Of a DNA stretch of 64,000 nucleotides, positions 1 through 64,000 are shown in pieces. The translations under genes were made by a program, and so were the position numbers. Positions within the stretch are counted from its first letter, which is position 1. Each line of letters opens with the position of its first letter. A model generated the notes under the pieces. It searched no databases and was not told the origin of the DNA. It saw only the letters and a program-made list of their open reading frames with translations. Origin of the DNA: a virus; IMG/VR virus record IMGVR_UViG_3300029267_003762, positions 1 to 64,000 of that record; one strand, given 5' to 3'.

Positions 1-564
1 GGGCTGACCGCTCGGAACGTGTCGGTTGCTTTGGGGCTGGCGCGCCATACCGTCGGGGCCTGGTTGCTGGGGCGCCAGGGCATCTCTTGGGAGTCGTACA
101 TGCAGGTCGTTGAGTGGGAACCCCGGCTTCGTTCTGATGAGCTGGAGCGCCTCATCGTCGTGAATACTCCAGCCAAGGGTGGTGGAAGACCCCCAGGCTC
201 AACCAACTCCGTCAGTTCGCCTGACTCTGAGCCCAAGGAAGAAGAGGAAGTACGCACAGAAGCCCCCGGTCTCGCCGTGTTTTGGCCTCATGCCCAGTAC
301 CCGTACTTGCTTTGGGGCACCGGGACCAAGTTCGAGGGCCTGTACGCTCGGGTGGAGGAGTACGGGAACAGTACCTTCCTACCCGTCGCCGTCATGGAGA
401 GGAAGACCGGCGAGGAGTTCTCTCATGTGCTGACCAGGTTGGCGCAGGAGCGCAAGGAGGCGCTCAGGGCCGTGGGACATGAGTACGACGAGAAGCTGGC
501 GGAGGCCTTGGGCGACATGCGTCTGTCCCTCAACCGAAGGTCGAAGGCCATTACAAGGAGCTGA
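1..564 (+). CDS. Unknown protein, 5'-truncated, HTH-like N-terminus
   Basis: The reading frame is open from the first base of the window, so the true start probably lies upstream. A GTG at 19 is the first in-frame start candidate but has no ribosome site before it. The first 40 residues resemble a helix-turn-helix (an LGLARHTVGAWLLGR stretch, as in Xre/Cro-like domains), followed by a low-complexity linker rich in Pro, Ser and Glu and a C-terminal helical part with several Arg/Lys. A DNA-binding role is only suggested by the HTH-like helix pair; the family is not recognised. It ends just before the next gene in the same direction. Confidence 0.55.
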   Translation, partial: GLTARNVSVALGLARHTVGAWLLGRQGISWESYMQVVEWEPRLRSDELERLIVVNTPAKGGGRPPGSTNSVSSPDSEPKEEEEVRTEAPGLAVFWPHAQYPYLLWGTGTKFEGLYARVEEYGNSTFLPVAVMERKTGEEFSHVLTRLAQERKEALRAVGHEYDEKLAEALGDMRLSLNRRSKAITRS

Positions 565-566
565 AC

Positions 567-818
567 ATGCCGACTGACAAGGACTTCGAGGACTATGACC
601 TCGACGAGAAGGCCGTCGTCACCTGCGACGAGGTCTACTGTGAGAAGGAGACGGACCTGGCCCTTCTCATCGTTTTCGACACCAACGACGACGGCTCGCA
701 GGATTCGACGTGGATCCCCAAGTCCTGCGTGCACGACGACTCCGAGGTCTATCAGGAGAACCAGGCCGGGCTACTCGTCGTCAAGCGCTGGAAGGCGGAG
801 AAGGAGGGCTGGGCATGA
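567..818 (+). CDS. Small acidic phage protein with WIPKS motif
   Basis: This 83-residue acidic protein contains two cysteines near the N-terminus, a central TWIPKSC segment and a C-terminal VVKRWKAEKEGW. The arrangement (short beta strands, W-[IL]-P-K-S, then an acidic turn and a WxAEKxG tail) is seen in many small phage proteins of unknown function. The ATG lies 3 bases after the previous stop, and the stop overlaps the next start as ATGA. No catalytic residues are apparent. Co-transcription with its neighbours is likely. Confidence 0.7.
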   Translation: MPTDKDFEDYDLDEKAVVTCDEVYCEKETDLALLIVFDTNDDGSQDSTWIPKSCVHDDSEVYQENQAGLLVVKRWKAEKEGWA

Positions 819-973
819 TGGACCACCAGTTCGAAGAGCTCCAAGGGGAGCAGGGCTGTACTGACGAGACGCTGCTCCAGCTCCTTCTCGACTACGTCAA
901 TGAGCACAACCTGAACGAGTCCGTGGGCGAGTACCTCGAGCACCGGGCGCGGGTGGAGAACAATGAAGTCTGA
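815..973 (+). CDS. Small unknown acidic protein
   Basis: A 52-residue protein begins at an ATG overlapping the previous stop (ATGA); a second in-frame ATG follows immediately at 818. It is predicted to be helical and acidic (LLQLLLDYVNEHNLNESVGEYLEHRAR). Its end overlaps the next gene by 11 bases, typical of coupled translation. No family is recognised. A longer upstream reading of the same frame would overlap the preceding gene and is less likely. Confidence 0.65.
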   Translation: MMDHQFEELQGEQGCTDETLLQLLLDYVNEHNLNESVGEYLEHRARVENNEV

Positions 974-1508
974 GGTCAAAGTCAAGACCAAGCGCTTCAT
1001 CGATTGCCCGCACTGCGGCGAGGAAGACATGTGCATCGAGCATCTGTTCGACTTCCAGTCGGGGCAAGAAGAGCGGATGGCTGGTCCGTGGCACTGCAGG
1101 CACTGCGGGCACTCGTTCTTCATCTACGTTCGCTCGGATGGTACGGCGCGGATTGAAGAGCGGGAGGAGGTCAGCTATCCCATCTTCATCCTGCTCGAGA
1201 TCCCCCCGCAAGAGCAGTCCATCTTCCTGAAGGTGGCCAGCGACTCTTACGGGCGCCCAGTGGAAGACGACGACCAGCGGTACTTCTACGAGGAGCACAC
1301 CTGCCCCGTGAACTACTTCCGCAGCGTGAAGGAGATCAAGGTCGGCGACGATGACGACCCTCATGGTCTCGCGCTGTATCGGGGATGGTTCGTCGCCGAG
1401 TCGAAAGAAGACCAGCACAAGGCGCGCTGGCTCAAGGACAACGGCAACGAGAAGCAGCACGAACAACTGCCGGAGAAGACAGAAGGAGGTACAGATGAGA
1501 ACCGTTGA
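963..1508 (+). CDS. Zinc-ribbon protein of unknown function
   Basis: This 181-residue protein has an N-terminal zinc-ribbon pattern, CPHCGEED at residues 15-22 and CRHCGHSF about 30 residues later, so four cysteines could hold one metal ion. The rest is a mixed alpha/beta region without known motifs and a charged C-terminus. It overlaps both neighbours by a few bases and sits directly upstream of thyX, so the two are probably translated together. Nucleic-acid or protein binding is possible, but nothing more specific can be said. Confidence 0.7.
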   Translation: MKSEVKVKTKRFIDCPHCGEEDMCIEHLFDFQSGQEERMAGPWHCRHCGHSFFIYVRSDGTARIEEREEVSYPIFILLEIPPQEQSIFLKVASDSYGRPVEDDDQRYFYEEHTCPVNYFRSVKEIKVGDDDDPHGLALYRGWFVAESKEDQHKARWLKDNGNEKQHEQLPEKTEGGTDENR

Positions 1509-2403
1509 ACCAAGCTACGAGATCTTGGCCATTCCCGAGGGTGAGCAGGCTCTTGCCTTGCTCGAGCGTATCGGGCGCGTGGCCTACAAGAGCGAGGACA
1601 AGATCGACAGTGGGTGGGACTGGTGCGAACGCTGTGACGGGCTCGGCTTCATTGATGTCAAGAAGGGTGTGGACGAGATCACTGAAGACTGCCCCGAGTG
1701 TGGTGGGACGCGGGGGGCACAGGTGCGCGAGCCTTCCAGTCACAAGTTCGTCCGCATGATCCTGAAGGCCGAGCGCAAGGCCAAGCTGGTTGAGATGCTC
1801 AAAGCGGCGTACCAGGAGACTTGGCGGGACGAAGAGGCCACTACGTTGGCTCACGATGACCTGCGGGAGCTTCTGGCGGACAAGACCGTACGTCTCGTGC
1901 TCGAGTACATGGAGCAGAACCCGGCACACGAGAGCGTGATCGAACACTGCTCGGCTACGGTCCTGTTCACGGGCAACCGCGGCTTCACCCACGAGCTCGT
2001 TCGCCACCGGCTGGCAGCGTTCACGCAGGAGTCGACGCGCTACTGCAACTACGCCAAGGGCAAGTTCGGCAGCGACATCACGGTCTCGCCCGATCGGCGC
2101 CCCTTGCTCGCGGAGCTCGACAACGGCAAGACCGCCATCGATGCAGCCACGCACTGGAAGGCGGCAGTGGACGAGGTCAGCTTCCGGTACATCGAGATGG
2201 TCAGGGCGGGCATCCCACCGCAGGTCGCCAGGGATGTGCTGCCCCAGGTCTTGAAGGCCGACATCGTCATGACGGCCAACTTCAGGGAGTGGAGGCACAT
2301 CTTCCGGATGCGGGACTCCAAGGCCGCGCACCCGGACATGCAGCAGCTCATGCGGCCGCTGCACGAGGAGTTCCGAAAGCTCGTCCCCATCATCTTCGAC
2401 TGA
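1495..2403 (+). CDS. thyX: Flavin-dependent thymidylate synthase ThyX with inserted zinc knuckle
   Basis: ThyX makes dTMP from dUMP using FAD, NADPH and methylenetetrahydrofolate. The family signature is present: an H-E-S-V-I-E-H segment at residues 145-151 and the ThyX motif RHRLAAFTQESTRY at about 170-183, with the conserved Arg, Ser and Tyr. The start at 1495 follows an excellent ribosome site (AAGGAGGT). At 302 residues it is longer than typical ThyX (about 220-250). The extra length is a segment near residues 40-80 with CERC (C44, C47) and CPEC (C66, C69), which looks like a DnaJ-type zinc knuckle, plus a helical stretch at about 95-130. The insertion is unusual; the synthase call itself is secure. 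Confidence 0.93.
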   Translation: MRTVEPSYEILAIPEGEQALALLERIGRVAYKSEDKIDSGWDWCERCDGLGFIDVKKGVDEITEDCPECGGTRGAQVREPSSHKFVRMILKAERKAKLVEMLKAAYQETWRDEEATTLAHDDLRELLADKTVRLVLEYMEQNPAHESVIEHCSATVLFTGNRGFTHELVRHRLAAFTQESTRYCNYAKGKFGSDITVSPDRRPLLAELDNGKTAIDAATHWKAAVDEVSFRYIEMVRAGIPPQVARDVLPQVLKADIVMTANFREWRHIFRMRDSKAAHPDMQQLMRPLHEEFRKLVPIIFD

Positions 2404-2410
2404 GGTGGGG

Positions 2411-2707
2411 ATGAAGACCAAGATTCGGTACGGCCACGACAGGTACTATGTGCTCGAGGCGGACAGGAAGGCGATGTACGCTCTTCGAGTGATGATCAGC
2501 TACGAGCGGCTGATGTCCCGCATCGGCTCGGCGTACGTGTTGACGCTCGCCTTCGTCCTGATGACTGCCTTGAGGGAGATAGAACTCGGGACCATGTTCG
2601 GCCTGTTCGCCTTCAATCTAGCCACGCTTGCGATCCCGCACGTGCACTACATCATCGACAGAAACAGGGCGAAAGAAGTCATCGAGAAGGAGGCGGAGGA
2701 TGGCTGA
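2411..2707 (+). CDS. Small two-helix membrane protein
   Basis: This protein of about 98 residues starts at ATG 2411 just after a GAGGTGGGG ribosome site that overlaps the thyX stop. Two hydrophobic segments are visible (about residues 36-54, AYVLTLAFVLMTAL, and about 61-80, FGLFAFNLATLAIPHVHYII), suggesting an inner-membrane hairpin with a basic N-terminus and a charged tail. The stop is overlapped by the next start. It could be a holin-like or superinfection-exclusion protein, but no family is recognised. Confidence 0.7.
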   Translation: MKTKIRYGHDRYYVLEADRKAMYALRVMISYERLMSRIGSAYVLTLAFVLMTALREIELGTMFGLFAFNLATLAIPHVHYIIDRNRAKEVIEKEAEDG

Positions 2708-2957
2708 CCTGCGCTACATCTCCGAGGCAAACAGGCGCGCCGCAGCTCGAAGGCTGGCGGGACATGACGTCCCCCGAGCCGGCACGCTCCACGAGATCAG
2801 CTACTGCAGACGGTGCGGCGCCGCTTTCTACAGCGAGGAGCCGTGCCCAGGGAGGAGACAATGGGAAGGATGTTCTTCATCATCTGGGACCCCAGGGACG
2901 GGGAGCCCCAGCGAGACAACGGCGTCATCACCTCGGACGGCATCATCGGCCGGGTGA
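2700..2957 (+). CDS. Small protein with Cys cluster; C-terminus uncertain
   Basis: The start overlaps the previous stop (ATGGCTGA). The first 55 residues look genuine: a basic helix and CRRCGAAF followed by EEPC, a possible zinc ribbon. Beyond that the frame runs about 97 bases into the next gene and becomes Ser/Thr/Gly-rich, as a shadow frame would. Either the proteins truly overlap or a single-base error hides the natural stop near 2860. Function unknown. Confidence 0.5.
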   Translation: MADLRYISEANRRAAARRLAGHDVPRAGTLHEISYCRRCGAAFYSEEPCPGRRQWEGCSSSSGTPGTGSPSETTASSPRTASSAG

Positions 2958-3103
2958 CCGAGGAGAACGTGTACATCAAGGCGTACGCTTCCATCAGCGA
3001 AGGCGAGAAGAGGCCCGAGGACCTCGAGGTCGGCGCGCACACCTACGCGGAGTTCTCGTTGTCCGGCTCCAAGGGCCTGTACCGCATCTACCGGGTGGCG
3101 TGA
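2861..3103 (+). CDS. Unknown small protein
   Basis: The 80-residue product starts at ATG 2861 behind a strong GGGAGGAGA ribosome site. It is predicted to be mostly beta (FFIIWDPRDG near the N-terminus; KGLYRIYRV near the C-terminus) and acidic in the middle. The stop overlaps the next start. No family is recognised, but codon use and spacing match its neighbours. Confidence 0.7.
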   Translation: MGRMFFIIWDPRDGEPQRDNGVITSDGIIGRVTEENVYIKAYASISEGEKRPEDLEVGAHTYAEFSLSGSKGLYRIYRVA

Positions 3104-3347
3104 TGGGCGAGGTCCACTACGCCAGCACCCGGCTGCACAACAACGCCGGCATGCAGTTCCCGCTGTGTCGGCAGAACGACCGGCTCCTCGACTTGAGTCT
3201 CCGCGTCAAGTTCGGCAGGACCACCGAGGTCACCTCAAGGGAGGGCTCAACTACGGCGGCTGCTACGACCTCGTCAACAAGATCGCCCCGATCTCCAAAC
3301 CGGCGTTCGAGTCGATGATGTACGAGGCGGACCAGGAGGTACCGTGA
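3103..3347 (+). pseudogene. Small gene with apparent frameshift near 3235
   Basis: An ATG overlapping the previous stop opens a frame reading VHYASTRLHNNAGMQFPLC and on to FGRTTEVT, after which it degenerates into Ser/Thr/Arg-rich sequence up to 3318. The -1 frame from about 3236 continues sensibly (KGGLNYGGCYDLVNKIAP) to a stop at 3347 that overlaps the next GTG start. One missing base around 3233-3237 would join the halves and also create a second cysteine. This may be a real frameshift mutation, a programmed -1 shift (no classical slippery heptamer is seen) or an assembly error. Confidence 0.55.
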
Positions 3348-3565
3348 ATCGAGAATACAAGCAGGGTGACCGGGTCCAGCTGCACCCCGCCACCGACTTT
3401 TGGATGAGCGGAGCCCGATACGGCGAGGTCATCCAATGCAGCCTGCGCATGAGCAAAAAGAAGCCGGACGGCACCAGGACCCACTCGTTCAAGTACAAGG
3501 TGCGCTTGGACAGCGGCCACACGGCGTGGTTCAAAGAGCAGGACATCCAGGAGAAGGTCACATGA
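3344..3565 (+). CDS. Small beta-rich basic protein
   Basis: The 73-residue product starts at GTG 3344, overlapping the previous stop (GTGA) after an AGGAGGT ribosome site. The sequence (YKQGDRVQLHPATDFWMSG ... GEVIQC ... YKVRLDSGHTAWFKEQDI) has the look of a KOW/SH3-like barrel: a Gly-Asp turn followed by short strands and an aromatic near the end. Such folds bind nucleic acid or protein. No specific family is claimed. The end overlaps the next gene by four bases. Confidence 0.7.
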   Translation: MNREYKQGDRVQLHPATDFWMSGARYGEVIQCSLRMSKKKPDGTRTHSFKYKVRLDSGHTAWFKEQDIQEKVT

Positions 3566-3978
3566 GCGGCAGCGACGAGATGGGTAGCCCCTTCAGCATG
3601 CAGGACGTGGTGCGGGACATCGTCAGGCGCGGCAGCTATGTGAAGAAGGCGCGGATGATCGTGGAGCTCGAGTTGTCGGACGGGCGCCACGCCGTTGCTC
3701 GTACCAACGAGTACACGTGCTCCGAGCAGGAGGCTGTTCAAGCTTCCATACGAGGCCTGGGCAATTCGGCTCTATTCGTGACCGTGAAGCTCGCCATGGA
3801 CGTGCTGCGGGTGCAGGCCGACCACTTCGTCGAACGCCTCGTCAAACAGGCAGAAGAAGAGGAGAAAGAAGCCGTCCGCATCAAGCAGTACTTGAACAAG
3901 CTTTCGGGCCAGGACGATGAGGAATCCAGGCTTCTTCGTTCGTGGCTACAGGATGCTCTCAAGCATCGCGGTCTTTGA
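3562..3978 (+). CDS. Unknown helical protein
   Basis: The 138-residue protein starts at ATG 3562, overlapping the previous stop. The N-terminal half contains a beta-rich segment (ARMIVELELSDGRHAVARTNEYTC); the C-terminal half is a long charged helix (about residues 85-120, QAEEEEKEAVRIKQYL), likely a coiled coil. It is the last gene before the RNA island. Family unknown. Confidence 0.65.
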   Translation: MSGSDEMGSPFSMQDVVRDIVRRGSYVKKARMIVELELSDGRHAVARTNEYTCSEQEAVQASIRGLGNSALFVTVKLAMDVLRVQADHFVERLVKQAEEEEKEAVRIKQYLNKLSGQDDEESRLLRSWLQDALKHRGL

Positions 3979-4051
3979 CTTTTCTGTTGACCGAGGTTGC
4001 CGTGGGCAGTAGAACAGAAGCCTGCCCAGGCAGCCTGGTCTTTGCATCTTC

Positions 4052-4411
4052 GGGGGTGACTTGGTTTCGACGTGGATGTCGAAGCGTCTTCTGCGTGCAG
4101 GCAGAGGCACCGGAACTGCCTTGACCAAACTGGTGCAGCGTAGTTGCCAACGACAACAACGCACTCGCCGCCGTCGCTTGATGGTGGCCGTCGACGGGCG
4201 AGGTGTCTCGCGTAGCCCTGAGGCGTCAACCACTCGAGGCTGAGCCCTACCGGTGGTCTCCTGACGGACCTGAAGAAGGGCGAGATTCATTGGGAGATGA
4301 CTGGCTGGAAAGACAGCCGAACCCCGCTGGGAGGGTAGACCAGCTACGCACGTGAACGAGGAAGCCGTGTAGCTTTCGCGGACCGCAGTTCGATTCTGCG
4401 CACCTCCACCA
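4052..4411 (+). ncRNA. ssrA: Transfer-messenger RNA (tmRNA)
   Basis: The 5' end GGGGGTGACTTGGTTTCGAC and the 3' end with T-arm CGCAG-TTCGATT-CTGCG, acceptor strand CACCTCC and encoded ACCA are classical tmRNA ends. GGGGGTG at 4052-4058 pairs with CACCTCC at 4401-4407. The tag reading frame begins at GCC 4146 and reads ANDNNALAAVA before TGA (4179-4181). tmRNA rescues stalled ribosomes and marks the product for proteolysis. The tag resembles bacterial AND(N)-type tags but carries V-A after the usual LAA end. It is a complete, single-piece gene with encoded CCA. Being phage-borne is uncommon but known. Confidence 0.93.
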
Positions 4412-4424
4412 ATAGAAAGGGCAC

Positions 4425-4907
4425 ATGATGGAGTACAACGAGGTTGTACCGCTGTACGCGGACAAGTTCTTCGCTCGTGTGGGCTCTCCTACTTCGACAG
4501 GGTGCCGAGAGTGGCAAGCCGGACTGGACAAGGACGGTTACGGCCACTTTCAGTTTCGGCACGAAGGCAAGAAGTACAAGGTTCGAGCTCATCGAGCGGC
4601 CTACATGTTGGCCGGCAACTGGCTGCCTCCGGGCGCCATTCTCCGACATACCTGCGACAATCCTGCGTGCGTGAACCCTGAGCACCTTCTGTGGGGTACA
4701 CACGCTGACAACGTTCAAGACTGCGTGAGTCGGGGAAGGAACGCGTTTGGGGAAGGTAACGGCAGGCATGTCATGTGTGACGACGAGGTGTTGGAGCTTC
4801 GAGCTTCTGCCTCTTCTTTCATCCATGAGCAAGCGCACAAGTACGGTGTCGATGAGGCGGCCATACGCGCTGCGTTAGCCCAGCGTACTTGGACCCATGT
4901 GCCTTGA
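4425..4907 (+). CDS. HNH homing endonuclease
   Basis: The 160-residue protein shows the HNH_3 arrangement: LRHTCDNPACVNPEHL around residues 73-88 with H75, the Cys77/Cys82 pair, N84 and H87, followed by W-G-T-H-A-D-N. This is the layout of free-standing and intron-borne HNH nucleases that nick DNA to spread themselves. A short helical DNA-recognition tail follows. It begins 14 bases after the tmRNA end and is followed by the tRNA cluster, a usual insertion niche for such selfish genes. Start ATG ATG at 4425 follows AAAGGG. Confidence 0.9.
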   Translation: MMEYNEVVPLYADKFFARVGSPTSTGCREWQAGLDKDGYGHFQFRHEGKKYKVRAHRAAYMLAGNWLPPGAILRHTCDNPACVNPEHLLWGTHADNVQDCVSRGRNAFGEGNGRHVMCDDEVLELRASASSFIHEQAHKYGVDEAAIRAALAQRTWTHVP

Positions 4908-5090
4908 GATCTTTGCTGCTGGGCCGATAACCCAGCGGGCAGAGTAGGTATGTTCCACCAGAGGGGCTCGCACACCCACTCGAACGGGCCAGCCGGGCCC
5001 CTTGCCGTGCGAGGCGAGGGTGGACCGGCACTTGTTCTCATCCCAGGGTGCCGACAGGCGTAAAACTGATGATGGCTTAGGTCACCTGGT

Positions 5091-5244
5091 CCGACCGAAA
5101 GCCCCCAGCTGAGCAGGGACCAGCGTGCAAGACGGGAACGTGCGCAGAGCTCAGCACACCCTTGGTCGGTTCGTTCTGACCTCGTGGTGCCCGTGACAGC
5201 CGGGATAGACCGGCACTTCTTTTGGGCTTCGGCCCTGAAGCCGG
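5091..5244 (+). ncRNA. Structured gene-free RNA segment between HNH gene and tRNAs
   Basis: 4908-5281 has no convincing coding frame and no canonical tRNA. Two strong foldable segments are visible. CCGACC 5091-5096 pairs with GGTCGG 5164-5169, enclosing GCTGAG 5108-5113 with CTCAGC 5150-5155 and GCGTGC 5123-5128 with GTGCGC 5140-5145, one long irregular hairpin. A second hairpin, 5210-5244, has CCGGC/GCCGG arms capped by GGGC-TTCG-GCCC. This could be part of a larger non-coding RNA that continues after the tRNAs, or a decayed tRNA tract. Confidence 0.4.
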
Positions 5245-5281
5245 GGAACCTTCGCCAGGCCAGCGAACTGCCATTCCTCGG

Positions 5282-5354
5282 GAGCCTGATACTCGAAGGA
5301 ACGAGTGCACGAGTTCTTGTCGTGTTTCTGCAGGTTCGAGTCCTGCCAGGCTCG
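5282..5354 (+). tRNA. tRNA-Arg(UCU)
   Basis: A full cloverleaf can be drawn: acceptor GAGCCTG 5282-5288 with CAGGCTC 5347-5353, D-stem ACTC/GAGT, anticodon stem CACGA/TCGTG with loop GTTCTTG, and T-arm GCAGG-TTCGAGT-CCTGC. The anticodon is TCT (5315-5317), reading AGA/AGG, codons rare in a high-G+C genome. Oddities are G32 and U37 in the loop. CCA is not encoded. Supplementing rare Arg codons is a usual phage tRNA role. Confidence 0.8.
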
Positions 5355-5446
5355 CTGGGTACCTGGGTCCCCCTCCGTCGACGGAGGACAGGCCCGGGGT
5401 CGGAGGGATGGGCTCCTACTCAAGCCCGTGATGATGCTGCATGCGG

Positions 5447-5512
5447 ACCTGGGTCGCTCAATGGTAGGGTACGTGGGGACACGGTATGCGGGTTCGACTC
5501 CCGTCCCATCTC
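5447..5512 (+). tRNA. Degenerate tRNA-like element
   Basis: The T-arm (GCGGG 5488-5492, loop TTCGACT, CCCGT) and a D-arm (GCTC-AATGGTA-GGGT) are clear, and the acceptor pairs at five of seven positions. Only 16 nt separate the D-stem and position 26 from the T-stem, where about 22 are expected, so there is no room for a normal 5-bp/7-nt anticodon arm. CGTG-GGGA-CACG would form a four-base-pair mini-hairpin instead. It is probably a decayed tRNA or a tRNA mimic. Confidence 0.4.
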
Positions 5513-5537
5513 ATTCAACGTGTGCAGCCTCTCTCAT

Positions 5538-5616
5538 AGCGGGATAGAGGAGTCTGGTCGTCCTCGCAGGGCTCATAACTCTGAGATCGGTGGTTCGAAC
5601 CCACCTCCCGCAACCA
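5538..5616 (+). tRNA. tRNA-Met(CAU), initiator-like, CCA encoded
   Basis: The cloverleaf has acceptor AGCGGGA 5538-5544 against TCCCGCA 5606-5612, which leaves A1 opposite A72 unpaired. The D-stem is GAGG/CCTC with A11-U24, the anticodon stem CAGGG/CTCTG with loop CTCATAA (anticodon 5574-5576), the T-arm GGTGG-TTCGAAC-CCACC, then A73 and encoded CCA. A 1-72 mismatch, A11:U24 and G29-G31 in the anticodon stem are hallmarks of bacterial initiator tRNA, so this is more likely fMet than elongator. Confidence 0.8.
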
Positions 5617-5617
5617 G

Positions 5618-5809
5618 ATGAAAGCTCGAGCAGTAGAGGTGGTGATCACGGTGCTGTGCTTGGTGGCCGCCGGCGCGGTCGCCTACTTCATGCTTCGGCC
5701 TGGTCCATGTGACGGCGTGAAGTGCCCCGAGGGCACCTACCCCATGGAGCAAGGCGCCGGACTGTTCACCTCGAGGTGCTCGTGCATCGGGCATCCGAAG
5801 GATCCGTAG
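5618..5809 (+). CDS. Small single-span membrane protein, Cys-rich exported part
   Basis: The 63-residue product opens two bases after the tRNA CCA and ends inside the 5' end of the next tRNA. A hydrophobic segment (about residues 8-26, VVITVLCLVAAGAVAYF) is followed by a short domain with CDGVKCPEG and CSC, four cysteines that could form disulphides outside the membrane. No clear ribosome site is seen. It may be an accessory membrane peptide; the reading frame could also be fortuitous between two tRNAs. Confidence 0.45.
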   Translation: MKARAVEVVITVLCLVAAGAVAYFMLRPGPCDGVKCPEGTYPMEQGAGLFTSRCSCIGHPKDP

Positions 5810-5873
5810 CTCAATTGGTGAGAGCCCCCGGCTCATAACCGGGCTGTTGGCGGTTCGAACCCGCCCGGATCTA
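5800..5873 (+). tRNA. tRNA-Met(CAU), elongator-like
   Basis: Acceptor GGATCCG 5800-5806 pairs with CGGATCT 5866-5872 (one G-U). The D-stem GCTC/GAGC, anticodon stem CCCGG/CCGGG with loop CTCATAA (CAT 5834-5836) and T-arm GGCGG-TTCGAAC-CCGCC are all complete. The discriminator is A; CCA is not encoded. The overall sequence is close to bacterial elongator tRNA-Met, although a lysidine-modified tRNA-Ile(CAU) cannot be excluded from sequence alone. Confidence 0.85.
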
Positions 5874-5874
5874 C

Positions 5875-6396
5875 TGAGTTCTGTCAGGAGGTAGGCCTAG
5901 AAGCAGCCATCCTTCAAAGAGTCGCCAATGGCAGCAGCCGGAGTACCAGCGATGGACCGCCGGCCCGAGAGGCTTCGGCCTCGAAGCGTCCCACCAGACG
6001 TTTGCACCACCAGGTTAGTCCCAGGTGGGAGTCTTAGAGCTCATTGGGGAATGTGGGCGTAGAGCCATCGGGAAGCGAATGTGGGAGGTAAACCGCGTCA
6101 GCCTTTTCAAAGCCTGGTAACAGGTGGAGTTCCTGAGTCCTGACGTGGGGGAAGTACCATCAGTAGCACGGCCGGTTTTGCCCGCACGGACGAGAGGAAC
6201 TGCGGGTTTGACTTGAAGGGATCAGAATGAGCCCTGTGCCCCTTCGGGGATGACCGGTACAGCCCTAAGAGCGTTTGGCGTAGCAGCACACTGTCAGAAC
6301 TCGCAACTCAGGGACGGCGGCATGGTGTCTGGGGAGACCCCAGGCCGGCCCGCTCGGGGGTTCATGAAACACCGCCGTCCTCTCTTTTTAGCCGCC
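5875..6396 (+). ncRNA. Putative large structured RNA containing a 23S rRNA GTPase-centre-like arm
   Basis: This half-kilobase has no coding frame and lies between a tRNA and a strong terminator. Positions 5885-5920 match the L11/thiostrepton-binding region of bacterial 23S rRNA (E. coli 1053-1088) at about 32 of 36 bases without gaps, recalled from memory and using A at 1061. The U1058-A1080 pair is replaced by G5890-C5912, a compensatory change, and the A1067 equivalent is A5899. Downstream are UUCG-capped hairpins (5969-5982; 6239-6249), and the segment finishes with a GGACGGCGG/CCGCCGTCC stem plus a U-run. It may be a member of the ornate tRNA-linked phage RNAs (GOLLD/ROOL type) or a new family. 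Confidence 0.55.
6311..6389 (+). terminator. Branched rho-independent terminator
   Basis: GGGACGGCGG 6311-6320 pairs with CCGCCGTCC 6372-6380 and is followed by TCTCTTTTT. Inside lies a second perfect hairpin, CTGGGG-AGA-CCCCAG. It closes the RNA island before the next protein gene. Confidence 0.8.
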
Positions 6397-6407
6397 AGGA
6401 GCAGAAG

Positions 6408-6776
6408 ATGCGTTTGAAAACAAAGCTGAAGAAGATCTTGAGCACCCGTCTCACCGACGTGACGACGCGCGCGGCCAAGCGACTTCCGACCCGCATGCTC
6501 GAGGGCATCGTGTGGGCCGGCTACTATGTGCCGCGCACGCTCAAGCTGCCCATCGTCGGGTCGCTGCACACCGCCGCGTTCTTCGAGTACGGAGATCGGC
6601 TCGAGTCAGAGTCCCCCCTGCCGGCTGGGCGCAAGAGCGCGTACGAGCGCAAGACCTCGAATCAGGCTGCGGGGTGCAGGGGCGTCAAAGGCCGGACCAC
6701 GGTCATCGAGATGAGCGAGCCCTTGGAGAGCTACCCGATCCCGCGACATCGCCCGGCTACGGAGATCGACGCATGA
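6408..6776 (+). CDS. Unknown basic protein
   Basis: The 122-residue product begins at ATG 6408, seven bases after CAGGAG, immediately downstream of the terminator. The N-terminus is strongly basic and helical (RLKTKLKKILSTRL), followed by a mixed region with aromatic residues and a Pro/Arg-rich C-terminus. The stop overlaps the next ATG (ATGA). No family is recognised. The basic N-terminus could bind nucleic acid or membrane. Confidence 0.6.
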   Translation: MRLKTKLKKILSTRLTDVTTRAAKRLPTRMLEGIVWAGYYVPRTLKLPIVGSLHTAAFFEYGDRLESESPLPAGRKSAYERKTSNQAAGCRGVKGRTTVIEMSEPLESYPIPRHRPATEIDA

Positions 6777-7231
6777 GCACAGAGAGGTCGCTACGCGACG
6801 TGCTCGAGGGCAGGGGCGAGCTGCGCAAGCCCAAGAGGGCGGGCTTCTGGGCCGATAACCCACCGAAAGAAGATGGCAAGTCTCAGGGCCTCATGCAGTA
6901 CCTGCGCATGGAGCATGAGAAGTCGATGCAGGAGTACCCGATTGCACAGCAGCATGTAGACCCGCAGTGGGCTATCGACAGCCCGGTAGAATGGGCGGCA
7001 GTAGTGACGCACCTTCGCGCCGGCAAGGAGAAGGACTGGTACAAGGGCTCGTCGAGCTGCCGGTTGTGCGGGTGCACCGACGGATCGGCGGACATGACGG
7101 ACGGTGAGTGGGTGTGGCCCCAGGGTCTCCTGCACTACATCATCGTGCACGACGTCAAGCCTCCGAACCAGGAGTTCATCGACCACTGCGTGCGGGAGCT
7201 CAAGAGGCGCTTCGCCTTCAAGGACGGTTGA
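6773..7231 (+). CDS. Unknown protein with CxxC motif
   Basis: The 152-residue protein begins at an ATG overlapping the previous stop. Helical segments dominate, with one cysteine group (SCRLCGCTDG at about residues 98-107) and a conserved-looking HYIIVHDVKPP stretch that is common in small phage proteins of unknown function. The C-terminus is basic. A promoter for the next gene overlaps its stop codon. Confidence 0.65.
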   Translation: MSTERSLRDVLEGRGELRKPKRAGFWADNPPKEDGKSQGLMQYLRMEHEKSMQEYPIAQQHVDPQWAIDSPVEWAAVVTHLRAGKEKDWYKGSSSCRLCGCTDGSADMTDGEWVWPQGLLHYIIVHDVKPPNQEFIDHCVRELKRRFAFKDG

Positions 7232-7256
7232 GTCGTCCGCCGCTCACCTGTACTCT
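7228..7256 (+). promoter_or_regulatory. Sigma70-like promoter giving a leaderless transcript
   Basis: TTGAGT 7228-7233, a 17-bp spacer and TACTCT 7251-7256. A start seven bases downstream would fall on the A of the ATG at 7263, which has no ribosome site, so the message is probably leaderless. Confidence 0.6.
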
Positions 7257-7262
7257 ACCGTC

Positions 7263-7808
7263 ATGGAAGAGCGACTTGTAGAAGAAGAACCGAAGGAAGA
7301 GCAGAGCAAGCCGCACGAGCGGATCGCGGAGCTCGAGGTGGAGCTGGCAGCGGCCAAGGCCAAGAAGGCCGACGCAGAAGCCCGCGCGGCCAACCAGAAG
7401 GCCTTCGGGGACAAGGCGCGGGCTTGGAGGGAGTGGGTGCAGCTCGGCCTGCTCATTCTCGGCCCGGCGCTAGGCGGCTACGCCGTGCTCACGAAGGCCT
7501 CGTCCGAGAAGGTGGAGAAGAATTACGATCGGACCAGGGAGGCCATCGAACGGCTTGACGAGAACGTACAGGAGCAGCACAAGGCCACGAAAGATGCGGT
7601 CGACTTCACAGAGAAGGCGACCAAGGCCGTGGCGAGTGCTCTGCCCGTCCCCGCAACCTCCGCGGCTCCCTCAGCGGCAGGGGGCACGGGTGGGGGCACC
7701 CACCACGCGGCGAGCGACGAGCCCCCTCAGCCGGACATCCCCGATCCCCCGAAGCTGTCCGAACCAAAACCTCCAGTTGCGCTGCCCCCTGCCTCTGCCG
7801 CATTCTGA
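7263..7808 (+). CDS. Membrane-anchored coiled-coil protein with Pro-rich tail
   Basis: The 181-residue protein has an N-terminal charged coiled coil (about residues 1-50, with heptad-like Ala/Leu/Glu/Lys), one membrane segment (about 58-76, VQLGLLILGPALGGYAVL), a second helical region and an extended Ala/Pro/Gly tail. That layout fits a spanin- or holin-associated protein, or a tail-membrane adaptor, but no family is recognised. The nearest upstream signal is a promoter whose start would coincide with the ATG. Confidence 0.65.
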   Translation: MEERLVEEEPKEEQSKPHERIAELEVELAAAKAKKADAEARAANQKAFGDKARAWREWVQLGLLILGPALGGYAVLTKASSEKVEKNYDRTREAIERLDENVQEQHKATKDAVDFTEKATKAVASALPVPATSAAPSAAGGTGGGTHHAASDEPPQPDIPDPPKLSEPKPPVALPPASAAF

Positions 7809-7814
7809 GAGCCC

Positions 7815-9023
7815 ATGGGTCGCTACTTCCCCAACCGAACCACTGAGATTCTGCAGGCCAGCGTCATCAACATCGACATGGTCCAGTGGACCGTGGACGT
7901 GTACTCCAAGAAGGTGGGTCGGTGGTTCCCGAATGTGCAGGTCGGCAACATGTACTTGCACCACGCCGCCGGCGAGGGCGTCTACGCCGTGCCGGACCTG
8001 GGCGCCACGTGCATGATCTGCCTACCCACGGACCTGTCTCCGCCCTTCATCCTGTCGTACGTCGCGCCGCCCGAGGTGATCAGCGGCGACGAGGTGGACA
8101 ACCCCGACGAGGAGCTGGCCGAGGAGCTGGCCAAGGACGGCGATGCGCTGGACCAGGCCGACAGCTCCTCGAGGACGCGTCCTCTCGGCTTCACGTTCGG
8201 GTTGCGGCGTGGGCGCGCCAAGCCGGGCGACATCGTCATGCGGGGCAGGGACGGCAACTTCGTCATCCTGCACCGAGGCGGGGTGCTCCAGCTCGGCGCC
8301 AGCGAACTCGCTCAGCGCATCTATCTGCCCCTGCGCAACCTCATCATGGACATGGCCGAGCGTTACCGCATGACGACGGCTGCCGGCACCATCCGTTGGG
8401 GGATGCAGGAGCTCGACTACGAGAAGCGTGAGACCGAATGGATGCAGACGCTTCGCGTGTTCGCCGATGACGCCTACGCGGACCTTCGGATCGTTTGCGG
8501 GCACGTGAACAACCCCGTGCGCCTGCCCGAGGGGGACGACGACAAGGACATCCTCGACCAGATGCAGTTTGCCGTGAACGCCCCGGTCGTCTACGAGGTC
8601 ACGCTGCTGCCGGGGGGCAAAGACAGCGGCTTCAACGCTGAGAGCGGCGAGGTCTACAAGAAGAGCTACAACCAGATGAAGCTCCAGTGGAAGTTCGACC
8701 GTGACGGCAAGGCGTACGGAAGGTTCGATGGTGACGCGTTCCTGAGCTGTCAGAAGAACCTGTTCGTGCGCGTCAAAGGGAACCTGGACATTCAGTCCAA
8801 GGGCGTGGTCAATCTGACGGGCGACGGCAATGCGACGCTCGGGGGCAAGGGCACCACCAAGGTCAAGGGGCAGGAAGTCATCTTGGCCGATGGGGCCTTG
8901 GGCGTGGCGCGGATGGCCGACCAGGTTGCAATCGTCCTGCCCCCTAGCCTGGCGGGGCAGGCGGGGCTGCCTGTGCTGTACGGATCGATCATCACCTCGA
9001 GCGCCAAGGTCAAGGTGCCCTGA
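7815..9023 (+). CDS. Baseplate spike / gpV-VgrG-like protein (putative)
   Basis: The 402-residue protein starts at ATG 7815, seven bases after the preceding stop. The N-terminal 100 residues look like an OB-type barrel (VQVGNMYLHHAAGEGVYAVP and later), as in phage baseplate spike proteins. The centre has a helical arm, and the C-terminal third (residues about 315-400) has short regular beta repeats (NLFVRVKGNLDIQSKGVVNL, then GNATLGGKGTTKVKGQEV) typical of a trimeric beta-helix spike. These features together support a membrane-puncturing tail tip. Homology is inferred from pattern, not from a search. It is followed directly by another virion-like gene. Confidence 0.55.
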   Translation: MGRYFPNRTTEILQASVINIDMVQWTVDVYSKKVGRWFPNVQVGNMYLHHAAGEGVYAVPDLGATCMICLPTDLSPPFILSYVAPPEVISGDEVDNPDEELAEELAKDGDALDQADSSSRTRPLGFTFGLRRGRAKPGDIVMRGRDGNFVILHRGGVLQLGASELAQRIYLPLRNLIMDMAERYRMTTAAGTIRWGMQELDYEKRETEWMQTLRVFADDAYADLRIVCGHVNNPVRLPEGDDDKDILDQMQFAVNAPVVYEVTLLPGGKDSGFNAESGEVYKKSYNQMKLQWKFDRDGKAYGRFDGDAFLSCQKNLFVRVKGNLDIQSKGVVNLTGDGNATLGGKGTTKVKGQEVILADGALGVARMADQVAIVLPPSLAGQAGLPVLYGSIITSSAKVKVP

Positions 9024-9631
9024 TGTTCGACGTGCCGCTTACCGACTATCAGCTGGTTGACGTCAACGTGGGGCTGGCCGCGGCCCTGAGCGTCATCAAC
9101 CCCTTGGCCTTGTCGCTGGAGGCTTCGCTGTTCGGGGCCTTCGGCCTCGGCCCGTTGCAACTCGACTTCCAGGCCCGGCTCGACGCAGCGTTGTCGGTGA
9201 GCCTGAACTGGAACCCTTCGGCGCAGATCCAGGCGCTGGGAGAGTTGGCCGGTGCCATCAGCGCCGGGCTCGTCCTGCCGCTCCCAGCGGTCAACGCCAG
9301 TGCCGACGCTGCCGCGGACCTCCAGCTCAAGATTGGCGGCATCCAGATCCTGCTCGACGCCGGCCTTGCCCTCATTCTACCCAGCCTCGATGCGGTGGCG
9401 GCCGGACAGGCAGCGCTGAGCGCGAGTCTCGGGTACTTGGTTTGGCACGGTTCAGGCGCCCAATTGGCCGCCGAGCTGTACCCGGCTATCACGGCCAAGT
9501 ACGGTACTGCGGGAGGGGTCTACGCCCTCTGCCTGTTCTTTGACGCTGCTGCTTTCGCCACCATCAGCGGCAACATCTTCGTGGGCATCCCGGGCGTGCC
9601 AAACGCCGCCATGTTCAAGACGACCCCGTAG
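9023..9631 (+). CDS. Ala/Leu-rich hydrophobic protein, possibly virion
   Basis: The 202-residue protein starts at ATG 9023, overlapping the stop of the spike-like gene (TGATG). Composition is very rich in Ala, Leu, Gly and Ser with few charges. Several amphipathic or hydrophobic helices repeat the theme ASLxAxLxLxP. It may be a tail or baseplate accessory subunit, given coupling to the upstream gene, but the family is not recognised. Confidence 0.6.
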   Translation: MFDVPLTDYQLVDVNVGLAAALSVINPLALSLEASLFGAFGLGPLQLDFQARLDAALSVSLNWNPSAQIQALGELAGAISAGLVLPLPAVNASADAAADLQLKIGGIQILLDAGLALILPSLDAVAAGQAALSASLGYLVWHGSGAQLAAELYPAITAKYGTAGGVYALCLFFDAAAFATISGNIFVGIPGVPNAAMFKTTP

Positions 9632-9695
9632 CGTATTCCGGCATCATCCCGGTCATAAGACCGTCGAAGATAGTCTCAGCTACAGGAGGAAACAG

Positions 9696-11120
9696 ATGGG
9701 AAGAGCACTGAGCGACGCCGAGCTCATCATCGGCCATTGGTATCTGGTGGGGGGCCTGAGCGGCCCCCGCTTCTACTGCGTGACCGGCATGCACGACGGC
9801 CTGGTGATGCTCGCTGACGGGCTCACCGAGGCGCAGAGTGACCGCAAGAGCTTCAAGGAGATGGCCGCGCCATTGCGGCGCTTCAGCTACCCCAACGGGA
9901 CCATCGTAGCCGTCTTCCACGAGTGCGTTCGCAAGGGCGTCGTGGTCGGCATGGGGTCCTTGCAGGGCCGGCGCATCGTGCAGCTGGTTTTGGGGGACGG
10001 CTCGTGGGCGGAGAAGGTGGAGGTCGACACGAAGTGCATCTGCGAGCTCCGAGACGTCGGGTGGGCCGAGGATAAGCAGCTCAAGCCCACGAACCACGGA
10101 GACTGGGTGGAGTACGGCAGCATGCCCGTGCTCGTGAGCAGGTTCCAAGAGGACACCTGCCAGATCCTCCGCTGTCACGTGGCGCCGGACTGGCTGGAGT
10201 TCAAGCGCGATCTGCAGCCGGTGGAGACCCGCTACCTTCGCCCGTGGCGTCTACCCAAGCGCATGATCATCGGACAGAGGGTGATGACCCCGGCGGGCAC
10301 GGGGGTGCTCGGTCAGCCCTCCGTCAACCTCAACGTGTGGGAGGTCGTCGTGGAGTCCGACCATCGTCATCTTCTCTTCACGGAGAGGATGCTCATGCCC
10401 GTCGAGATCTTCACGAGGTTGCACGAGATTCAGGGCAAGGAAGAGCTCCCCGACTACCCGCAGACCATCACCAGTCCTGGGGTGCGTCTTGCGTGCAGGA
10501 ACATGGTCGACCAGGAGCGGGGCGGCGAGTTCGGTCCTTCTCCGCTCAGCCACCTGTTCCAGTACTGGGCCGCTCGGGAGATGGCGCACGATACCGTCCT
10601 CGACTCTTTGAACATCGCCAAGGCGGCAACGCCCATGCGCAAAGAGCCCCCGTGGCCAACGTTCGAGAAGGACGCCAAGGGCATCGGACCCGGGGGCATG
10701 GTGACGCGCGACGGCAGGCCCATTGGCCGGGTGATGCTGCTGTCCTCGACGCACGACTACCTCGACATCCTCTTTTGGCGCGAAGAGTTCAAGAAGCTGG
10801 CCCAAGAGGAGGCGCACGCCCCCATCCGGTCGAAGATGGAGGGCGTGAAGGTTGACTTCTCGCGGCAGGGGGAGATGGGCGTCGCCTCTCTTCGGGATGC
10901 CGCCGCACGCTGGGCGAACTTCGATCCTACGACCGTGACCGACAAACAGCTCATCGCCGAGCTCAAGGGCGAGACCGCAAACAGAAAGAAGACCGAGCAG
11001 GAACTGCGCGGCACCATCGCTGAGCTCCACGCCGAGGTGGAGCAGCTTCGTCAGAAGCTCATGCTTCACGGCGACCGCGCGCAGACGTGGTGGGATTCCC
11101 TCACGAGAAAGAAGGAATGA
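9696..11120 (+). CDS. Large unknown protein with C-terminal coiled coil
   Basis: The 474-residue product is preceded by ACAGGAGGAAACAG, an ideal ribosome site. The N-terminal 250 residues contain repeated beta-rich modules of similar style (WYLVGGL, PNGTIVAVFHECVRKGV, IIGQRVMTPAGTGVLG), perhaps tandem SH3-like barrels. The end (about 430-470) is a coiled coil (TEQELRGTIAELHAEVEQLR). No enzyme motif is evident. It overlaps the next gene by four bases. Confidence 0.65.
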   Translation: MGRALSDAELIIGHWYLVGGLSGPRFYCVTGMHDGLVMLADGLTEAQSDRKSFKEMAAPLRRFSYPNGTIVAVFHECVRKGVVVGMGSLQGRRIVQLVLGDGSWAEKVEVDTKCICELRDVGWAEDKQLKPTNHGDWVEYGSMPVLVSRFQEDTCQILRCHVAPDWLEFKRDLQPVETRYLRPWRLPKRMIIGQRVMTPAGTGVLGQPSVNLNVWEVVVESDHRHLLFTERMLMPVEIFTRLHEIQGKEELPDYPQTITSPGVRLACRNMVDQERGGEFGPSPLSHLFQYWAAREMAHDTVLDSLNIAKAATPMRKEPPWPTFEKDAKGIGPGGMVTRDGRPIGRVMLLSSTHDYLDILFWREEFKKLAQEEAHAPIRSKMEGVKVDFSRQGEMGVASLRDAAARWANFDPTTVTDKQLIAELKGETANRKKTEQELRGTIAELHAEVEQLRQKLMLHGDRAQTWWDSLTRKKE

Positions 11121-11458
11121 TGGACGAAGAGCTACTGGCCCGTACGGAGGAGGCCTTGAAGAAGGTCGACCCTCTCACCGAACCGCTCTGCAGACTCATC
11201 CAAGCAAACATCGAAGGCGACACCGACACGGCAGGGGCGGCGCTCGAGGCCCTCAGCGTGGACCTCACCCCGTTCGAGATCGCCCTGCTGCTGTCCCAAG
11301 CCTCGGCAGCCATGGTCGCCATCATCAGCGTCGACACCGGCACCGGGCCCTTGGGGGTGAGCACCCTGACGCAAGTACTCAGCGTGGTCCACAGCTCGTA
11401 TGCAGAGGACATCTACAAGGGAATGGCAGGAGGTAGCCATGAAGACAGTGGAAGATAG
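11117..11458 (+). CDS. Small unknown helical protein
   Basis: The 113-residue product begins at the first of two ATGs overlapping the previous stop. It is acidic at the N-terminus with hydrophobic helices in the middle (IALLLSQASAAMVAIISV). The end overlaps the next gene by 20 bases, where the AGGAGGT ribosome site of that gene lies inside the coding sequence. Family unknown. Confidence 0.65.
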   Translation: MMDEELLARTEEALKKVDPLTEPLCRLIQANIEGDTDTAGAALEALSVDLTPFEIALLLSQASAAMVAIISVDTGTGPLGVSTLTQVLSVVHSSYAEDIYKGMAGGSHEDSGR

Positions 11459-12530
11459 GGTCGTCGCGCACCTCAACGAATGGGCGAAGCTGAATGAGAG
11501 GGACGGCATCGACGAGAATCTCGTGCGCGGTCTGACCGCGCTTGCACGGAAGCTGCTGCCTCCCGTTCTTCGGAACGAGGTAGCCTTTCTTGCGGATCTC
11601 GTGGAGAGCGTCGTCGATGCCCCCACGAACAACCCATACTTCCACCTGACCGTCATGATCTTCTCCCACTACGTGGAGAAGTGCGAGCTGCCTGAGCCCC
11701 CGGACCCGGGCGAGTCCAACGGTCCTGGCGATGAGGTTCTCGCCCACATGTGGATGCAGGGCGCCAAGGCCCTGGCCGACGCCTACCAGGGTAAGTCCGT
11801 GCTGTACCCTCGAGGCGTGTCGGCCTTCGCCCTCGATGGGTTTTTGCGTGATATCGCCGTGGAGACGGCGAAGGACAGGGGAGCCGCCACCAAGGACGCG
11901 GAGGAGGCCATCAACGCCTGGGTCATGCAGGCGCACGCCTACATGAACTTCGCCGTGGCGCTCGATGGTCTCCGCACGGCGGCTGAAGAGATGAGCGAAA
12001 AGGACCACGCAGCGAACCGCCGGAAGCTGAAGCAGAAGCTCGCGGAGGTCGACAAGGTTCGGCTCACTTACGTCATCCCGCCCAAGAAGATGCCGAAGAC
12101 AGAGGCGCAGAAGAACTTCAAGCCTCCGCCTTTCGACAGCCCTGAGCTGATCGTGCGGGACATGAACGACGCGCCCAAGAGGATGTCTTCGCTACGCCCG
12201 GCGGACTGGACGTTCGTCTACCGAATCAGGGCCCTGCTGGCCAACGCGCCGAAGCCTCGGGTCATCGTCAAGAACCGAGAGCAGAGGGGGCGCTGGGTCC
12301 CCATCGAGCTCAAGACGCGCACCGGCAAGCAGCAGTTCGTCTGCACCTACTGCGGCCGCGTGTCCATCTACCCTGACAAGGAGTGCCCGATCCCGGGCTA
12401 CGTTCGGGAGGAGCAGGAACGAGTCGACGGCAAGGCCCTCATATACTGGGGGGACTGGTTGCCGTGCCACGAACAGGAAGAAGAAGAAGGCAGGAGGGAG
12501 GCACATGGAGTACGAGATTCAGCAGGATGA
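11439..12530 (+). CDS. Unknown protein with C-terminal Cys cluster
   Basis: The 363-residue protein starts at ATG 11439, five bases after AGGAGGT. It is mainly helical for 200 residues, then has a Lys/Pro-rich linker and a small C-terminal domain with CTYCG and EC-P-IPG spaced about 12 residues, a possible zinc ribbon. It overlaps the following gene by 26 bases. Neither enzymatic motifs nor a known family is evident. Confidence 0.65.
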   Translation: MKTVEDRVVAHLNEWAKLNERDGIDENLVRGLTALARKLLPPVLRNEVAFLADLVESVVDAPTNNPYFHLTVMIFSHYVEKCELPEPPDPGESNGPGDEVLAHMWMQGAKALADAYQGKSVLYPRGVSAFALDGFLRDIAVETAKDRGAATKDAEEAINAWVMQAHAYMNFAVALDGLRTAAEEMSEKDHAANRRKLKQKLAEVDKVRLTYVIPPKKMPKTEAQKNFKPPPFDSPELIVRDMNDAPKRMSSLRPADWTFVYRIRALLANAPKPRVIVKNREQRGRWVPIELKTRTGKQQFVCTYCGRVSIYPDKECPIPGYVREEQERVDGKALIYWGDWLPCHEQEEEEGRREAHGVRDSAG

Positions 12531-13062
12531 CGCTGCCGAGAACCCGCGGGCCGAGTTCGACCATCTCGGTACGATACTGTACACGTCGCATCGGTACCTC
12601 TTGGGTGACCGGAAGACTGAAGTGGGAGAGATTCATCAGGTGGAGCGCGACGGCAACAACATCGTTCTGCCTGTCTACGCCTACATCCACAGTGGCGTCA
12701 CACTTTCGACCAACTCGTTCGGCTGCCCGTGGGACAGCGGACAGTGCGGCATCATCTACGCGACCAAAGAGGACGCCCTCAAGTGGTTCGGCAAGGACGA
12801 GATGACGCCTGAACTCGGCAAGTTGGTGGAGGAGACACTGAAGAAGGAGGTGGAAGAGTTCAGCCTGTACCTCTCGGGTGGGGTGCTGGCGTGGGTAGTG
12901 CGGGACAGCGCCGGCGACATCCTCGAGAGCGTGGGCGGCTACTACGATCGAGAGTGTGCGGAGGCCGACGCGAAGGCGGCGTTGGAGGGCTACTTGCACA
13001 AGCGAGGCAGAAAGAACGAGATCGAGGTCACGTGCCTCGGGGAGCCGGAGGGAGCAGCATGA
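12505..13062 (+). CDS. Conserved phage protein of unknown function
   Basis: The 185-residue product follows an AGGAGGGAGG site. The text ENPRAEFDHLGTILYTSHRY near the N-terminus and FGCPWDSGQCGIIY near residue 75 match a pattern known from many phage genomes (a DNLGTMxxxHRRYxLGD stretch followed by a PWDSGQxGxIY stretch). These form a recognisable but uncharacterised family. A C-terminal half with EVEEFSLYLSGGV also fits. Function unknown; widely spread among phages of unrelated hosts. Confidence 0.8.
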   Translation: MEYEIQQDDAAENPRAEFDHLGTILYTSHRYLLGDRKTEVGEIHQVERDGNNIVLPVYAYIHSGVTLSTNSFGCPWDSGQCGIIYATKEDALKWFGKDEMTPELGKLVEETLKKEVEEFSLYLSGGVLAWVVRDSAGDILESVGGYYDRECAEADAKAALEGYLHKRGRKNEIEVTCLGEPEGAA

Positions 13063-13493
13063 AGGAGAACAACAGCATGGCGTGGGCCGAAGGACAGGCC
13101 CAAGGCAGTCAACACCCTCGGGAGGACTTGGCCATCGCCTTGGCCAATCAACAGGTCCTGTCCGCCGAGAAGGGCAAGGCCCTCATTCAGCTGCAAGATG
13201 CCAAGGAGCGCATCCGCAAGCTCGAGGCCCAGCTCACGGCGCCGCGCCGTCCCTTGGCCGACTTCGTGGCCTTGATGGAGTGCCGCCTCAGAGACAACGA
13301 CCACAAGGGAGAGCAGGGTTGGAGGAGCGACCTGCCTGCGGAGCTGTACCAGCACCTGCTCAAGGAAGTCGTCGAGCTGCACGCCGCCATCCTCGATGGC
13401 CGCGGCGTCCCCAAGGAAGCGGCGGACGTCGCGAACATGGCGATGATGATCGCCGACGAGTGGAACGATGGCACCGGCTTCGGGCGAGGGTGA
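13059..13493 (+). CDS. MazG-like nucleotide pyrophosphohydrolase (putative)
   Basis: The 144-residue protein has a coiled-coil lead (residues 20-65) and an all-alpha domain with KEVVELHAAIL followed by KEAADVANMAMMIADE. The paired acidic motifs (E..E and EAAD) are those that bind Mg in MazG/HisE-type NTP pyrophosphatases. Such enzymes remove non-canonical or alarm nucleotides. A LADFVALMECRLRDNDHKG stretch also matches the phage subgroup. Catalysis has not been shown, and this short form may be only MazG-like. Confidence 0.6.
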   Translation: MKENNSMAWAEGQAQGSQHPREDLAIALANQQVLSAEKGKALIQLQDAKERIRKLEAQLTAPRRPLADFVALMECRLRDNDHKGEQGWRSDLPAELYQHLLKEVVELHAAILDGRGVPKEAADVANMAMMIADEWNDGTGFGRG

Positions 13494-13692
13494 CGGCACC
13501 GTCCTGCGTTTTCCGGCGTTCATTGGGATACGGCAGGACACCCCTGACGGCCCCATTCTCGGCACCATCGATCTCGACCTGCAGGTTGCCCATCTGCCCA
13601 AGCACGTTCAGAGGCACGTGGCTCGGGCTCTTCAGGGCAGCGGTTTGGCCATCGTGATGTCGAAGGCGGAGTACGAGGGTACCCGCACCTGA
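13468..13692 (+). CDS. Small unknown protein
   Basis: The 74-residue frame starts at ATG 13468 inside the end of the MazG-like gene and ends at a TGA just before a terminator. The C-terminal half (GTIDLDLQVAHLPKHVQRHV and on) looks like real protein. The first ten residues, overlapping the upstream gene, may not be translated. Function unknown. Confidence 0.5.
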   Translation: MAPASGEGDGTVLRFPAFIGIRQDTPDGPILGTIDLDLQVAHLPKHVQRHVARALQGSGLAIVMSKAEYEGTRT

Positions 13693-13713
13693 AGCCCCGG
13701 CGTTCTGTCGGGC

Positions 13714-13740
13714 AAGACGCGGCAGCCAGCTCGCGTCTTT
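13714..13740 (+). terminator. Rho-independent terminator
   Basis: AAGACGCG 13714-13721 pairs with CGCGTCTT 13732-13739; the T-run is short (TTTC). Confidence 0.65.
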
Positions 13741-13816
13741 CTACCCACCAACTTCCCTCCCTTCCAGGGAATAAGAGCGATGCTAGCCATCCAGTAGACA
13801 CAGAAGGGAGACCACT

Positions 13817-14194
13817 ATGACAGAGCGCAACTGGTACGAGATCGTCGAGTGCAACCAATGCCGGCAGCACAGCAACCGGGGAACGGAGATCAGCAGCGGG
13901 CATGGGTCCATCACGTTCAAGAGTGTCGAGGAAAGGGCCCCGCAGGTCCACCTGCGCCTCGACTCGGAGGACTACGACTTGTTCGTGCGGCAGGTCAGCA
14001 GCAAGAGCTGCGCTCTGCCCGCGAACATGGTCCTGAGGTTCCAGGTGCAGGAGCTGCTCTGCAAGCACGGAGATGACCCTTGGACAGTCGTCATGCGCCC
14101 GCACGACGGCGACAGGTTCGAGTTCGACGTGTCCATGGAAGAGGGCCTCATCCTCATGCGCGAGATGCTCGAGGACATGGAGGACAACTACTGA
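13817..14194 (+). CDS. Unknown acidic protein
   Basis: The 125-residue product starts after AGAAGGGAGACC. The N-terminus has CNQC; the rest mixes beta strands and an acidic C-terminal helix (EEGLILMREMLEDMEDNY). It opens a new transcription unit after the preceding terminator, and its stop overlaps the next ATG (TGATG). Family unknown. Confidence 0.65.
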   Translation: MTERNWYEIVECNQCRQHSNRGTEISSGHGSITFKSVEERAPQVHLRLDSEDYDLFVRQVSSKSCALPANMVLRFQVQELLCKHGDDPWTVVMRPHDGDRFEFDVSMEEGLILMREMLEDMEDNY

Positions 14195-14421
14195 TGCCCA
14201 TCACGTACGACGACGCCGTGCGGGCGTGCTTGGGCGACCCTGCGTTTCTCGAGGAGTACGACCGGCTGCGGGGCACCACCTTCAGCCAGCGCGGCTCCAT
14301 CAAGAACCTCATCGACCAGGCCACTGGCAAGTACGACGCGGATGCCAAGGAGCTCGCCTTCTTCATCCGCGACCACATCTGGCGCCCGGCCGTCGAGCTG
14401 GAGAGGAGAGCAGATGAGTGA
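14194..14421 (+). CDS. Small helical protein
   Basis: The 75-residue protein begins at an ATG overlapping the previous stop. It consists of predicted helices with several Arg/Asp (YDDAVRACLGDPAFLEEYDR). The stop lies eight bases inside the next gene. Family unknown; probably translationally coupled on both sides. Confidence 0.6.
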   Translation: MPITYDDAVRACLGDPAFLEEYDRLRGTTFSQRGSIKNLIDQATGKYDADAKELAFFIRDHIWRPAVELERRADE

Positions 14422-14707
14422 CATGAAGAAGGTAACAGAAGAACAGTTCATGACGTTGACGGGTACCGAGATGCTCGGCCACCCCGCCCTGCACGACAAC
14501 CAGGAGTTCTACGCCGGCGACAGGGCGTGGTGCATCCTCGTGCGTGACCGGGTCGACAACGACTTCGGCTTCGTCATCTTCGAGCGTACCCGGGACGGCG
14601 TCGAGCCGAGCGAGGTCGCCACGTCCATCGACGACAAGGACAAGGCGCGCGAGCTCATGCTCGAGCGCGCGGGCAAGCAGAACAAGAAGTACGAGGACCT
14701 GAACTAG
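14414..14707 (+). CDS. Small unknown protein
   Basis: The 97-residue product begins at ATG 14414 following GAGAGGAGAGCAG. A central strand-rich part (YAGDRAWCILVRDR ... FGFVIFERT) is followed by a basic helix. It looks like a compact single-domain protein. Function unknown. Confidence 0.65.
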   Translation: MSDMKKVTEEQFMTLTGTEMLGHPALHDNQEFYAGDRAWCILVRDRVDNDFGFVIFERTRDGVEPSEVATSIDDKDKARELMLERAGKQNKKYEDLN

Positions 14708-14715
14708 GAGGGCCT

Positions 14716-15159
14716 ATGAAAGTCGAGTGCAAGTACATCATCTGGCAAGAGAAGACCGACCAGCTCCTGCTCATGGCCACCGGCAACAAGAGCTGGCGCG
14801 GCGTCCTGTCCTTCGAAGGCGCCACGCCGACGCGCTTCGACGGCACCAGCGAGCAGGACGTGCTCGACCGCATGAAGAGCTACGTTCGCAAGACCATCGA
14901 CGACGTGCTCGGTGGGGTCATCGAAGGCACCCTCAGGCAGGGCTCGTTCGTTCACGACCACGAGGTGGAGGAAGCGCCCCGTCTCGGTTGCACCGTGACC
15001 ATCCGGGGGATCGATGTGGACGAGGCGTACTGGGGCACGGACCTGTCGCGCAGCCACGTCCACGACAACAAGGCCCTCGTCGCCGAGCTTCGTCGTTTGG
15101 CCGACGTGCTCGATGATGACGAGGTCGGGAGCGCCGACGTCATCATCATCCGGAGGTAG
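14716..15159 (+). CDS. Unknown protein
   Basis: The 147-residue protein starts after TAGGAGGGCCT. Beta strands alternate with acidic loops. The C-terminal part reads DDDEVGSADVIIIRR. It is preceded and followed closely by small genes in the same direction. No motif is recognised. Confidence 0.65.
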   Translation: MKVECKYIIWQEKTDQLLLMATGNKSWRGVLSFEGATPTRFDGTSEQDVLDRMKSYVRKTIDDVLGGVIEGTLRQGSFVHDHEVEEAPRLGCTVTIRGIDVDEAYWGTDLSRSHVHDNKALVAELRRLADVLDDDEVGSADVIIIRR

Positions 15160-15161
15160 CC

Positions 15162-15274
15162 ATGGACGTCAAACAGAAGATAGCAGACCTGCGTGCCTGC
15201 GGCGCCTCGAGGAGAACGCCGCTGAGGACTACATCCGCTACCACGGCAGAGAGACGGGCGTTGCGGAGGCGTAG
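15162..15274 (+). pseudogene. Small gene with apparent frameshift
   Basis: ATG 15162, eight bases after CGGAGG, gives MDVKQKIADLR and then falls into Arg/Thr-rich shadow sequence. In the -1 frame the sequence continues plausibly as LRRLEENAAEDYIRYHGRE and on to a TAG at 15274. A single missing base around 15190-15205 would restore one protein of about 37 residues. This is the second such -1 event in the window. Confidence 0.45.
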
Positions 15275-15490
15275 CCGAGGGAGATGAGGACATATGGATG
15301 GCCCTGCACCTCTTGCAAGAGCTGCACTACAAAGACTCTCTCAAGTCGCTCCCAGTTACGACACGTGTCAGGCCTTCAGGTCGTATGCGGGGCGTAGTTC
15401 AAAACAAGCCCGACGCTTTTCGGCTGATCTCCGGAGGGCTGACGCGCGGGTACCCGTATAGAGAGTGAACTGACAGTGGAGGTAGATTGA

Positions 15491-15709
15491 ATGGGTAGAA
15501 AGACACAAGAACACACGTTCTACGAGAAGTACTACGCGGCGCTCAAGGGCGCCACCATCGTGGGCACGCGGGTCGAGCTGCAAGACGGACAGTGCTGGCC
15601 TGTGATCAAGGTGAGGATGGACAACGGCGACGAGCTCGAGCTCGAGGTCTCCCGCGACTCCGAGGGCAACGGGCCGGGCTTCCTCTTCGGACTTCCGAGG
15701 CCAGCATGA
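15491..15709 (+). CDS. Small beta-rich protein
   Basis: The 72-residue product follows GTGGAGGTAGATTGA. The strand pattern (GATIVGTRVELQDGQCWPVIKV ... ELELEVSRDSEG) and end FLFGLPRP suggest a small barrel. It probably begins a unit after the 15275-15490 gap, which shows no obvious gene. Function unknown. Confidence 0.65.
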   Translation: MGRKTQEHTFYEKYYAALKGATIVGTRVELQDGQCWPVIKVRMDNGDELELEVSRDSEGNGPGFLFGLPRPA

Positions 15710-15888
15710 GCAGTGAGGCGAAAGAGATCATCAAGAGCTGGCCGACCATCATGCAGACCTCAGGCGGCCTCGAGCTCAAGTACGAGGACAAGGAGAAGAT
15801 CCGCGTCTGGTACAGCGAGTACGACGACGAAGTCAGCATCGAGGTGCTCGACCCCGAGCAGAGAGGGGGTAGGTGGCTCGAGCTGTAG
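15706..15888 (+). CDS. Small unknown protein
   Basis: The 60-residue protein starts at an ATG overlapping the previous TGA. Strands and one amphipathic helix are visible (EIIKSWPTIMQTSGG), and the composition is acidic. The stop is followed by a CTCAATT motif and a GAGGGCC-CAAGC-GGCCCTC hairpin. Confidence 0.6.
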   Translation: MSSEAKEIIKSWPTIMQTSGGLELKYEDKEKIRVWYSEYDDEVSIEVLDPEQRGGRWLEL

Positions 15889-15889
15889 G

Positions 15890-15919
15890 CTCAATTCTCA
15901 GCGAAAGCGGAGGTCAAGT
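15890..15919 (+). promoter_or_regulatory. Recurrent intergenic motif CTCAATT ... GAAAGCGG (copy 1)
   Basis: CTCAATT 15890-15896 is followed by a CAGCGAAAGCGG tract, 77 bases before the next start. The same layout recurs at 17372 and, partly, at 19447. It may be a phage promoter or operator element; no consensus -35/-10 is clear. Confidence 0.4.
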
Positions 15920-15966
15920 GAGGGCCCAAGCGGCCCTCTTCACTCTCACTAGCAGATAGGTAACAG

Positions 15967-16527
15967 ATGTACAAAAAGCTAACAGTAGACAGAATGATCG
16001 AGCAGGTGAGGGCGGGACGCTATGCCTCGCACGAGTCTGTTCGCAAAGCCGTAGGGCGTTGCGATCTTGCAGAAGAAGAGAAAGAGAAAGTGCGCATGGC
16101 CAGCCTTGCCCACTTCAACCCCACCCCCCTCCAGGCGTTTCTTACTCGGCTGGAGGATGGCAAGTTTCGCAGCCACGGGAGCGCCCTAGCCGCCCTTTCC
16201 AAGATCCAGCACAAGTGCGACGCCACGGCGGAGCAGATCGCCAGTGCACGTGCTGCGGTCTACCGGTTCTATGGGAAGAAGACCTCTGCGGCTCCTGAGG
16301 TCGTGACTCCTGCGCCGGCGAAGCCCTCGCCCGGCGAGGCGAACAAGGATGCGTTGATTCAAACGCTGCTCAGGGCGCTGCTAGACAAGGAACTGCACAA
16401 CGCGCTCATCGAGGTCTACCCCCTGTACCGTCGGTACAACGGGACTACCGAGCGCGCCCTCTCCGTGCTCAGAAGCCTCGACAACGCCGGCGTCTCCCTC
16501 GATCAGCTCACGTCCCCAAAAGCGTAA
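15967..16527 (+). CDS. Unknown protein with two internal repeats
   Basis: The 186-residue product begins after a TAGGTAACAG leader. Two related helical segments occur, about residues 12-50 (VRAGRYASHESVRKAVGRC) and 60-102 (LEDGKFRSHGSALAALSKI), sharing an (R/D)G(R/K)(Y/F)xSHxS pattern. A Pro/Ala linker precedes a helical C-terminal domain. The repeats suggest a duplicated small DNA- or protein-binding module. Family unknown. Confidence 0.65.
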   Translation: MYKKLTVDRMIEQVRAGRYASHESVRKAVGRCDLAEEEKEKVRMASLAHFNPTPLQAFLTRLEDGKFRSHGSALAALSKIQHKCDATAEQIASARAAVYRFYGKKTSAAPEVVTPAPAKPSPGEANKDALIQTLLRALLDKELHNALIEVYPLYRRYNGTTERALSVLRSLDNAGVSLDQLTSPKA

Positions 16528-16562
16528 GGCACGCAGCTCTGTGCACAGACGGGGCGCCGGCC

Positions 16563-17297
16563 ATGTCCCAGTCCGGTTGGTGTGACCGGATCTGGCAGCT
16601 GGTGGTCGGGTGCTCTTACGTGTCTGAGGGGTGCAAGCACTGCTACAGCGCCCGCAAGATACACAACGTCTACAGAGACCAGGAATGGGCAAAGGAGCTG
16701 ACGTGCCTGAACCGAGATGGCGTCCCAGGCTGGACCGGTAAGGTAGTGCAGCGCCCCGAGCAACTGTTCAAGCTGGATGCTTGGAGTTGCCCCAGCTACG
16801 TGCTGGTCGGGGACAGGGGTGATCTTCTTCATCCAAAAGTCCCTGACGAGTTCATAGAACGAGCGCTGATCGCCATTGAAAACAATCCCAAGAACATCTA
16901 CTTGCTGTTGACCAAGAGGTCCAAGCGCATGGCTTCTTTCTTCGGAAGGAGGAAACTGCCCGACAACTTGTGGCTTGGAGTCAGCGTAGAGAAGGCGAAG
17001 TACTTGCATCGAGCCGACGACCTGCACAGGACCGGAGCCAAGAAGAAGTTCCTGTCCCTCCAACCGCTGCTCGGTCCTGTGCCCGTGCCTGACGTCGACT
17101 GGGTCATCGTGGGTGGGCAGCAAGGCGGGCAGCAAACAGCTACCAAGCTCGAGTGGGTCGAGCAGGTGGTCGAGCAGGTCAAGGCCAAGGGCATCCCCCT
17201 GTACGTGAACTACTTGCCTGGCTACAAGAAGCTGGGGTTCACCACCCGGGACTGGCCCGAGCACCTTCAGGTGTGGGAGAGGCCGGGATCTGGGTAG
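16563..17297 (+). CDS. DUF5131 / phage Gp37-Gp68 family protein
   Basis: The N-terminal VVGCSYVSEGCKHCYSAR matches the cysteine signature of the Gp37/Gp68 family (usually GC-x3-S-x-GC-x2-CY), with C17, C24 and C27. Further family landmarks are LLLTKRSKRMASFF and LWLGVSVE near the middle and WVIVGGQ near residue 180. The cysteine triad and barrel-like organisation resemble radical-SAM enzymes, but the biochemical activity of the family is not established to my knowledge. At 244 residues the length is normal. A terminator follows. Confidence 0.85.
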   Translation: MSQSGWCDRIWQLVVGCSYVSEGCKHCYSARKIHNVYRDQEWAKELTCLNRDGVPGWTGKVVQRPEQLFKLDAWSCPSYVLVGDRGDLLHPKVPDEFIERALIAIENNPKNIYLLLTKRSKRMASFFGRRKLPDNLWLGVSVEKAKYLHRADDLHRTGAKKKFLSLQPLLGPVPVPDVDWVIVGGQQGGQQTATKLEWVEQVVEQVKAKGIPLYVNYLPGYKKLGFTTRDWPEHLQVWERPGSG

Positions 17298-17342
17298 GCA
17301 AGGCACCACGTCATCAAACGGTTGAAGAGGAGGTAACCGGGA

Positions 17343-17364
17343 GGGGGCGTGCAGGCGCCCTTTT
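17343..17364 (+). terminator. Rho-independent terminator
   Basis: GGGCG 17345-17349 pairs with CGCCC 17356-17360, followed by TTTT. Confidence 0.65.
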
Positions 17365-17371
17365 CTATCTA

Positions 17372-17401
17372 CTCAATTACCAGTGAAAGCGGGGCACAAT
17401 A
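17372..17401 (+). promoter_or_regulatory. Recurrent intergenic motif CTCAATT ... GAAAGCGG (copy 2)
   Basis: CTCAATT 17372-17378, then CAGTGAAAGCGG, then CACAATAGTA, which could be a -10 region. It lies 66 bases upstream of the next start and shares both blocks with the copy at 15890. Confidence 0.45.
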
Positions 17402-17437
17402 GTATTGAGAAGCATAGAACCAACAGGAGACAGTTCA

Positions 17438-17872
17438 ATGATCACACGTATCCTGACTGCAGCAGTTCGCCCCGCCTTTGAAACCCTTCGCCATGAAGAG
17501 GAGGTGCGACGTGCGCCCTGGACTCTGGTCAAGTCCTACGGGACCATTGGTCTCGTCTCGTACTTGGTGCTCAGCCACTTCTCCAACAAGGAGACGGCAG
17601 AGAAGACCACCAAGCACGCTGAGGAGTTGGCCTACTTCGACAAGCGCATCGCCAATGCCAACGAGCGCATCGCCGAGCTCGAGGACCGTCTCCACGACTA
17701 CGAGGCACTCGCCGGGGTGCTCGAGATCGAGAAGGAGAAGATTCGGCAGCGGCGCCGAGTCGAGGAGGCGCGGGCCATCGTGAGGCGTTACGAGGAGGCC
17801 AAGGCTATCGTGGTCGAGGCCGACGCGCCCAAGGGCAACGGCGCACATCAGTATGACGGCGTCGGCACGTGA
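17438..17872 (+). CDS. Membrane-anchored coiled-coil protein
   Basis: The 144-residue product starts at ATG 17438 behind ACAGGAGA. A weakly hydrophobic segment (about residues 33-48, YGTIGLVSYLVLSHF) is followed by a long coiled coil (about 55-125, with KRIANANERIAELEDRL). The layout resembles the membrane-coiled-coil protein at 7263. Role unknown; spanin-like or cytoplasmic-membrane tether functions are possible. Confidence 0.6.
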   Translation: MITRILTAAVRPAFETLRHEEEVRRAPWTLVKSYGTIGLVSYLVLSHFSNKETAEKTTKHAEELAYFDKRIANANERIAELEDRLHDYEALAGVLEIEKEKIRQRRRVEEARAIVRRYEEAKAIVVEADAPKGNGAHQYDGVGT

Positions 17873-17949
17873 CGGACTGAGATCCCAACCCAGTGACGGG
17901 CTCCACAGCGGAGTAAACCGAACACCTGGGGCGGGTCGACAGATCATAC

Positions 17950-17970
17950 GGGGGGACCTCCCCTCTTTTT
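17950..17970 (+). terminator. Rho-independent terminator
   Basis: A GGGG-GACCT-CCCC stem-loop is followed by TCTTTTT, upstream of the next gene. Confidence 0.6.
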
Positions 17971-17985
17971 ACTACTGGAGGAACC

Positions 17986-18192
17986 ATGAACAGTGACAAG
18001 ATGAAGGACCTGGCCCAGAGGCTCCGAGCCAGGTTGGAAGAAGAGCAGAGGGATGAGGATGAGGACGAGCCCGAGCCCGTGTTCGAGCTCAAGCCTACGG
18101 GCGAGCCCCCGACGCTCGACGAGCTGCTGCCGCTTGCGATGCGTGCGACCGTTGCTTCTCTGCCCAGGAGGAAAGAGAAGAAAGAGTCCTGA
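17986..18192 (+). CDS. Small acidic/basic helical protein
   Basis: The 68-residue product follows CTGGAGGAACC. A basic helix (KDLAQRLRARLEEEQ) is followed by an acidic stretch and a Lys-rich tail. The stop overlaps the next ATG. Family unknown. Confidence 0.6.
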   Translation: MNSDKMKDLAQRLRARLEEEQRDEDEDEPEPVFELKPTGEPPTLDELLPLAMRATVASLPRRKEKKES

Positions 18193-18380
18193 TGAGCAAC
18201 CCGTACCGCAAGCCGTGGCTTCCAGCGAAGAAGTGCCCACCGCAGTGCGACGACGACTACCGCATGTGCGAGCACTGCCCGGACAACCCAGGGCTGCACC
18301 CGGACCCGTGCCCGGTGTGCGGCGCCAGATGGGACCAACCTTGCGACAAGAGCAAGCACGGAGAGGGAGAAGACAGATGA
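18192..18380 (+). CDS. Small Cys/His-rich zinc-binding protein (putative)
   Basis: The 62-residue protein carries eight cysteines in C-x3-C and C-x2-C groups (KCPPQC, CEHC, CPVCG, CDKSKH), enough for two zinc sites. The C-terminal CPVCG-ARWDQPCDKSKH pattern, with a final His, is common in small phage zinc proteins. The start overlaps the previous stop. Confidence 0.65.
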   Translation: MSNPYRKPWLPAKKCPPQCDDDYRMCEHCPDNPGLHPDPCPVCGARWDQPCDKSKHGEGEDR

Positions 18381-19129
18381 GCAGATCGGATGTGCAGCCG
18401 AGTACCGAAGAGGTGCTCTGCAGACAGATCGACCAGTGTGTGGAGCAGGAGAAGGAGTCCCTGGCCATGCTCAAACGGCTCGAGTGGATCGAGCTAAGCG
18501 AGGAGTCGGAAGACTGCCAGGGCTACCCCACCGACATCACGCTCGGCCCCAGGTGCCCGGTGTGCGGGATGAGCGAGAAGCACATGGCCGACTGCGAGCT
18601 CGCGGGCCTGATCAAGAAGCTCGGCGGCGGCGTCGAGCAGTACGGGCCGGGCGAGCTCGAGGAGGAGAACCGCCTGAGGGAGGAGAAGCACAAGAAGATG
18701 CGGTGGTTGGCGGACGTGCGGCGAGTGGCGTTCATCTTCCAACAGATCGAGCACGTCCTGAGGACCTGCGAGAGATACCGGATCGATACGAGTGCGGGCA
18801 CGCCCACGGTGCTGGAAGAAGTGCCGGTCATCTACGGCGTCAGGGACGGCCTCGACTGTGACCCCATCCACAGAAACGGGGTCGTCAGCGTGTGCGCCTA
18901 CGACGCCGAGACGAGGGACCGCATCGAGGACAACTGGTTGCTCATCGACGACCCCATCAAGCCAACGGCCAAAGTGCTGAAGATGACCAAGCCGCTGGGC
19001 GAGCGCTTCGAGAACTGGACGATACATCACGTTCGCATGGTCGGGGCGCAGCTCGGCCTGTTCAGGGTCAACGCCTGCTGCGCCCATGGCCCCATCAAGT
19101 ACGTGGGCGGCGTGGCCGTACTCGCATGA
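18377..19129 (+). CDS. Unknown protein with CPVCG motif
   Basis: The 250-residue product begins at ATG 18377, overlapping the upstream stop. The N-terminal 60 residues include CPVCGMSEKHMADC, resembling the zinc motif of the preceding gene. The remainder is helical (about 100-150), then a beta-rich C-terminal domain. It may bind nucleic acid through the zinc element. No family is recognised. Confidence 0.65.
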   Translation: MSRSDVQPSTEEVLCRQIDQCVEQEKESLAMLKRLEWIELSEESEDCQGYPTDITLGPRCPVCGMSEKHMADCELAGLIKKLGGGVEQYGPGELEEENRLREEKHKKMRWLADVRRVAFIFQQIEHVLRTCERYRIDTSAGTPTVLEEVPVIYGVRDGLDCDPIHRNGVVSVCAYDAETRDRIEDNWLLIDDPIKPTAKVLKMTKPLGERFENWTIHHVRMVGAQLGLFRVNACCAHGPIKYVGGVAVLA

Positions 19130-19142
19130 GAGGAGGTAGAAG

Positions 19143-19346
19143 ATGCTGGTCTACAGAACAGTAACGAAGCTCACAGACCACGGGCAGCTGGCGATTGCAC
19201 TTGAGGAGCCGAGGCCCCCACAGGGGCCGTACGTCCTTGACCACTGGCACCTGGTCAGCATGAAGGAGGACTCGTACGAGTGGGAGGGGACCGGGGAGAA
19301 GCGCATCGAGATCACGGCGTGGTGGCTGCCCATCTTCAGTGGATAG
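19143..19346 (+). CDS. Small unknown protein
   Basis: The 67-residue product follows GAGGAGGTAGAAG. Beta strands and several Trp (DHWHLVSMKEDSYEWEG, TAWWLPIFSG) suggest a small folded domain. A terminator lies downstream. Confidence 0.6.
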   Translation: MLVYRTVTKLTDHGQLAIALEEPRPPQGPYVLDHWHLVSMKEDSYEWEGTGEKRIEITAWWLPIFSG

Positions 19347-19365
19347 GAGAAGACAGATGTGGTCA

Positions 19366-19425
19366 GGGAGCTGGTCGTCGAGGATTGGCTCCCCTCTTTT
19401 TTACCTACTCAGTCAGAAGTAGGTA
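19366..19425 (+). terminator. Terminator followed by an 8-bp inverted repeat
   Basis: GGGAGC 19366-19371 pairs with GCTCCC 19388-19393 and is followed by TCTTTTTT. Directly after it TACCTACT 19402-19409 and AGTAGGTA 19418-19425 form a perfect inverted repeat with an 8-nt gap, a plausible operator for the next gene. Confidence 0.55.
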
Positions 19426-19446
19426 GACCAGAGCGTCTTCTAGTTG

Positions 19447-19476
19447 CTCAATTCTTTCTACTGATCGGGTACAAGA
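19447..19476 (+). promoter_or_regulatory. CTCAATT motif (copy 3) with possible -10 TACAAG
   Basis: CTCAATT 19447-19453 lies 36 bases before the next start. TACAAG at 19470-19475 would place transcription initiation near the start codon, so the mRNA could be leaderless. The downstream GAAAGCGG block of copies 1 and 2 is not conserved. Confidence 0.35.
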
Positions 19477-19482
19477 GTAGTG

Positions 19483-20076
19483 ATGAAGAACACCATGAAG
19501 AACACCATGAACCACCACCTTCGCCCGGTCGTCAAAGACCGGCTTGACCGCATGAAGCGGTTGGCGACCTTCGCCCCCTTCCTTCCCGGGGAAGGACCGG
19601 TGGAGGCTGCCCGACGGGCATGGAGCTACCGATGGATAATCTCGGGGGATGTGCAGCTTCGGTCGTTCATCGACCTCGACTCGCTCCCGTCGGTGCCCCA
19701 GGTGCACGACATCGAGTGTCGGCAGGCGCGACGCCGCTGGGCAAAGAGGGAGGAGGCGAGGCCGGAGGAGCGAAAGGCTCTCCGGCGCCAGCTCTTCTCG
19801 ATGATGCCCGTTTCCCAGCGGGTCTACTTCGCCAAGGGGTGCTGCTCCGTGCAGTCCCCACCCGGGGCCGTCGCGCGAATCGGTGGGAGCGAGAGCTCCT
19901 ACTGCTGGTTCCTCGACCGCTTCGGGCGGGTCATCGAGGGGTGGCGCGCCCGCTCCTCAGGTCCCGACACCTGGCCCGAGCCCGCGCCGTTCGTGCCGGA
20001 TCTGCAGAGCGGGCAGTGGCCGATCACCCCCCTCGGCCGATCCTTCCGGGACTGGCTTTTCGGGGTGGCGTCATGA
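19483..20076 (+). CDS. Unknown Arg/Pro-rich protein
   Basis: The product of about 197 residues starts at ATG 19483 (a GTG one codon earlier is possible). No ribosome site is visible. The text is basic with many Arg, Pro and Trp, two Cys (KGCCSV) and no recognised motif. The stop is overlapped by a tiny downstream frame. Confidence 0.6.
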   Translation: MKNTMKNTMNHHLRPVVKDRLDRMKRLATFAPFLPGEGPVEAARRAWSYRWIISGDVQLRSFIDLDSLPSVPQVHDIECRQARRRWAKREEARPEERKALRRQLFSMMPVSQRVYFAKGCCSVQSPPGAVARIGGSESSYCWFLDRFGRVIEGWRARSSGPDTWPEPAPFVPDLQSGQWPITPLGRSFRDWLFGVAS

Positions 20077-20153
20077 CGACTTTCGTCGTGGAGCATTGGA
20101 CGGCCGCCCCCTCGTCAGAGCACGTGGGGTACTACTGCATGTGCCGAGACTGA
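20073..20153 (+). CDS. Tiny protein, 26 residues
   Basis: ATG 20073 overlaps the previous stop (ATGA). The frame reads TTFVVEHWTAAPSSEH and ends with CMCRD. Its position in a coupled arrangement supports translation, but its size makes the call uncertain. Confidence 0.35.
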   Translation: MTTFVVEHWTAAPSSEHVGYYCMCRD

Positions 20154-20168
20154 CCGTTCTGGTCAGCC

Positions 20169-20198
20169 GCGTCCCCTTCCCGGGGGCGCGCTTTCTTT
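20169..20198 (+). terminator. Rho-independent terminator
   Basis: GCGTCCCC 20169-20176 pairs with GGGGGCGC 20182-20189 (one G-U), then TTTCTTT. It separates the small-gene region from the large virion-type genes. Confidence 0.7.
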
Positions 20199-20345
20199 AG
20201 CCCCGTGTTGGCGTAATAGTTCGCGGCCATGATGGTAACACCTGCCCGGGTGTTACCGTTTCGTCTCTTTTCGGTTGACTCGTCCCGGCACCCAGATGCC
20301 CCAACTGTTGACCTCGTGGTATAACGGGCGAGAAGGAGCGAAGAC

Positions 20346-22982
20346 ATGCCCGGACTGTTTCTCGACCACAAGAAGGTACGCTTCGAGTTCGAAAAGCTCG
20401 GCTCGGAGACGATGCTTCCTGAAGACCCGAACGTTTGGCCCAACGAGATCCTGCAAGAGCTGTACAAGCAGGTGAGCTACATCGCCGACTTCACGCCGAA
20501 GGTCGTTCCGGCCATCATCGACGGCGAGAAGGGCTACGGCTTCGGCCACATCGAGGTCACCAGCAAGACGGGTGCGCAGAACCCGACGCCGGCGCAAGAG
20601 GAGGCAGCGGGTATCCGCCACGTGCGCATCCCGTTCCTCATCAAGGATCGGAAGCTGATGCCCCTCGACCTCCTGCTCACCGACAGCTCCAAGCTGATGC
20701 CCTTGACCGAGACTCGGATGCGGCAAGCGCTGTTCCGCCCTCAGTCGTTCGACGTCACGAGCAAGACCCCTGGCGACGCCTCCTTGATCGGGCAGCTGTA
20801 CCCGCCGTATCGCCAGAACTACGGCTTCGGCGGAGGCGGTGGTGTCGTGAACATCGGCATGGGCAAGATGGGCGAGGCCGACAAGAGCGTCGGGGACACT
20901 GCTCGCCACATGCTCCTTCACGGCATCTACCGGGGCGACGTCGGTCAGGCGCGCAAGGGGCGCGCGGCTCTCGTCAAGCAGAAGGGTACGGCAGCCGACA
21001 TCGCCGCGCACGACCGGTACATCGCCAAGATGGGCGAGGCCGACACCTTCATGGGCTGGCTCGCTGAAGAGTACCAGTCCAAGGAAGCCAGCGACGTCGA
21101 GGAACTCGCGCGCACCCTCAAGGAGCGGATCAAGAAGACTCGCAAGGACCCCGCAGCCACGCTCGACGAGATGGCCACGCTGTCGGGACTCAAGAGCGCC
21201 AGCGCGCAGGACCCCAGGCTGCCTGGAGAAGACCGCCGGCTCACGGGTCCGAGCCCCGAGTACATGGGCCTCAAGAGCCCGACCAACAAGATCGAGAAGA
21301 AGGCCAGCAAGGCCGACAAGGCGATCTTGTGGGCCATGGAGAAGACGAAGGGCACACCGGAGAGTGCCCGAGCTTTCGAAAAAGCGCGTCCCAACATCGA
21401 GCGAGCCATCTGGGGTGCGGGTATTGGTCTTGGCACTGGTGCCGGTATGGGCATTGGCTACCACGAGGGCAGCAAGGGCCGGCCGGGCCGCGAGGCAGCG
21501 TCTGGCAAGTACCGAACCAAGAAGTCCTCCATCCTGCCGTCCATCCTTCGTACCATCAACGAGACCGACTTCCAGAGGCTCGCTACGCTCATCGACGAGC
21601 CTGAGGTGAAACTTGCCTTCTTGCAGAACGAGGACGCTTCCAAGGCTCTGGCTCCGCTTGGAAGCTACCGACCCGTGCCCGCCGAGAAGCGTGCTGAGGC
21701 TTTCGTGCGAGCCATCCCAAGTGATGTCGCCCAGATCCGACGGCTTGGGGACGGTACGTACGAAGTCAAGGTGGCATCCCATCGGTTCTGGGCTCCCCGC
21801 ACTTCCAGGGTGGACCGCGGGCAACTGGTGGATCTCGTGGGGACCAAGTTGGCCATGGACGTGGATACCAATGAGTCGGTGACCATGGCCGACGGCGCCC
21901 AGGTCGACATGCCGAGCCCCGAGCAGGACAAGCTCGCCCCCATCGTGGACTTCGGGCTGTACCGTGTGCAGACCGCAGAGGGCCGGGAGCTCGTCGGCTA
22001 CGTGTTCCCCAACCTCATCGACTCGAGCGGCGATAGCGTCCCGCTGTTCCTGTTCACCAACGGCTCCGAGTACGCCATGCAGGCCGACATCGCTGGTGTG
22101 CGTGCCGGCGAAGGCATGGCCATCCCCGAGGGCGACCCTCACGGGCACGGTGCGTTCTTCCGGGTGCTGCCCAACGGCAAGGCCGAGGCGACGGTGCCGA
22201 TGACCATCAAGGGGCAAGTCGAGGGCGGCTACATGGTCGAGGCCTTCGACGGAGCTCCCGTCACCGTGATGCCGCAGGCAGGCATTGAGGGCTTCGCTCT
22301 TGCGGGCGACACGCTGCTCGTACCCCAGGACGTCAGGTGGCTCGACCTCGACCAGGCCCAAGAGGTCCAGCTCGTCGAGCAGCCCGGTGAGCCCGGTCAG
22401 AAGGAAGCGATGGCCCGCGCCATCAGCGTCGACATCCGCTCTTCCGGCCCCAACACCTTCAGCATCGACGGGCCGCCCGTGAGCAAGCTGGCGTATGCGC
22501 AGAAGCAGATGCTCAGCTTCGACGACGCCTCCTTCCTGCTGGCGGGCTTGGGCGTGCAGCCCCCGTTCGCCATGCACAAGCTCAGCGAGGCCGTGTTCGC
22601 GGGCAAGCCCGTGACCGTACCCACGTGCCGCGTCATCAAGACCGCCGGCGAGCGGATGCACGACGGTCTTCTCAGGGCCCGGGACAAGATCGCATCGAGG
22701 CCGGTGCCCAAGGTCGGCTTCCTCGTCAAAGAGGCGGCGATGATCCCGGATACCACCAGCGTCGACGTCGTCCTGTCCCTCGGCTTCCTCAACGAGGAGA
22801 ACATCAACGAGTTCCTGAAGTCGCTGCCCGTGCTCGAGGACGCGCAGCTGCGGATGAGCGAGCTGCTGTACGCGAGCCGCGTGGGCCTGCAGGACGTCCC
22901 CGACCAGGCCCTCGAGCGCGCCATTCGGGCCGTCGAGAAGGTCATCGAAGGTCTCAAGGTCCTGGCGTTTACAGAGAACTGA
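20346..22982 (+). CDS. Large virion-like protein with glycine-zipper segment
   Basis: The 878-residue protein begins at ATG 20346 after GAAGGAGCGAAGAC. The first 180 residues contain a Gly-rich loop (YGFGGGGGVVNIG), then a helical charged region. A hydrophobic glycine-zipper (about residues 354-375, GAGIGLGTGAGMGIGYHEG) could insert in a membrane. The second half is beta-rich, resembling repeated small barrels. Short ϕxKxA elements occur (IEKKASKA, VSKLAYA). Size, order and zipper suggest a packaged or injected virion protein; no family is certain. Confidence 0.6.
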   Translation: MPGLFLDHKKVRFEFEKLGSETMLPEDPNVWPNEILQELYKQVSYIADFTPKVVPAIIDGEKGYGFGHIEVTSKTGAQNPTPAQEEAAGIRHVRIPFLIKDRKLMPLDLLLTDSSKLMPLTETRMRQALFRPQSFDVTSKTPGDASLIGQLYPPYRQNYGFGGGGGVVNIGMGKMGEADKSVGDTARHMLLHGIYRGDVGQARKGRAALVKQKGTAADIAAHDRYIAKMGEADTFMGWLAEEYQSKEASDVEELARTLKERIKKTRKDPAATLDEMATLSGLKSASAQDPRLPGEDRRLTGPSPEYMGLKSPTNKIEKKASKADKAILWAMEKTKGTPESARAFEKARPNIERAIWGAGIGLGTGAGMGIGYHEGSKGRPGREAASGKYRTKKSSILPSILRTINETDFQRLATLIDEPEVKLAFLQNEDASKALAPLGSYRPVPAEKRAEAFVRAIPSDVAQIRRLGDGTYEVKVASHRFWAPRTSRVDRGQLVDLVGTKLAMDVDTNESVTMADGAQVDMPSPEQDKLAPIVDFGLYRVQTAEGRELVGYVFPNLIDSSGDSVPLFLFTNGSEYAMQADIAGVRAGEGMAIPEGDPHGHGAFFRVLPNGKAEATVPMTIKGQVEGGYMVEAFDGAPVTVMPQAGIEGFALAGDTLLVPQDVRWLDLDQAQEVQLVEQPGEPGQKEAMARAISVDIRSSGPNTFSIDGPPVSKLAYAQKQMLSFDDASFLLAGLGVQPPFAMHKLSEAVFAGKPVTVPTCRVIKTAGERMHDGLLRARDKIASRPVPKVGFLVKEAAMIPDTTSVDVVLSLGFLNEENINEFLKSLPVLEDAQLRMSELLYASRVGLQDVPDQALERAIRAVEKVIEGLKVLAFTEN

Positions 22983-23053
22983 GCGCTCCGTGGGGAGCCC
23001 CCAACAATCTTTTGACTTCCCTCGGCCCCTGACGGAAGTATGATCAGGGCACC

Positions 23054-23974
23054 ATGGAGCGGTGGAGTGTATCGGCAAACTACGCAAAGTTCCTACTTTG
23101 CCAGGACTTGAGGGCCGATGCGCGCCGCACCCAGACGCGGATCTTCCGACTTGGCATGTTCCCGCCGTCGACAGACACGATAGAGTTCCTACGAGAAGAG
23201 CTCCGCCCACCCCGCAACTTCATGCCCGAGACCACTCGGCATGAGGCCTCCGTCCGGTTCCTGAAGCAAGAGGGCATCTACGGCCTCTTCCACCCCGACA
23301 AGTACGACCGTCAAGCCTTGGCCCTGCTGCACAAGTCGGTGGTCAAGGAAGCCGCCGAAGCATGGCTTCTCACTGGCGCCCCGTACGCCGGCGCCGCCGA
23401 GTTCCTCAAGAACACCTTCGGGGAGGCGTTCGACCCAATCGCCATTGAGCGCTACGTCTGGTACTGCTTCAACCTCCACAAGATACAGCCCTCGGAGTGG
23501 CCGGGCATCTTCCGGCGCTACCATTCTCAGTGGGGGGAGGGCGACGTGGAGGACGACATCCGCTGGCGGGCTGTGTCGGGGTCGAACGACAAGGCCACCC
23601 GCATCATGCTGCGCACCTACTACGGCAAGAAGGTGGCCAACACCGACTTCGACGAGGCCATCCGAGACGGGGCGACCACGATCGCCAACGCCATCGCTGC
23701 CAAGTCGCAGGACCCACGCGTCACCATGCAGGATCTCAACATCGGCGCCCAGGGCATGAGGCACATCAAGGAAGCCTACGAGATGTCCCGCTCGGTCGAC
23801 GCCGACTGGTTGGCGAACGTGGAGCGCGCCAAGCTCAAGCAGCATGACGACAAGATCGTGATGGTCCACGAGCTCAGCCAGGGAAACCACAGCACCGAGC
23901 TCGTCAATCAGGAAGAGGAGAGTCGAGTTGTCGTCCCAATCGACGCTGAGTTCATCGATGACGGCGACGAGTGA
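23054..23974 (+). CDS. Unknown protein, possibly DNA-packaging or head related
   Basis: The 306-residue product opens at ATG 23054 after a possible -10 (TATGAT, 23040-23045), with little leader. It is mainly helical (LLTGAPYAGAAEFLKNTFG ... IAIERYVWYCFNLHKI), with an acidic C-terminal tail ending in IDAEFIDDGDE. The helical layout and acidic tail are reminiscent of small-terminase or adaptor proteins, but the true large terminase lies 25 kb away and homology is unproven. Confidence 0.55.
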   Translation: MERWSVSANYAKFLLCQDLRADARRTQTRIFRLGMFPPSTDTIEFLREELRPPRNFMPETTRHEASVRFLKQEGIYGLFHPDKYDRQALALLHKSVVKEAAEAWLLTGAPYAGAAEFLKNTFGEAFDPIAIERYVWYCFNLHKIQPSEWPGIFRRYHSQWGEGDVEDDIRWRAVSGSNDKATRIMLRTYYGKKVANTDFDEAIRDGATTIANAIAAKSQDPRVTMQDLNIGAQGMRHIKEAYEMSRSVDADWLANVERAKLKQHDDKIVMVHELSQGNHSTELVNQEEESRVVVPIDAEFIDDGDE

Positions 23975-24353
23975 CCCATTCGTCATCGTCTACCAGCGCC
24001 CCACGACTACCGCCGACTACTGGAACGGGCCGTGGGACATCGAGTGTCCTGCTTTCGGCAACACCATCGAGATAGACCCTCTCGTTCTGGAGTTCGTCGA
24101 GGCCATGCGCAGGCATGAGGAGTGGGTGAAGACCCGGCGTCTGCGTTCCCTCATGGGTGCGCCCCCGCCCCGCCCGCTCAAGTCCCTCTGCTCTGTCGGT
24201 TGCCGCCCGCCCCGCACTCGTGGGAAAGTGTCGTTCAGGCCCAGCGTACTTTCCAGGGCCGCCCGGAACCCCGATGAACGTCTGCCCAAAGTGCGGGGGC
24301 AAGGTCGTGCCCACCAGAAAGCCCGGTCGCACCATGCGGTACCGGGGCACTGA
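23958..24353 (+). CDS. Unknown protein, C-terminus uncertain
   Basis: ATG 23958 lies inside the end of the previous gene. The first 75 residues look genuine (DPFVIVYQRPTTTADYWNGP and on). The last 45 are Arg/Pro/Ser-rich and overlap the next gene's start, as if the natural frame had been lost. Family unknown. Confidence 0.45.
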   Translation: MTATSDPFVIVYQRPTTTADYWNGPWDIECPAFGNTIEIDPLVLEFVEAMRRHEEWVKTRRLRSLMGAPPPRPLKSLCSVGCRPPRTRGKVSFRPSVLSRAARNPDERLPKVRGQGRAHQKARSHHAVPGH

Positions 24354-24468
24354 GTACCGCATCCCGGCCAACTACGTCATCCCCACGTGCAAGAAGTGCG
24401 GGGCGCAGTGGACTTCGACTGAGCAGCTGCTCGAGCTCGGCGCCTGGTTGGAGAAGAAGAATGGCTGA
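24274..24468 (+). CDS. Small zinc-ribbon protein (MqsA/YgiT-like)
   Basis: The 64-residue protein has CPKCGGKVVPT near the N-terminus, YRGTEYRIPANYVIP in the middle and CKKCGAQW, then a helix. This C-x2-CGG ... C-x2-CG arrangement with an intervening RGxxYxIP strand is the zinc domain of YgiT/MqsA-type antitoxin N-terminal regions. Here the DNA-binding HTH half is missing, so it is a stand-alone zinc module. It overlaps the following large gene by eight bases. Confidence 0.65.
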   Translation: MNVCPKCGGKVVPTRKPGRTMRYRGTEYRIPANYVIPTCKKCGAQWTSTEQLLELGAWLEKKNG

Positions 24469-27400
24469 GCAGAGCATCTCCCTCGGCTACGCCTCCGCAA
24501 CGCTGGTTCCGGAAGGTGAAGACGGCGTCCGCATCGAGAAGCTGTGGGTCGACCCTGAACATCGGGGCAAGGGAGATGCGCGTCGGCTCTTGCGCAAGAT
24601 CAAGAAGGACTTCGCCGACAAGAAGTTGTGGATGCGGCCCCGCGGCTTCGGGGACATCCCCATGGGCGTGGACGAGCTCAGGAAGTTCTACGAGAGCGAG
24701 GGCTTCAAGACCATGGACAAGCTCGACAACATGCTCTTCGACAAGACGGCTGAAGTCGTCGAGCTCACCACGCCCGGGCAGCGTCAAGAAGCCGCCAGTC
24801 TCGAACGACGTGTCTTCTCTCCGGGCAGCAAGTACCAGAACCCGAGGCCCCCTTCCGCCAAGAGGTTCACCTCGTACGGCGTCTACGACGACGGAAAACT
24901 CGTGGGGGTCACCAGGGTGGACAAAGACCCTCTCAAGGCATGGGCCAAGGACAAGGAAGGGCTGAAGGCGCTGAAGGTCCTCGGGCCGGAGGTGTGGATA
25001 GAGGCTACGGCGGTAGACCCGGAGCATCGTGGTAAGGGCGTGGCCAAGGCTCTTCGAGGGCACGTGCAGAGCCAGTACAGCAGCGTGCTCACAGGGACTG
25101 GTCCGAAGTCCGACCCGGCCATGAAGCACTTGAACGAGTCGCAAGGGTTCAAGCCCGTTCTGCAACGAGGAAAGAACATGCAATACCATTGGGCGAAGAC
25201 CGCCGAGCTTGCCGAGGACGGGGAGCACAAGCTGCAAGGGCGCCGCAACTTTCAAGGGCTGTCGATCGCTATCGAGAACCGCAAGGGCTCGGTGCGCAAG
25301 GGCACGGGTAAGGACGGCAAGGAATGGCGCACGAAGATGAAGGCGCCGTACGGCTACATCGAGGCGCCGGCCAACGGGCGGGATGGGGAATCCATTGACG
25401 CGTACATCGGTCCCGACAAGAAGGCCCCCGACGCCTTCGTCGTTCACCAGCACAAGGAGAACGGCAAGGGGCACGATGAGGACAAGGTCATCCTGGGCGT
25501 GCGCTCGATCGCCGAGGCCAAGCGCCTGTACCTTCAGCACTACGACAGCCCCAAGTTCCTGGGGCCTGTCTCAAGGGTTCCCATGGAACGTCTGAAAGAG
25601 CTCGTGCAGCAGGACAAGAAGATCTCGAAGCTGTCTTCCGCCGATGAGCACCTTCTGCTTTCCGTGCTCGGGCGGGCGGGCGTGAAGGTCTCTTCGATGC
25701 AGGAACCGGGAGTTCGGAAGAAGGACAAGACCGGCCCGAGAGGTAAGAAGGGCAAGTGCGAGGGCCCGGGGCCGAGGCTTCGCCAATTCGGCGGCGTGAA
25801 GCTGGCTGCTGGCGACGCTGTAGTCAGCGCTGATGACCATCCTGCCGTTGCAGTAGGTAAGGTGCTGAGCAACAGGCTCGACAAGGTCAACCCGAACCGG
25901 CCGCGCTATGCCTCGCTCAAGGACTTCATCTTGCGCCGACCGGATCCTCGCTACGATCCCAGCATCTCTCGAGAGGAACAGCTCCGGCGTCACTACTCAG
26001 GCAAGCCGCCAGTCAGGATGCGCCGCGTCGGGCAGGGCATTGAGCATGAGATTGCTCCTGGGGTCACTGCCGTCATGCGCATCAAGACGCCGGGGGACGA
26101 AGAGCGTGGACGGCAGTACGCCAAGAAGGTCATGGACGACTACTACAAGGAGTCCGCAGATCCTCGTGAGCGCATTCTGCTCGGCATCCTCAAACAGGCC
26201 GGCATCCCCGAGCTCAAGCGACTTCCGACTGATGTCGACTTGGCGAAAGAGAAGATGCTCAAGGCGATCGAGCGCAGCAAGGACAGGAGCTGGTCGCATC
26301 CGCAGATCTCGATTCCGCACAACAAGATCGACCTCGAGCGGTTCGGCTTCGAGCCCACGCGCATCGCCATCCCCATGCCTTGGGAGAAGCCGCTCGAGAC
26401 GAGTTGGCGTGCGGGGCGTCTGCACGCTCACAAGATGGGTGACCGGTACATGGTGCACGCCGACGCAGCGTCTCCGGACAGCTTCTACGGCAAGGTCAAG
26501 CACCTGATCGAAGACGTACCGCCGGCGGTAGCCAAGCGCATCGGCATGAACAAGACGGCCATCAGTGCCCAGCCCTTGGGCACTCTCGGCAAGGTGCTCA
26601 TGCAGGGCATCAAGTCCCCGGGGGCTGCTCGCAACGTCGCTAAAGACGTGAAGATGATGGGCAAGGTCAGGGCGCCGTCGGGGGCGTTGCCTCACGCCCC
26701 TACGACCCCCATCAACCCGAGCACGCTGCCGTCGGCCAAGATGCCCTCTGGTTCGGTGGCCCCGCCGCCCGCCTCCGGGGTGCGGCCGAGGGTTCAGGTT
26801 CAACCGCAGGCTGCCCCCGCGCCCGCGCCCGCGCCCGCCGCGGCCCCCGCGCCCCCACCTTCCAACGTGGGTCAGGCCAGGCCGTATGCCGACAAGGGGC
26901 TGACTCCGGAGATGCGGCAGAGGGCCATTGAGATGGGGTGGACCCCCACCGCCCGTGGCGGTCTCAGCGCCAGGGTTGAGCGCCCCCTGTCTTCGAACCC
27001 GCGAGCGGACATTGGGCGAGGTGAGTGGTCCAGCCGCCCGTCTGATGTGCAGACCATGAGGGACGTCCGCGGTATGCCGGGGCAAGGTACTTGGCGCAAC
27101 ACCCCCCGGGGCCAGCAGGCGCCCCTCAGCGGCGAGGCGCTTCAGCGTCAGCAGGCTCAGGCTCGGGCCGACTTCGCCGCGCGCCAGCAGGCCGGCGCTC
27201 AGGCCCGGACCATGGACCTCGAAGGTGCAGCGTCGCAGCGGGGTGCGGAGGCGTTCAGGGAGGCGCCCAAGGACATCCACGAGGCGGTGATGAACCACCC
27301 ACTCGTGGCCCAGCACGGCATGCACCCCGATAGTGCGTACGCTCTTTTGAACGACCCGAGGTCTCTGCAAAAGGCCCGATACGGTCGGGTGTCCGCAGCT

Positions 27401-27556
27401 CCGCAGACGATGGGAACCGTCAGGGGTCCGAACAGCCAGAAGGTCCAGGATACGCAAAACTTGGTGCGAAAGCAGCTCGGGCTTCAGCCACAGAAGGTGC
27501 TGACGCCTGACGAGCTGTTCCAGCAGCAGCTCGCGGCCATGGGCGTGGCCGCGTAG
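24461..27556 (+). CDS. Polyvalent protein: two GNAT domains plus InPase-like domain
   Basis: The 1031-residue product is multi-domain. Two acetyltransferase signatures of the GNAT type (acetyl-CoA pyrophosphate loop) are visible: IEKLWVDPEHRGKGDA at residues 25-40 and IEATAVDPEHRGKGVA near 180-196. A third domain (about 260-385) has GLSIAIENRKGS, YGYIEAPANGRDGESIDAYIGPD and VILGVRSIAEAKRLY, matching the InPase-like domain described in polyvalent phage/plasmid proteins. A Pro/Ala-rich tract (about 763-805) precedes a Gln/Ala-rich tail. Such proteins are thought to be injected with DNA to counter host defences. It fits among virion-type genes. Confidence 0.75.
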   Translation: MAEQSISLGYASATLVPEGEDGVRIEKLWVDPEHRGKGDARRLLRKIKKDFADKKLWMRPRGFGDIPMGVDELRKFYESEGFKTMDKLDNMLFDKTAEVVELTTPGQRQEAASLERRVFSPGSKYQNPRPPSAKRFTSYGVYDDGKLVGVTRVDKDPLKAWAKDKEGLKALKVLGPEVWIEATAVDPEHRGKGVAKALRGHVQSQYSSVLTGTGPKSDPAMKHLNESQGFKPVLQRGKNMQYHWAKTAELAEDGEHKLQGRRNFQGLSIAIENRKGSVRKGTGKDGKEWRTKMKAPYGYIEAPANGRDGESIDAYIGPDKKAPDAFVVHQHKENGKGHDEDKVILGVRSIAEAKRLYLQHYDSPKFLGPVSRVPMERLKELVQQDKKISKLSSADEHLLLSVLGRAGVKVSSMQEPGVRKKDKTGPRGKKGKCEGPGPRLRQFGGVKLAAGDAVVSADDHPAVAVGKVLSNRLDKVNPNRPRYASLKDFILRRPDPRYDPSISREEQLRRHYSGKPPVRMRRVGQGIEHEIAPGVTAVMRIKTPGDEERGRQYAKKVMDDYYKESADPRERILLGILKQAGIPELKRLPTDVDLAKEKMLKAIERSKDRSWSHPQISIPHNKIDLERFGFEPTRIAIPMPWEKPLETSWRAGRLHAHKMGDRYMVHADAASPDSFYGKVKHLIEDVPPAVAKRIGMNKTAISAQPLGTLGKVLMQGIKSPGAARNVAKDVKMMGKVRAPSGALPHAPTTPINPSTLPSAKMPSGSVAPPPASGVRPRVQVQPQAAPAPAPAPAAAPAPPPSNVGQARPYADKGLTPEMRQRAIEMGWTPTARGGLSARVERPLSSNPRADIGRGEWSSRPSDVQTMRDVRGMPGQGTWRNTPRGQQAPLSGEALQRQQAQARADFAARQQAGAQARTMDLEGAASQRGAEAFREAPKDIHEAVMNHPLVAQHGMHPDSAYALLNDPRSLQKARYGRVSAAPQTMGTVRGPNSQKVQDTQNLVRKQLGLQPQKVLTPDELFQQQLAAMGVAA

Positions 27557-27564
27557 GAGGGACC

Positions 27565-27987
27565 ATGGAGGGAAGAAGCGAAAAAGTCATGGCCGATGAG
27601 GCCACCAACGAGCGCCTTGGTTCGGACTTCGACAGGGGCTACAAGACCGAGGCCCTCGAGTTCACGACGATCGAGTACACGACCATGCGCGCGGAGTACA
27701 CGTGGAAGGATGGCAATCTCATCTTCCACTTCTTTCTGCCCGGCCCTTCCGGTGGGATGAGGCTTCTCGACGAGAAGGGCTACTGGAAGGACACGTTCCC
27801 CAACTGTCTGTCGGAAGAGGCCGAGGAGTACTTCGACTGCTCGTTCCCTCGTCTCAAGGCCGCCTATGCCGATGAGCTCAACAGCTGGTGGATGAAGGCG
27901 GAGAACTTCGACACCATGGACCAAAAACAGTTCGCCGAGCGCTTTCTCGACAAGCTCGACAAGAGGCTGGAGAAGGAGCTGGAGTGA
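27565..27987 (+). CDS. Unknown acidic protein
   Basis: The 140-residue product begins eight bases after the polyvalent gene's stop, with GTAGGAGGGACC as ribosome site. Strands and helices are mixed, with Trp/Phe-rich segments (IFHFFLPGPSGGMRL) and a charged helical end. No motif is recognised. It probably belongs to the same operon. Confidence 0.65.
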   Translation: MEGRSEKVMADEATNERLGSDFDRGYKTEALEFTTIEYTTMRAEYTWKDGNLIFHFFLPGPSGGMRLLDEKGYWKDTFPNCLSEEAEEYFDCSFPRLKAAYADELNSWWMKAENFDTMDQKQFAERFLDKLDKRLEKELE

Positions 27988-28036
27988 CCCCAAAGCGGCC
28001 GCTACGTAGTACGATGGGCCGAAACGGGAGAAAACC

Positions 28037-28597
28037 ATGAGCTCACGCACGTTCAACAAGCTGTTCCCCAAGAAGCCCCACCTCGTTCGCGGGCGGGGGA
28101 CCAGCGGAGAAGTACGAGACGTCCGCGAAGATGTCGACGAGGCGCTCGACAGGCTGGAGAGCGAGTCCGTCATCGACTTGCAGTTCTACTTCGATGGCAG
28201 CCTGGTCAACCCGACGGCCGGCGATCATGAGGGTCAGTACGGCATCTGCCACACCGCAGGCCCGGGACGGCCGGCTGGCTCCATCTGGTACGACGATGGC
28301 CTGACCGTCGCCGACGTCACCAAGAAGGGCTTGGTCGTCTCCCCCCGCGCCGACGTTGCCGGCACCGTGACGATGGACGCCAACGGCATCTATCAGGCTC
28401 TTTCGGCCACAGCTCCGTACTCCTGGACAGCCAAAGGGGGAGGGGGAGGGGTGCCCCCGACCGTTCCTTTGCGGCTGAGCACCTTGGACAGGCTTGCGCT
28501 TTCCCCGAGCGACGGGACGCTCGTCTACGACTTGGACGAGCGGAAACTCTACATCTACCAGTTCGACATCGATTGGCCCACGTGGTCGGAGGTTTGA
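28037..28597 (+). CDS. Virion-type beta-rich protein (putative tail/decoration)
   Basis: The 186-residue product follows GGGAGAAAACC. A helix (VREDVDEALDRLESES) at about residues 30-45 leads into Gly/Ala-rich strands and a YDLDERKLYIYQFDIDWPTW end. The polyglycine turn (KGGGGGVPP) and beta content resemble phage tail or decoration proteins. The next two genes follow closely. Confidence 0.55.
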   Translation: MSSRTFNKLFPKKPHLVRGRGTSGEVRDVREDVDEALDRLESESVIDLQFYFDGSLVNPTAGDHEGQYGICHTAGPGRPAGSIWYDDGLTVADVTKKGLVVSPRADVAGTVTMDANGIYQALSATAPYSWTAKGGGGGVPPTVPLRLSTLDRLALSPSDGTLVYDLDERKLYIYQFDIDWPTWSEV

Positions 28598-28598
28598 C

Positions 28599-28940
28599 AT
28601 GGGAACCATCACTACTCAGTACGCCGTAGGCGACTCGGTTTTCGTCCTCACTCAGGTTCGTGAGGAAGTTCCGGTGGACTGCGACATCTGCCGCTCCACC
28701 GGGAAGGTCACGTTGTCCGATCGGGAGTTCCGATGCCCGGCTTGTGGGGGACAGACTGTGAAGTCGGAGCAGTCCGAAGTGGTGGCCGTCTCGGCCACAG
28801 TGCTTCGGGTGCAAGCTTCCGCTTGTACGGACACGTGCTCCGTCAAGTACACGCTGAATGTTGGATACGGCGTCGTGCGTCGGGAAGAGACGGAAGTGTA
28901 CGCTTCCGAAGCTGCGGCGAGGGCCGCGTTGGGAGTCTGA
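28599..28940 (+). CDS. Zinc-binding small protein (CDIC/CPAC)
   Basis: The 113-residue product begins two bases after the upstream stop, with a GGAGGT ribosome site. It contains CDICRSTGKV and CPACGGQ, a four-cysteine DnaJ-like knuckle, surrounded by beta strands. This module also resembles the zinc insertion in the window's ThyX. Further cysteines (ACTDTC) follow. Function unknown. Confidence 0.6.
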   Translation: MGTITTQYAVGDSVFVLTQVREEVPVDCDICRSTGKVTLSDREFRCPACGGQTVKSEQSEVVAVSATVLRVQASACTDTCSVKYTLNVGYGVVRREETEVYASEAAARAALGV

Positions 28941-28941
28941 C

Positions 28942-30288
28942 ATGGCTTACAACTGGGGAGGCGTTCTCAAGGCGCCCTCACCGTTCGACGGGCAAGTGTG
29001 GGTCGACCAGGACTTGCACGTGTGGCAGTGGAACTCGGCTAGCCAAGCATGGAACCGGGCACCGCACATCCAGATGCAACGCGCCTACTCTCGTTTTCAC
29101 CCGATCGGGGGCAGGCCGGTGGGTTACGACTTCCTGCCGGACGGGGCCGAGCCGGCTCCGAAAGCCGGCAGGCTCGGCCGTGTGTGGGACGAGGCGTACG
29201 AGCTGTCGTTCGTGGAGGTGCGAGGGGCGGCAAGCGGCACCTTGTACGGACGGCGAGCCCACATGTCTCGCGCCGAGATGCTGGCCTGGGTGGGCAGTGT
29301 CGTGCCTGCGCCCCCCAACTACACCGACAACATCGTCTTGACCGTGTACGAGGCGGTGGACACAGTCGCCGAGATGCCCAAGTGGCACGTGTGGAACGGT
29401 CTGTACTCTTCTTTCCGAGGAAGAGAGTGCTACTTCGGGGCGAACGGGCACGGGCGCTCTACCCTTCCCGCTCGAGCAGGCTACAGCCCCGACTTCGCCA
29501 CCTATCACGGGGTCGACTTGGAGTACTTCCTGCTTGCCCGGTTCTACGGCAAGGTCCCCGCGAGTCCCCAGCCGCGCGTGTGCTGGTCGACGAACGCACG
29601 GCGTGGCGTGTACAGGCACCCCAACAACACCACTGCCCGGGTGACTTGCGACGACAGCTCCAAGTACGTGTGGAACAACGCGACGGACTCGTGGGAACCC
29701 TCTCCTGTGGGGGACGAGTACGTGCACGACCCTACGGCCGGCAGCAACCCGCTGCTGTTGTGGCGATCCCCTGACAGTACCATCCTGCATCTCGAAAGCA
29801 TGACGAGCGCAGTGCGGGGGTTGAGCGGCATCCTCGGGGAGGGAGTCGAGGGTCGGGAGGCTGTTGTTGTGCGGGCCATGCGCAACAGGAGCAACAACAA
29901 CCTGAAGGCGTTCGTCATCAAGCCTTACGGGGTGACGGCCGCGGCCTGGAACATGACGGCCGGCAACGCGGATCTCTTGGCGCTGTCCGAGTACGACGGG
30001 TGCGCCACCGGCGGGGTCAACGCCTACAACCTGACTCGCAACGGTCTCGTGGAAGAGAGGGGTGAGCGGGGGCTTCGGTACAACCTGACGAGGATGTACA
30101 GCGCGCTGTACGTCGGGCACAGCTCCCCTTATCTGCTCACGCACGACACCCCGGTGGTACCTGAGGAGGTACGGTTCTACCTACGTGACCGGACCACAGG
30201 CGTGCGAAGCCCGACATCTCGCCAGTGCCTGTACTTGGAGAGGCGCCGGGCGACGGTGCCCGTCGCCATCATGTTCCGCCACAGTTGA
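28942..30288 (+). CDS. Putative tail fibre / receptor-binding protein
   Basis: The 448-residue protein has a short N-terminal module (DGQVWVDQDLHVWQWNSASQ) of the kind used to attach tail or fibre proteins. The rest is Trp/Tyr/Asn-rich with many aromatic beta strands and glycine turns. No chaperone or lyase motif is seen. Position at the end of a virion block, just before hairpins and tRNAs, supports a host-recognition role, but this is inference. Confidence 0.5.
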   Translation: MAYNWGGVLKAPSPFDGQVWVDQDLHVWQWNSASQAWNRAPHIQMQRAYSRFHPIGGRPVGYDFLPDGAEPAPKAGRLGRVWDEAYELSFVEVRGAASGTLYGRRAHMSRAEMLAWVGSVVPAPPNYTDNIVLTVYEAVDTVAEMPKWHVWNGLYSSFRGRECYFGANGHGRSTLPARAGYSPDFATYHGVDLEYFLLARFYGKVPASPQPRVCWSTNARRGVYRHPNNTTARVTCDDSSKYVWNNATDSWEPSPVGDEYVHDPTAGSNPLLLWRSPDSTILHLESMTSAVRGLSGILGEGVEGREAVVVRAMRNRSNNNLKAFVIKPYGVTAAAWNMTAGNADLLALSEYDGCATGGVNAYNLTRNGLVEERGERGLRYNLTRMYSALYVGHSSPYLLTHDTPVVPEEVRFYLRDRTTGVRSPTSRQCLYLERRRATVPVAIMFRHS

Positions 30289-30320
30289 CCGGCTACTTTC
30301 GCGGTGCTACCTTCCGGATG

Positions 30321-30405
30321 GGTGACCTGCTCAAGGTGTCACCGCAACTTGCGGAGCCTGCTCAAGGTGCTCTGGCCACGAGGGCGACCTGCTCAAGGTG
30401 TCGCC
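30321..30405 (+). ncRNA. Three covarying hairpins sharing a conserved inner segment
   Basis: Three hairpins lie in tandem: 30321-30343 (GGTGAC/GTCACC), 30354-30372 (GAGC/GCTC) and 30383-30405 (GGCGAC/GTCGCC). All enclose the same CTGCTCAAGGT-type inner sequence, while the stem bases differ in compensating ways. The pattern indicates selection on RNA (or cruciform DNA) structure. A GAAGCC ... GGCTTC hairpin follows at about 30412-30440. Confidence 0.6.
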
Positions 30406-30461
30406 GCAAACGAAGCCTCCTCCCCTAAAGGGCGGGGGCTTCACCCGTTCTGGAGGTGCCG

Positions 30462-30575
30462 ATGAACCCCACGCTCAAGAAGATCGTCTTCAACCGTCCA
30501 GTCTTCTACGCTTCGATCGTTCTGTGCGTCCTGGTCGTCATCGGGCTGCTCGTCTACGGTCAGTTCTTCGAGTAG
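30462..30575 (+). CDS. Tiny single-span membrane protein (37 residues)
   Basis: ATG 30462 sits seven bases after CTGGAGG. The product begins MNPTLKKIVFNRPVFY and has one strongly hydrophobic segment (about residues 15-32, ASIVLCVLVVIGLLVYG), ending FFE. A positive N-terminus and central membrane span suggest a small holin-, antiholin- or regulator-like peptide. Family unknown. Confidence 0.65.
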   Translation: MNPTLKKIVFNRPVFYASIVLCVLVVIGLLVYGQFFE

Positions 30576-30588
30576 CTAAAAAAAGGGG

Positions 30589-30616
30589 TTGACCGTCTTT
30601 GAGGAGAGGTTACTCT
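30589..30616 (+). promoter_or_regulatory. Sigma70-like promoter upstream of tRNAs
   Basis: TTGACC 30589-30594, 16-bp spacer, TACTCT 30611-30616. It reads toward the tRNA pair at 30735 and 30871. 30617-30734 holds no gene. Confidence 0.55.
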
Positions 30617-30734
30617 TTGAACCGTGATCGACCTCCGACCTCGTCATTGACAGTCAGCCCCTCGAGGGCCCCCAACGCCCGGCGCCTCAGCCCCCCAATA
30701 GCGACCGGGCGTTGCCGTGCTCGGAGGTCGACAT

Positions 30735-30807
30735 CGCTCCGTGGCCAAGTGGCAAGGCACCGTCCCTAATGACGGCGGGATCGGAGGTTCGAATCCTCCC
30801 GGAGCGG
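30735..30807 (+). tRNA. Gln-family tRNA with abnormal anticodon loop
   Basis: Acceptor CGCTCCG/CGGAGCG, D-arm GCC-AAGTGGCAA-GGC and T-arm GGAGG-TTCGAAT-CCTCC are perfect, and G73 plus the D-arm match bacterial tRNA-Gln. The anticodon stem CCGTC/GACGG encloses only six bases (CCTAAT), one fewer than normal. By alignment to tRNA-Gln the anticodon would be CTA (amber), but because TAG is used as an ordinary stop in this window, true suppression is doubtful. Confidence 0.6.
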
Positions 30808-30870
30808 CAGGCCGAGCAGCGGGTAAGAGCGTGTACGGGAAAGCTGCTAGGACGGCACGCCAGCACTCAA

Positions 30871-30949
30871 GGACGGGTAGCTCAATCGGTAGAGCGTCGA
30901 TATGACCAATGGTCCCGCTATGATGGGGGTTCGATCCCTCCCCCGTCCG
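30871..30949 (+). tRNA. tRNA-like element with extended, irregular anticodon region
   Basis: Acceptor GGACGGG/CCCGTCC, D-arm GCTC/GAGC and T-arm GGGGG-TTCGATC-CCTCC are intact. The 28 nt between D-stem and T-stem do not fold into a 5-bp/7-nt arm; GACC-AAT-GGTC forms a short hairpin instead. The anticodon cannot be assigned. It abuts the convergent gene ending at 30950. Confidence 0.5.
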
Positions 30950-31138
30950 CTACAGCGAAGCACGCACGGCGGCGTCCTTGGCCACCAGCAGCATCTGCAG
31001 AGCGAACGTGCGCTGGTTGCAAGCGGGCAGCTCCTCGAAGAGCTTCTTGGCGAGCTCGCCGAACGGCTTGCTCACCTTCTGGAGCTTCTCGGGCAGGTGC
31101 TCGTAGTCGAAGTACAGCATCAGTTCCGCGTCCATCAT
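30950..31138 (-). CDS. Acb2/Tad1-like hairpin protein, candidate anti-CBASS sponge
   Basis: The 62-residue protein starts at 31138. The sequence (ELMLYFDYEHLPEKLQKVSK ... LPACNQRTFALQMLLVAKDAAVRA) follows the layout of the small alpha-helical Acb2/Tad1-hairpin family: an aromatic near the N-terminus, P-E-K, K-x2-F-x2-LA, LP, R-x3-AL-x2-L-x2-A-x2-A-x-RA. Characterised Acb2 proteins sequester cyclic nucleotides made by CBASS and Thoeris and so block defence. Family membership is inferred from pattern. It ends against the tRNA and opens the minus-strand cluster. Confidence 0.65.
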   Translation of the reverse strand: MMDAELMLYFDYEHLPEKLQKVSKPFGELAKKLFEELPACNQRTFALQMLLVAKDAAVRASL

Positions 31139-31386
31139 CCTTCTCCCTTCTCCTCGGCCCCAGTTTCCTGGTCCAGTTGGTACGTGCCTGCATCGCCAGG
31201 ATCGTTCGCCACCTTTTCGAGCTTGCTCTTGAGCATCTGGAAGAGTGGGTCGTCATCCATGAGACGGCCCCCCTCTGTTCGGTCGAGCACGTAGCTGATG
31301 AGGTAGAGCGCCACTTTGGCCACGTTGCGTGGCGTTGTGAGCTTCGCCTCAACCGTCTTCTCGAGTACTTCGAATGGTACAGGCAT
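31135..31386 (-). CDS. Small unknown protein
   Basis: The 83-residue product begins at 31386 and overlaps the downstream Acb2-like gene by four bases. It is helical with a glutamate-rich end (QETGAEEKGEG). There is nothing diagnostic. Co-transcription with its neighbours on the minus strand is likely. Confidence 0.6.
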   Translation of the reverse strand: MPVPFEVLEKTVEAKLTTPRNVAKVALYLISYVLDRTEGGRLMDDDPLFQMLKSKLEKVANDPGDAGTYQLDQETGAEEKGEG

Positions 31387-31785
31387 CTATCTCTCCTTCG
31401 TAAGCTCACTGAGCTGGTCGATGGTGTCCTGCTGCTTCTTCGAAAACACTTGGAGCTCCTCGTAGTCCTTGCGGGGCACGTAGTCCTGCTTCTTGATGAC
31501 GCTCACGGCCGCCGGCTCGTACTGCAGTTTGGCGGCCAGGTCGGCGATGGTGGATATGAGCACGTGCGGATCGTCTCCACGTCGCAAGCACACTTTGCGG
31601 CTGACACGGGTCGCCCCATCGGTCAGCTCGAAGACGAGCTCCACGTACTCGCTGTCCGGCGTGGGCTCGTAGTGCACGATGCGGCCGCTGGCATCGTGGA
31701 TCTTGGTGGTGTCCCGCCCTGCGCCCCACGCCGTGACGATGATCTGGTACTTCTCGTTGTCGACAGTCGGCATCCAATCCTCCAT
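31387..31785 (-). CDS. Unknown protein with C-terminal coiled coil
   Basis: The 132-residue product has an N-terminal beta region (QIIVTAWGAGRDTTKIHDAS) followed by a basic turn and a helical coiled-coil tail (SKKQQDTIDQLSELTK). Genes on both sides abut without a gap. Family unknown. Confidence 0.6.
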   Translation of the reverse strand: MEDWMPTVDNEKYQIIVTAWGAGRDTTKIHDASGRIVHYEPTPDSEYVELVFELTDGATRVSRKVCLRRGDDPHVLISTIADLAAKLQYEPAAVSVIKKQDYVPRKDYEELQVFSKKQQDTIDQLSELTKER

Positions 31786-32187
31786 CTATCCCTTCCCTCC
31801 TGGGGGTGTTGCCCAGTTCGTTCCCGCCGGCGCCCGAATCCACCACCAGTCTTCGGGCCAGTCGTCCCCCTCGCTGATGGTGTCGCGCTCGTCACGCGAA
31901 CGGAGTCCTGGCCGGGCGCCGAGATGCACGTAGTAGGCGTGTTTGGTCTCGCACGTGCCGCACACGGCTTCGATGCCGTCAGCGGTCGGCCGCAGGACCA
32001 CGATGATCGAGGTCTTGTAGATGTCGATGCGGGGGTCTGTGCTCTTCCAGCCGCCGACGAGAAGCGCCCTGTTCTCTCCTTGCACTTCGGCCATGGCAGC
32101 ACGGGAGCTAGCCAGGTTTGCCCTGAGCTGTTGAACTTCCTTCTCGAGTTCGTTGATCTGCCGTTCAGCTTCGTCTCGGTCACGCAT
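31786..32187 (-). CDS. Unknown protein with N-terminal coiled coil
   Basis: The 133-residue product starts with a coiled coil (about residues 5-45, AERQINELEKEVQQLRANL), then beta strands with CGTCE and a Trp-rich Asp/Glu segment (EDWWWIRAP). Operon spacing supports translation. Function unknown. Confidence 0.6.
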   Translation of the reverse strand: MRDRDEAERQINELEKEVQQLRANLASSRAAMAEVQGENRALLVGGWKSTDPRIDIYKTSIIVVLRPTADGIEAVCGTCETKHAYYVHLGARPGLRSRDERDTISEGDDWPEDWWWIRAPAGTNWATPPGGKG

Positions 32188-32532
32188 CTACTCCTCCTCG
32201 AAGCTGTCGGGCATGGCGCCTCCTGTGGCTGCTGCGGCAATGGGAGGCTCCGCATACTCGGCGAACGTGAGCACGAAGCTCTTGTTGCGAAGCCAACAGC
32301 GGGAGTCCACCTCTCGGTCGAAGTCGGCCACCAAGATCTCCTCGCCCATCATTCCGCACATCATCGTGTGCTCGCCCCGCCCTTTCTCTGCGTAGCAGCA
32401 GGGGCAGGCAAAGCAGTTCGTGATGAACTGTTCGTCGTACGGTTGTTCGTCTGTGTTCGAGCCCTTGCCTACCGCGGCGTAGCCAATGGCGATCTCGTTG
32501 GTGGCGTCGACTGCGGATTCGTCTTTCCCCAT
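32188..32532 (-). CDS. Cys-rich small protein
   Basis: The 114-residue product has a CFACPCCYAEKG cluster, then Cys in MMCGMMG and SRCW, compatible with a metal site. Ends are acidic. Family unknown. It abuts the neighbouring genes. Confidence 0.6.
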   Translation of the reverse strand: MGKDESAVDATNEIAIGYAAVGKGSNTDEQPYDEQFITNCFACPCCYAEKGRGEHTMMCGMMGEEILVADFDREVDSRCWLRNKSFVLTFAEYAEPPIAAAATGGAMPDSFEEE

Positions 32533-32535
32533 GAC

Positions 32536-32997
32536 CTAGTCCTCCGTCGTGCTGAGCATCAGGATGTGGTGCTTCTTCTTGAGCGGGCACTCGGGGTCGA
32601 CCTGTTCGGAGGTGTCCACCGTGATCTCGTGCTGAACGATGAACTTGCGCCCCCTGCGATCCGTGCCTTCAGTCTCGGGTGGCATGAGCGAGCAGAGCTT
32701 GTCGTCTTCGACGACGAGGCAGGGGCAGTCGTCGCAGCACTTCACCAGCACCTGTTCGATCTCTTCGGGGACCGGGTAGTTGCGAGGGCTCGCCTCCTTC
32801 ACGAACTTGCTCAGCCGAACCCCGCCCATCTTCTCGATACCATCGAGGTCCATGTAGCCACCGTCCTGCTCCGGCAGCTCGAGCCCGAGTGCAGTAGCGG
32901 CGTCGCAGATCGAGTTCCACATGTCGCCCATGTGGTCCGCCAGGCAGGCGTCGCGCGCCATGCACAGCAGCATCTTCTTCATCTCGTCTTTACCCAT
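32536..32997 (-). CDS. Unknown protein with CCDDCPC cluster
   Basis: The 153-residue protein opens at 32997, whose ribosome site GGGAGGA lies within the leader shared with the divergent PTH2 gene. N-terminal helices are followed by a CCDDCPCLVVEDDKLCSL cluster. This could bind metal. Function unknown. Confidence 0.6.
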   Translation of the reverse strand: MGKDEMKKMLLCMARDACLADHMGDMWNSICDAATALGLELPEQDGGYMDLDGIEKMGGVRLSKFVKEASPRNYPVPEEIEQVLVKCCDDCPCLVVEDDKLCSLMPPETEGTDRRGRKFIVQHEITVDTSEQVDPECPLKKKHHILMLSTTED

Positions 32998-33008
32998 GAG
33001 GTCCTCCC

Positions 33009-33338
33009 ATGAAGCTCTACATCGTCGTCCGCAACGATCTCGCCCCTGGCCTTCAGGCCGCGCAGGCCGTCCACGCCAAGGAGCTGTTCACCCACGAGCA
33101 CTCCGAGCTCAATGCCGAGTGGTACGAGAAGTCGAACAACATCGTTCTGCTTCAGGTGCCGAGCAAGGAAGAGCTCGTGGCGCTTGCGTATCGCATGACG
33201 ACCCAGTCGATCCAGACGAGTCTGTTTCGGGAGCCGGATCTGGGGAACGAGCCGACTGCGATCGCAGTTGGGCCTGATGGCGCTCGGCTGCTTTCGACGT
33301 TGCCTTTGGCTCTGCGTGATATCCGTCAAGCTGCTTGA
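33009..33338 (+). CDS. Peptidyl-tRNA hydrolase, PTH2 family
   Basis: The 109-residue product matches the PTH2 fold layout: KLYIVVRNDLAPGLQAAQAV at the N-terminus, W-Y-E-K-S-N-N-I-V-L-L-Q-V in the middle, then FREPDLGNEPTAIAV, and a LLSTLPLAL end. PTH2 releases peptides from stalled peptidyl-tRNAs, complementing the tmRNA and tRNAs. It is the only plus-strand gene here and is divergent from 32997. The last 230 bases are antisense to a minus-strand gene. Confidence 0.8.
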   Translation: MKLYIVVRNDLAPGLQAAQAVHAKELFTHEHSELNAEWYEKSNNIVLLQVPSKEELVALAYRMTTQSIQTSLFREPDLGNEPTAIAVGPDGARLLSTLPLALRDIRQAA

Positions 33339-33576
33339 TGGCGTTGGGGCTCAAGTGGAACTTCGGTTCGTCTGACCCCACCTCGAACAGCACTTTGGCC
33401 ATGGGGGCGTACACGGCGCCGACGTAGGCGTCCTCCTTCTGCTGGTCGGTCACCTGGTGCTCGTGACCAGCGCCGCAGTTCGGACACTCCCGAGGCGGGT
33501 TGCGCTGCATCTTGAACTCGTAGCGCTCCCAGTGCTTACCGCACTTCTTGCACACGTAGAAACTCGGCTCACCCAT
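33109..33576 (-). CDS. Zinc-ribbon protein antisense to the PTH2 gene
   Basis: The 155-residue product begins FYVCKKCGKHWERYEF, then CPNCGAGHEH, a clear zinc-ribbon at residues 8-45. It keeps a sensible sequence to about residue 90 and then becomes Ser/Pro/Ala-rich as it runs into the convergent PTH2 gene. The stop at 33109 lies inside that gene. Either a long antisense tail is really translated or a frameshift hides the stop. Confidence 0.5.
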   Translation of the reverse strand: MGEPSFYVCKKCGKHWERYEFKMQRNPPRECPNCGAGHEHQVTDQQKEDAYVGAVYAPMAKVLFEVGSDEPKFHLSPNAIKQLDGYHAEPKATSKAAERHQAQLRSQSARSPDPAPETDSSGSTGSSCDTQAPRALPCSAPEAERCCSTSRTTRH

Positions 33577-35095
33577 CGTCTTCTTCCTTCGTCAGCTCGA
33601 GCTTCTTGACCGCATCGAGGTTCATCAGGCAGGAGCACAGAAGCTCGCCATCCTCGTACCTGAGCGCGGCGGTCAACCTCTCGCCCTTGGCCGTCAGCCC
33701 TTGGCTGCCGTAGAAGATCTTCATGGGCATGTACCCGCGCCCGCACAGGTCGGGCACCCATATCTCGTCGCCCTCTTTCAGTTCCTCGCCCTCTTTGACG
33801 CTTTGGAGCTCTCCTTCTCCCTTCGGCCAGAAGACAGGTACGCCGTTCCTCTCCGTCACCATGAACCCGATCTTGTGTTCGCTTTCGCTCCTCGGAATGA
33901 CGTGCAGAGCGCCGGAGTCCATGATGGGCTTGCCGATGTACTTGGGCTTGCCGGCGACGTAGCGAGTCCCGTCCCCGAGCTTCTTGACGTGCTCGCACGG
34001 CATGTCATCGCCGCTACGCTGGCACAGCGGGCACCAAGGTGCCCCCACGCTACAGCCCATGGACACGCCGCCCTCGAGCACCCGCTTGAGGTTGTCCTTG
34101 TGCACGACCACCTTGTCGAGAGGGATGGAGCCGACAGTCCGGCCGAACACAGGAAACTCGTCGCCGTTCTTGTTCGGCCCTTCCGTGATACCCAACACAG
34201 TGGAGACGGGTGTCTTGCCCGGGGCGTACTTGAAGCGGTCCTCCACCTCCTCCGGCTCCTCCGGCTCCTCCATGAACTGCCCCAGGTACTCGGTGGCGAA
34301 CTTCTTCGGCATCCCGTTCGTCGTCTCGTTGCGCAGCACGTCGCGCAGCCACTTCTCCGACTTGACGCACTCCCTGCACCCGGCGTGGTCTTGAAGGAAG
34401 TCGATGGGCTGCCTGCCGTGCTTCGGGCAGTCGACCATCGTGGGCCCGGTCTTGGCGTAGAACTCACGACGCGTCTGCGCGGCCTCCTTCATGAGCGTGT
34501 GCTGCCGGAGCAGGCGGTCGACGCGCATGAGCATCTTCTCGCTCAGGATCTTGCGCAGGGTGCGCTCGAGCCAGTCGGCCTCTTCTATGACGGCGATCTC
34601 GGCCATGTCCGAGTACGGGCGCCCGAAGATGCCGGCGTCGGGGATACCCAGACCGGCGAAGATCTGCTTGCGCAGGTAGGCGATGTCCCGGTCGAAGTCG
34701 GACTGGAAGAGGCCGCTGTTCTCCATCCTGCGCATCTCCGCGTCGAGGCCGGCGAGGATGGGGGTGTCTTCCCCGTCCATGAACTGCTTGGCCGCATCTG
34801 CCTCGACCTTTCGCAGCCAAGCCTCATCCTGCTCGAGTCCGTCGAGCTCCTCCTTGCGCATGAACATGCGGTTCGTGATCTCGTGCAAGGAATCGTCCTT
34901 TTCTTGCACGGGCGCGCCCAGGTAGATCAGGTCGCCCGCTGTCTTTTGCAGCTCGGGGCCGACCAGGTCGCCGTTGAGAACTTCTCGAAGGAAGATGAAC
35001 GGGCCCTCGATGCGGGTCACCTGGAACTGCGCTCCGGAGCTCATCTGGAGCTTGTCGCCGGCACGTAGGCCGGAGCTGTTCGTTTCATCTGTCAT
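33569..35095 (-). CDS. Large protein with zinc cluster similar to maturation protein
   Basis: The 508-residue protein starts at 35095 (start overlapping the upstream gene's end). It has helical central parts and a conserved segment EGGVSMGCSVGAPWCPLCQ followed by CEHVKK. The same VSMGCxVxxxxCxxC ... layout occurs in the capsid maturation-type protein at 52941-55835. Further C-terminal strands follow. Function is unknown; the shared module suggests a virion-assembly role on the opposite strand. Confidence 0.55.
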   Translation of the reverse strand: MTDETNSSGLRAGDKLQMSSGAQFQVTRIEGPFIFLREVLNGDLVGPELQKTAGDLIYLGAPVQEKDDSLHEITNRMFMRKEELDGLEQDEAWLRKVEADAAKQFMDGEDTPILAGLDAEMRRMENSGLFQSDFDRDIAYLRKQIFAGLGIPDAGIFGRPYSDMAEIAVIEEADWLERTLRKILSEKMLMRVDRLLRQHTLMKEAAQTRREFYAKTGPTMVDCPKHGRQPIDFLQDHAGCRECVKSEKWLRDVLRNETTNGMPKKFATEYLGQFMEEPEEPEEVEDRFKYAPGKTPVSTVLGITEGPNKNGDEFPVFGRTVGSIPLDKVVVHKDNLKRVLEGGVSMGCSVGAPWCPLCQRSGDDMPCEHVKKLGDGTRYVAGKPKYIGKPIMDSGALHVIPRSESEHKIGFMVTERNGVPVFWPKGEGELQSVKEGEELKEGDEIWVPDLCGRGYMPMKIFYGSQGLTAKGERLTAALRYEDGELLCSCLMNLDAVKKLELTKEEDDG

Positions 35096-35411
35096 CTTTT
35101 GCCTCCTTCGGCTTCTCCACAGTACCTGTGGTATCGAGAAGCCACTTGGCGTACTTGTCCCCGCATGACGCCTTGTACAGGTTTTCAGCTCCATTCGGAT
35201 GAAGAGCACATTCCCAGAGGGTGCCGAGAGGCGTCTCGATGACCAGCTTGATCTCGTTCTGTTCTGCTGCCCCGACCTCTCGCCCGTGCCCGTCCTTGAG
35301 GGAGACGTGGTGTGACCAATGCCGCACTCCAACGACTTTCACTTTCCCCTTTTCGAGCCACTTGTTGATCTTGGCGGTCAGGTCCATGGACTGTGCTTCG
35401 GTTAGAGCCAT
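35085..35411 (-). CDS. Small unknown protein
   Basis: The 108-residue product begins at 35411 after an AAAGGAGGC site and overlaps the downstream large gene by 11 bases. The N-terminal helix and central strands (KVVGVRHWSHHVSLKDGHG) contain several histidines. Family unknown. Confidence 0.6.
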   Translation of the reverse strand: MALTEAQSMDLTAKINKWLEKGKVKVVGVRHWSHHVSLKDGHGREVGAAEQNEIKLVIETPLGTLWECALHPNGAENLYKASCGDKYAKWLLDTTGTVEKPKEAKDDR

Positions 35412-35493
35412 CTTTTTGCCTCCTTTGGCAGTAGTAGCAGAAGTAAGAAGAAGTCGGTAGATGCAAAGTAGCCGTCCGTGCTAGCCTTGCACC

Positions 35494-37173
35494 ATGGAGT
35501 CGCTAGGAAAAAGGGCGCTGGATGTGGCCTTCAAGGAGCTTGGGGTGGCGGAGGATCCGCCGCGCTCGAACACTGGGCCGCGGATCCGTGAGTACCTCGA
35601 GCCGTGTGTGCGGGGCGACCGCAACGTGAAGCTCGGGCTCAAGGCCTCGAACTGGTGCTTCACAGGAGACACCGAGATTCTGACGGAAGAGGGGTGGATG
35701 CGTTTGGATGACGTGTCCGAAGACGTTCAGGTAGCGCAGGTACATCCAAGGTCGATGCGCATCTCCCTCACCAGGACGGTCGCGGTCATCCACAAGGCGC
35801 ACAAGGGCGCTCTGGCGGTCATGAGTCGGCGATCTCTGCGTTTGGTGTCCGACCCGGAGCATAGGTACTTCGGCAAGTGGTGGGTGAGCGCTAGGAGTGG
35901 AAGAAAGGACGTACCGGAGGTGGAGCTGCGCCCCGTAGCAGACCTGACGGGTGCAGCAACGAAGCTGGTCGTTCCGCCCAGCCGCGGTCACTTCGAGTAC
36001 GAAAGTGGGTGGAGCAGGCGTGACTTGAAGCTGTTGGGAGCGTTCTTGGCAGACGGCAGCATCGTCAACGGGAAGTTGCAGTTTCAGGTCAGCAGGGCGG
36101 ACAAGATAGCGATGTTGCACGAGCTGGAACCTGACCGAGTCTGGGAAGCTCCCATGCCGTACGGGCCTAGGTCGAAGGAGGCTCTGACCAGTTTCTTCTT
36201 CGAGATGCCGTCGGAGTTTGCGGAGGCGTTCGATAAGTACAAAGTGCTGTCCCCCCGATTCATGTGGAACCTTCACAGGGAGCAGGCTGCTCTCGTGCTC
36301 GACACATGGGCGTCCTATGACGGCAGTGCTCGAGGCGGGTCCATTCGGCTGTCGCAGGCGTCCAAGGACAGGATCGACACGGCCCAGATGCTGGCCGTAC
36401 TGGCTGGGTATTCCGGTCAGACACAGAAGCCGAAACAGCTCGGTGAGTTCGGTTCGACCATGCACTTTCTGACGTACGTCAAAGGCCCGCGTAACACGGA
36501 GATCCTCGACAAGAACGTCCGCTTGACCGAAGAGCAAGAAGTAGACTTGTACTGCGTTCAGGTCCCCAGCGGGCTGATCATCGTCCGCCCTTCTGGGTAC
36601 GGTAGGGCGCTGGTGGTAGGCAACTGCATGGCGTTCTCGAGCTGGTGCATGACCGAGGCCCTCGAGGACGGCGAGGTCCCCCCTCACGGCTACCGTGCGG
36701 GGGTCGTCGAGGCTGTGGCTGACGTGCGCAGCCCGCACGCCAAGTTCTCGGGCGTTTGGCACCCGGTCGAGACGGTAAGAAAGAAGCTCTGGACGCCGTT
36801 CGAAGGAGACCTGGCCATCTGGGACCGGTCGACCACAGATCCGAACACGTCTTGGTGGCGGCACGTGAACCGGGTCGTGAAGTACGACGCCGGTGTCGGC
36901 GAGTTCGACACCATCGGCGGCAACGAACGGGACCAGGTGCGGGTCGCCGCACACCACGTGTCCGAGATCAAGCTGCTCGGCTTCATCGCCTACCCGCAGC
37001 CCGAGGACAAGCCCGAGCCCAAGCAGATCGACGCGCTGACGCACGCCAACCTGCTCGGACTCGTGGCCCGTACCATCGACGGAATGTTGCGCGACTCGCA
37101 CACCGAGATGATGGAGTCGCACCACATGGACGACGACGACGACGACGACTACGACGACGACTACGACGACTAG
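35494..37173 (+). CDS. CHAP/NlpC-like endolysin split by an intein
   Basis: The precursor (559 residues) is an N-extein (1-54), a 323-residue intein (55-377) and a C-extein (378-559). After splicing, a 236-residue protein has LGVAEDPPRSNTGPRIREYL, then SNW-CMAFSSWCM, then FEGDLAIWDR, WWRHVNRVVKY and FDTIGGNERDQVRV. This is the layout of CHAP/NlpC-P60-type peptidoglycan amidases/endopeptidases (W-C-A-x-F-x-S-W-C, later G-D-x-A-x-W and H). The acidic Asp/Tyr tail is unusual. The first residue after the intein is the presumed catalytic Cys, so activity requires splicing. Confidence 0.8.
   Translation: MESLGKRALDVAFKELGVAEDPPRSNTGPRIREYLEPCVRGDRNVKLGLKASNWCFTGDTEILTEEGWMRLDDVSEDVQVAQVHPRSMRISLTRTVAVIHKAHKGALAVMSRRSLRLVSDPEHRYFGKWWVSARSGRKDVPEVELRPVADLTGAATKLVVPPSRGHFEYESGWSRRDLKLLGAFLADGSIVNGKLQFQVSRADKIAMLHELEPDRVWEAPMPYGPRSKEALTSFFFEMPSEFAEAFDKYKVLSPRFMWNLHREQAALVLDTWASYDGSARGGSIRLSQASKDRIDTAQMLAVLAGYSGQTQKPKQLGEFGSTMHFLTYVKGPRNTEILDKNVRLTEEQEVDLYCVQVPSGLIIVRPSGYGRALVVGNCMAFSSWCMTEALEDGEVPPHGYRAGVVEAVADVRSPHAKFSGVWHPVETVRKKLWTPFEGDLAIWDRSTTDPNTSWWRHVNRVVKYDAGVGEFDTIGGNERDQVRVAAHHVSEIKLLGFIAYPQPEDKPEPKQIDALTHANLLGLVARTIDGMLRDSHTEMMESHHMDDDDDDDYDDDYDD
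35656..36624 (+). mobile_element. Intein with LAGLIDADG endonuclease (in the lysin)
   Basis: It begins with Cys (CFTGDTEIL) and ends VVGN before Cys. It has a Hint-type start, a block-B-like SDPEHRYFG and a LAGLIDADG-like LLGAFLADGSI. The penultimate residue, normally His, is Gly here, which might slow or alter C-terminal cleavage. The element is a homing selfish sequence inserted at a conserved active-site codon. Confidence 0.85.
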
Positions 37174-37175
37174 CC

Positions 37176-38435
37176 CTACCTCTGAGTCGCCCTCTTGATG
37201 ATGTCGCTGAACTTCCTGACGTCCGGCGACTCCATCTTCGGATCCCTGATCACTGCGGTCAGGGCGTTCTCGAGCTCGGTGATGCGCTTCGAGCGCGCCT
37301 CGTTGCTCTCCCGAAGTTGCCTGATCGTCTCGATGTTGTTGGACAGCTCTGTTGCGTTGGCGTTGAGGGACTCGTGGAGCTTCTCGATGCGCCCGTCCAT
37401 CTCTGTGACGGTCGTCTGCAACTTCGTGTTCTTCTCCTTGAGCTTGCCGATACCCCTGCGGATCCTTGAGAACGCCTGCTCAACGGACTCTTCCTCGTCG
37501 GGAAGCGCGAGCTGGGACTGCACTCTCATGAGGTGGGCCTCGAGCTCGTTGCGGATGACGTCGACGACCGGCGTGAGCCTCAAGAGGCCCGTGCCGGTAC
37601 CGCCAAGCGAGTGGTACACCTCCTCCAGTGTGCCGGCGATGCGCTCGTAGGCTTCCACGGCGCTCTCATCCGGCCTGCTCTTCCCGATGGCGTCGCCAAT
37701 GGACACCAGTTGCGACATGAGCTTGCCGCTTGCCACCTTCTGGTTCTCGAGGTCTTGCACGACTCGTGCAGCGGCCTTGTCGACGAACTCGTCCCTGTGG
37801 GCCCCCAGGGTTGCGCGCGTGCGCCTCAGCACGTCGTGGTTCCATGAGTCGGTGTTCGGGTCCACCTCGATTGGCCTCTTCGCGAGCTCGTTGGCCGCCT
37901 CCATCGGGCCCTTGAGGTACTTCTCCAGCAGCCTGAAGTTGCCGTCGAGGTGGTCGCATGGAACGATGCCGCAGTGCTTGACCAGCGTTCGGACCTCGTA
38001 GTTGAGCGCTTCGATGTGCCCGTTGAGCAGTTGCGACAGTCCGGCGGCGCTGGTGACTGGGAGCTCTTGAGGCTCCTTGCCGACGTGCTTGAGCCCGTTG
38101 GTGATCGAGATGAGCGAGTCCTCCAGGGCCCCAACGAGCTTCTCATGCGTCTCCCTGCCCGACATCTTCTTGAGCTCCTCGATCTTCTCGACGAGCTGCC
38201 TCTCGTTGGAGTTCGGTTGGAGCCCAGCTGCGACGTTGACACGCTGGATGGCGGCGGAGAGCGTCGTGTGCATGGCTTGGTAGAGCCGAACGTGGTCTTT
38301 GAGGAGGTCCACTTGCTCAACGAGCTCATCGACCCGTGCGAGCTTTGCCCGCACGTACGCCCCGGTGACATCGACTTCGATGAAGTCCTTGTCGCCTTTG
38401 AGGGCCTCGAAGCCCTCTTTCGTTTTCTCTGTCAC
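37176..38435 (-). CDS. Long coiled-coil protein
   Basis: The 419-residue product is almost wholly helical with several long heptad-bearing stretches (ENKTKLQ-type near the C-terminus, KLHESLNANATELSNNIETI around 350). The ends are charged. Such proteins act as scaffolds, tape measures or filaments. Here it is isolated from the morphogenesis genes and converges on the endolysin, so the role is uncertain. Translation start at 38435 follows GGAGGAAG. Confidence 0.65.
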   Translation of the reverse strand: MTEKTKEGFEALKGDKDFIEVDVTGAYVRAKLARVDELVEQVDLLKDHVRLYQAMHTTLSAAIQRVNVAAGLQPNSNERQLVEKIEELKKMSGRETHEKLVGALEDSLISITNGLKHVGKEPQELPVTSAAGLSQLLNGHIEALNYEVRTLVKHCGIVPCDHLDGNFRLLEKYLKGPMEAANELAKRPIEVDPNTDSWNHDVLRRTRATLGAHRDEFVDKAAARVVQDLENQKVASGKLMSQLVSIGDAIGKSRPDESAVEAYERIAGTLEEVYHSLGGTGTGLLRLTPVVDVIRNELEAHLMRVQSQLALPDEEESVEQAFSRIRRGIGKLKEKNTKLQTTVTEMDGRIEKLHESLNANATELSNNIETIRQLRESNEARSKRITELENALTAVIRDPKMESPDVRKFSDIIKRATQR

Positions 38436-38446
38436 TGCTTCCTCCT

Positions 38447-39340
38447 TCAGCTGACGCGGCCAGCAGTCTGCGTGTCATTCGAGGTGATGACGTCCTTGCG
38501 GGCGACCTTGCGTGCGGCCCTGCCCCTCGCAGGTGCCTTCGTAGTCTTCTTGGCCGCCGTCTTCTTCTCCTTGGGTTCTTTGCCGGCGACGCCGTCCTGC
38601 ACCTTCTCGACGTTGACGAGGCGGAACTTGCCCTCGCCGATGGAGCGGTCGGCCCACAGCCCATTCTCCTGGGCCAGGGTGAGGATGCGGACGAGCTCCT
38701 CCTCCTTGATGTGGCGCGTGTCGGCGGGGTGCGTGGGGGCGACCCACCAGTCGAACGTGCAGTACACGTCTGTGAGGTAGTCGGTCTTCTTGATCGCGGT
38801 CCTCGGGCCCTGCATGGTCATGACCTGGATCGCCCGCTCCTCGCAGCCGTCCGGCTCGGTCACGTACATGCGGCCGGCAGTGGTGATGCGGTAGAACAGA
38901 AGCTGGTTGCCGTGGTCCAGCCCCTCGGGCTTGATCTCGGTGCCGTGCTTGAGGTGTTCGGTCTTCGGGCGGTCCTGCAGGATCCTGTGCACCGAGACCG
39001 TCTCTTTGATGCACGCCTTCGGGCAGCGGGCGAACATGTACATCTGGCCCTCGGAGTTCCTGGGAAAGCCGATCCAGGAGCGCTCCTCCTTCTCCTGCCC
39101 CTCGATGGCCTCGAGGTTCTCTTCGTCCTGCTGCTCGGTGAGCTCGTCACGCTCTTTCACCTTCGTCTTGAGCTCGGCGTAGCTCTTCTTCGGCTTCTTC
39201 GCCTGCTGGTCGCCGGCGATGACGAGGGGGTTCAGGGGGTGGCCGCCGATGATGCGGTTCGGCGCCTCGACGACGATCGTGATGCGGTAGACGTCGTAGA
39301 ACTGCTTGGGGCTGGTGTCGTACTTGTCGAGTAGGTTCAT
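38447..39340 (-). CDS. Unknown protein with basic histone-like tail
   Basis: The 297-residue product has an N-terminal beta part, an acidic middle and a Cys-bearing middle (RCPKACIKE). The C-terminus is a Lys/Ala-rich tail (EKKTAAKKTTKAPARGRAA) like those of histone-H1-like proteins that compact DNA. It is transcribed away from the repeat array immediately upstream. DNA binding, possibly to that array, is a reasonable guess. Confidence 0.55.
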   Translation of the reverse strand: MNLLDKYDTSPKQFYDVYRITIVVEAPNRIIGGHPLNPLVIAGDQQAKKPKKSYAELKTKVKERDELTEQQDEENLEAIEGQEKEERSWIGFPRNSEGQMYMFARCPKACIKETVSVHRILQDRPKTEHLKHGTEIKPEGLDHGNQLLFYRITTAGRMYVTEPDGCEERAIQVMTMQGPRTAIKKTDYLTDVYCTFDWWVAPTHPADTRHIKEEELVRILTLAQENGLWADRSIGEGKFRLVNVEKVQDGVAGKEPKEKKTAAKKTTKAPARGRAARKVARKDVITSNDTQTAGRVS

Positions 39341-39409
39341 CTTCTATCTCCTTCAGGTAGTGATTGGTTCAAGGAAGAAGTAAGGAAGCTGCTTGGACAG
39401 GCTAGGCCT

Positions 39410-40449
39410 GTCGCCAGGGTTGCCGTGACCAGGCGCGTCGATCGGCAAGGGGAGGTGTGGCAAGTCACTGGCACCGGTTCAGGCGGGTAGGTCGATTGGT
39501 TTGGTCAGAAGTGGTGAGGCATGTCGCACGGGTGGGATGGAGCGGGCACGGTTCGTCGGGCGGCAAGGTGAGGTGCGAGAAGGCACGTCGGCGGGCACGA
39601 GAAGGTCCGGCGCAGTGCGTCGACCGAGTGGGCATGACTTGGCTGATCGATAGGGACGGCCCGACCAGGCTCGTCGGACGAGAAGGAATGGCGCGGTATG
39701 TCGTACGGCATGATGTGGGCTTGGCGGGATTGGGGTGAATAGTCGACCAGTTCGGATGAATCAGGCACGTCGAAGAGTCCGGTAAGGCATGGCCCGTCGT
39801 GTGTCCTGGTCTGCCTTGGCATGTCCTGCGATGGGGCGTGCATCGGTTCGTCGCAAAGCTGGGCGTGGTTCGGTTCGTCGACCGGAGTGATTCGTTGAGG
39901 AACGGATTGTCGATCGTGTCTGGTCGGGACCGGTTTGGGCCGTCGCATGAACCTGAACTGGGAAGGCATGTCGACTGGTCCGGCGAGGTAAGGTACGTCG
40001 GATGGGCCGGATGAGTGGGGCACAGCTCGTCGCGTGAGTCGTAAGACACGAACTGGTGAGGCATGGGTTGTCGAGCGGGCCGGTACGACTTTAGCACGGA
40101 ACGTCGAATGGCCAAGCAAGGTACGGTTTGTCGCATGGGAAGGCTGGGAACGGATCGATGGTGGTCAGTCGCGTGGCGTGGTGCGGGTCGGATCGGATGG
40201 TTCAGCCCTGGCCAGTCGAAGGATCGGGAGTGGTGGGGCCTGTCGGCTGGGACGGGTCGGAAGGGTTTGGTGAGTCGCCTGGGCTGGCATGTGCGGGTCC
40301 GGAGTGTCAGACGGTTTGGCGTGGTCAGTCCCCTAGTTCGATACGGAGTGTCGGACGGGTGGACCGGGAGTGGCCCGTCGGATGGACTGGAGAGGAGTGG
40401 GCGGGTTCGGAGTGTCGGTAGGGTCGGTGCGCCGCAGCGAGGCATGTCA
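39410..40449. repeat. Quantised GG-N3 / GTCG repeat array
   Basis: 39341-40446 contains no credible gene. On the plus strand 35 anchors (GTCG or one-base variants) at 39410 through 40446 are separated by NNN(GGNNN)n. Intervals are 27 (15 times), 32 (9), 22 (2), 37, 42 and 47, which all equal 2 modulo 5; only five intervals deviate by one base. Examples: 39970, 40103, 40242, 40306. Within units GG recurs every 5 nt separated by unconserved triplets. The spacing is not a multiple of 3, so it is not a protein repeat. Confidence 0.85.
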
Positions 40450-40755
40450 AAAGGGCGGCTCCTCGTCACCGTCTACCACAGGCAGGTCCCGGAGGTAGTC
40501 ATCGAGCTCGAGGGGCCATGGTGGCAATCCGCTACCGCATCGGCCGCTGCCGTGGCGGTGCGGGAAAGGGTAAGCATCACAGCCGCAGACTCCGTACTTG
40601 TCGAACTGCACGGTCCTCATCCACTTGCAGAGAGGGCGGCCCGGTCGGCACTCCGGCATGTGCACGACCACGGTCCTGTTCACCACGTAGCACCTCCCGC
40701 CGCCTGCCTCGAGCTCGCGGGTGGTTCGCGCCCTCTTGTGAACGAGCTTACTCAT
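40447..40755 (-). CDS. Cys/His-rich small protein
   Basis: The 102-residue product starts at 40755, overlapping the upstream gene. Cysteines at RCYVV, ECRPGRPLC and CGCDAYPFPH suggest metal binding. Its stop codon abuts the last GTCA anchor of the repeat array. Family unknown. Confidence 0.55.
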   Translation of the reverse strand: MSKLVHKRARTTRELEAGGGRCYVVNRTVVVHMPECRPGRPLCKWMRTVQFDKYGVCGCDAYPFPHRHGSGRCGSGLPPWPLELDDYLRDLPVVDGDEEPPF

Positions 40756-41002
40756 TCTTCGTTGCGAGGTTCATCTTGCTGATTGGGATGTTGAGGTACT
40801 CACGTACCTTCTCCGATTCCTCGTGCGAAAGGGCCCGCGGAACGCCCTCGCACAGGTGCTTGCCGATGGCGTAGTGCCTGTCGACGTCGTTCCTCAACAG
40901 CCGTCCGCATCGCGGGCAATAGTACATCGGACGGCTGTCCTTGCGGGCAGCGTTGTACGCCATCCGAAGGTGATTCCTCGGATACACGGACAGGTTGAGC
41001 AT
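40748..41002 (-). CDS. Small zinc-finger-like protein
   Basis: The 84-residue product starts at 41002 behind AAAGGAGGAACC. MYYCPRCGRLLRNDVDRHYAI gives C-x2-C ... H, with H and C in GKHLC, a C2HC-like finger. It may bind nucleic acid. Overlaps the downstream gene by 8 bases. Confidence 0.6.
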   Translation of the reverse strand: MLNLSVYPRNHLRMAYNAARKDSRPMYYCPRCGRLLRNDVDRHYAIGKHLCEGVPRALSHEESEKVREYLNIPISKMNLATKNE

Positions 41003-41087
41003 GGTTCCTCCTTTCGTGAGGTAGGGGCTGAGAGCGCTGCTCTTATGCCCCCAGTCTTCTTCTTTTTGCGCAGAAACAGAACAGAGG

Positions 41088-41116
41088 TTGACCGGACGGG
41101 CAAGACGACCTACGCT
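41088..41116 (+). promoter_or_regulatory. Sigma70-like promoter for the transglycosylase gene
   Basis: TTGACC 41088-41093, 17-bp spacer, TACGCT 41111-41116. Transcription would start near 41123, about 54 bases before the ATG. Confidence 0.65.
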
Positions 41117-41140
41117 GCGCTCAATCCAACCGTACCGAAG

Positions 41141-41161
41141 GCCTTCTCAGGAAGGCTTTTT
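41141..41161 (+). terminator. Leader terminator / attenuator
   Basis: GCCTTC 41141-41146, TCAG loop, GAAGGC 41151-41156 and TTTTT 41157-41161 form an ideal intrinsic terminator between the promoter and the gene at 41177. Expression would require antitermination or read-through. Confidence 0.7.
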
Positions 41162-41176
41162 GCGTAGGAGAGCACC

Positions 41177-42049
41177 ATGTTGAGCAAGTTCGCTGAGATG
41201 ATCTTCACTCTTCTTCTGGCTTTCGGTGGCGAGAAGTACGCAGGCAACAGTCCGTACAGCTTCGAGATCGCTCAGGGCTGTGGGACGAACCAGGGCTCGC
41301 CGGCGTGCGCGCTCACGCCTCAATGCGAGGTCAAGGCTTGGAGGTGTGCGCCGCCGCGCTGGTCTCCGGCCCGGGAGGCTTGGGTCCTTCCTGAGAGCAG
41401 CGCGAAGGCCAAGGAGCGGTACCACAAGATCGCCGAGTCGATCGCCAGGGTGTCGTTCTGGCATGCCAGGTGCCGGGATGAATGGGGAACCGTGAGGGAG
41501 GACTGCACGCCCAGCGGCTGGCCCGAGGGGCCCGAAAGCCTGGCGCGCGTCGCGGCCACAACAGCCTTGTGGGAGAGCGGCCTGCGGGAGGACATCATGT
41601 TCGGGCACGCCCCGATGGGCCGCGGCGCCATGGGGGAGACGTGCCTCGCCCAGATCATGCCCAACCAGATCCGTCAGTTCGCCTCGTGGATACCCCAGGA
41701 TGAGCTCGACACCTACGACAAGCTGCCGCTCGGCAAGGAGCGGGCCGAGTGGGACGAGAAGTGGGCGCAGCGGATGCTCGGCGACTCCCCACAAGAACTC
41801 GATCGGTGCTTCGACGTCGCGCTGCGCGCACTCGCTCGGGCCCGAGGGGCCTGCGTCGGTCGACAGGGCGGCGGATGGGCCTACAAGATGTGGGCGATGT
41901 ACGGCACGGGCAACCGCTGCTCGAGCTTCGGCATCCACGACGACTTCGCCGCCAAGCGCGCCAGCACCTATCACCGGATGAAGAGCTACAAGCCCTCCCC
42001 TGGCGCCGCCCCGCAGACCCCCGTTCCGGAGAAAACCGCTTCAAACTAG
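41177..42049 (+). CDS. Exported lytic transglycosylase-like protein (SLT fold)
   Basis: The 290-residue protein starts behind TAGGAGAGCACC. It has a hydrophobic N-terminal segment that may act as a signal (FAEMIFTLLLAFGG). The core contains ALWESGL with E133 as presumed catalytic acid and GETCLAQIMP (residues 153-162), matching the E-S and G-x-x-Q-I elements of SLT/lysozyme-type transglycosylases. Several cysteines could be oxidised outside the cell. It may be a second lysis factor or a virion-associated wall enzyme. An attenuator lies in its leader. Confidence 0.65.
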   Translation: MLSKFAEMIFTLLLAFGGEKYAGNSPYSFEIAQGCGTNQGSPACALTPQCEVKAWRCAPPRWSPAREAWVLPESSAKAKERYHKIAESIARVSFWHARCRDEWGTVREDCTPSGWPEGPESLARVAATTALWESGLREDIMFGHAPMGRGAMGETCLAQIMPNQIRQFASWIPQDELDTYDKLPLGKERAEWDEKWAQRMLGDSPQELDRCFDVALRALARARGACVGRQGGGWAYKMWAMYGTGNRCSSFGIHDDFAAKRASTYHRMKSYKPSPGAAPQTPVPEKTASN

Positions 42050-42061
42050 GAGTTAGAGAAA

Positions 42062-42079
42062 GGGCGGCCGGGGCCGCCC
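42062..42079. terminator. GC-rich hairpin between convergent genes
   Basis: GGGCGG/CCGCCC hairpin without a clear T-run, placed between the ends of the genes at 42049 and 42084. Confidence 0.35.
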
Positions 42080-42083
42080 GCGC

Positions 42084-42395
42084 TTACCTGTGGCGAGGCC
42101 ACAGGCAGTCGTAGTCGTTTCTGACTACCTGTTGGCAGGTCTCCGGCAGATCCTCGAACCGTATCTTCTTGCCCAGATGCCTGTATCTTGGTCTGTCGAT
42201 CTGCACGTCACTGAACCCGTGCATGCCGATGCCTTGTGGATGGGTTGGGTATGGTGACATTCCCAAGTACATGAACTGGCCGCCCACACGCTTTCGCGTG
42301 AAGACTACCGTGTACCTGTCAGCAGTGGTGCCGCCATTGTCGTAGCAGCGCACGTATCTCGGGCTCACAGCTCCAATCTCCTCGAGGCTTTTCAT
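42084..42395 (-). CDS. Conserved phage protein of unknown function
   Basis: The 103-residue product contains YVRCYDNGGTTADRYTVVFT and YLGMSPYPTHPQGIGMHG, a pattern seen in many phages and some plasmids (an RYDNGGxTxDRYTVxF stretch with GMSxxPxxPQGxGxH). This recognisable family has no assigned function. The next gene overlaps by four bases. Confidence 0.8.
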   Translation of the reverse strand: MKSLEEIGAVSPRYVRCYDNGGTTADRYTVVFTRKRVGGQFMYLGMSPYPTHPQGIGMHGFSDVQIDRPRYRHLGKKIRFEDLPETCQQVVRNDYDCLWPRHR

Positions 42396-42925
42396 GTGGT
42401 CAGCTCCTCATAGAGCTTGTAGATTCGATGGATGTTGCGGGCGATCATGGGTCTTCCGCGTTTGAACTGCAGTCTTGAGGTCTTGTACCCGAGCTTCTCT
42501 GCGAGGAAAGCCTCGGTGTAACCCTCGTTTTTGAGCAGTTCGAGCTTTCGCAGGGCCCTGGTGGAGCCCATGATGGTCACTTCGTTGGGAACGTCCGCAG
42601 TCACGGCGAGAATGGCCTCTTCGGTCTTCTTGCGAATCTGCTTCTTCGTGCCGTTGCGGATGCGTCGAAGTGTGGTGTCACCGACTCCGGAGATGTCCTG
42701 GATGGTCCGTCGGCCGATGCCCTTCTTCGAGAGTTTGAGCATGTGCGCCCGGGCCTTGTCGGCCGGCACGAGGCCATTCCAGTCCCCGCCACGGTTGTAC
42801 TTCTGCCTCATGCGCGCGTAGGAACGATTGGCCTCGCTGCACGGCTCACAGCGACACCCCGTGACGTAGCGCGCCCGCGTCCCGTGCTCAAACCGCTCGG
42901 GACCGGGCATGTCCTTGGGCCTCAT
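42392..42925 (-). CDS. Helix-turn-helix DNA-binding protein
   Basis: The 177-residue protein has a zinc-like N-terminus, HGTRARYVTGCRCEPCSEAN, followed by a helix-rich region with GVGDTTLRRIRNGT, a HTH-type pattern. A second HTH-like helix pair (LAEKLGYKTSRLQF) lies near residue 145. It resembles small phage regulators or DNA-end-binding proteins. Likely regulatory, target unknown. Confidence 0.65.
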   Translation of the reverse strand: MRPKDMPGPERFEHGTRARYVTGCRCEPCSEANRSYARMRQKYNRGGDWNGLVPADKARAHMLKLSKKGIGRRTIQDISGVGDTTLRRIRNGTKKQIRKKTEEAILAVTADVPNEVTIMGSTRALRKLELLKNEGYTEAFLAEKLGYKTSRLQFKRGRPMIARNIHRIYKLYEELTT

Positions 42926-43656
42926 ACCTCGTAGACGTCGCTGTGGACCGGGCGGCGAAGATGCCTATAGACCACGATGACTCGGTCCAGATGTACCTCA
43001 ATGCGGTCGACCGGAGCCACGACGGAGTCGATGATGGACAACACGAGCTCGTAGTGTTTGGAATTGGGGGGCAGAGGTTCGTTGTTCAGCATCCACGAGT
43101 TCGGGTTTTGGAGGGTCGTGGCGACGTCCCCAGGCACGATGACCTGGAAGCCCTTGATGGAGGCCACGTAGGAGACCACTCGAGGGTCGCGGGTGACTGG
43201 CTGGAACTCGTTCTGGTGGTCGAGCACCTCCTGGATCTGCGGCGGTTGCCAGTTCGGCGGCTTGAGCCACTTGCCATCCTCGCGCTTGGTGGCGCCGGGG
43301 CCGAACTTGGCCATGTTGGCCCGATGGACCTCGGCGGCGATGCGCGGGCCGTGGATGCCGAACGTCTGCCTGGCGCCTTCTACGACGTAGTCGATGTCCG
43401 CCAGCGCGTCGGCCACGAGGCAGACGTCCCATTCGTCGTCGGGCGCCTCTTCGAGCAGCTCCTCGACGGAGTCGCGCACGTTCGTCACGAGGTGCGGCGC
43501 CCCGCCCATGTAGCAGGCGTCCAGCAGCTCCGTGCACTCTTCGCAGATGAGGCGCAGGCGCAGGATGATCTCGTCCTTGGTAGGCTTGCGGGGGCTGTCG
43601 TAGCAGGGCTGATCAGCCTTCTTCATGAACTCGCGTACTTGCTGCCTGATGTTCAC
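42922..43656 (-). CDS. PRA-PH/MazG-like nucleotide pyrophosphohydrolase, C-terminal extension
   Basis: Start GTG 43656 follows GGAGACAGAA. The 244-residue product has LICEECTELLDA (E-E-x-x-E) and VADALADIDYVVEGA (D-x-x-D/Y), the Mg-binding helices of HisE/MazG-type enzymes, and HRANMAKFGPGATKREDGKW, a landmark of the phage subgroup. The last 90 residues include APVDRIEVHLDRVIVVY, also seen in the small protein at 44074. Probably hydrolyses nucleotides to adjust pools. Confidence 0.7.
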   Translation of the reverse strand: MNIRQQVREFMKKADQPCYDSPRKPTKDEIILRLRLICEECTELLDACYMGGAPHLVTNVRDSVEELLEEAPDDEWDVCLVADALADIDYVVEGARQTFGIHGPRIAAEVHRANMAKFGPGATKREDGKWLKPPNWQPPQIQEVLDHQNEFQPVTRDPRVVSYVASIKGFQVIVPGDVATTLQNPNSWMLNNEPLPPNSKHYELVLSIIDSVVAPVDRIEVHLDRVIVVYRHLRRPVHSDVYEV

Positions 43657-44093
43657 TTCTGTCTCCTTTCCGTTGGAAGGTCGTCCAAGATGGCCTGGAT
43701 GTAGTCGCTCTTGAACTTCTCCCTCTTTCTGTTCGTGTAGTCGGCGTCGTTGAGCTTCCTCGCGATCTCCTTGAGCGAGTAGTGCCCAAGCATCCTTTTG
43801 ATGAGAACGATGATGTTCTGCTCGTACGGGTGGCTGACGAGCATGGTTCCGTGGTTGCTTTCTCGGTACCGATAGCCGTACGGAGGCTTGAACCTGACGG
43901 GGGCCTTCGTTCCGCCGTACCACCCGACGTACAGCTTCTTGTGCCACTCGTTGCCAGGCGGGTAGATGTCCAGCAGCTCGAACAAGGCGAGCTCGGCATC
44001 TACCTTGTTGTGGAACGTCCTTGGGAAGTACGGTCGGCGGTTGTGCATCACCGCCCAGCCCGGCCCAACGACGTCATCCTCTTTGGGAGGCAT
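43653..44093 (-). CDS. Serine-recombinase-type fragment without catalytic domain
   Basis: The 146-residue protein carries PPYGYRYRES and HPYEQNIIVLIKRMLGHYSLKEIARKLNDADYTNRK, closely following the central Recombinase domain of large serine integrases (Y-G-Y, LV-x-H-P-x-E-x-x-I, S-L-R-x-I-A-x-x-L-N-x-x-G). The N-terminal catalytic resolvase domain is absent. It may be a remnant, or a DNA-binding or decoy protein. It overlaps the neighbouring gene by 20 bases. Confidence 0.6.
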   Translation of the reverse strand: MPPKEDDVVGPGWAVMHNRRPYFPRTFHNKVDAELALFELLDIYPPGNEWHKKLYVGWYGGTKAPVRFKPPYGYRYRESNHGTMLVSHPYEQNIIVLIKRMLGHYSLKEIARKLNDADYTNRKREKFKSDYIQAILDDLPTERRQK

Positions 44094-44370
44094 GCTCTAG
44101 CACCATGGCCACGTCGCACTCCCGGCGCGCCGAGGACTTGTAGATGACGATGACGATGGCTTGGTGGACTTCGACACGCTCGACGGGGGAGCTCGTTTCT
44201 GTGAGAAGCGCGTCCACAGCCTCTCTCCATTCCGCCCCCGGGGTGTCGCGGCTGTAGCAGTAGCCGCGGAAGGCCCTGTTCTTGCCCTTCATGTCAGGGG
44301 CCAGCCACACTTCTGTTCCCCACAGGACGAACACTTCGGGCGGAGCTACATTCTCTTTCTTTCTGCTCAT
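44074..44370 (-). CDS. Small unknown protein
   Basis: The 98-residue product starts at 44370, right after GGAGGAAG. Its middle is beta-rich (PEVFVLWGTEVWLAPDM), and it carries SPVERVEVHQAIVIVIY, like the C-terminus of the gene at 42922. The shared stretch suggests a small duplicated module. It overlaps the next gene by 20 bases. Confidence 0.55.
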   Translation of the reverse strand: MSRKKENVAPPEVFVLWGTEVWLAPDMKGKNRAFRGYCYSRDTPGAEWREAVDALLTETSSPVERVEVHQAIVIVIYKSSARRECDVAMVLEHASQRG

Positions 44371-44387
44371 CTTCCTCCACAAACGAC

Positions 44388-44410
44388 AAAAGGCGCCCTT
44401 GCGAGGCGCC
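44388..44410 (-). terminator. Rho-independent terminator (minus strand)
   Basis: Read on the minus strand GGCGCC-TCGCAAG-GGCGCC is followed by TTTT, at the end of the small gene 44446-44598. Confidence 0.65.
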
Positions 44411-44445
44411 CTCGGTCTTTCGTTCGGGGTTTTCAGTCTACGAGG

Positions 44446-44598
44446 TCATGCGGCCGTCTTGTAGTTCCGGCTGCGCTCTTCGAGCCGCTTCTGCAACTCG
44501 GACTGACGCTCGAGGAGCATCAGGAGCTCTTGGCCACTCGCGGTAACGAGCGCCTTTTCAACCTCGGCCAACTGCTTGCGTACGATCTGTTGCATCAT
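44446..44598 (-). CDS. Small coiled-coil protein (50 residues)
   Basis: ATG ATG at 44598 follows CGGAGGTGGGCC. The product is a charged amphipathic helix (IVRKQLAEVEKALVTASG and LLMLLERQSELQKRLEERS), likely a two-helix hairpin. Its own promoter and terminator flank it. Function unknown. Confidence 0.65.
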   Translation of the reverse strand: MMQQIVRKQLAEVEKALVTASGQELLMLLERQSELQKRLEERSRNYKTAA

Positions 44599-44634
44599 GG
44601 CCCACCTCCGGGTTGGGGCCTACTTTCTACTTCT

Positions 44635-44662
44635 AGTATACGAGTAGTTGACGTGAGTACAA
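44635..44662 (-). promoter_or_regulatory. Minus-strand promoter
   Basis: Minus strand TTGTAC (44662-44657), 16-bp spacer, TATACT (44640-44635), directly upstream of the small gene at 44598. This is a good sigma70-like match in an otherwise GC-rich region. Confidence 0.6.
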
Positions 44663-44694
44663 GACCCCGTCAAGGGGAAAAACGAGGGGATTCG

Positions 44695-44946
44695 TTACTT
44701 TTTCAAGGCGCTGTTTGGAGGAAGAATGTCTGCCAGACTTTCCTCGTCCAAAAGTACGCCCAGGGGCCTGAAAACGTACTCTTTGCCATCTTTTGTGACG
44801 CTGCACATGACAGGGATGTCACCCCCGGTCACCCTCGTGCAGTGAACAAGAGCAAGATGCCCGTCCCGAGCGGCCGAGAGCAGGGCTTCGAGCGGCTCTT
44901 TGAACGGCTCGAGGTACGCGTCGTTCGTCTTGACGGTATCAGCCAT
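44695..44946 (-). CDS. Small unknown protein
   Basis: The 83-residue product overlaps the upstream gene by eight bases. It is mostly beta (DIPVMCSVTKDGKEYVFRPL) with an acidic middle and no known motif. Strong codon use resembles its neighbours. Confidence 0.6.
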   Translation of the reverse strand: MADTVKTNDAYLEPFKEPLEALLSAARDGHLALVHCTRVTGGDIPVMCSVTKDGKEYVFRPLGVLLDEESLADILPPNSALKK

Positions 44947-45313
44947 CGTTCCTCTCCGTCAGTTCCGGTTTCCGGCAGACCCTTCGAATCTCTTTGACGA
45001 GCTCGTCGGCGTCCTCGAGTGGGCAGATGCCTTCACGTTGACTGTTGCGAGGTGAGCTGAACAGGGCGACGTTGCCCTCGACGCGCACGGCGCACCGTCG
45101 GAACGACACGCTGCCGCGCTCCTCGATAGCTTCTGCGATGGCCAACATCTCGGAAGCCGTTCCTTCAACTTCGGCGTCACTGATCCGGCCAGAATGCTGA
45201 AAGCTGGCCGTTCCAGGGCACAGAGAGTCAGCTTCGAACCAGCTTTTCCCTTCGTGTTCCGCTCGTTCGACGACGTACCAATCATACCCGCAGTCGCGGA
45301 TCGTCAACTTCAT
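44939..45313 (-). CDS. Unknown protein
   Basis: The 124-residue product has beta-rich (SVSFRRCAVRVEGNVALFSS) and helical segments. There is no recognised family. It starts at 45313, overlapping the preceding gene by four bases. Confidence 0.6.
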   Translation of the reverse strand: MKLTIRDCGYDWYVVERAEHEGKSWFEADSLCPGTASFQHSGRISDAEVEGTASEMLAIAEAIEERGSVSFRRCAVRVEGNVALFSSPRNSQREGICPLEDADELVKEIRRVCRKPELTERNDG

Positions 45314-45621
45314 TTGCTTCCTTCTTTCTCCAAGTACTCGAACACACGGTCCATCGACTCGGCGTGGTAGATGCGCAGGCTCGGGTGCGCTTCCATGAAC
45401 GGGATGAGCATCTCGTCCCGCACCCGAACCAACTGGTGGTAGTCCATGTCGCCGAGCTCTTTGGCCGCCGGGTACCCCTCGGGCACCGCCGGTGGGTCGT
45501 TTCTAGCCTCGGCGATGATGTACGGCGCGATGAGGTGCCCGAACAGCTTTGCGCGGGCCGCCCCGTCTTTCTTCTTCAGTCTGCTCTTGAGCCACTTGCT
45601 TGTGTCTTTCTTCTTCATCAT
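45310..45621 (-). CDS. Basic helical protein
   Basis: The 103-residue product begins at 45621 after GAGGAG, with a basic Lys-rich N-terminus (KKKDTSKWLKSRLKKKDG) and a globular remainder. It overlaps the end of the preceding gene by 119 bases in another frame. Function unknown. Confidence 0.55.
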   Translation of the reverse strand: MMKKKDTSKWLKSRLKKKDGAARAKLFGHLIAPYIIAEARNDPPAVPEGYPAAKELGDMDYHQLVRVRDEMLIPFMEAHPSLRIYHAESMDRVFEYLEKEGSK

Positions 45622-45841
45622 CTCCTCGAACGTTGGTGATGTTGATGGTTACCCCTGGCCGGGGTCGGATGACGACGCTGCGGGAGGCGCCGTGCTTCCA
45701 CTCGACGGGCTCTGCGTCGATGGCTCCGCTCAGGTTGCCCTTGTTGCTCTTCCAGAGCACCCCGATGGGGATGAACCGGGTACCGTCCCTGTCGTCTGTG
45801 TTGATGACGGCGACGATGTCCGCCACTGGTTCCTTGGACAT
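45503..45841 (-). CDS. Unknown protein with long C-terminal overlap
   Basis: The 112-residue product starts at 45841. The first 75 residues are beta-rich and plausible (ADIVAVINTDDRDGTRFIPIG). The remainder is charged (DDEEERHKQVAQEQTEEERR) and overlaps the following gene. The overlap could hide a frameshift. Confidence 0.5.
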   Translation of the reverse strand: MSKEPVADIVAVINTDDRDGTRFIPIGVLWKSNKGNLSGAIDAEPVEWKHGASRSVVIRPRPGVTINITNVRGDDEEERHKQVAQEQTEEERRGGPRKAVRAPHRAVHHRRG

Positions 45842-45854
45842 GCGCGTCTCCTTT

Positions 45855-47120
45855 CTACTTGTCTGCGGGGTTGCGGAAGCGCTTGAAGACGGGGAACCGC
45901 AACTTACCATCGTCCGTCATCTCCTGGGCCTCCACTTCTGCGATGGCGCCCCAGTAGCACTTCGGGTTGTCCTCGAGGTCCGCGGTGATGTCCTTTCGCT
46001 GCTGATCGGTGAACCCGCCGCCCACGGACGTGACGACGTCACCGATGCGCACCTTGAAGGCAGCGAACACCCCGCTCAACCGGCCTTTGCCGAACTCGTG
46101 CCCGACGACCTGCCCTTCCCAGGTACTCTTGGGTTTGACCTTGAGGATGGCGTTCGAGCGCTTGAACTCGTAGGGGGCATTCGGATCTTTGATCATCGCA
46201 CCTTCGAAGCCCATATTGACGAAGTGTGCGAACTGCTCGAGCAGCTGCTCGTTGTCGTGCACATACCCTCCCGGCACGGGCACGACGTTGAAGACGCACC
46301 AGGGAGGCTGCTCGATCTCGTTTCTCCTTTCCGCGTACGACAGGGACTTGCCTTGGCTCTTCCACACCTCAAGCGGGATCTTGTCGAAGATGTGGTAGAC
46401 GGCTTGTGCGTCGCTGACGGTGTTGACCTTGGAGAACACAAGCGACTGCGTCTCGTTCCAGTTGTTCTTCATCACTTCCCCGTCAAGCACGTAGTCGCCC
46501 TTCGGCAGAGACCGAACGCCCTCTTCGATCGTGGGCAGTGTGTCGACCGTCTGCCCGCCGCGTGTGACCATCTTCACGCTGTCCCCTTCGCGAATGGCCA
46601 CGAGGCGGATGCCGTCGAGCTTGCGGTCGCACCACACCGGGAAGTTGATCTTCTCCCGAATGGTGATGTTGCCCTCGAGGTCGCGTGCGCAGTCGAGCTC
46701 GTTGGCGAGCATCACCTCGAACACCGGCACCATGTCGGGGAAGACCTTGTTGACGGTCTTGGCCTCGACGCCGCACCTGAGCTTCTTCTGTACGATGCGC
46801 GCGGCCCACTTGCGCATCTCCGACGGCATGTCCCCGAGGATCTCGTTGAGGTAGTGCTTGGCGGCGTTGCCGGTGATCTCTCTCGTGTTGAGCCTCTCCA
46901 AGAAGTTGAGGAACACGAACCAGGACATCTCATCGTCGTTGAATGCGAACGTCGTACGGGGGGTAGAAGGAAGGCGCACGTCTTGGATGTAGTAGGGCTT
47001 GTAGGGGTCCAGCGCTGCGATCAGAAGGACGCGGAGCAGTGCGGTCGACCCCTCGAGGATGGCTTCTTTCTCTTTCCTGCTGTTCGTGGCCTCGAGGGCC
47101 TCGAGCTGTTCAACAATCAT
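45855..47120 (-). CDS. ATP-dependent DNA ligase
   Basis: The 421-residue protein carries all core nucleotidyltransferase motifs: motif I KLDGIR with adenylated K167, motif III DYVLDGEV with E215, motif IV EGAMIK near 306, motif V ILKVKP near 325, then an OB-fold C-terminus. It seals nicks in phage DNA during replication and repair. It is similar in plan to T4-type ligases, with an N-terminal alpha domain. Its start at 47120 overlaps the upstream gene's end. Confidence 0.9.
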   Translation of the reverse strand: MIVEQLEALEATNSRKEKEAILEGSTALLRVLLIAALDPYKPYYIQDVRLPSTPRTTFAFNDDEMSWFVFLNFLERLNTREITGNAAKHYLNEILGDMPSEMRKWAARIVQKKLRCGVEAKTVNKVFPDMVPVFEVMLANELDCARDLEGNITIREKINFPVWCDRKLDGIRLVAIREGDSVKMVTRGGQTVDTLPTIEEGVRSLPKGDYVLDGEVMKNNWNETQSLVFSKVNTVSDAQAVYHIFDKIPLEVWKSQGKSLSYAERRNEIEQPPWCVFNVVPVPGGYVHDNEQLLEQFAHFVNMGFEGAMIKDPNAPYEFKRSNAILKVKPKSTWEGQVVGHEFGKGRLSGVFAAFKVRIGDVVTSVGGGFTDQQRKDITADLEDNPKCYWGAIAEVEAQEMTDDGKLRFPVFKRFRNPADK

Positions 47121-47739
47121 TCGGGTCCTCCATGAGCTGCCTGACGAGGGCCAGGTTGCTCTCCAGTTGCTTTTCTACTTCCTTCAGGGCGGTGTACTCG
47201 CGACGCGCGTGCGGAAGCGCCCTTTCGATGGCGGCTTCGGGGGCCGTCACCTGCCTTATGCCCTGAATCAGGTGCTTGATGACGCGGATCTCCCTGTCCT
47301 CGGCATACAGGAAGGCAGTCCTTCCCTCAACGTCCCAGCCGATGTCCAGGTAGTTGGCCAGCGCCTCGGCCGCTTGCTCGTCGTCTTCGAAGCGCCCGCA
47401 CTGGTCGCACTTCTGGACGATGACCTGGCCGTCGTCGGCCATGTCATCGTTGAAAGGGCACAGCGCCCCTGGGATGATCTCGCCGGCGCAGTGACACCCG
47501 ACGTGCTCTTCCCAGTCCGAGAGCTGGAAGCCGAGCGCGCCCGCAGATGCGCGCCTGACCTTTCCGCGATGCTTTTCGTCGTAGAGCATTCCTTTGGTGA
47601 CGCCTCGCCCGCGCAGGAACGGGGGCACGTCCATCTGGTTCACGTCGGTGCGCTTCAGGCCCCGGCTCTCCGCGCCTTCGCGCAGCCAGCTGGTCAGCTT
47701 GTCGATCCCGTGAAGGATGGTCTTGTCGTCATCGGACAT
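47110..47739 (-). CDS. Unknown protein with CHC/CDQC cluster
   Basis: The 209-residue product starts at 47739. Cysteines in GCHCAG, LCPFND and KCDQCGRF give a possible zinc site. The C-terminal part is a charged helix (ALKEVEKQLESNLALVRQL). It is located just upstream of the ligase and overlaps it by 11 bases, so it may be translationally coupled. Confidence 0.6.
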   Translation of the reverse strand: MSDDDKTILHGIDKLTSWLREGAESRGLKRTDVNQMDVPPFLRGRGVTKGMLYDEKHRGKVRRASAGALGFQLSDWEEHVGCHCAGEIIPGALCPFNDDMADDGQVIVQKCDQCGRFEDDEQAAEALANYLDIGWDVEGRTAFLYAEDREIRVIKHLIQGIRQVTAPEAAIERALPHARREYTALKEVEKQLESNLALVRQLMEDPNDC

Positions 47740-48133
47740 CTTCGCACTCCTGTCTGAAGTCCTCGAGCGCGTCGGAGTACTTCTTGGCCATCTCTTCGTC
47801 TCCGAGGGCCACGTGGGCGTCGTGGAGGTCGTAAAGAGCGGCGGCGAGCCTCTCACGAAGGCTGCGTCGGTGCAGAGTGAGCTCCGAGCACCGCAGCTGT
47901 GTGAGGCGCAAGTTCTTCGCCATGGCTGCCCCCTCCGGTATGGTGTGAGTCAAGCCGAACTCGAAGATGACTGCGTCCGCCGCGTGCTGCGCCTCTGAAA
48001 GCTTGATGGACCAGCCGATATTATCCAGCGCGCTGAGAACCCGCTCTCGCGGGCTGCGGCTGTCGTTCGCCTCCAGTAGCTTCAGGCGCTTTTGTGAGTA
48101 CGCGTGCGCGAGCTCCATGTTCACGTCTGTCAT
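47729..48133 (-). CDS. Helical protein
   Basis: The 134-residue product starts at 48133 after CAGGAGACAGCAG. It is predicted to be all-helical (LRLTQLRCSELTLHRRSL) and overlaps the downstream gene by 11 bases. No motif is recognised. Confidence 0.6.
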   Translation of the reverse strand: MTDVNMELAHAYSQKRLKLLEANDSRSPRERVLSALDNIGWSIKLSEAQHAADAVIFEFGLTHTIPEGAAMAKNLRLTQLRCSELTLHRRSLRERLAAALYDLHDAHVALGDEEMAKKYSDALEDFRQECEDVR

Positions 48134-48177
48134 CTGCTGTCTCCTGTCTGTTAGGCGTACTGTTTGCTCCGCTACCC

Positions 48178-48387
48178 TTATCGCTTCGAACGGGCCTTTC
48201 TTGTCAGGTGAATCTCGATGTGGTGCTTGTCGACCTTGGCCCGCTTGACGGACATCTTGTTCTCTCTGAACCACGCACGGATGTACGCCAACAGAAGCGC
48301 CTTCGACTTCGTCACTACCGGCTCAGTCAACTGAAAAGACAAGTACCATCCGCTCTCGGTTGGCCGTAGGGTGTACTGGCCGCTCAT
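48178..48387 (-). CDS. Small unknown protein
   Basis: The 69-residue product starts at 48387, where CATG provides opposite start codons for it and for the terminase gene. The text is basic with a C-terminal RKARSKR. Function unknown; possibly a regulator at the divergent junction. Confidence 0.55.
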   Translation of the reverse strand: MSGQYTLRPTESGWYLSFQLTEPVVTKSKALLLAYIRAWFRENKMSVKRAKVDKHHIEIHLTRKARSKR

Positions 48388-50293
48388 GGAAACTCCCGAA
48401 CGATTGATCGACCCCCACAACCCGCCCGCCAGCTTCTTCATGCCGGGCTCTCTGTCTCCTGACTTCTTGAACGAGGAGCTGTTGGATGACTTCGCCGGCG
48501 ACCCGGAACTGTCATCGCTCGACGGCGACTGGTCTGCCGAGTACGGACCTTCGATCGAGTATGAGGACCCAGGGGCCATAGCCAAGAGGATACAGGAAAA
48601 AGGCAGGGTCCAACTCTTCCCGACCGACTTCGTGCACGCCGCCTTCAAGATGCCGAAGTCAGACGGGGGTTACGAGGACTTCTCGTTCGAGGGCCGCAGG
48701 CACATCCTGAGTCCGTACAACACGCAGGCCAAGCGCGTGCTTCTGGTGTGCGCCCGTCAGACCGAGAAGTCGACGCTGCTCGGCAACTTGGCGCTCACGT
48801 ACTCGTGCCTCGTTCCGGCCTTCAAGACCTTGTACGTGTCGCCGTCGGCGATGCAGACCAAAACGTTCTCGAACGACCGCGTCAAGGAGCCGATCGAGAC
48901 GAGCCCCATCCTGCGGGCCTACACGACGCACAAGCTCAGCCAGAACATCTTCGAGAAGCAGTTCATCAACCGGTCGAAGATCACGCTTCGCTACGCGTTC
49001 CTCAACGCCGATCGTGTCCGCGGCATCCCGGCCTGGATGCTGCTGATCGACGAGATCCAGGACATCATCTCGGACAACATCCCGGTCATCGAGCACTGCC
49101 TGTCCCACGCCCCGAAAGAGTGGCGCCGGTTTGTGTACTCCGGCACCCCGAAGTCGCTCGACAACACCATCGAGTGGTACCGCGCCAACAAGTCGACTCA
49201 GGGCGAGTGGATGGTGCCGTGCGACCGCTGCGGGAGCAACGCCAAGGGGGCCGCTGGGCGCTTTTGGAACATCCTCGGCGAGAAGAACATCGGCAACAAA
49301 AGTCTGATCTGTGAGAAGTGCGGAGAGCAGCTGTACCCGATGCACGAGGACGCCCAATGGGGGCACCACGTAGCCTGGCACCCGAAGTACGCCCCGTTCG
49401 AGAGCTACCGCATCAACCAGCTCATGGTTCCGTGGAAGGACTGGGACGAGCTGCTGTACGAGTACCACAACAACCCGCGAGCGAAGTTCCTCAACGAGTC
49501 GCTCGGCATCTCCTACGACTCCGGTCTTCGGCCTCTCACGCTCGGTCAGGTCAAGAACGAGTGCAACCCGGCCATCACGATGGCGGAGAAGGAGGTCAAG
49601 AAGTACCGCCAGATCGGCCTCGTGAACCCCATCTTCATGGGCATCGACTGGGGGACCGGCGAGAACACGTATACCGTGATCACGCTCGGTACGTACGTCG
49701 ACATGAAGCTGCGGGTCTTCTATGTGCACCGCTGCACGGGCGATCTTCTCGAGCCTCCGAAGCAGCTCGCGTTCATCAAGAAGCTGGTGCAGCAGTTTCA
49801 CGTTCGGGTCATCGGCACCGACTACGGTGGCGGCTACGACCGCAACGACGACTTGATGCGGGCGTTCGGCCCCGACCGACTCGTGAAGTACCAGTACCTC
49901 CCGCGCTCTCGTCAAAAAGTCAGCTGGCAGGGCAAGCTCGGCCGGTTCATCGTGTCGCGCACCGAGGTGATGAGCGACATCTTCAACGCCATCAAGCGTC
50001 ACCAGTTCGAGTTCCCTCGATGGGAGGAGTTCCACGCCGGGGGCAACGCTCCGTACGCCGGCGACATGCTCAACATCTACAGCGAGTACGACGAGCAGCG
50101 CCACCAGATCGTCTACAAGCACGCCCCCGACAAGCCGGACGACACTTTCCACTCACTTCTGTACATGACGCTCGGTTCGATGCTCATTCGGCCAAGGCCG
50201 GACATCGTCACGCCTAGAAAAGAAGTTTCTGGCGAAGGAAGGGGGCACCCGATGTTCGATGGGGACTATGATGGGACAGTAGATCAGGATTGA
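48386..50293 (+). CDS. terL: Terminase large subunit, GpA-like
   Basis: The 635-residue ATPase/nuclease packages phage DNA. Visible are a Walker A variant ARQTEKST (residues 123-130), Walker B MLLIDE (218-223), a zinc insertion with C279/C282 and C309/C312, and the nuclease motif GIDWGTG with D421, followed by GTDYGGGYD near 477. This is the layout of the GpA-type terminase family. The ATG at 48386 is preferred over a GTG at 48371 by start overlap with the divergent gene, although the latter cannot be excluded. It opens the morphogenesis region. Confidence 0.9.
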   Translation: METPERLIDPHNPPASFFMPGSLSPDFLNEELLDDFAGDPELSSLDGDWSAEYGPSIEYEDPGAIAKRIQEKGRVQLFPTDFVHAAFKMPKSDGGYEDFSFEGRRHILSPYNTQAKRVLLVCARQTEKSTLLGNLALTYSCLVPAFKTLYVSPSAMQTKTFSNDRVKEPIETSPILRAYTTHKLSQNIFEKQFINRSKITLRYAFLNADRVRGIPAWMLLIDEIQDIISDNIPVIEHCLSHAPKEWRRFVYSGTPKSLDNTIEWYRANKSTQGEWMVPCDRCGSNAKGAAGRFWNILGEKNIGNKSLICEKCGEQLYPMHEDAQWGHHVAWHPKYAPFESYRINQLMVPWKDWDELLYEYHNNPRAKFLNESLGISYDSGLRPLTLGQVKNECNPAITMAEKEVKKYRQIGLVNPIFMGIDWGTGENTYTVITLGTYVDMKLRVFYVHRCTGDLLEPPKQLAFIKKLVQQFHVRVIGTDYGGGYDRNDDLMRAFGPDRLVKYQYLPRSRQKVSWQGKLGRFIVSRTEVMSDIFNAIKRHQFEFPRWEEFHAGGNAPYAGDMLNIYSEYDEQRHQIVYKHAPDKPDDTFHSLLYMTLGSMLIRPRPDIVTPRKEVSGEGRGHPMFDGDYDGTVDQD

Positions 50294-50966
50294 GCAGGAG
50301 CATGGTGGACATGATGCGGGAGTCCAGCCCGGCGTCGGCAGGCCCCCGCGCATCTCCACCGAGCTCGTACAGTAGGACGGTCGCCTTGAGCGCCGTGCGG
50401 GCGCGCAGGATCAACGGGCGCAGGTAGAGCTGGTGTGCCGGCAGGTGTGCCTGCAGGTGCCGGCTCAGGTTCATGAGTGAGGCCCACGGCCGCGCGTTCG
50501 TGAGCGGCTCGGCCCGTCTGAAAAAGGCCTGGTCGATGTTCATGAACACCCGGCACCACCGAATGACCTCGGTGGCATCCAAGGGCAGCTCGTCGACGTC
50601 CGAGTTCGCCTTGTGGATCAACGCCAACATGGGTTGGCGTTCGGTTGGGATCTCGTACGGCACCATGCCGATGACGAAGGAGACGTTGCGCACTTCGTCT
50701 TCCAGCTGCGCGATCTTGGCTTTGAGCAGGGACACGTCGTCGGCAAGCGCGCCGCTCCTTCTGTACCTCTGCTTCTCCCTCTCTTCTTTTAGCTTCTTGA
50801 TGTCCTCGACGTGGAAGACGTACTTCGCTCGGCTGCCTGGGAAGAGCTTCTTGTACTCTTCGATTGGTACTTTTCTTAGTACCCCTTCTTCCGCCATGCG
50901 CGACAGAAGAGAGTACCGACAGCCGAGCAGTCGAGCCGCTTTGTACGCCGTGATGACCTTGTCCAT
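50214..50966 (-). CDS. MerR/excisionase-like HTH protein, antisense end on terL
   Basis: The 250-residue protein starts at 50966. Its first 70 residues are like a MerR/excisionase HTH (AARLLGCRYSLLSRMAEEGVL ... FHVEDIKKLKEERE), then a long helical region. The gene's last 80 bases lie antisense to the end of terL. It may regulate the structural operon, since it is divergent from the gene at 51020. The target is unknown. Confidence 0.6.
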   Translation of the reverse strand: MDKVITAYKAARLLGCRYSLLSRMAEEGVLRKVPIEEYKKLFPGSRAKYVFHVEDIKKLKEEREKQRYRRSGALADDVSLLKAKIAQLEDEVRNVSFVIGMVPYEIPTERQPMLALIHKANSDVDELPLDATEVIRWCRVFMNIDQAFFRRAEPLTNARPWASLMNLSRHLQAHLPAHQLYLRPLILRARTALKATVLLYELGGDARGPADAGLDSRIMSTMLLLNPDLLSHHSPHRTSGAPFLRQKLLF

Positions 50967-51019
50967 GACTTTCCCTTCGCGACAGAAGCGTGGTACTACT
51001 TGGCGAACAGGAGTGGTCC

Positions 51020-52288
51020 ATGAGTGAGCTGCATCGTCAAGGTATCTTTCAACAGAGGCACGCGCGGCCCGTCAGTGGAGAAGACCTGGAGGTGCTTGGG
51101 AAGCAGGCTTCTGCTTGTTGGTACGAGAGGAAAGACAGTGGATGCGGCCCCTCGACTCTTGGTGAGGCGGTAGTCGAGACGGTGAAGAAGGCAGGGCTCA
51201 GCCCCGAGCAGGTTCGCCGTGTGGTGGAGTTCGCCAACACCGACGCCTTCCTCCGGGAGTTCCACAAGCTGTCGAGCGGCCACAAGTACGTGGACTTCGG
51301 CGGGGGCGTGCTCGCCGACCCTTCCGACGTGCTTCGGGACCTGAACGACGGGGGCGGGGGGACGGTGTTCGACGCCGGCACCGGCGACTACGACCAGCCT
51401 CCGGAGGAGAAGCAGGCAAGCCTTGGGTTCGGCGGTTGGGACACGAGTGAGGGCGCCATCGCTGGTATGTTCGGCGCCGACCCGTCTCCGTACGAGTTCG
51501 AGGAGCCCCTCCGGCCGTTCTGGGACGCGCGCGACAAGCTCGCGGGCATGCACGCCCATGTGAGCTCCGAGCTCAGTTCCACCGAGGTGCTGTACGACAG
51601 CATCGCCCGCGAGCTCGAGCACCAGACCAAGCAGGCCGCGCTCGAGGGCACGAGCCTCGGTCAGGTCGTTCAAGCTTGGTCGTCGATTACGGACAACCCC
51701 GCGTTCATCAAGGCCGCCTTCGAGCGCATCACCCCCGGCCTGGTCGAGGACGAGGTCTTTCCGTCGTACGACGCCGTCGGCGCCTCGATCGAGAAGGTCG
51801 GCGCGGCGCGGGTCGCCAACCCGCACCATCCGCTGGTCGAGACATTCCACGAGTACTGCGACGCGCTCGTGAAGATCGCTGAGCTGCGCTACCAACAGCA
51901 GGGCCTCGGCATCAAGTTGGCGCAGCTCGAGGAAGGCCTCAAGACCGCGAACATCGGCAAGCTCGTTGAGATGGCGGGTAAGGGGATGAGCGCGGTCGGC
52001 AAGGCCAGCAAGAAGGGCCGGGAGTTCGTCGAGCGGACGACACAGAGCCCGGCCTTGGGCGCCGCCACGGAGTGGGGAATCAAGGGCGCTCCTGTTGCCG
52101 CTGGTCTTCTCGGTGCCAAAGCTCTATCCGATCAGGTATCCACCAGCTACCCGCTCCAGGCGTCGCTCCCGTACTTGCCTGGGTCTCAGCAGTACAAGGC
52201 GCGGATCGCCAGGCGGCAGCAGGAGAACAATCCCGAGTACCGCGCCATGATGGCCGCGCAGGGAATGCCCATGGGAGGCTTGTTCTGA
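51020..52288 (+). CDS. Virion morphogenesis protein (putative)
   Basis: The 422-residue protein starts at ATG 51020 after AACAGGAGTGGTCC. The composition is helical with short ϕxKxA elements (LGKQASACW, EEKQASLGF, TKQAALEG) and a C-terminal segment rich in Ala/Gly. Position immediately downstream of terL and before the capsid protease suggests a portal/neck or internal protein. The exact role is unknown. The stop overlaps the next start (TGATG). Confidence 0.55.
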   Translation: MSELHRQGIFQQRHARPVSGEDLEVLGKQASACWYERKDSGCGPSTLGEAVVETVKKAGLSPEQVRRVVEFANTDAFLREFHKLSSGHKYVDFGGGVLADPSDVLRDLNDGGGGTVFDAGTGDYDQPPEEKQASLGFGGWDTSEGAIAGMFGADPSPYEFEEPLRPFWDARDKLAGMHAHVSSELSSTEVLYDSIARELEHQTKQAALEGTSLGQVVQAWSSITDNPAFIKAAFERITPGLVEDEVFPSYDAVGASIEKVGAARVANPHHPLVETFHEYCDALVKIAELRYQQQGLGIKLAQLEEGLKTANIGKLVEMAGKGMSAVGKASKKGREFVERTTQSPALGAATEWGIKGAPVAAGLLGAKALSDQVSTSYPLQASLPYLPGSQQYKARIARRQQENNPEYRAMMAAQGMPMGGLF

Positions 52289-52944
52289 TGGACCCCATCA
52301 AAGACTTCGTCAAGTTCGCCTTTGACCAGGGTATGGGCAAGGAGGCGGTGCCGGCTTGGATGAGCAGCCCGGCCGCGAAGGCCGTCGGCACGGCCGCGGG
52401 CATCGCCTTGGCCGCCCCGATCGCCGGTGCCGCTGTCGGAGGTATCGGGGATCTGGCGGGCATGGCCTACAACGCCGTCACCAAGAAGCGCGACTTCAAC
52501 CAGATGCTCGAGTTCAATCAGGACCTGCGGCAGATGCACAAGCAGGACCCGAAGATGGTCAACGCCGCGTTCTCGACGCTGCGTCGGATCAACCCGAAGT
52601 ACTCCAGGGACCCGCTCGTCGCCGGCGCGTTCGTGCGCAACCTCAACGAGGCCCCAGAAGGCGCATTCAATGCGGCGAACACGGCGGCAAGTGCTCGGAT
52701 GCCCGAGACCATGCTGCAACAGGGCTACATGGGCAACATCGGTAAGGGCACGGAGATGGGCATGAAGCACCTGACCGATGTGCCCAGAGATGACCCGACG
52801 CAGGACTACGCGCGGAAGATGCAGCTCGCCAGGGAGCAACGTCGGATGCAGATCGAGACGGATCCGAGGGCCTACAGAGGTCGCGGGGTAGGTAACGTGT
52901 CGATGAAACCGGAGTACAGCCACGCCCTGGGACGTCTTGGATGA
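52288..52944 (+). CDS. Small virion protein with Gly/Ala membrane segment
   Basis: The 218-residue product contains a hydrophobic Gly/Ala zipper (about residues 33-58, AAGIALAAPIAGAAVGGIGD) of the kind repeated in several proteins of this window, a MGKEAVPAWM element and a basic C-terminal part. It may be a packaged membrane-interacting protein. It overlaps both neighbours by 1-4 bases. Confidence 0.6.
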   Translation: MDPIKDFVKFAFDQGMGKEAVPAWMSSPAAKAVGTAAGIALAAPIAGAAVGGIGDLAGMAYNAVTKKRDFNQMLEFNQDLRQMHKQDPKMVNAAFSTLRRINPKYSRDPLVAGAFVRNLNEAPEGAFNAANTAASARMPETMLQQGYMGNIGKGTEMGMKHLTDVPRDDPTQDYARKMQLAREQRRMQIETDPRAYRGRGVGNVSMKPEYSHALGRLG

Positions 52945-55835
52945 TCAAGGCAGCCTTCTTCCCCGGCATCGATAAGCACGGGCAACACGTCTTTCCTCTG
53001 CACAACACGAGGACGGACGCGCTGTTCGAGAAGATCGCTGCGCCGACGTTGCTGCCCGACGTGCTGGACTACATCGACCAGCTGACCCCGCAGAACAACT
53101 CGCAGTACGCGCTGCTCAACGCCATGGCGGCGGGCGAGTACTTCGGGTCCAACATCAACGGCGACTGGTTCCCTGAAGAGGCGCTCATCCACAAGCCGGA
53201 CACGTGGACCGGCGTTCCCGAGTTCGATCGCGTCCTCGCGCAGAGCTGGCCGTACGGCTTCCCGACGTTCTACAACGCCGGCGTCTTCGCCCACCATCGC
53301 AACAAGGACATGACCAAGTCGTTCGGTGCCGTCGAGCTCGCCTCGTGGCACCCGGACATGAAGCGCGTCGAGCTCGTCATTCGGCTCGACAAGGAGCCGT
53401 GCTACCGCTTTGGTGGCACCGGTCTTTGGGACAAGCTCGCGGCCGGGCAGATGTTCGACGTGAGCATGGGCTGCAAGGTCCCGTTCGACACTTGTTTTCC
53501 TGCGGGCACGCTGGTGCGCACGGAGCTGGGCAACAAGCCCATCGAGCAGGTTGTCGTCGGGGAGTGCGTACTGGCTGATGGCGGGCAGTACCTGCCCGTC
53601 ACTGCTGTGATGAAGAGATCAGCCGACGACTTGCTGAGGATCGTCGCATCCGGCTTGCCCGCGATCACTCCAACCAGCAACCACCCGTTTCTCATAGTAC
53701 GGCGCGAGGAGGTGCGTGCCTGCAAGGGCACGGCAAACGGGCGTCGTTGTCGACACTCCCCCGACAAGAACTACGCGCGGCTTTGCCAGAGATGTGGTGC
53801 GGAGCTGCACTTCCGGATGACCTGGGCGGCTGCGGCCGACGTACGTCCGGGCGACTACATGGTGGTGCCCGCCCAACCGTCGCCCAGCCGTGTCGATGTG
53901 CCGCTGCCGCGCGCACGGATGCTCGGTTACTACTTGGGGGACGGGTACATCATCAAGCAGCGCACCGGCAAGAAGAAGGATGGCGAGTACCGCGACATGG
54001 GCGTGGGCTTTTCCGTGGGCTCCTCGGAAGAAGAGCATCTACGCCGTCTGCTTTTGACACTGGCAGAGGCCGGGCTACAGAACGAGCCATGCGTGTACGA
54101 TGCGGGATGCAGCCGGAAGGCGCGCATCGTTTCTGTGTACGACCAGGAAGCGGCTGCATGGTTGCAGGAAGTGGGCGGCCGTGGAGGCCGCGGTAAGCGT
54201 CTGGACGAGCAGGTGTTCGACTGGCCGCTGGAAGCCAAGCTCGAACTCGTAGGCGCCTACATCGACACGGACGGCTCGTTTGACGAGGACAAAGGGCAGG
54301 TTCGTATCGCGTCGGTAAACCGCGGGCTGCTCTTGGACGTGCAGCGGCTACTTCTGCAGGAACGTATCACCGCAACCGTGTGCTATGCGGGGAGTGGGTC
54401 CGGCTACGAAAACAGCGATGCTTGCTGGTACTTGGTACTGGCTGCGGCACAGGCGCAGAAGTTTCTAGGTAGGTCAACCAAGGTCAAGCCCCGAGAAGTG
54501 GGCTGGGAGTCGCCGAAGTCGTTGTTCTGGGAGGGGTACTGGCTGACGCCGGTGACGTCCATTGAAGAGCTGGACGGCGAGCAGGAGGTCTACAACCTGT
54601 CGGTTGAGAAGATGGAGCAGTACGTCGCCGAAGGACGAGTCGTCCACAACTGCTCCATCTGCCTAGACTGGCCGCTGTACCGGGAAGCCCAGGCGACGTT
54701 CGACCCCGGGGTCCACAAGCACCCCGGTCAGGCCGTCCTCGAGTTCCATCGCAAGCTCATTGCCCAGCGCGGGCAGGGCATCCGAGGTCTGGCGATCACA
54801 CGCAAGGACTACTGCGTGCACGCCAAGACCATGATGAACCGGATCTTCCCGGATGGGCGCAGGGTGTTCGTGTACAACGACTACCCTCGCTTCTTCGACA
54901 TCTCGGGCGTGTTCATCGGCGCGGACAAGACCGCCAAGGCCATGCTCAAGATCGCGGAGGCGGCGGAGCGCAGCTACCACTTCTTCTGGTCTCGTCCGTC
55001 GGCGGAAGTAGCCGAGGACCTGGGGTACACAGAGGGGTGGTCGGAGAAGGCCGCGGCTGCCGTGCTCACGCCCCAGCAGCTCGCCGACGATCTACTCAAG
55101 CAAGCCTTCATGGGCAAGGGTGCCAAGCTCAAGCGCGCCGAGATCACCAAGGACGTCGTGCCCTCACAGTTCGCCGCGTCGGCGGTCCCTCTCTTGACCC
55201 ACAGGGAGCCGTCGCTGTCGAACGACCTTTTGGACCGGCTGGCGAAGAAGCCGATGCGGGACGTTCTATCTACCTCCGGCGGGCTGGGCATGGTGATGCG
55301 CCCTCGGGAGTTCCAGCGGCTCATGCTGTCCCGGCTCGGACTCGGAAGAGAAGCCGATGACCTGGACCGCCGCAACATTGTTTTTCCACGAGTCGAAGAA
55401 GAGGAAGAAGTAGGGCTGTCGAAAGAGCGATTCAGCCCACTGATAGCCAAACTGCTTCAACCCTTCTTTGACTCGCGCTCTTCTTTCGGTCCTGCAGTAG
55501 AGAAGAGGGTGACCATCATCATGGTCGGGGACCGCGGTGGAAAGAATAGACCCGCTTCCCAACTCTCCCCTCTTCTGCATAAGATAGGAGCCGCGTACAA
55601 CGGGTACAGGAAGTCGCTCATGCAATTCGTCCCAGAAGCAGTTGAAGTCGGTCAACAGACCGGAGCTCCTGAAGAGCTGCACAAGTGCGCGTCCGCACCC
55701 GTTGAACAACTTTTCACCCCGCTCTCGGTGGCGTACGTCAAGAACGCCTTTTGGGACGAGGTGGGTATCAACCAGGCACAGGCCACAACGGTCGGCGTGG
55801 AGAGGGACTACCCTCGAGGAACACGTGTGCTTTGA
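52941..55835 (+). CDS. Capsid maturation-protease-like protein, interrupted by an intein
   Basis: The precursor (964 residues) splits into an N-extein (1-184), an intein (185-570) and a C-extein (571-964), so the mature product is about 578 residues. The extein has NINGDWFPEEAL, HPDMKRVELVIRLDK and VSMGCKVPFDT-CSICLDW, a layout found in phage prohead/maturation-type proteins and shared in part with the gene at 33569. The intein sits in the cysteine pair of that segment. The function is inferred from context (between head genes and the major capsid protein). Confidence 0.6.
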   Translation: MIKAAFFPGIDKHGQHVFPLHNTRTDALFEKIAAPTLLPDVLDYIDQLTPQNNSQYALLNAMAAGEYFGSNINGDWFPEEALIHKPDTWTGVPEFDRVLAQSWPYGFPTFYNAGVFAHHRNKDMTKSFGAVELASWHPDMKRVELVIRLDKEPCYRFGGTGLWDKLAAGQMFDVSMGCKVPFDTCFPAGTLVRTELGNKPIEQVVVGECVLADGGQYLPVTAVMKRSADDLLRIVASGLPAITPTSNHPFLIVRREEVRACKGTANGRRCRHSPDKNYARLCQRCGAELHFRMTWAAAADVRPGDYMVVPAQPSPSRVDVPLPRARMLGYYLGDGYIIKQRTGKKKDGEYRDMGVGFSVGSSEEEHLRRLLLTLAEAGLQNEPCVYDAGCSRKARIVSVYDQEAAAWLQEVGGRGGRGKRLDEQVFDWPLEAKLELVGAYIDTDGSFDEDKGQVRIASVNRGLLLDVQRLLLQERITATVCYAGSGSGYENSDACWYLVLAAAQAQKFLGRSTKVKPREVGWESPKSLFWEGYWLTPVTSIEELDGEQEVYNLSVEKMEQYVAEGRVVHNCSICLDWPLYREAQATFDPGVHKHPGQAVLEFHRKLIAQRGQGIRGLAITRKDYCVHAKTMMNRIFPDGRRVFVYNDYPRFFDISGVFIGADKTAKAMLKIAEAAERSYHFFWSRPSAEVAEDLGYTEGWSEKAAAAVLTPQQLADDLLKQAFMGKGAKLKRAEITKDVVPSQFAASAVPLLTHREPSLSNDLLDRLAKKPMRDVLSTSGGLGMVMRPREFQRLMLSRLGLGREADDLDRRNIVFPRVEEEEEVGLSKERFSPLIAKLLQPFFDSRSSFGPAVEKRVTIIMVGDRGGKNRPASQLSPLLHKIGAAYNGYRKSLMQFVPEAVEVGQQTGAPEELHKCASAPVEQLFTPLSVAYVKNAFWDEVGINQAQATTVGVERDYPRGTRVL
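53493..54650 (+). mobile_element. Intein with LAGLIDADG endonuclease (in the maturation protein)
   Basis: It starts with Cys (CFPAGTLVRTELGNKP) and ends VVHN before Cys, with a block-B element TPTSNHPF and two LAGLIDADG-like motifs (LGYYLGDGY; LVGAYIDTDGSF). An internal CQRCG pair suggests a zinc finger. All splicing residues are canonical, so it should be an active intein. Confidence 0.88.
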
Positions 55836-55861
55836 TTCGAATCCAGTGAAGGAGTGAAGAC

Positions 55862-56743
55862 ATGAACGAGTTCCTCGCACAGTACTTCGGTACGAACGCC
55901 ACCCCGGACATGATCGAAGAGCAGACGAAGCAGGCCGAGGCCGAGACCTTCGTCCAGCTCGCCAAGGAGGCCGGGGTGCCCCTGCACCAGATGACCGACG
56001 CGCAGATCGCCGAGCTCTACGAGCACGTCATGGGCAAGACCGCCTCTGACGACGGCGATGAGGACGACGAAGAGGAGAAGAAGCGCAAGGCGGCCGAGGA
56101 GTACGCGTCCAAGAAGGAATCCCACGTCAAGTTCGCCGAGGCCACCGAGATGGGTCAGATCATGGCCCACAGCTTCTGGAACGAGCTCGGTGAGATCGAG
56201 AAAGAAGCCGGGCGCGGCAGCGAGTTCCTCAACAAGGCCAAGGGCAAGGCCATGCGCATTGGCGGAACTGCGGCAGGCTACGGGGCTGAGGCTCTTTCTG
56301 CCCTTACCGGAAGCACCGGACGCAGCAAGGCCAAGCTCCTCAAGGAGCTCAAGGGTCGCACTGGCCACGTTCCGGGCGGCGCGAAGATCGAGAAGAACCT
56401 CGCCAAGGAGATCGCGGCCCACAAGGCCCGTTCTCTCAAGGCTCGCCTTGCCGCTGGAGGCGGCGCTGCGGCCCTCGGCGGCACGGGTTACGCTCTCGCC
56501 GGTCGCGAGAAGGATTCGGCGGCGGCGCTCAACGAGCTCGCTCTCGAGCTTGCCGTCGAGAAGTGCGCGTCCGCCGGCTGGGATGCTGATGAGGCGTCGA
56601 CGCGCATCGTTTCCGCCATCAACCTCGATCTCGTCGACGAGGACAACACCAAGATCGCGTATGCGAACGACGTCGACGGCGCCGTCGAGATTCGTTCGTT
56701 GGAGCTCATCGAAGCGGCCGGCTACCCGGTCACGTGGGAGTAA
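55862..56743 (+). CDS. Virion protein with glycine-rich segment (scaffold/internal)
   Basis: The 293-residue protein follows GAAGGAGTGAAGAC. An acidic helical first part (EEQTKQAEAETFVQLAKEAG, then DDGDEDDEEEKKRK) is followed by a basic region and a Gly/Ala zipper (about 190-215, AAGGGAAALGGTGYALAG). ϕxKxA motifs occur (MGKTASDD, EIEKEAGRG). Acidic/basic balance and head-cluster position fit an internal or scaffold protein. Confidence 0.55.
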   Translation: MNEFLAQYFGTNATPDMIEEQTKQAEAETFVQLAKEAGVPLHQMTDAQIAELYEHVMGKTASDDGDEDDEEEKKRKAAEEYASKKESHVKFAEATEMGQIMAHSFWNELGEIEKEAGRGSEFLNKAKGKAMRIGGTAAGYGAEALSALTGSTGRSKAKLLKELKGRTGHVPGGAKIEKNLAKEIAAHKARSLKARLAAGGGAAALGGTGYALAGREKDSAAALNELALELAVEKCASAGWDADEASTRIVSAINLDLVDEDNTKIAYANDVDGAVEIRSLELIEAAGYPVTWE

Positions 56744-56766
56744 GGGCGAGCCCTTAGGAACACCCA

Positions 56767-58308
56767 ATGGCAGCGACAGGAGTAGGCATGGTCAACAACC
56801 CGGAAGGCACCGCTCAGGTGGCGCCGACCGCGACCATGTCTCCCCTGCCTGCAGTTCAAGTACCGACCACACCTGCTCCCAAGCTGACGGCTGATCTCAG
56901 CAAGAAGCCGGGGAGCGCGCAGGTCGGGGCTCGAACCAACTACTCCCGAGTGAACACCGGTGCCCCGATGGCCTCTGATGCAGGAGAGAGTTCTCAGAAG
57001 TCACTTCAGCCGAAGATGGCCGGGGCGTTTTTCAAGTCGCAAAGTGAGGTTCCTATGACACACGCAGCTGCACGTCCGACGCTTCAGCAGATGTTGAAGC
57101 ACGCGATGGCAGGGGCAACGTCTGCGATCGACTCTGGTCAGATCGCTGCCGCGGCTCGTTCGCAGCTCGAGGTCGGAGGGAACCGGAAGGAGGCGAGCGC
57201 GCCTCCGGAGGGCCAGCCGATCTCACGAGAGTACGCGCACAAGCTCGCCTCTGCTGTCGACTACTACGCCGAAGTGACGTTCGGTAAGGTAGCGCAGGAC
57301 GCACCCACGTCGCCGGGTCACGGACCTGGCGCACTCGACGTCACCGAGTCCATGGATGGCCCGCCCATCAGTGAGGACTCTGGGCAGGCGACGTCGGGCA
57401 ACCAACCGCCCATGAACCCAGGCACCGGCAAGGTGGCTCCCAATGCCGTCGATGCCGCTACCGCCCTGGACAACGATGCAGACCACCGGCCTGGCGCCGA
57501 CGCGGAGAAGTCCTGGTCTCCTGACGGGGACAGCACTCGCTTCTCGAAGGTCTCGCAGATCGAGCGCATTCGGAAACTCGCCGCTGGGCGCGTCGTCGAT
57601 GAGCAGAGGCAGCAGGCCATGGGACGCATCATGGCCACCGCCGAGGAAAAGCTCGATCGAGACCGCGCACGGGCGGGAGAGAAGTCCTACGTCCCCTTTG
57701 AGGGCAAGAAGGGTCGCAACGCTCCGAAGCCCTCCGCTGCTCCGAAGCCCTCCGCTCCGAAGCCGTCGGCCGCCCCCAAGGTCAAGCCGTCGGATGTGAG
57801 GAAGGGCGTGGGCATCGTCGAGCGTATCCGCAACATGAGCGGACGCAACAAGGCGCTTGCTGGGGCCGCTCTCGGACTCGGTACTCTTGGGGCCGGGTAC
57901 GGGGCGTACCGGGCTCTTTCGGGCAAAGAGAAGGCCGCGTCTTCGCAGATCGGTCTCATCCGCAAGCTCGCGGAAGACGCGATCAACCCTGCGCACATCA
58001 CGGCTGCGCACAACGCTCCCGAGCCCCAGACGCTCGAGGCGTCCGACCCCGGGCCGTCCGGGGAGAACAAGGGGATGCTTCCGACCACTCCTGAGGGCGT
58101 CGCAGACGCCACCAAGCGGTCGGTCAAGGCCCCCTTCGTGAAGAAGGACATGCCGGACTACGTCGACGAGCCTGCTTTCTCGGCGCCTCACGACAAGGTC
58201 TTGCAGAACGCCTTCGCCAAGACGGACGAGTCCGGTGCGAAGATCTCTTCGATCGACGCGACCTCGGCCGCCCGCGCGCTCTTCAACCGACTGGCAGAGG
58301 AGGCCTGA
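56767..58308 (+). CDS. Virion protein with repeated KxA motifs and Gly zipper
   Basis: The 513-residue product carries repeated short elements (FGKVAQDAP, TGKVAPNAV, FSKVSQIERIRKLAAG, IRKLAEDAIN), Pro/Lys tracts and a Gly/Ala zipper (about 359-390, ALAGAALGLGTLGAGYGAYR). An ATG ten codons further in is also possible. It probably belongs to the same class of packaged proteins as its neighbours. Confidence 0.55.
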   Translation: MAATGVGMVNNPEGTAQVAPTATMSPLPAVQVPTTPAPKLTADLSKKPGSAQVGARTNYSRVNTGAPMASDAGESSQKSLQPKMAGAFFKSQSEVPMTHAAARPTLQQMLKHAMAGATSAIDSGQIAAAARSQLEVGGNRKEASAPPEGQPISREYAHKLASAVDYYAEVTFGKVAQDAPTSPGHGPGALDVTESMDGPPISEDSGQATSGNQPPMNPGTGKVAPNAVDAATALDNDADHRPGADAEKSWSPDGDSTRFSKVSQIERIRKLAAGRVVDEQRQQAMGRIMATAEEKLDRDRARAGEKSYVPFEGKKGRNAPKPSAAPKPSAPKPSAAPKVKPSDVRKGVGIVERIRNMSGRNKALAGAALGLGTLGAGYGAYRALSGKEKAASSQIGLIRKLAEDAINPAHITAAHNAPEPQTLEASDPGPSGENKGMLPTTPEGVADATKRSVKAPFVKKDMPDYVDEPAFSAPHDKVLQNAFAKTDESGAKISSIDATSAARALFNRLAEEA

Positions 58309-58309
58309 C

Positions 58310-58672
58310 ATGCAACCCAAGTTCAGCGCAGCCGAAGCCAAGTACATGCTGAAGACCGCTGCCCAGACCATCCGGGCTCTATCGGATGAGAACACTGCCC
58401 TTCGTACGAAGGTGGCCAACATGGAGCAGCACGAGCGCTCCACGAAGCTCGCCGAGCAGATGCACGCGAAGGGCATCGATCGTGACGTGCCCGTCGACCG
58501 GCTGGCTGACAACCTCGACCAGATGGCCGAACAGGGCAAGTTTGCGGAGTATCAACGCGCCGTGGAGATGGTCGGCCCCGACATGGGTGTCGGCATGGCT
58601 CTCCGGGGCGAGGGAACTGAAACAGGGTCGTCTGACCAGCTGACTTCTTGGCTGACCGGTCAGATCGACTGA
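58310..58672 (+). CDS. Small helical virion protein
   Basis: The 120-residue product starts at ATG 58310 after GAGGAGGCCTGAC. It is mostly helical (SAAEAKYMLKTAAQTIRALS, a coiled-coil part) and acidic at the end. Function unknown; located just upstream of the capsid genes. Confidence 0.6.
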   Translation: MQPKFSAAEAKYMLKTAAQTIRALSDENTALRTKVANMEQHERSTKLAEQMHAKGIDRDVPVDRLADNLDQMAEQGKFAEYQRAVEMVGPDMGVGMALRGEGTETGSSDQLTSWLTGQID

Positions 58673-58697
58673 TTGCTCGTGACCTGGAGGATCCAGA

Positions 58698-59237
58698 ATG
58701 AGTGTTGCAAAGGTCAATTTCGAGCTGAAGTCGGACCTCATGGCCGTTCAGCGTCGAGACATCCCCGTTGCGGACAAGAACCTCACCAACCCGTACCACG
58801 CGGCAGCGTTGTTCGATGGTGAGTGGCTGACGATCAATGCCGCTGGCAAGCTCGTCAGGTCCGCCGACATCACACAGGCTGCAGGCACCGCCGCCGCAGG
58901 CGACGCCGTGTACCTGTCCTGCCCGCTCTTCGCCGAGCGCGGCCGCTACGACGTTCGCGCGAACGCCGAGAACAAGATGCCGGTCTTCTGGCTCGCCAAC
59001 GAGCAGTACGAAGCGCAGACCCGCATCTTCGACGCCGCCCTTGGGGCAGGCATCACCGCTGTCGGTCAGCCTCTCAAGGTGGCCGTCATCGAGCTCACGA
59101 CCAACGGAGCGACTCGCAAGTACTCGGGACTCATGCGCCACGGCGGGGCCGGCGATGCCGCGCCCGTCTTCGGGTACGTCACCAAGTTGCCGACGAACGG
59201 CTGGCTCCGGTTCAAGTCTGGAACCCGCAACTTCTGA
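58698..59237 (+). CDS. Head decoration/cement protein (putative)
   Basis: The 179-residue product has the beta-rich, Gly/Ala-rich profile of head decoration proteins and sits immediately before the major capsid gene, as such proteins often do. It has DGEWLTINAAGKLVRSADIT near residue 40 and a YGYVTKLP-like end. The AACCTG GAGG-type ribosome site is good. Homology is not verified. Confidence 0.55.
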   Translation: MSVAKVNFELKSDLMAVQRRDIPVADKNLTNPYHAAALFDGEWLTINAAGKLVRSADITQAAGTAAAGDAVYLSCPLFAERGRYDVRANAENKMPVFWLANEQYEAQTRIFDAALGAGITAVGQPLKVAVIELTTNGATRKYSGLMRHGGAGDAAPVFGYVTKLPTNGWLRFKSGTRNF

Positions 59238-59279
59238 TGACCGGGACGATCCCAGGGTTTCAGTGAAAGGAGATACAAG

Positions 59280-60404
59280 ATGAGCGTTCCGGCACGTGTC
59301 CTCAATGAGATGTTCATGAACAAGATCTCGAGCCCCGAGGGCCGAGAGAAGGCCGCCGAGTACGGTGGGTCCTACGTTCGTGACCGCCTGCGCGAAGTCG
59401 CGTACTCGCGCAAGGTGATCCCCCCGCAAAACGTCACCCGCGCCGACTGCCAGCGGTCCGTCAACCATGACACCCTCGTGAAGATCGTGGACATCGAGCC
59501 GCAGAGCCGCGCCATGGCGATGACCTTCCGGGGTCAGCCCGAGGCCCGGTTCATCCGTGGTGAGCGTTTCGAAGTCGCCTTCTTCACCATCTCTTCGGAG
59601 ATGTTCCAGAAGACGGAACAGGAACTGTCCGCCTACGAGATGCCCATCACCAAGATCATCGAAGAGAACTCGGTGAAGGACATCCAGGAGATCGAGGACC
59701 GCGAGTTCACGCTTCACATCGAAGCGGCGGTTCAGGCTCTCCAGCAGGAGGCCAATGGCGGCGTCGTCAAGACCCTCGACTCCGTGCAGATCGCTGCCGG
59801 CAACGTCGTCGAGTTCTCCGTCCGCAAGGGCGAGCTCGCGCGTCAGGCCGCTGGCGTCCCGAACCAGACGGTTCTTCCGCTTCAGCGGCCCGACCTGGTC
59901 AACCTCTTCAAGATGCTCGACGGCAACCGCCTTCGCTCCGACCGCATCTTGCTGACGGAAGTCGACTGGGACGACATCCTGCAGTGGACGGTCGAGGACT
60001 TCGGCGACAAGCTCCAGTCCGAGACGACGACCGACGGGTACAAGTACAACTTGCTGCTCGGCCGCGCGTACATCCGCACGATCAAGACGGACATCCTCCG
60101 TCCGGGCAACCTGTACGTGTTCACCAAGCCGGACTTCTTCGGGAAGTTCTACATCCTCAACAACACCAAGTTCTACATCGACAAGGTGGCCAACAACATC
60201 TTCTGGCAGGCGTGGGAAGACATCGCCATGTGCGCTGCGAACATCGCCTCCGTCCGGAAGATGGAGTTGTACTCTGCCGACGCGACGTCGAACGACGCAC
60301 AGGGTCTCCTGACCAACTTCGTGCCGGTGGACGAGGACGCGCTCGGTGCGGTCAACAACCGCGTGGACCAGGGCCTGAAGTTCCCGCAGATCGACTCCTT
60401 CTGA
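59280..60404 (+). CDS. Major capsid protein
   Basis: The 374-residue product follows GAAAGGAGATACAAG, the strongest ribosome site in the region. Its size, codon use and position (after decoration protein, before connectors) fit the major capsid protein with an HK97-like fold; E-loop-like EMPITKIIEENSVKDIQ and later beta-rich YLFTKPDFF-type segments are consistent. It forms the icosahedral shell. A search would be needed to confirm fold. Confidence 0.75.
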   Translation: MSVPARVLNEMFMNKISSPEGREKAAEYGGSYVRDRLREVAYSRKVIPPQNVTRADCQRSVNHDTLVKIVDIEPQSRAMAMTFRGQPEARFIRGERFEVAFFTISSEMFQKTEQELSAYEMPITKIIEENSVKDIQEIEDREFTLHIEAAVQALQQEANGGVVKTLDSVQIAAGNVVEFSVRKGELARQAAGVPNQTVLPLQRPDLVNLFKMLDGNRLRSDRILLTEVDWDDILQWTVEDFGDKLQSETTTDGYKYNLLLGRAYIRTIKTDILRPGNLYVFTKPDFFGKFYILNNTKFYIDKVANNIFWQAWEDIAMCAANIASVRKMELYSADATSNDAQGLLTNFVPVDEDALGAVNNRVDQGLKFPQIDSF

Positions 60405-60491
60405 TCAGCGGGCCCACGCGCATAGCGTGGTATCATGGAGAGCGTCGGTGCCGGCAGATGGTGCCGGCGCTCTTTCCATTGGAGGGAAGCT

Positions 60492-61160
60492 ATGGAGCAG
60501 TTCTTGTTGGTGAACACATCGCGCGGTCGTCATACACGTACGGCGCGGGCGACCAACCCGACGCACAAGGGGTTGGCGCAAAAGCTCGACAACGGGGTGC
60601 GTGTGCTGAGGGGAAGGCCCACGCCCGTCGGGCTCGAGACTCTCAAGAAGATCCTGCCCGACGTGCTCAGGCGAGAGTTGGTCGGCATCCTTGAGGTACG
60701 ATCGATGGACGGCAGGCGGGTCAGGTTCAAGGAGGACGGCTCGTTCTCTGTCGACCCGGCCCCAAAGCCCCCGCCGATCCCGTTCGCATCTGATGGGGGG
60801 ATGAAAGTCGACCTCATTGGTAAGGAGCAGATGGAGCACTTCGATGCGAAGAGCATCGGCGAAGAGGCGGACATCACGGGCGACCTCGATCTGCCGAAGC
60901 CCGCCATTGCCTCTCGGGAGAAGATCGTCGATGAGGATCTCGACGAGCTCAAGCTGCCACCGGCGCACGGCAGTGATACGATGCCGGCGACGAGTCAGGA
61001 AGACGAGGACAGCGCTGAGGCCTTCGAGGCTGAAGCGGAGGAATCCGAGGAGGCCGAAGAGGAAGAGCCCGAACAGCCGGCGGAGCAGGAGAAGCCGGAT
61101 CCAGCGAGGGCCCGATCCACCAAGCGGCAGTCTCGAAAGGCGCGTAGAAGGAGCAGCTGA
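60492..61160 (+). CDS. Acidic head-proximal protein
   Basis: The 222-residue product starts at ATG 60492 after GGAGGG. A basic N-terminal domain (LLVNTSRGRHTRTARATNPT) is followed by a long Glu-rich stretch (about residues 160-200) and a basic end. The acidic tail suggests an adaptor, a scaffold or DNA mimicry. Coupled to the next gene (TGATG). Confidence 0.55.
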   Translation: MEQFLLVNTSRGRHTRTARATNPTHKGLAQKLDNGVRVLRGRPTPVGLETLKKILPDVLRRELVGILEVRSMDGRRVRFKEDGSFSVDPAPKPPPIPFASDGGMKVDLIGKEQMEHFDAKSIGEEADITGDLDLPKPAIASREKIVDEDLDELKLPPAHGSDTMPATSQEDEDSAEAFEAEAEESEEAEEEEPEQPAEQEKPDPARARSTKRQSRKARRRSS

Positions 61161-61654
61161 TGTCGCTAGAAGGAATCCCCGGGATGTCGCGCACGTTCAT
61201 CATGTTCGTGCACCAAGTTCGGGTGTTCCTTCGCGACTACCCCGAGCTCAATCGGTTGGTGCGGGGCGTCGAGTCGTCGGATCGTCAGATTGCTTGGGCG
61301 GTCATGGACGCCGTCGAGGACTTCAACGGCACCCCGCACTTTACCGAGTACACGCTCGAGCAGCTTCTCGCGAAGCACCAGGGGCACCTTCTCACGCGGA
61401 TGACCGCCATCAACTTGATCGAGTCGGTGGGGCTGCTTCAAACGCGCAACCACATCAACTACAGTGACGGTGGTTTGAACGTCGGCGCCAACGACAAGAC
61501 GGGTCTTCTGATGAACTGGTTGCAGCTCTTCAAGAACGAAACAGAGCAGAAGAAGACCAGGGCCAAGGTCGGCATGAACATCGAGGACGCCATGGATTCG
61601 TACGGAGTGGCGAGCGAGTACTGGGCGACGAATGCCACGTACGCGAGCTATTGA
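61160..61654 (+). CDS. Head-tail connector-like protein (putative)
   Basis: The 164-residue protein begins at an ATG overlapping the previous stop. It has mixed helical and strand segments (FIMFVHQVRVFLRDYPELNR) and an aromatic end. Position after the major capsid gene suggests a connector/adaptor role. Unproven. Confidence 0.5.
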   Translation: MSLEGIPGMSRTFIMFVHQVRVFLRDYPELNRLVRGVESSDRQIAWAVMDAVEDFNGTPHFTEYTLEQLLAKHQGHLLTRMTAINLIESVGLLQTRNHINYSDGGLNVGANDKTGLLMNWLQLFKNETEQKKTRAKVGMNIEDAMDSYGVASEYWATNATYASY

Positions 61655-61688
61655 CCGGAGCATTCTCGACGAGAACTGAGGCAAGGAC

Positions 61689-62150
61689 ATGGCATTCAAG
61701 ACGCGCAAGTTCAGCAGCATGTTGCACATGGACACGTTCCTGAACGGTGGAATCATCTGCGGAAACAACAAGGCTGTGCAGGGGATCGAGGGGCTCGTCG
61801 GCAAGACCCTTACGTTCACCGCCCCCGCCGGCGCTGTTACGTTCGCTGCGGTACCCGGCCGGAACAACCCGAACAAGCTCCTCGTCGAGGACATCCATGC
61901 TCAGATCGCGGCCGTGCCTGCCCTGGGGGACGTGGTGGTCTTCGCCGTGGACGGGTGCGTGGCCTTTGGGAGGAGCACGCCAGGGCAAGTTGTCGCGCTT
62001 TCCGCTGGGCCGGAGGATTCTCGCCCCTTGCTCGGCCTGTCCAGGAGTGGGGCGGTCAGCGGCGTCGTCCACAACCCACCCACCACCGTTCCGTACGTGT
62101 TCTGGATGCATGAGACGAACGGGGCCTGGGTCGTCTGCACCGTGGAGTGA
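61689..62150 (+). CDS. Virion beta-rich protein
   Basis: The 153-residue product begins with a short basic N-terminus followed by a Gly/Ala-rich beta domain (VGKTLTFTAPAGAVTFAAVPG). It resembles tail-tube or decoration-type subunits but is not confirmed. The next gene starts two bases after its stop. Confidence 0.55.
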   Translation: MAFKTRKFSSMLHMDTFLNGGIICGNNKAVQGIEGLVGKTLTFTAPAGAVTFAAVPGRNNPNKLLVEDIHAQIAAVPALGDVVVFAVDGCVAFGRSTPGQVVALSAGPEDSRPLLGLSRSGAVSGVVHNPPTTVPYVFWMHETNGAWVVCTVE

Positions 62151-62152
62151 TC

Positions 62153-64000
62153 ATGAACGACTTCGAACGAGCGATCGTCGGCGACCTGCCCTTGAGCTTC
62201 AAGGCGGACGCCTGGTTCAGTGTCAAGCACGCTGCGATCGGAGACCCGCCAGACACGACCGGGGCCATCGAGGGGCAGTTCCCTGTCCCCGTCGCCCAAG
62301 TGCTTGAGGGTCTTGCGGAGATGGTCAAGGCCAAGATGACCATCATGTACGCGTACGCTACGTACTCTCAGACCATCCGTGGGCCTTTCCGCGGCGAGCT
62401 CGCGGAGAACTTCCAGGAGTTTGCCGAGGACGACCTCGAGGACCTTGAGTGGTACCTGCGTCGCATGTCGAGTCTCGGTGGAGGGGCCCACCTTCCGCAG
62501 ATTGATCCTCCGCCGGCGACGACCGACCCGATCGAGGCCATCAAGATCACTCTTCGGCTGGAGCAGGAGACTGTGGCCAAGCTCGCGGCTCTTCGCAACC
62601 TCGTCGGGGACAACCCGATGAAGTTCGACCTCGAGGCCTTTATGGCGGAAGAGCAGATGCACGTCGATCGGCTGTGGCAGCTTCTCCCCTACGAGGCGGA
62701 CCCGGAGGAGATGGCCGAGCAGGACGGGAAGGAGCCGCTTTCCATGGAGCAGAAGGCAGCCTCCATGCGGATGCGGGTCGGGTTCATGAAGCTCGGCGAA
62801 GGCATGTCCAGGCGGGAGCTCAAGCGCCTGCAGAAGGAACAGGAGGACATTCATGAGCTCCGAGGGAGTCTGATGGCGTCCTCGAGCCCAGAGACCAAAG
62901 CGTATGCTCGGAAGAAGAAGGTCGTTGGGGCGCTGTCAGGAGGGCTGAAAGGCGGCCTACTTGGTACCGGCATTGGGGCGGCCATTGGCTACGGCACCAA
63001 GCGCGGTCCTCGCGCCGCGAAGGCGTTGGCGGCACTTGGAGGTCTTGGCGGTGCTGCTGTGGGCGGCACTGCTGGGCACGAGCTCGCCGGCGCTCAGGCT
63101 CACAAGACCATCTCCAAGGCGGCGATGATTCGAAACATCAAGCTCGCCTTCGACGACATGGCCCAAGGGGACGACAACCTGGCGGCCTCTGCGGCTCATG
63201 GGGACAATCCGCAAGGCGACTCGAGTGAGCGCATCAACCAGCCTCCGATGGTCGACCCGACCAGGTACCTCGAGGGTACCGGCGCTCTTGGGGTCGATCC
63301 GGCCCTGTCCGACTACATCGAGAAGGAGCGGGAGGGGCAAGACGCGGAGGAGCGCGCGAGCTCCGACTACTACAAGCAGGTGGCCGACATGGCCACGCAA
63401 GAAGCCCAGGCAGCGCAGTCGCAGCTCGGAGAGGCGCAGCAGCAGGCCATGATGGCTCAGCAGCAGGCCGCGGCGCTTCAACAGCAAGTGCAAGACACGC
63501 AGCAGCAGGCGCAGGCGGTGCAGCAACAAGCAGTGCAAACGGCCGCCATGGCTCAGTCCACGGCTGCCAACTCCCAAGCGCAGGCCATCAAGGCCATGCA
63601 GGACGTGCTGCTCCACAAGCAGCTCGCCGCGAACATGCGCCAAGGTGTCTTGGCAATGAAGGACCAGATTCAATCCGTCCTCATGTCCGACCCCACTGCT
63701 GGGGCGGAAGCACAGATTGCGGGCCCCCCTCCCGGCCCGCCTCCCGGGTCTCCTGGCGGGGAAGTTCCCAGCGAAGGGTCCCCTCCCCCTGAGCAGGGTC
63801 CGGCAGCCGGTTCCCCTGCGCCCCCGACTGCACCCGCCGGGGGACCCACTTCTTCTGGTCAGCCCCCCGGGCAGGTGCCGGGGCAACAGGGGCAGGCCAC
63901 TCCGGAGCAGAAGCAGGCATCGGCCGCCAGCAAGATGCTCGAGGTGGCCAAGAAGCGAGCTCCCTACGCCGTACCGGGCGCGCTCCTCGCCGGCGGGCTC
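62153..64000 (+). CDS. Large virion protein with ferritin-like domain, partial at window end
   Basis: The frame is open to the last base (616 codons here). Residues about 45-180 resemble a ferritin-like four-helix bundle: VLEGLAEMVKAKMTIMYAYA, then EDDLEDLEWYLRRMSSLGG, then RLEQETVAKLAALRN, then AEEQMHVDRLWQL. A glycine-zipper segment follows (about 257-312, GLLGTGIGAAIGYGT and later GGLGGAAVGGTAGHELAG), then a Gln-rich coiled coil and Pro-rich tail. The final E-x-x-H is kept, but the usual first-helix Glu is unclear. It may bind metal or act structurally in the capsid interior. Confidence 0.6.
   Translation, partial: MNDFERAIVGDLPLSFKADAWFSVKHAAIGDPPDTTGAIEGQFPVPVAQVLEGLAEMVKAKMTIMYAYATYSQTIRGPFRGELAENFQEFAEDDLEDLEWYLRRMSSLGGGAHLPQIDPPPATTDPIEAIKITLRLEQETVAKLAALRNLVGDNPMKFDLEAFMAEEQMHVDRLWQLLPYEADPEEMAEQDGKEPLSMEQKAASMRMRVGFMKLGEGMSRRELKRLQKEQEDIHELRGSLMASSSPETKAYARKKKVVGALSGGLKGGLLGTGIGAAIGYGTKRGPRAAKALAALGGLGGAAVGGTAGHELAGAQAHKTISKAAMIRNIKLAFDDMAQGDDNLAASAAHGDNPQGDSSERINQPPMVDPTRYLEGTGALGVDPALSDYIEKEREGQDAEERASSDYYKQVADMATQEAQAAQSQLGEAQQQAMMAQQQAAALQQQVQDTQQQAQAVQQQAVQTAAMAQSTAANSQAQAIKAMQDVLLHKQLAANMRQGVLAMKDQIQSVLMSDPTAGAEAQIAGPPPGPPPGSPGGEVPSEGSPPPEQGPAAGSPAPPTAPAGGPTSSGQPPGQVPGQQGQATPEQKQASAASKMLEVAKKRAPYAVPGALLAGGL

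Follow-up and report, generated by a model that had tools for sequence, protein, structure and literature searches.

A phage locus rich in RNA genes

The DNA analysed here (the window, 64,000 nucleotides) is the opening 64 kb of the record of an uncultivated virus, 92,246 bases long, and has a G+C content of 61–64%. The larger window proteins that were tested were mostly without any match; a thymidylate synthase could be recognised. An RNA-rich island extends over approximately 4–6.4 kb. It contains a phage tmRNA (4052–4411, tag ANDNNALAAVA), directly followed by an HNH endonuclease gene (4425–4907), tRNAs at 5282, 5538 and 5800, the element described below and a terminator-like hairpin. The stretch 5405–5515 resembles a tRNA and has a clean T-arm (GCGGGTTCGACTCCCGT); ARAGORN made no call there and the tRNA-Sec match was weak (20 bits). 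Elsewhere in the window, the tRNAs Ile AAT and Val GAC (30735–30950) overlap the start of the long mechanical ORF 30712–33012, suggesting that its true start lies further downstream.

The tRNA at 5800–5874 (plus strand, CAU anticodon) was identified by ARAGORN and by Rfam RF00005 (65.6 bits), and the element under study begins 1–2 nt past its 3' end. The terminator-like structure, recognised by folding and sequence, is located at 6310–6390 (plus strand) and consists of a 9–10 bp stem (GGACGGCGG/CCGCCGTCC) followed by TCTCTTTTT. This branched structure includes GGGGGTTCATGAAACACC, which resembles a T-arm, and may be a decayed tRNA. The initial annotation had described a near copy of the 23S rRNA GTPase-centre arm at 5885–5932, lying after a tRNA and before a terminator within sequence otherwise unrelated to 23S rRNA. 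Both the position and the nature of the flanks held: Rfam scans of the window gave no LSU match, the bacterial LSU model RF02541 remaining silent at E ≤ 5 or 10. No tRNA or tmRNA was detected within 5876–6302 by ARAGORN or Rfam.

A GTPase-associated centre split by an insert

Judged by its sequence, the window RNA at approximately 5876–6302 is a complete GTPase-associated centre (GAC; helices 42, 43 and 44) that is split by a 351-nt insert between the equivalents of 23S positions 1090 and 1091. Owing to this split, the proper span of the feature is 5876–6302 and not 5885–5932 as first proposed. All parts are on the plus strand. The stretch 5885–5920 (CAGGAGGTAGGCCTAGAAGCAGCCATCCTTCAAAGA) aligns without gaps to 23S 1053–1088, as the initial annotation had noted, with 31 of 36 identities to E. 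coli and 33 of 36 to 23S sequences having the common G1058–C1080 pair. A simple calculation puts the expected number of 36-nt matches with five or fewer mismatches at about 1e-9 in 128 kb of random sequence; chance is excluded as an explanation. The alignment confirms 5899 as the equivalent of A1067. The pair 1058–1080 is G–C at 5890/5912 and occurs as G–C, U–A, A–U or C–G across the phage family, four pair types that bear out its earlier description as a compensatory change.

The 5' strand of the closing helix, which is helix-42-like (GAGTTCTGTCAG, 5876–5887, with 5887 corresponding to G1055), forms 11 of 12 pairs with the 3' strand CTGTCAGAACTC (6291–6302, 6291 being C1104), a pairing supported by family covariation. 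Positions 5888–5922 correspond to 23S 1056–1090, including helix 43 and the 1082–1088 segment, and show one mismatch to the family consensus; the assignment also rests on a position-by-position comparison with 23S. The structured insert (5923–6273), delimited by family alignment and folding, differs in sequence among phages and opens with the stem P3, whose strands CGC (5923–5925) and GCG (6271–6273) are supported by covariation. It is followed by a linker UUUG (6274–6277), kept in 121 of 131 elements in the family alignment, and by the equivalent of 23S 1091–1104 (6278–6291), where alignment and 23S comparison place the helix 44 hairpin GCGUAGCAGC, A1095 at 6282 and the derived A1101 of the family at 6288. 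The helix 44 half (6274–6291, UUUG-GCGUAGCAGCACAC) thus lies 350 nt downstream of 5885–5920. Taken to its end, the segment 6274–6302 (TTTGGCGTAGCAGCACACTGTCAGAACTC) reads as UUUG, 23S 1091–1104 with A1101, and a tail that pairs with the closing-helix 5' strand.

The equivalents of A1095, A1096 and U1097 had been placed at 5927–5929. Those positions, however, already belong to the beginning of the insert, and alignment with 130 relatives places the true equivalents at 6282–6284 (A, G, C) in GGCGTAGCAGCACAC (6277–6291). Hence, of the claimed copy of the GAC arm in a phage RNA, the GAC-like fold is real and is no rRNA fragment, whereas the placement of helix 44 was wrong. When the window RNA was folded without constraints, the closing helix and some of helix 43 were recovered but the split helix 44 was missed, and the fold was only weakly better than shuffles (z −1.8).

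The split architecture recurs in many unrelated phages

The split GAC architecture was found in at least 133 distinct elements from at least 125 independent locus groups, in metagenomic phages and in 13 named isolate genomes. A 56-nt BLAST query found the motif in phages GAP32, CBB, Astolliot, pf16, Aeromonas 4_4572, XacN1 and UNO-G1W1, each time where nothing is annotated, and six more isolate genomes (Milchi, Kaldavass, XaC1, XbC2, BF and pEa_SNUABM_12) have the full architecture; the 3' half of a match in Vibrio phage 2.275.O is doubtful. In Milchi and Kaldavass, hypothetical proteins are annotated over part of the element. A BLAST search of phages with the whole 531-nt window RNA gave no match because the inserts do not align. 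Several matches were set aside: those in T7-like Pseudomonas phages (AH05 and kin) lie inside a CDS and are due to chance, Paenibacillus Pd_22F is true 23S, and plasmid matches were indistinguishable from true 23S.

Scanning IMG/VR for the helix 43 half returned 78 loci, of which one (L076) is true 23S and was likewise set aside. A scan for the helix 44 half returned at least 120 rows, nearly all of which on inspection had a helix 43 half upstream. Conversely, all non-23S helix-43-like sites with enough downstream sequence had a helix 44 half within 600 nt except L199, and at two such sites it was present only as a more divergent copy. About 1.85 kb separates the two halves in L199 (3180–5085), which looks as though the insert had been invaded by a mobile element or intron. 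On the minus strand of L102 and L112 there is a recognisable helix 44 half, and the sequence upstream of this motif has no recognisable helix 43 tip, L112 also containing TATAATGAGT; these elements possibly form a degenerate or divergent class. A stricter helix 44 pattern matched only 18 loci among 84,980 bacterial and archaeal species genomes, and thus the phage GAC RNA is not a bacterial housekeeping RNA.

The two-half finder, which required 6 of 10 closing pairs, returned 134 rows. One is spurious, joining halves in L175 a second time across an insert of 421 nt, and the 133 distinct elements remain. Being ungapped, it misaligned two to three elements with an extra helix 43 hairpin (L135, L137, L157, L173). 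The family size is a lower bound.

Covariation and tertiary pairs

In an independent count over 42 diverse elements, the covariation score was 0.620, compared with 0.146 for shuffled and at most 0.21 for slid partners, and 93% of cells were paired, compared with 36–54% with partners slid. Among 131 elements, covariation extends over the closing helix, helix 43 and P3: 1054–1105 was paired in 99% (73% shuffled), 1053–1106 in 90% (47%) and 1058–1080 in 98% (43%). The three P3 pairs formed in 99, 97 and 92% (60, 57 and 44% shuffled), and in 100% of the A1 set. Since the finder itself selects for pairs of the closing helix, this requirement was dropped in a second test of that helix: elements formed 7.8 of 9 pairs with their own strands and 4.6 with strands of other elements, and the total of 920 exceeded the maximum of 589 in 2000 permutations.

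The tertiary pair 1082–1086 is U–A in 85, C–G in 27 and A–U in 14 phage elements (97%, three types, n = 131), compared with U–A throughout 27 bacterial 23S sequences. The second tertiary pair, 1060–1088, has the standard letters in 131 of 131 elements and is nearly invariant. G1091–C1100 and C1092–G1099, the upper two pairs of helix 44, are likewise found in 131 of 131, so that helix 44 rests on sequence identity and not on covariation. With its helix 42/43/44 junction and the GAC tertiary pairs, the element has, as read from these alignments, the GAC fold in the sense of a structural module.

Position 1101 is A in 128 of 131 phage elements, where it faces U1090, and is always U in the 23S sequences compared; the insert therefore follows a U1090–A1101 pair. 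This shared derived base suggests a single origin and long independent evolution, not contamination or repeated capture. A 23S rRNA fragment acquired by recombination or contamination, which the 36-nt stretch taken by itself resembles, is refuted by the split architecture, by A1101, by compensatory changes absent from 23S and by the more than 100 independent phage loci including isolate genomes, and we give it virtually no weight. Lack of covariation, or a match that was part of a longer contaminating rRNA, had been named by the initial annotation as grounds for abandoning its proposal. Covariation very strongly supports the rRNA-like fold, and contamination is ruled out by the architecture, A1101 and the independent loci.

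Conservation pattern

Because some search patterns fixed parts of one half, conservation inside these patterns is partly ascertained, while the pair statistics outside them are unaffected. The near-invariant core comprises U1060 and A1085 (131/131 each), A1077 (130/131), A1088 and G1087 (129/131 each), and positions 1060, 1063, 1071, 1072, 1075, 1077, 1085, 1087, 1088, 1091–1094 and 1098–1100 are 98–100% fixed. The exposed A1095 is kept in 126 of 131 elements (96%). Base 1067 is A in 116 of 131 (89%), the other 15 having G, C or U, and a purine in 127. Positions 1068, 1070, 1096 and 1097 drift, for the most part from purine to purine or from pyrimidine to pyrimidine. Bases 1068–1070 and 1096 show no variation in the 27 23S sequences compared but drift in the phages, so that selection does not enforce an exact copy of the factor-facing surface. 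Selection is strongest on the fold and the inner surface and weaker on the factor-facing tip.

These tip positions bear on whether the RNA is a decoy that keeps translational GTPases, RelA-type factors or a GAC-recognising host defence or toxin protein off the ribosome. Isolated RNA of the thiostrepton loop binds EF-G, as reported by Munishkin and Wool (1997; cited in PMC5829649). A1067 and A1095 are mostly kept, and the element lies among tRNA genes, a known counter-defence location. Nevertheless, the exposed positions 1068–1070 and 1096–1097 drift, the identity of base 1067 is not strict, and there is no accompanying sarcin–ricin-loop mimic: a sarcin–ricin-loop-like ACGAGAGGAAC is located in the window's insert at 6190–6200, and the ACGAGAGG motif occurs in only 4 of 131 inserts and was treated as chance. 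Moreover, we know of no defence protein that targets the GAC. We regard such a decoy as rather unlikely.

The insert and a second expansion site

Insert lengths range from 23 to 365 nt among the at least 133 elements, with no common core. The sequences form recurrent types, the commonest of which (27 elements) ends in CACCCC-hairpin-GGTAAGG. No tRNA was found in the inserts of any of 131 elements, and a comparison with other rRNA gave nothing convincing. In L035, the 23-nt insert leaves little beyond the bare GAC. The common denominator of the family is the GAC and not the insert. Ten elements (L094, L134, L135, L137, L150, L156, L157, L171, L173 and L176) carry an extra hairpin right after A1077, so that the phage GAC can also expand at a second place, 1077/1078.

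The GAC might serve only as a clamp, its compact K+/Mg2+-dependent fold holding together the base of a large RNA, with the function residing in the insert. Large inserts of recurrent types and the second insertion site would agree with this, as would the higher conservation of core tertiary positions relative to exposed ones. The GAC, however, is always kept while the inserts vary without a shared core down to the near-bare L035, and a pure clamp would not need the conserved exposed bases A1095 and A1067. On balance a purely structural role seems improbable, to about the same degree as the factor decoy.

Genomic context

At the loci examined, 914 tRNAs lie on the same strand as the element and one on the opposite strand (the window's own tRNA at 49 kb). 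The element starts within 10 nt of the 3' end of an upstream tRNA in 33 of 133 cases and ends within 10 nt of the 5' end of a downstream tRNA in 25. A same-strand tRNA within 300 nt was present for 76 of 133 elements, compared with 33% if elements were placed randomly in these tRNA-rich stretches. The location within tRNA arrays indicates probable co-transcription with the tRNAs and, presumably, trimming by the same enzymes. Across at least 125 independent loci no common protein neighbour was found except homing-endonuclease-like genes (GIY-YIG, HNH and RRXRR-type), and the RNA thus probably acts by itself. Three independent loci (L195 cluster) have a gene for a DUF2828 protein on the element's strand, 1.5–2.9 kb downstream. 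The neighbours, tRNAs and unrelated phage genes, are not those of a ribosomal-protein leader.

Could the tRNAs themselves be the partner, the GAC head stacking on their elbows via base 1067 and so chaperoning, protecting or counting phage tRNAs? By itself, the GAC is not known as a tight binder of tRNA. On the ribosome, A1067 stacks on the tRNA elbow (PMC5829649), and the family resides in tRNA arrays, often abutting tRNAs, with a purine at 1067 in nearly all elements. Against this, many other elements help to hold the elbow on the ribosome, the identities of the neighbouring tRNAs are unrestricted, and 34 of 133 loci, many of them short stretches, showed no tRNA. A tRNA partner appears somewhat less probable still than a factor decoy or a clamp.

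A possible decoy for uL11

Our main reading is that the RNA acts in trans, presenting its GAC as a decoy or docking site to which host uL11 would be the first to bind; we put its probability at roughly 0.4. Of the ligands of the isolated 58-nt GAC, uL11 is the best known. The isolated RNA folds autonomously and binds L11, which in turn stabilises the fold (PMC4409310, PMC10161774). By analogy with this binding, with the reported binding of EF-G to thiostrepton-loop RNA and with the stacking of A1067 on the tRNA elbow, mimicry is suggested, with uL11 as the likeliest first ligand. Thus, among the roles raised by the initial annotation, namely titration of L11, of GTPases or of RelA, or use of the fold as an RNA building block, capture of L11 would fit best.

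In such a mechanism, the phage RNA would be transcribed and probably processed along with the phage tRNAs and act in trans. It would display an authentic GAC, with helices 42-43-44, tertiary contacts and a variable domain at 1090/1091, and this head would capture host uL11 by molecular mimicry. The insert may position and stabilise the GAC head or carry a phage-specific cargo or activity. Either uL11 would be withheld from ribosomes or the RNA would be brought to uL11, and uL11-dependent functions (RelA activation, release-factor and GTPase activity) would be damped during infection. We infer uL11 binding, transcription, processing and a physiological effect of the phage GAC RNA.

Some observations weigh against uL11 as the partner. 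The extra hairpin after A1077 in ten elements might hinder uL11. The outer helix 42 region, which in 23S rRNA binds L10–L12, is not conserved in the phage elements. Mature ribosomes already hold uL11, and titration consequently needs abundant RNA or exchange. In the conservation data, L11-contact bases are inseparable from fold-critical bases. The broader idea that a widespread class of phage RNAs rebuilds a ribosomal centre so as to sequester or strip away uL11, or a factor that depends on the GAC, and so shut off stringent-response or GTPase-dependent host reactions, is somewhat less probable than uL11 capture itself. If true, it would amount to viral RNA mimicry of an rRNA active site. The occurrence of a free-standing GAC, strongly selected, in more than a hundred independent phage loci offers a direct, testable handle on phage manipulation of translation or the stringent response and accounts for some of the dark RNA in phage tRNA islands. 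The natural GAC variants (A1101, C1082–G1086, A1082–U1086, insertions at 1077 and 1090) would be of use in studies of RNA folding and of the antibiotic site.

Comparison with known RNAs

Rfam 15 scans of the window and relatives, at gathering and permissive thresholds, gave no family covering the element, and other members fall below the threshold of RF02541 (L031, 31 bits compared with 50). No description was found in the open full-text literature, closed-access papers, preprints and supplements being outside the scope of the search; large candidate lists (e.g. PMC8040213) could contain the RNA unnamed. From these comparisons the phage GAC RNA is apparently an undescribed family, new as an RNA class. 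As far as we can tell, it would be the first case known of a virus copying a functional centre of the ribosome in RNA.

GOLLD and ROOL, large phage and prophage RNAs that are structured, often neighbour tRNA islands and have no known function (PMC12286853), resemble the phage GAC RNA in location and size only. The model search suggested by the initial annotation matched neither: the GOLLD model RF02032 gave no match in the window, and ROOL none when the window and 17 relatives were scanned with Rfam 15. In L011, GOLLD RNA (1582–2047) and GAC RNA (2150–2300) are separate elements of the same phage tRNA island, GOLLD being located about 110 nt upstream.

OLE RNA, a large noncoding RNA proposed to sequester the ribosomal protein RpsU (PMC12286853), would be akin to the putative uL11 decoy in that a large noncoding RNA would capture a ribosomal protein; OLE, however, is cellular, and the phage GAC elements have no Rfam OLE match. 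A further parallel concerns the design. Autoregulatory mRNA leaders of ribosomal proteins (L1, L10, L20, S8 and others) copy rRNA binding sites, and so share with the phage element an extra-ribosomal RNA that copies the rRNA site of a ribosomal protein. These leaders act in cis within ribosomal-protein mRNAs, whereas the phage GAC RNA is free-standing between tRNA genes, with no recurrent ribosomal-protein gene nearby.

The closest relative is the 23S GAC itself (helices 42–44, nt 1051–1108; RF02541), one of the best studied RNA folds. Both have the same three-way junction, loop sequences and tertiary pairs 1060–1088 and 1082–1086, and A1067 and A1095 are mostly kept in the phage elements. Unlike its ribosomal counterpart, the phage element is found outside rRNA, in tRNA arrays, has an insert of 23–365 nt at 1090/1091, replaces U1101 with A and leaves helix 42 free in sequence.
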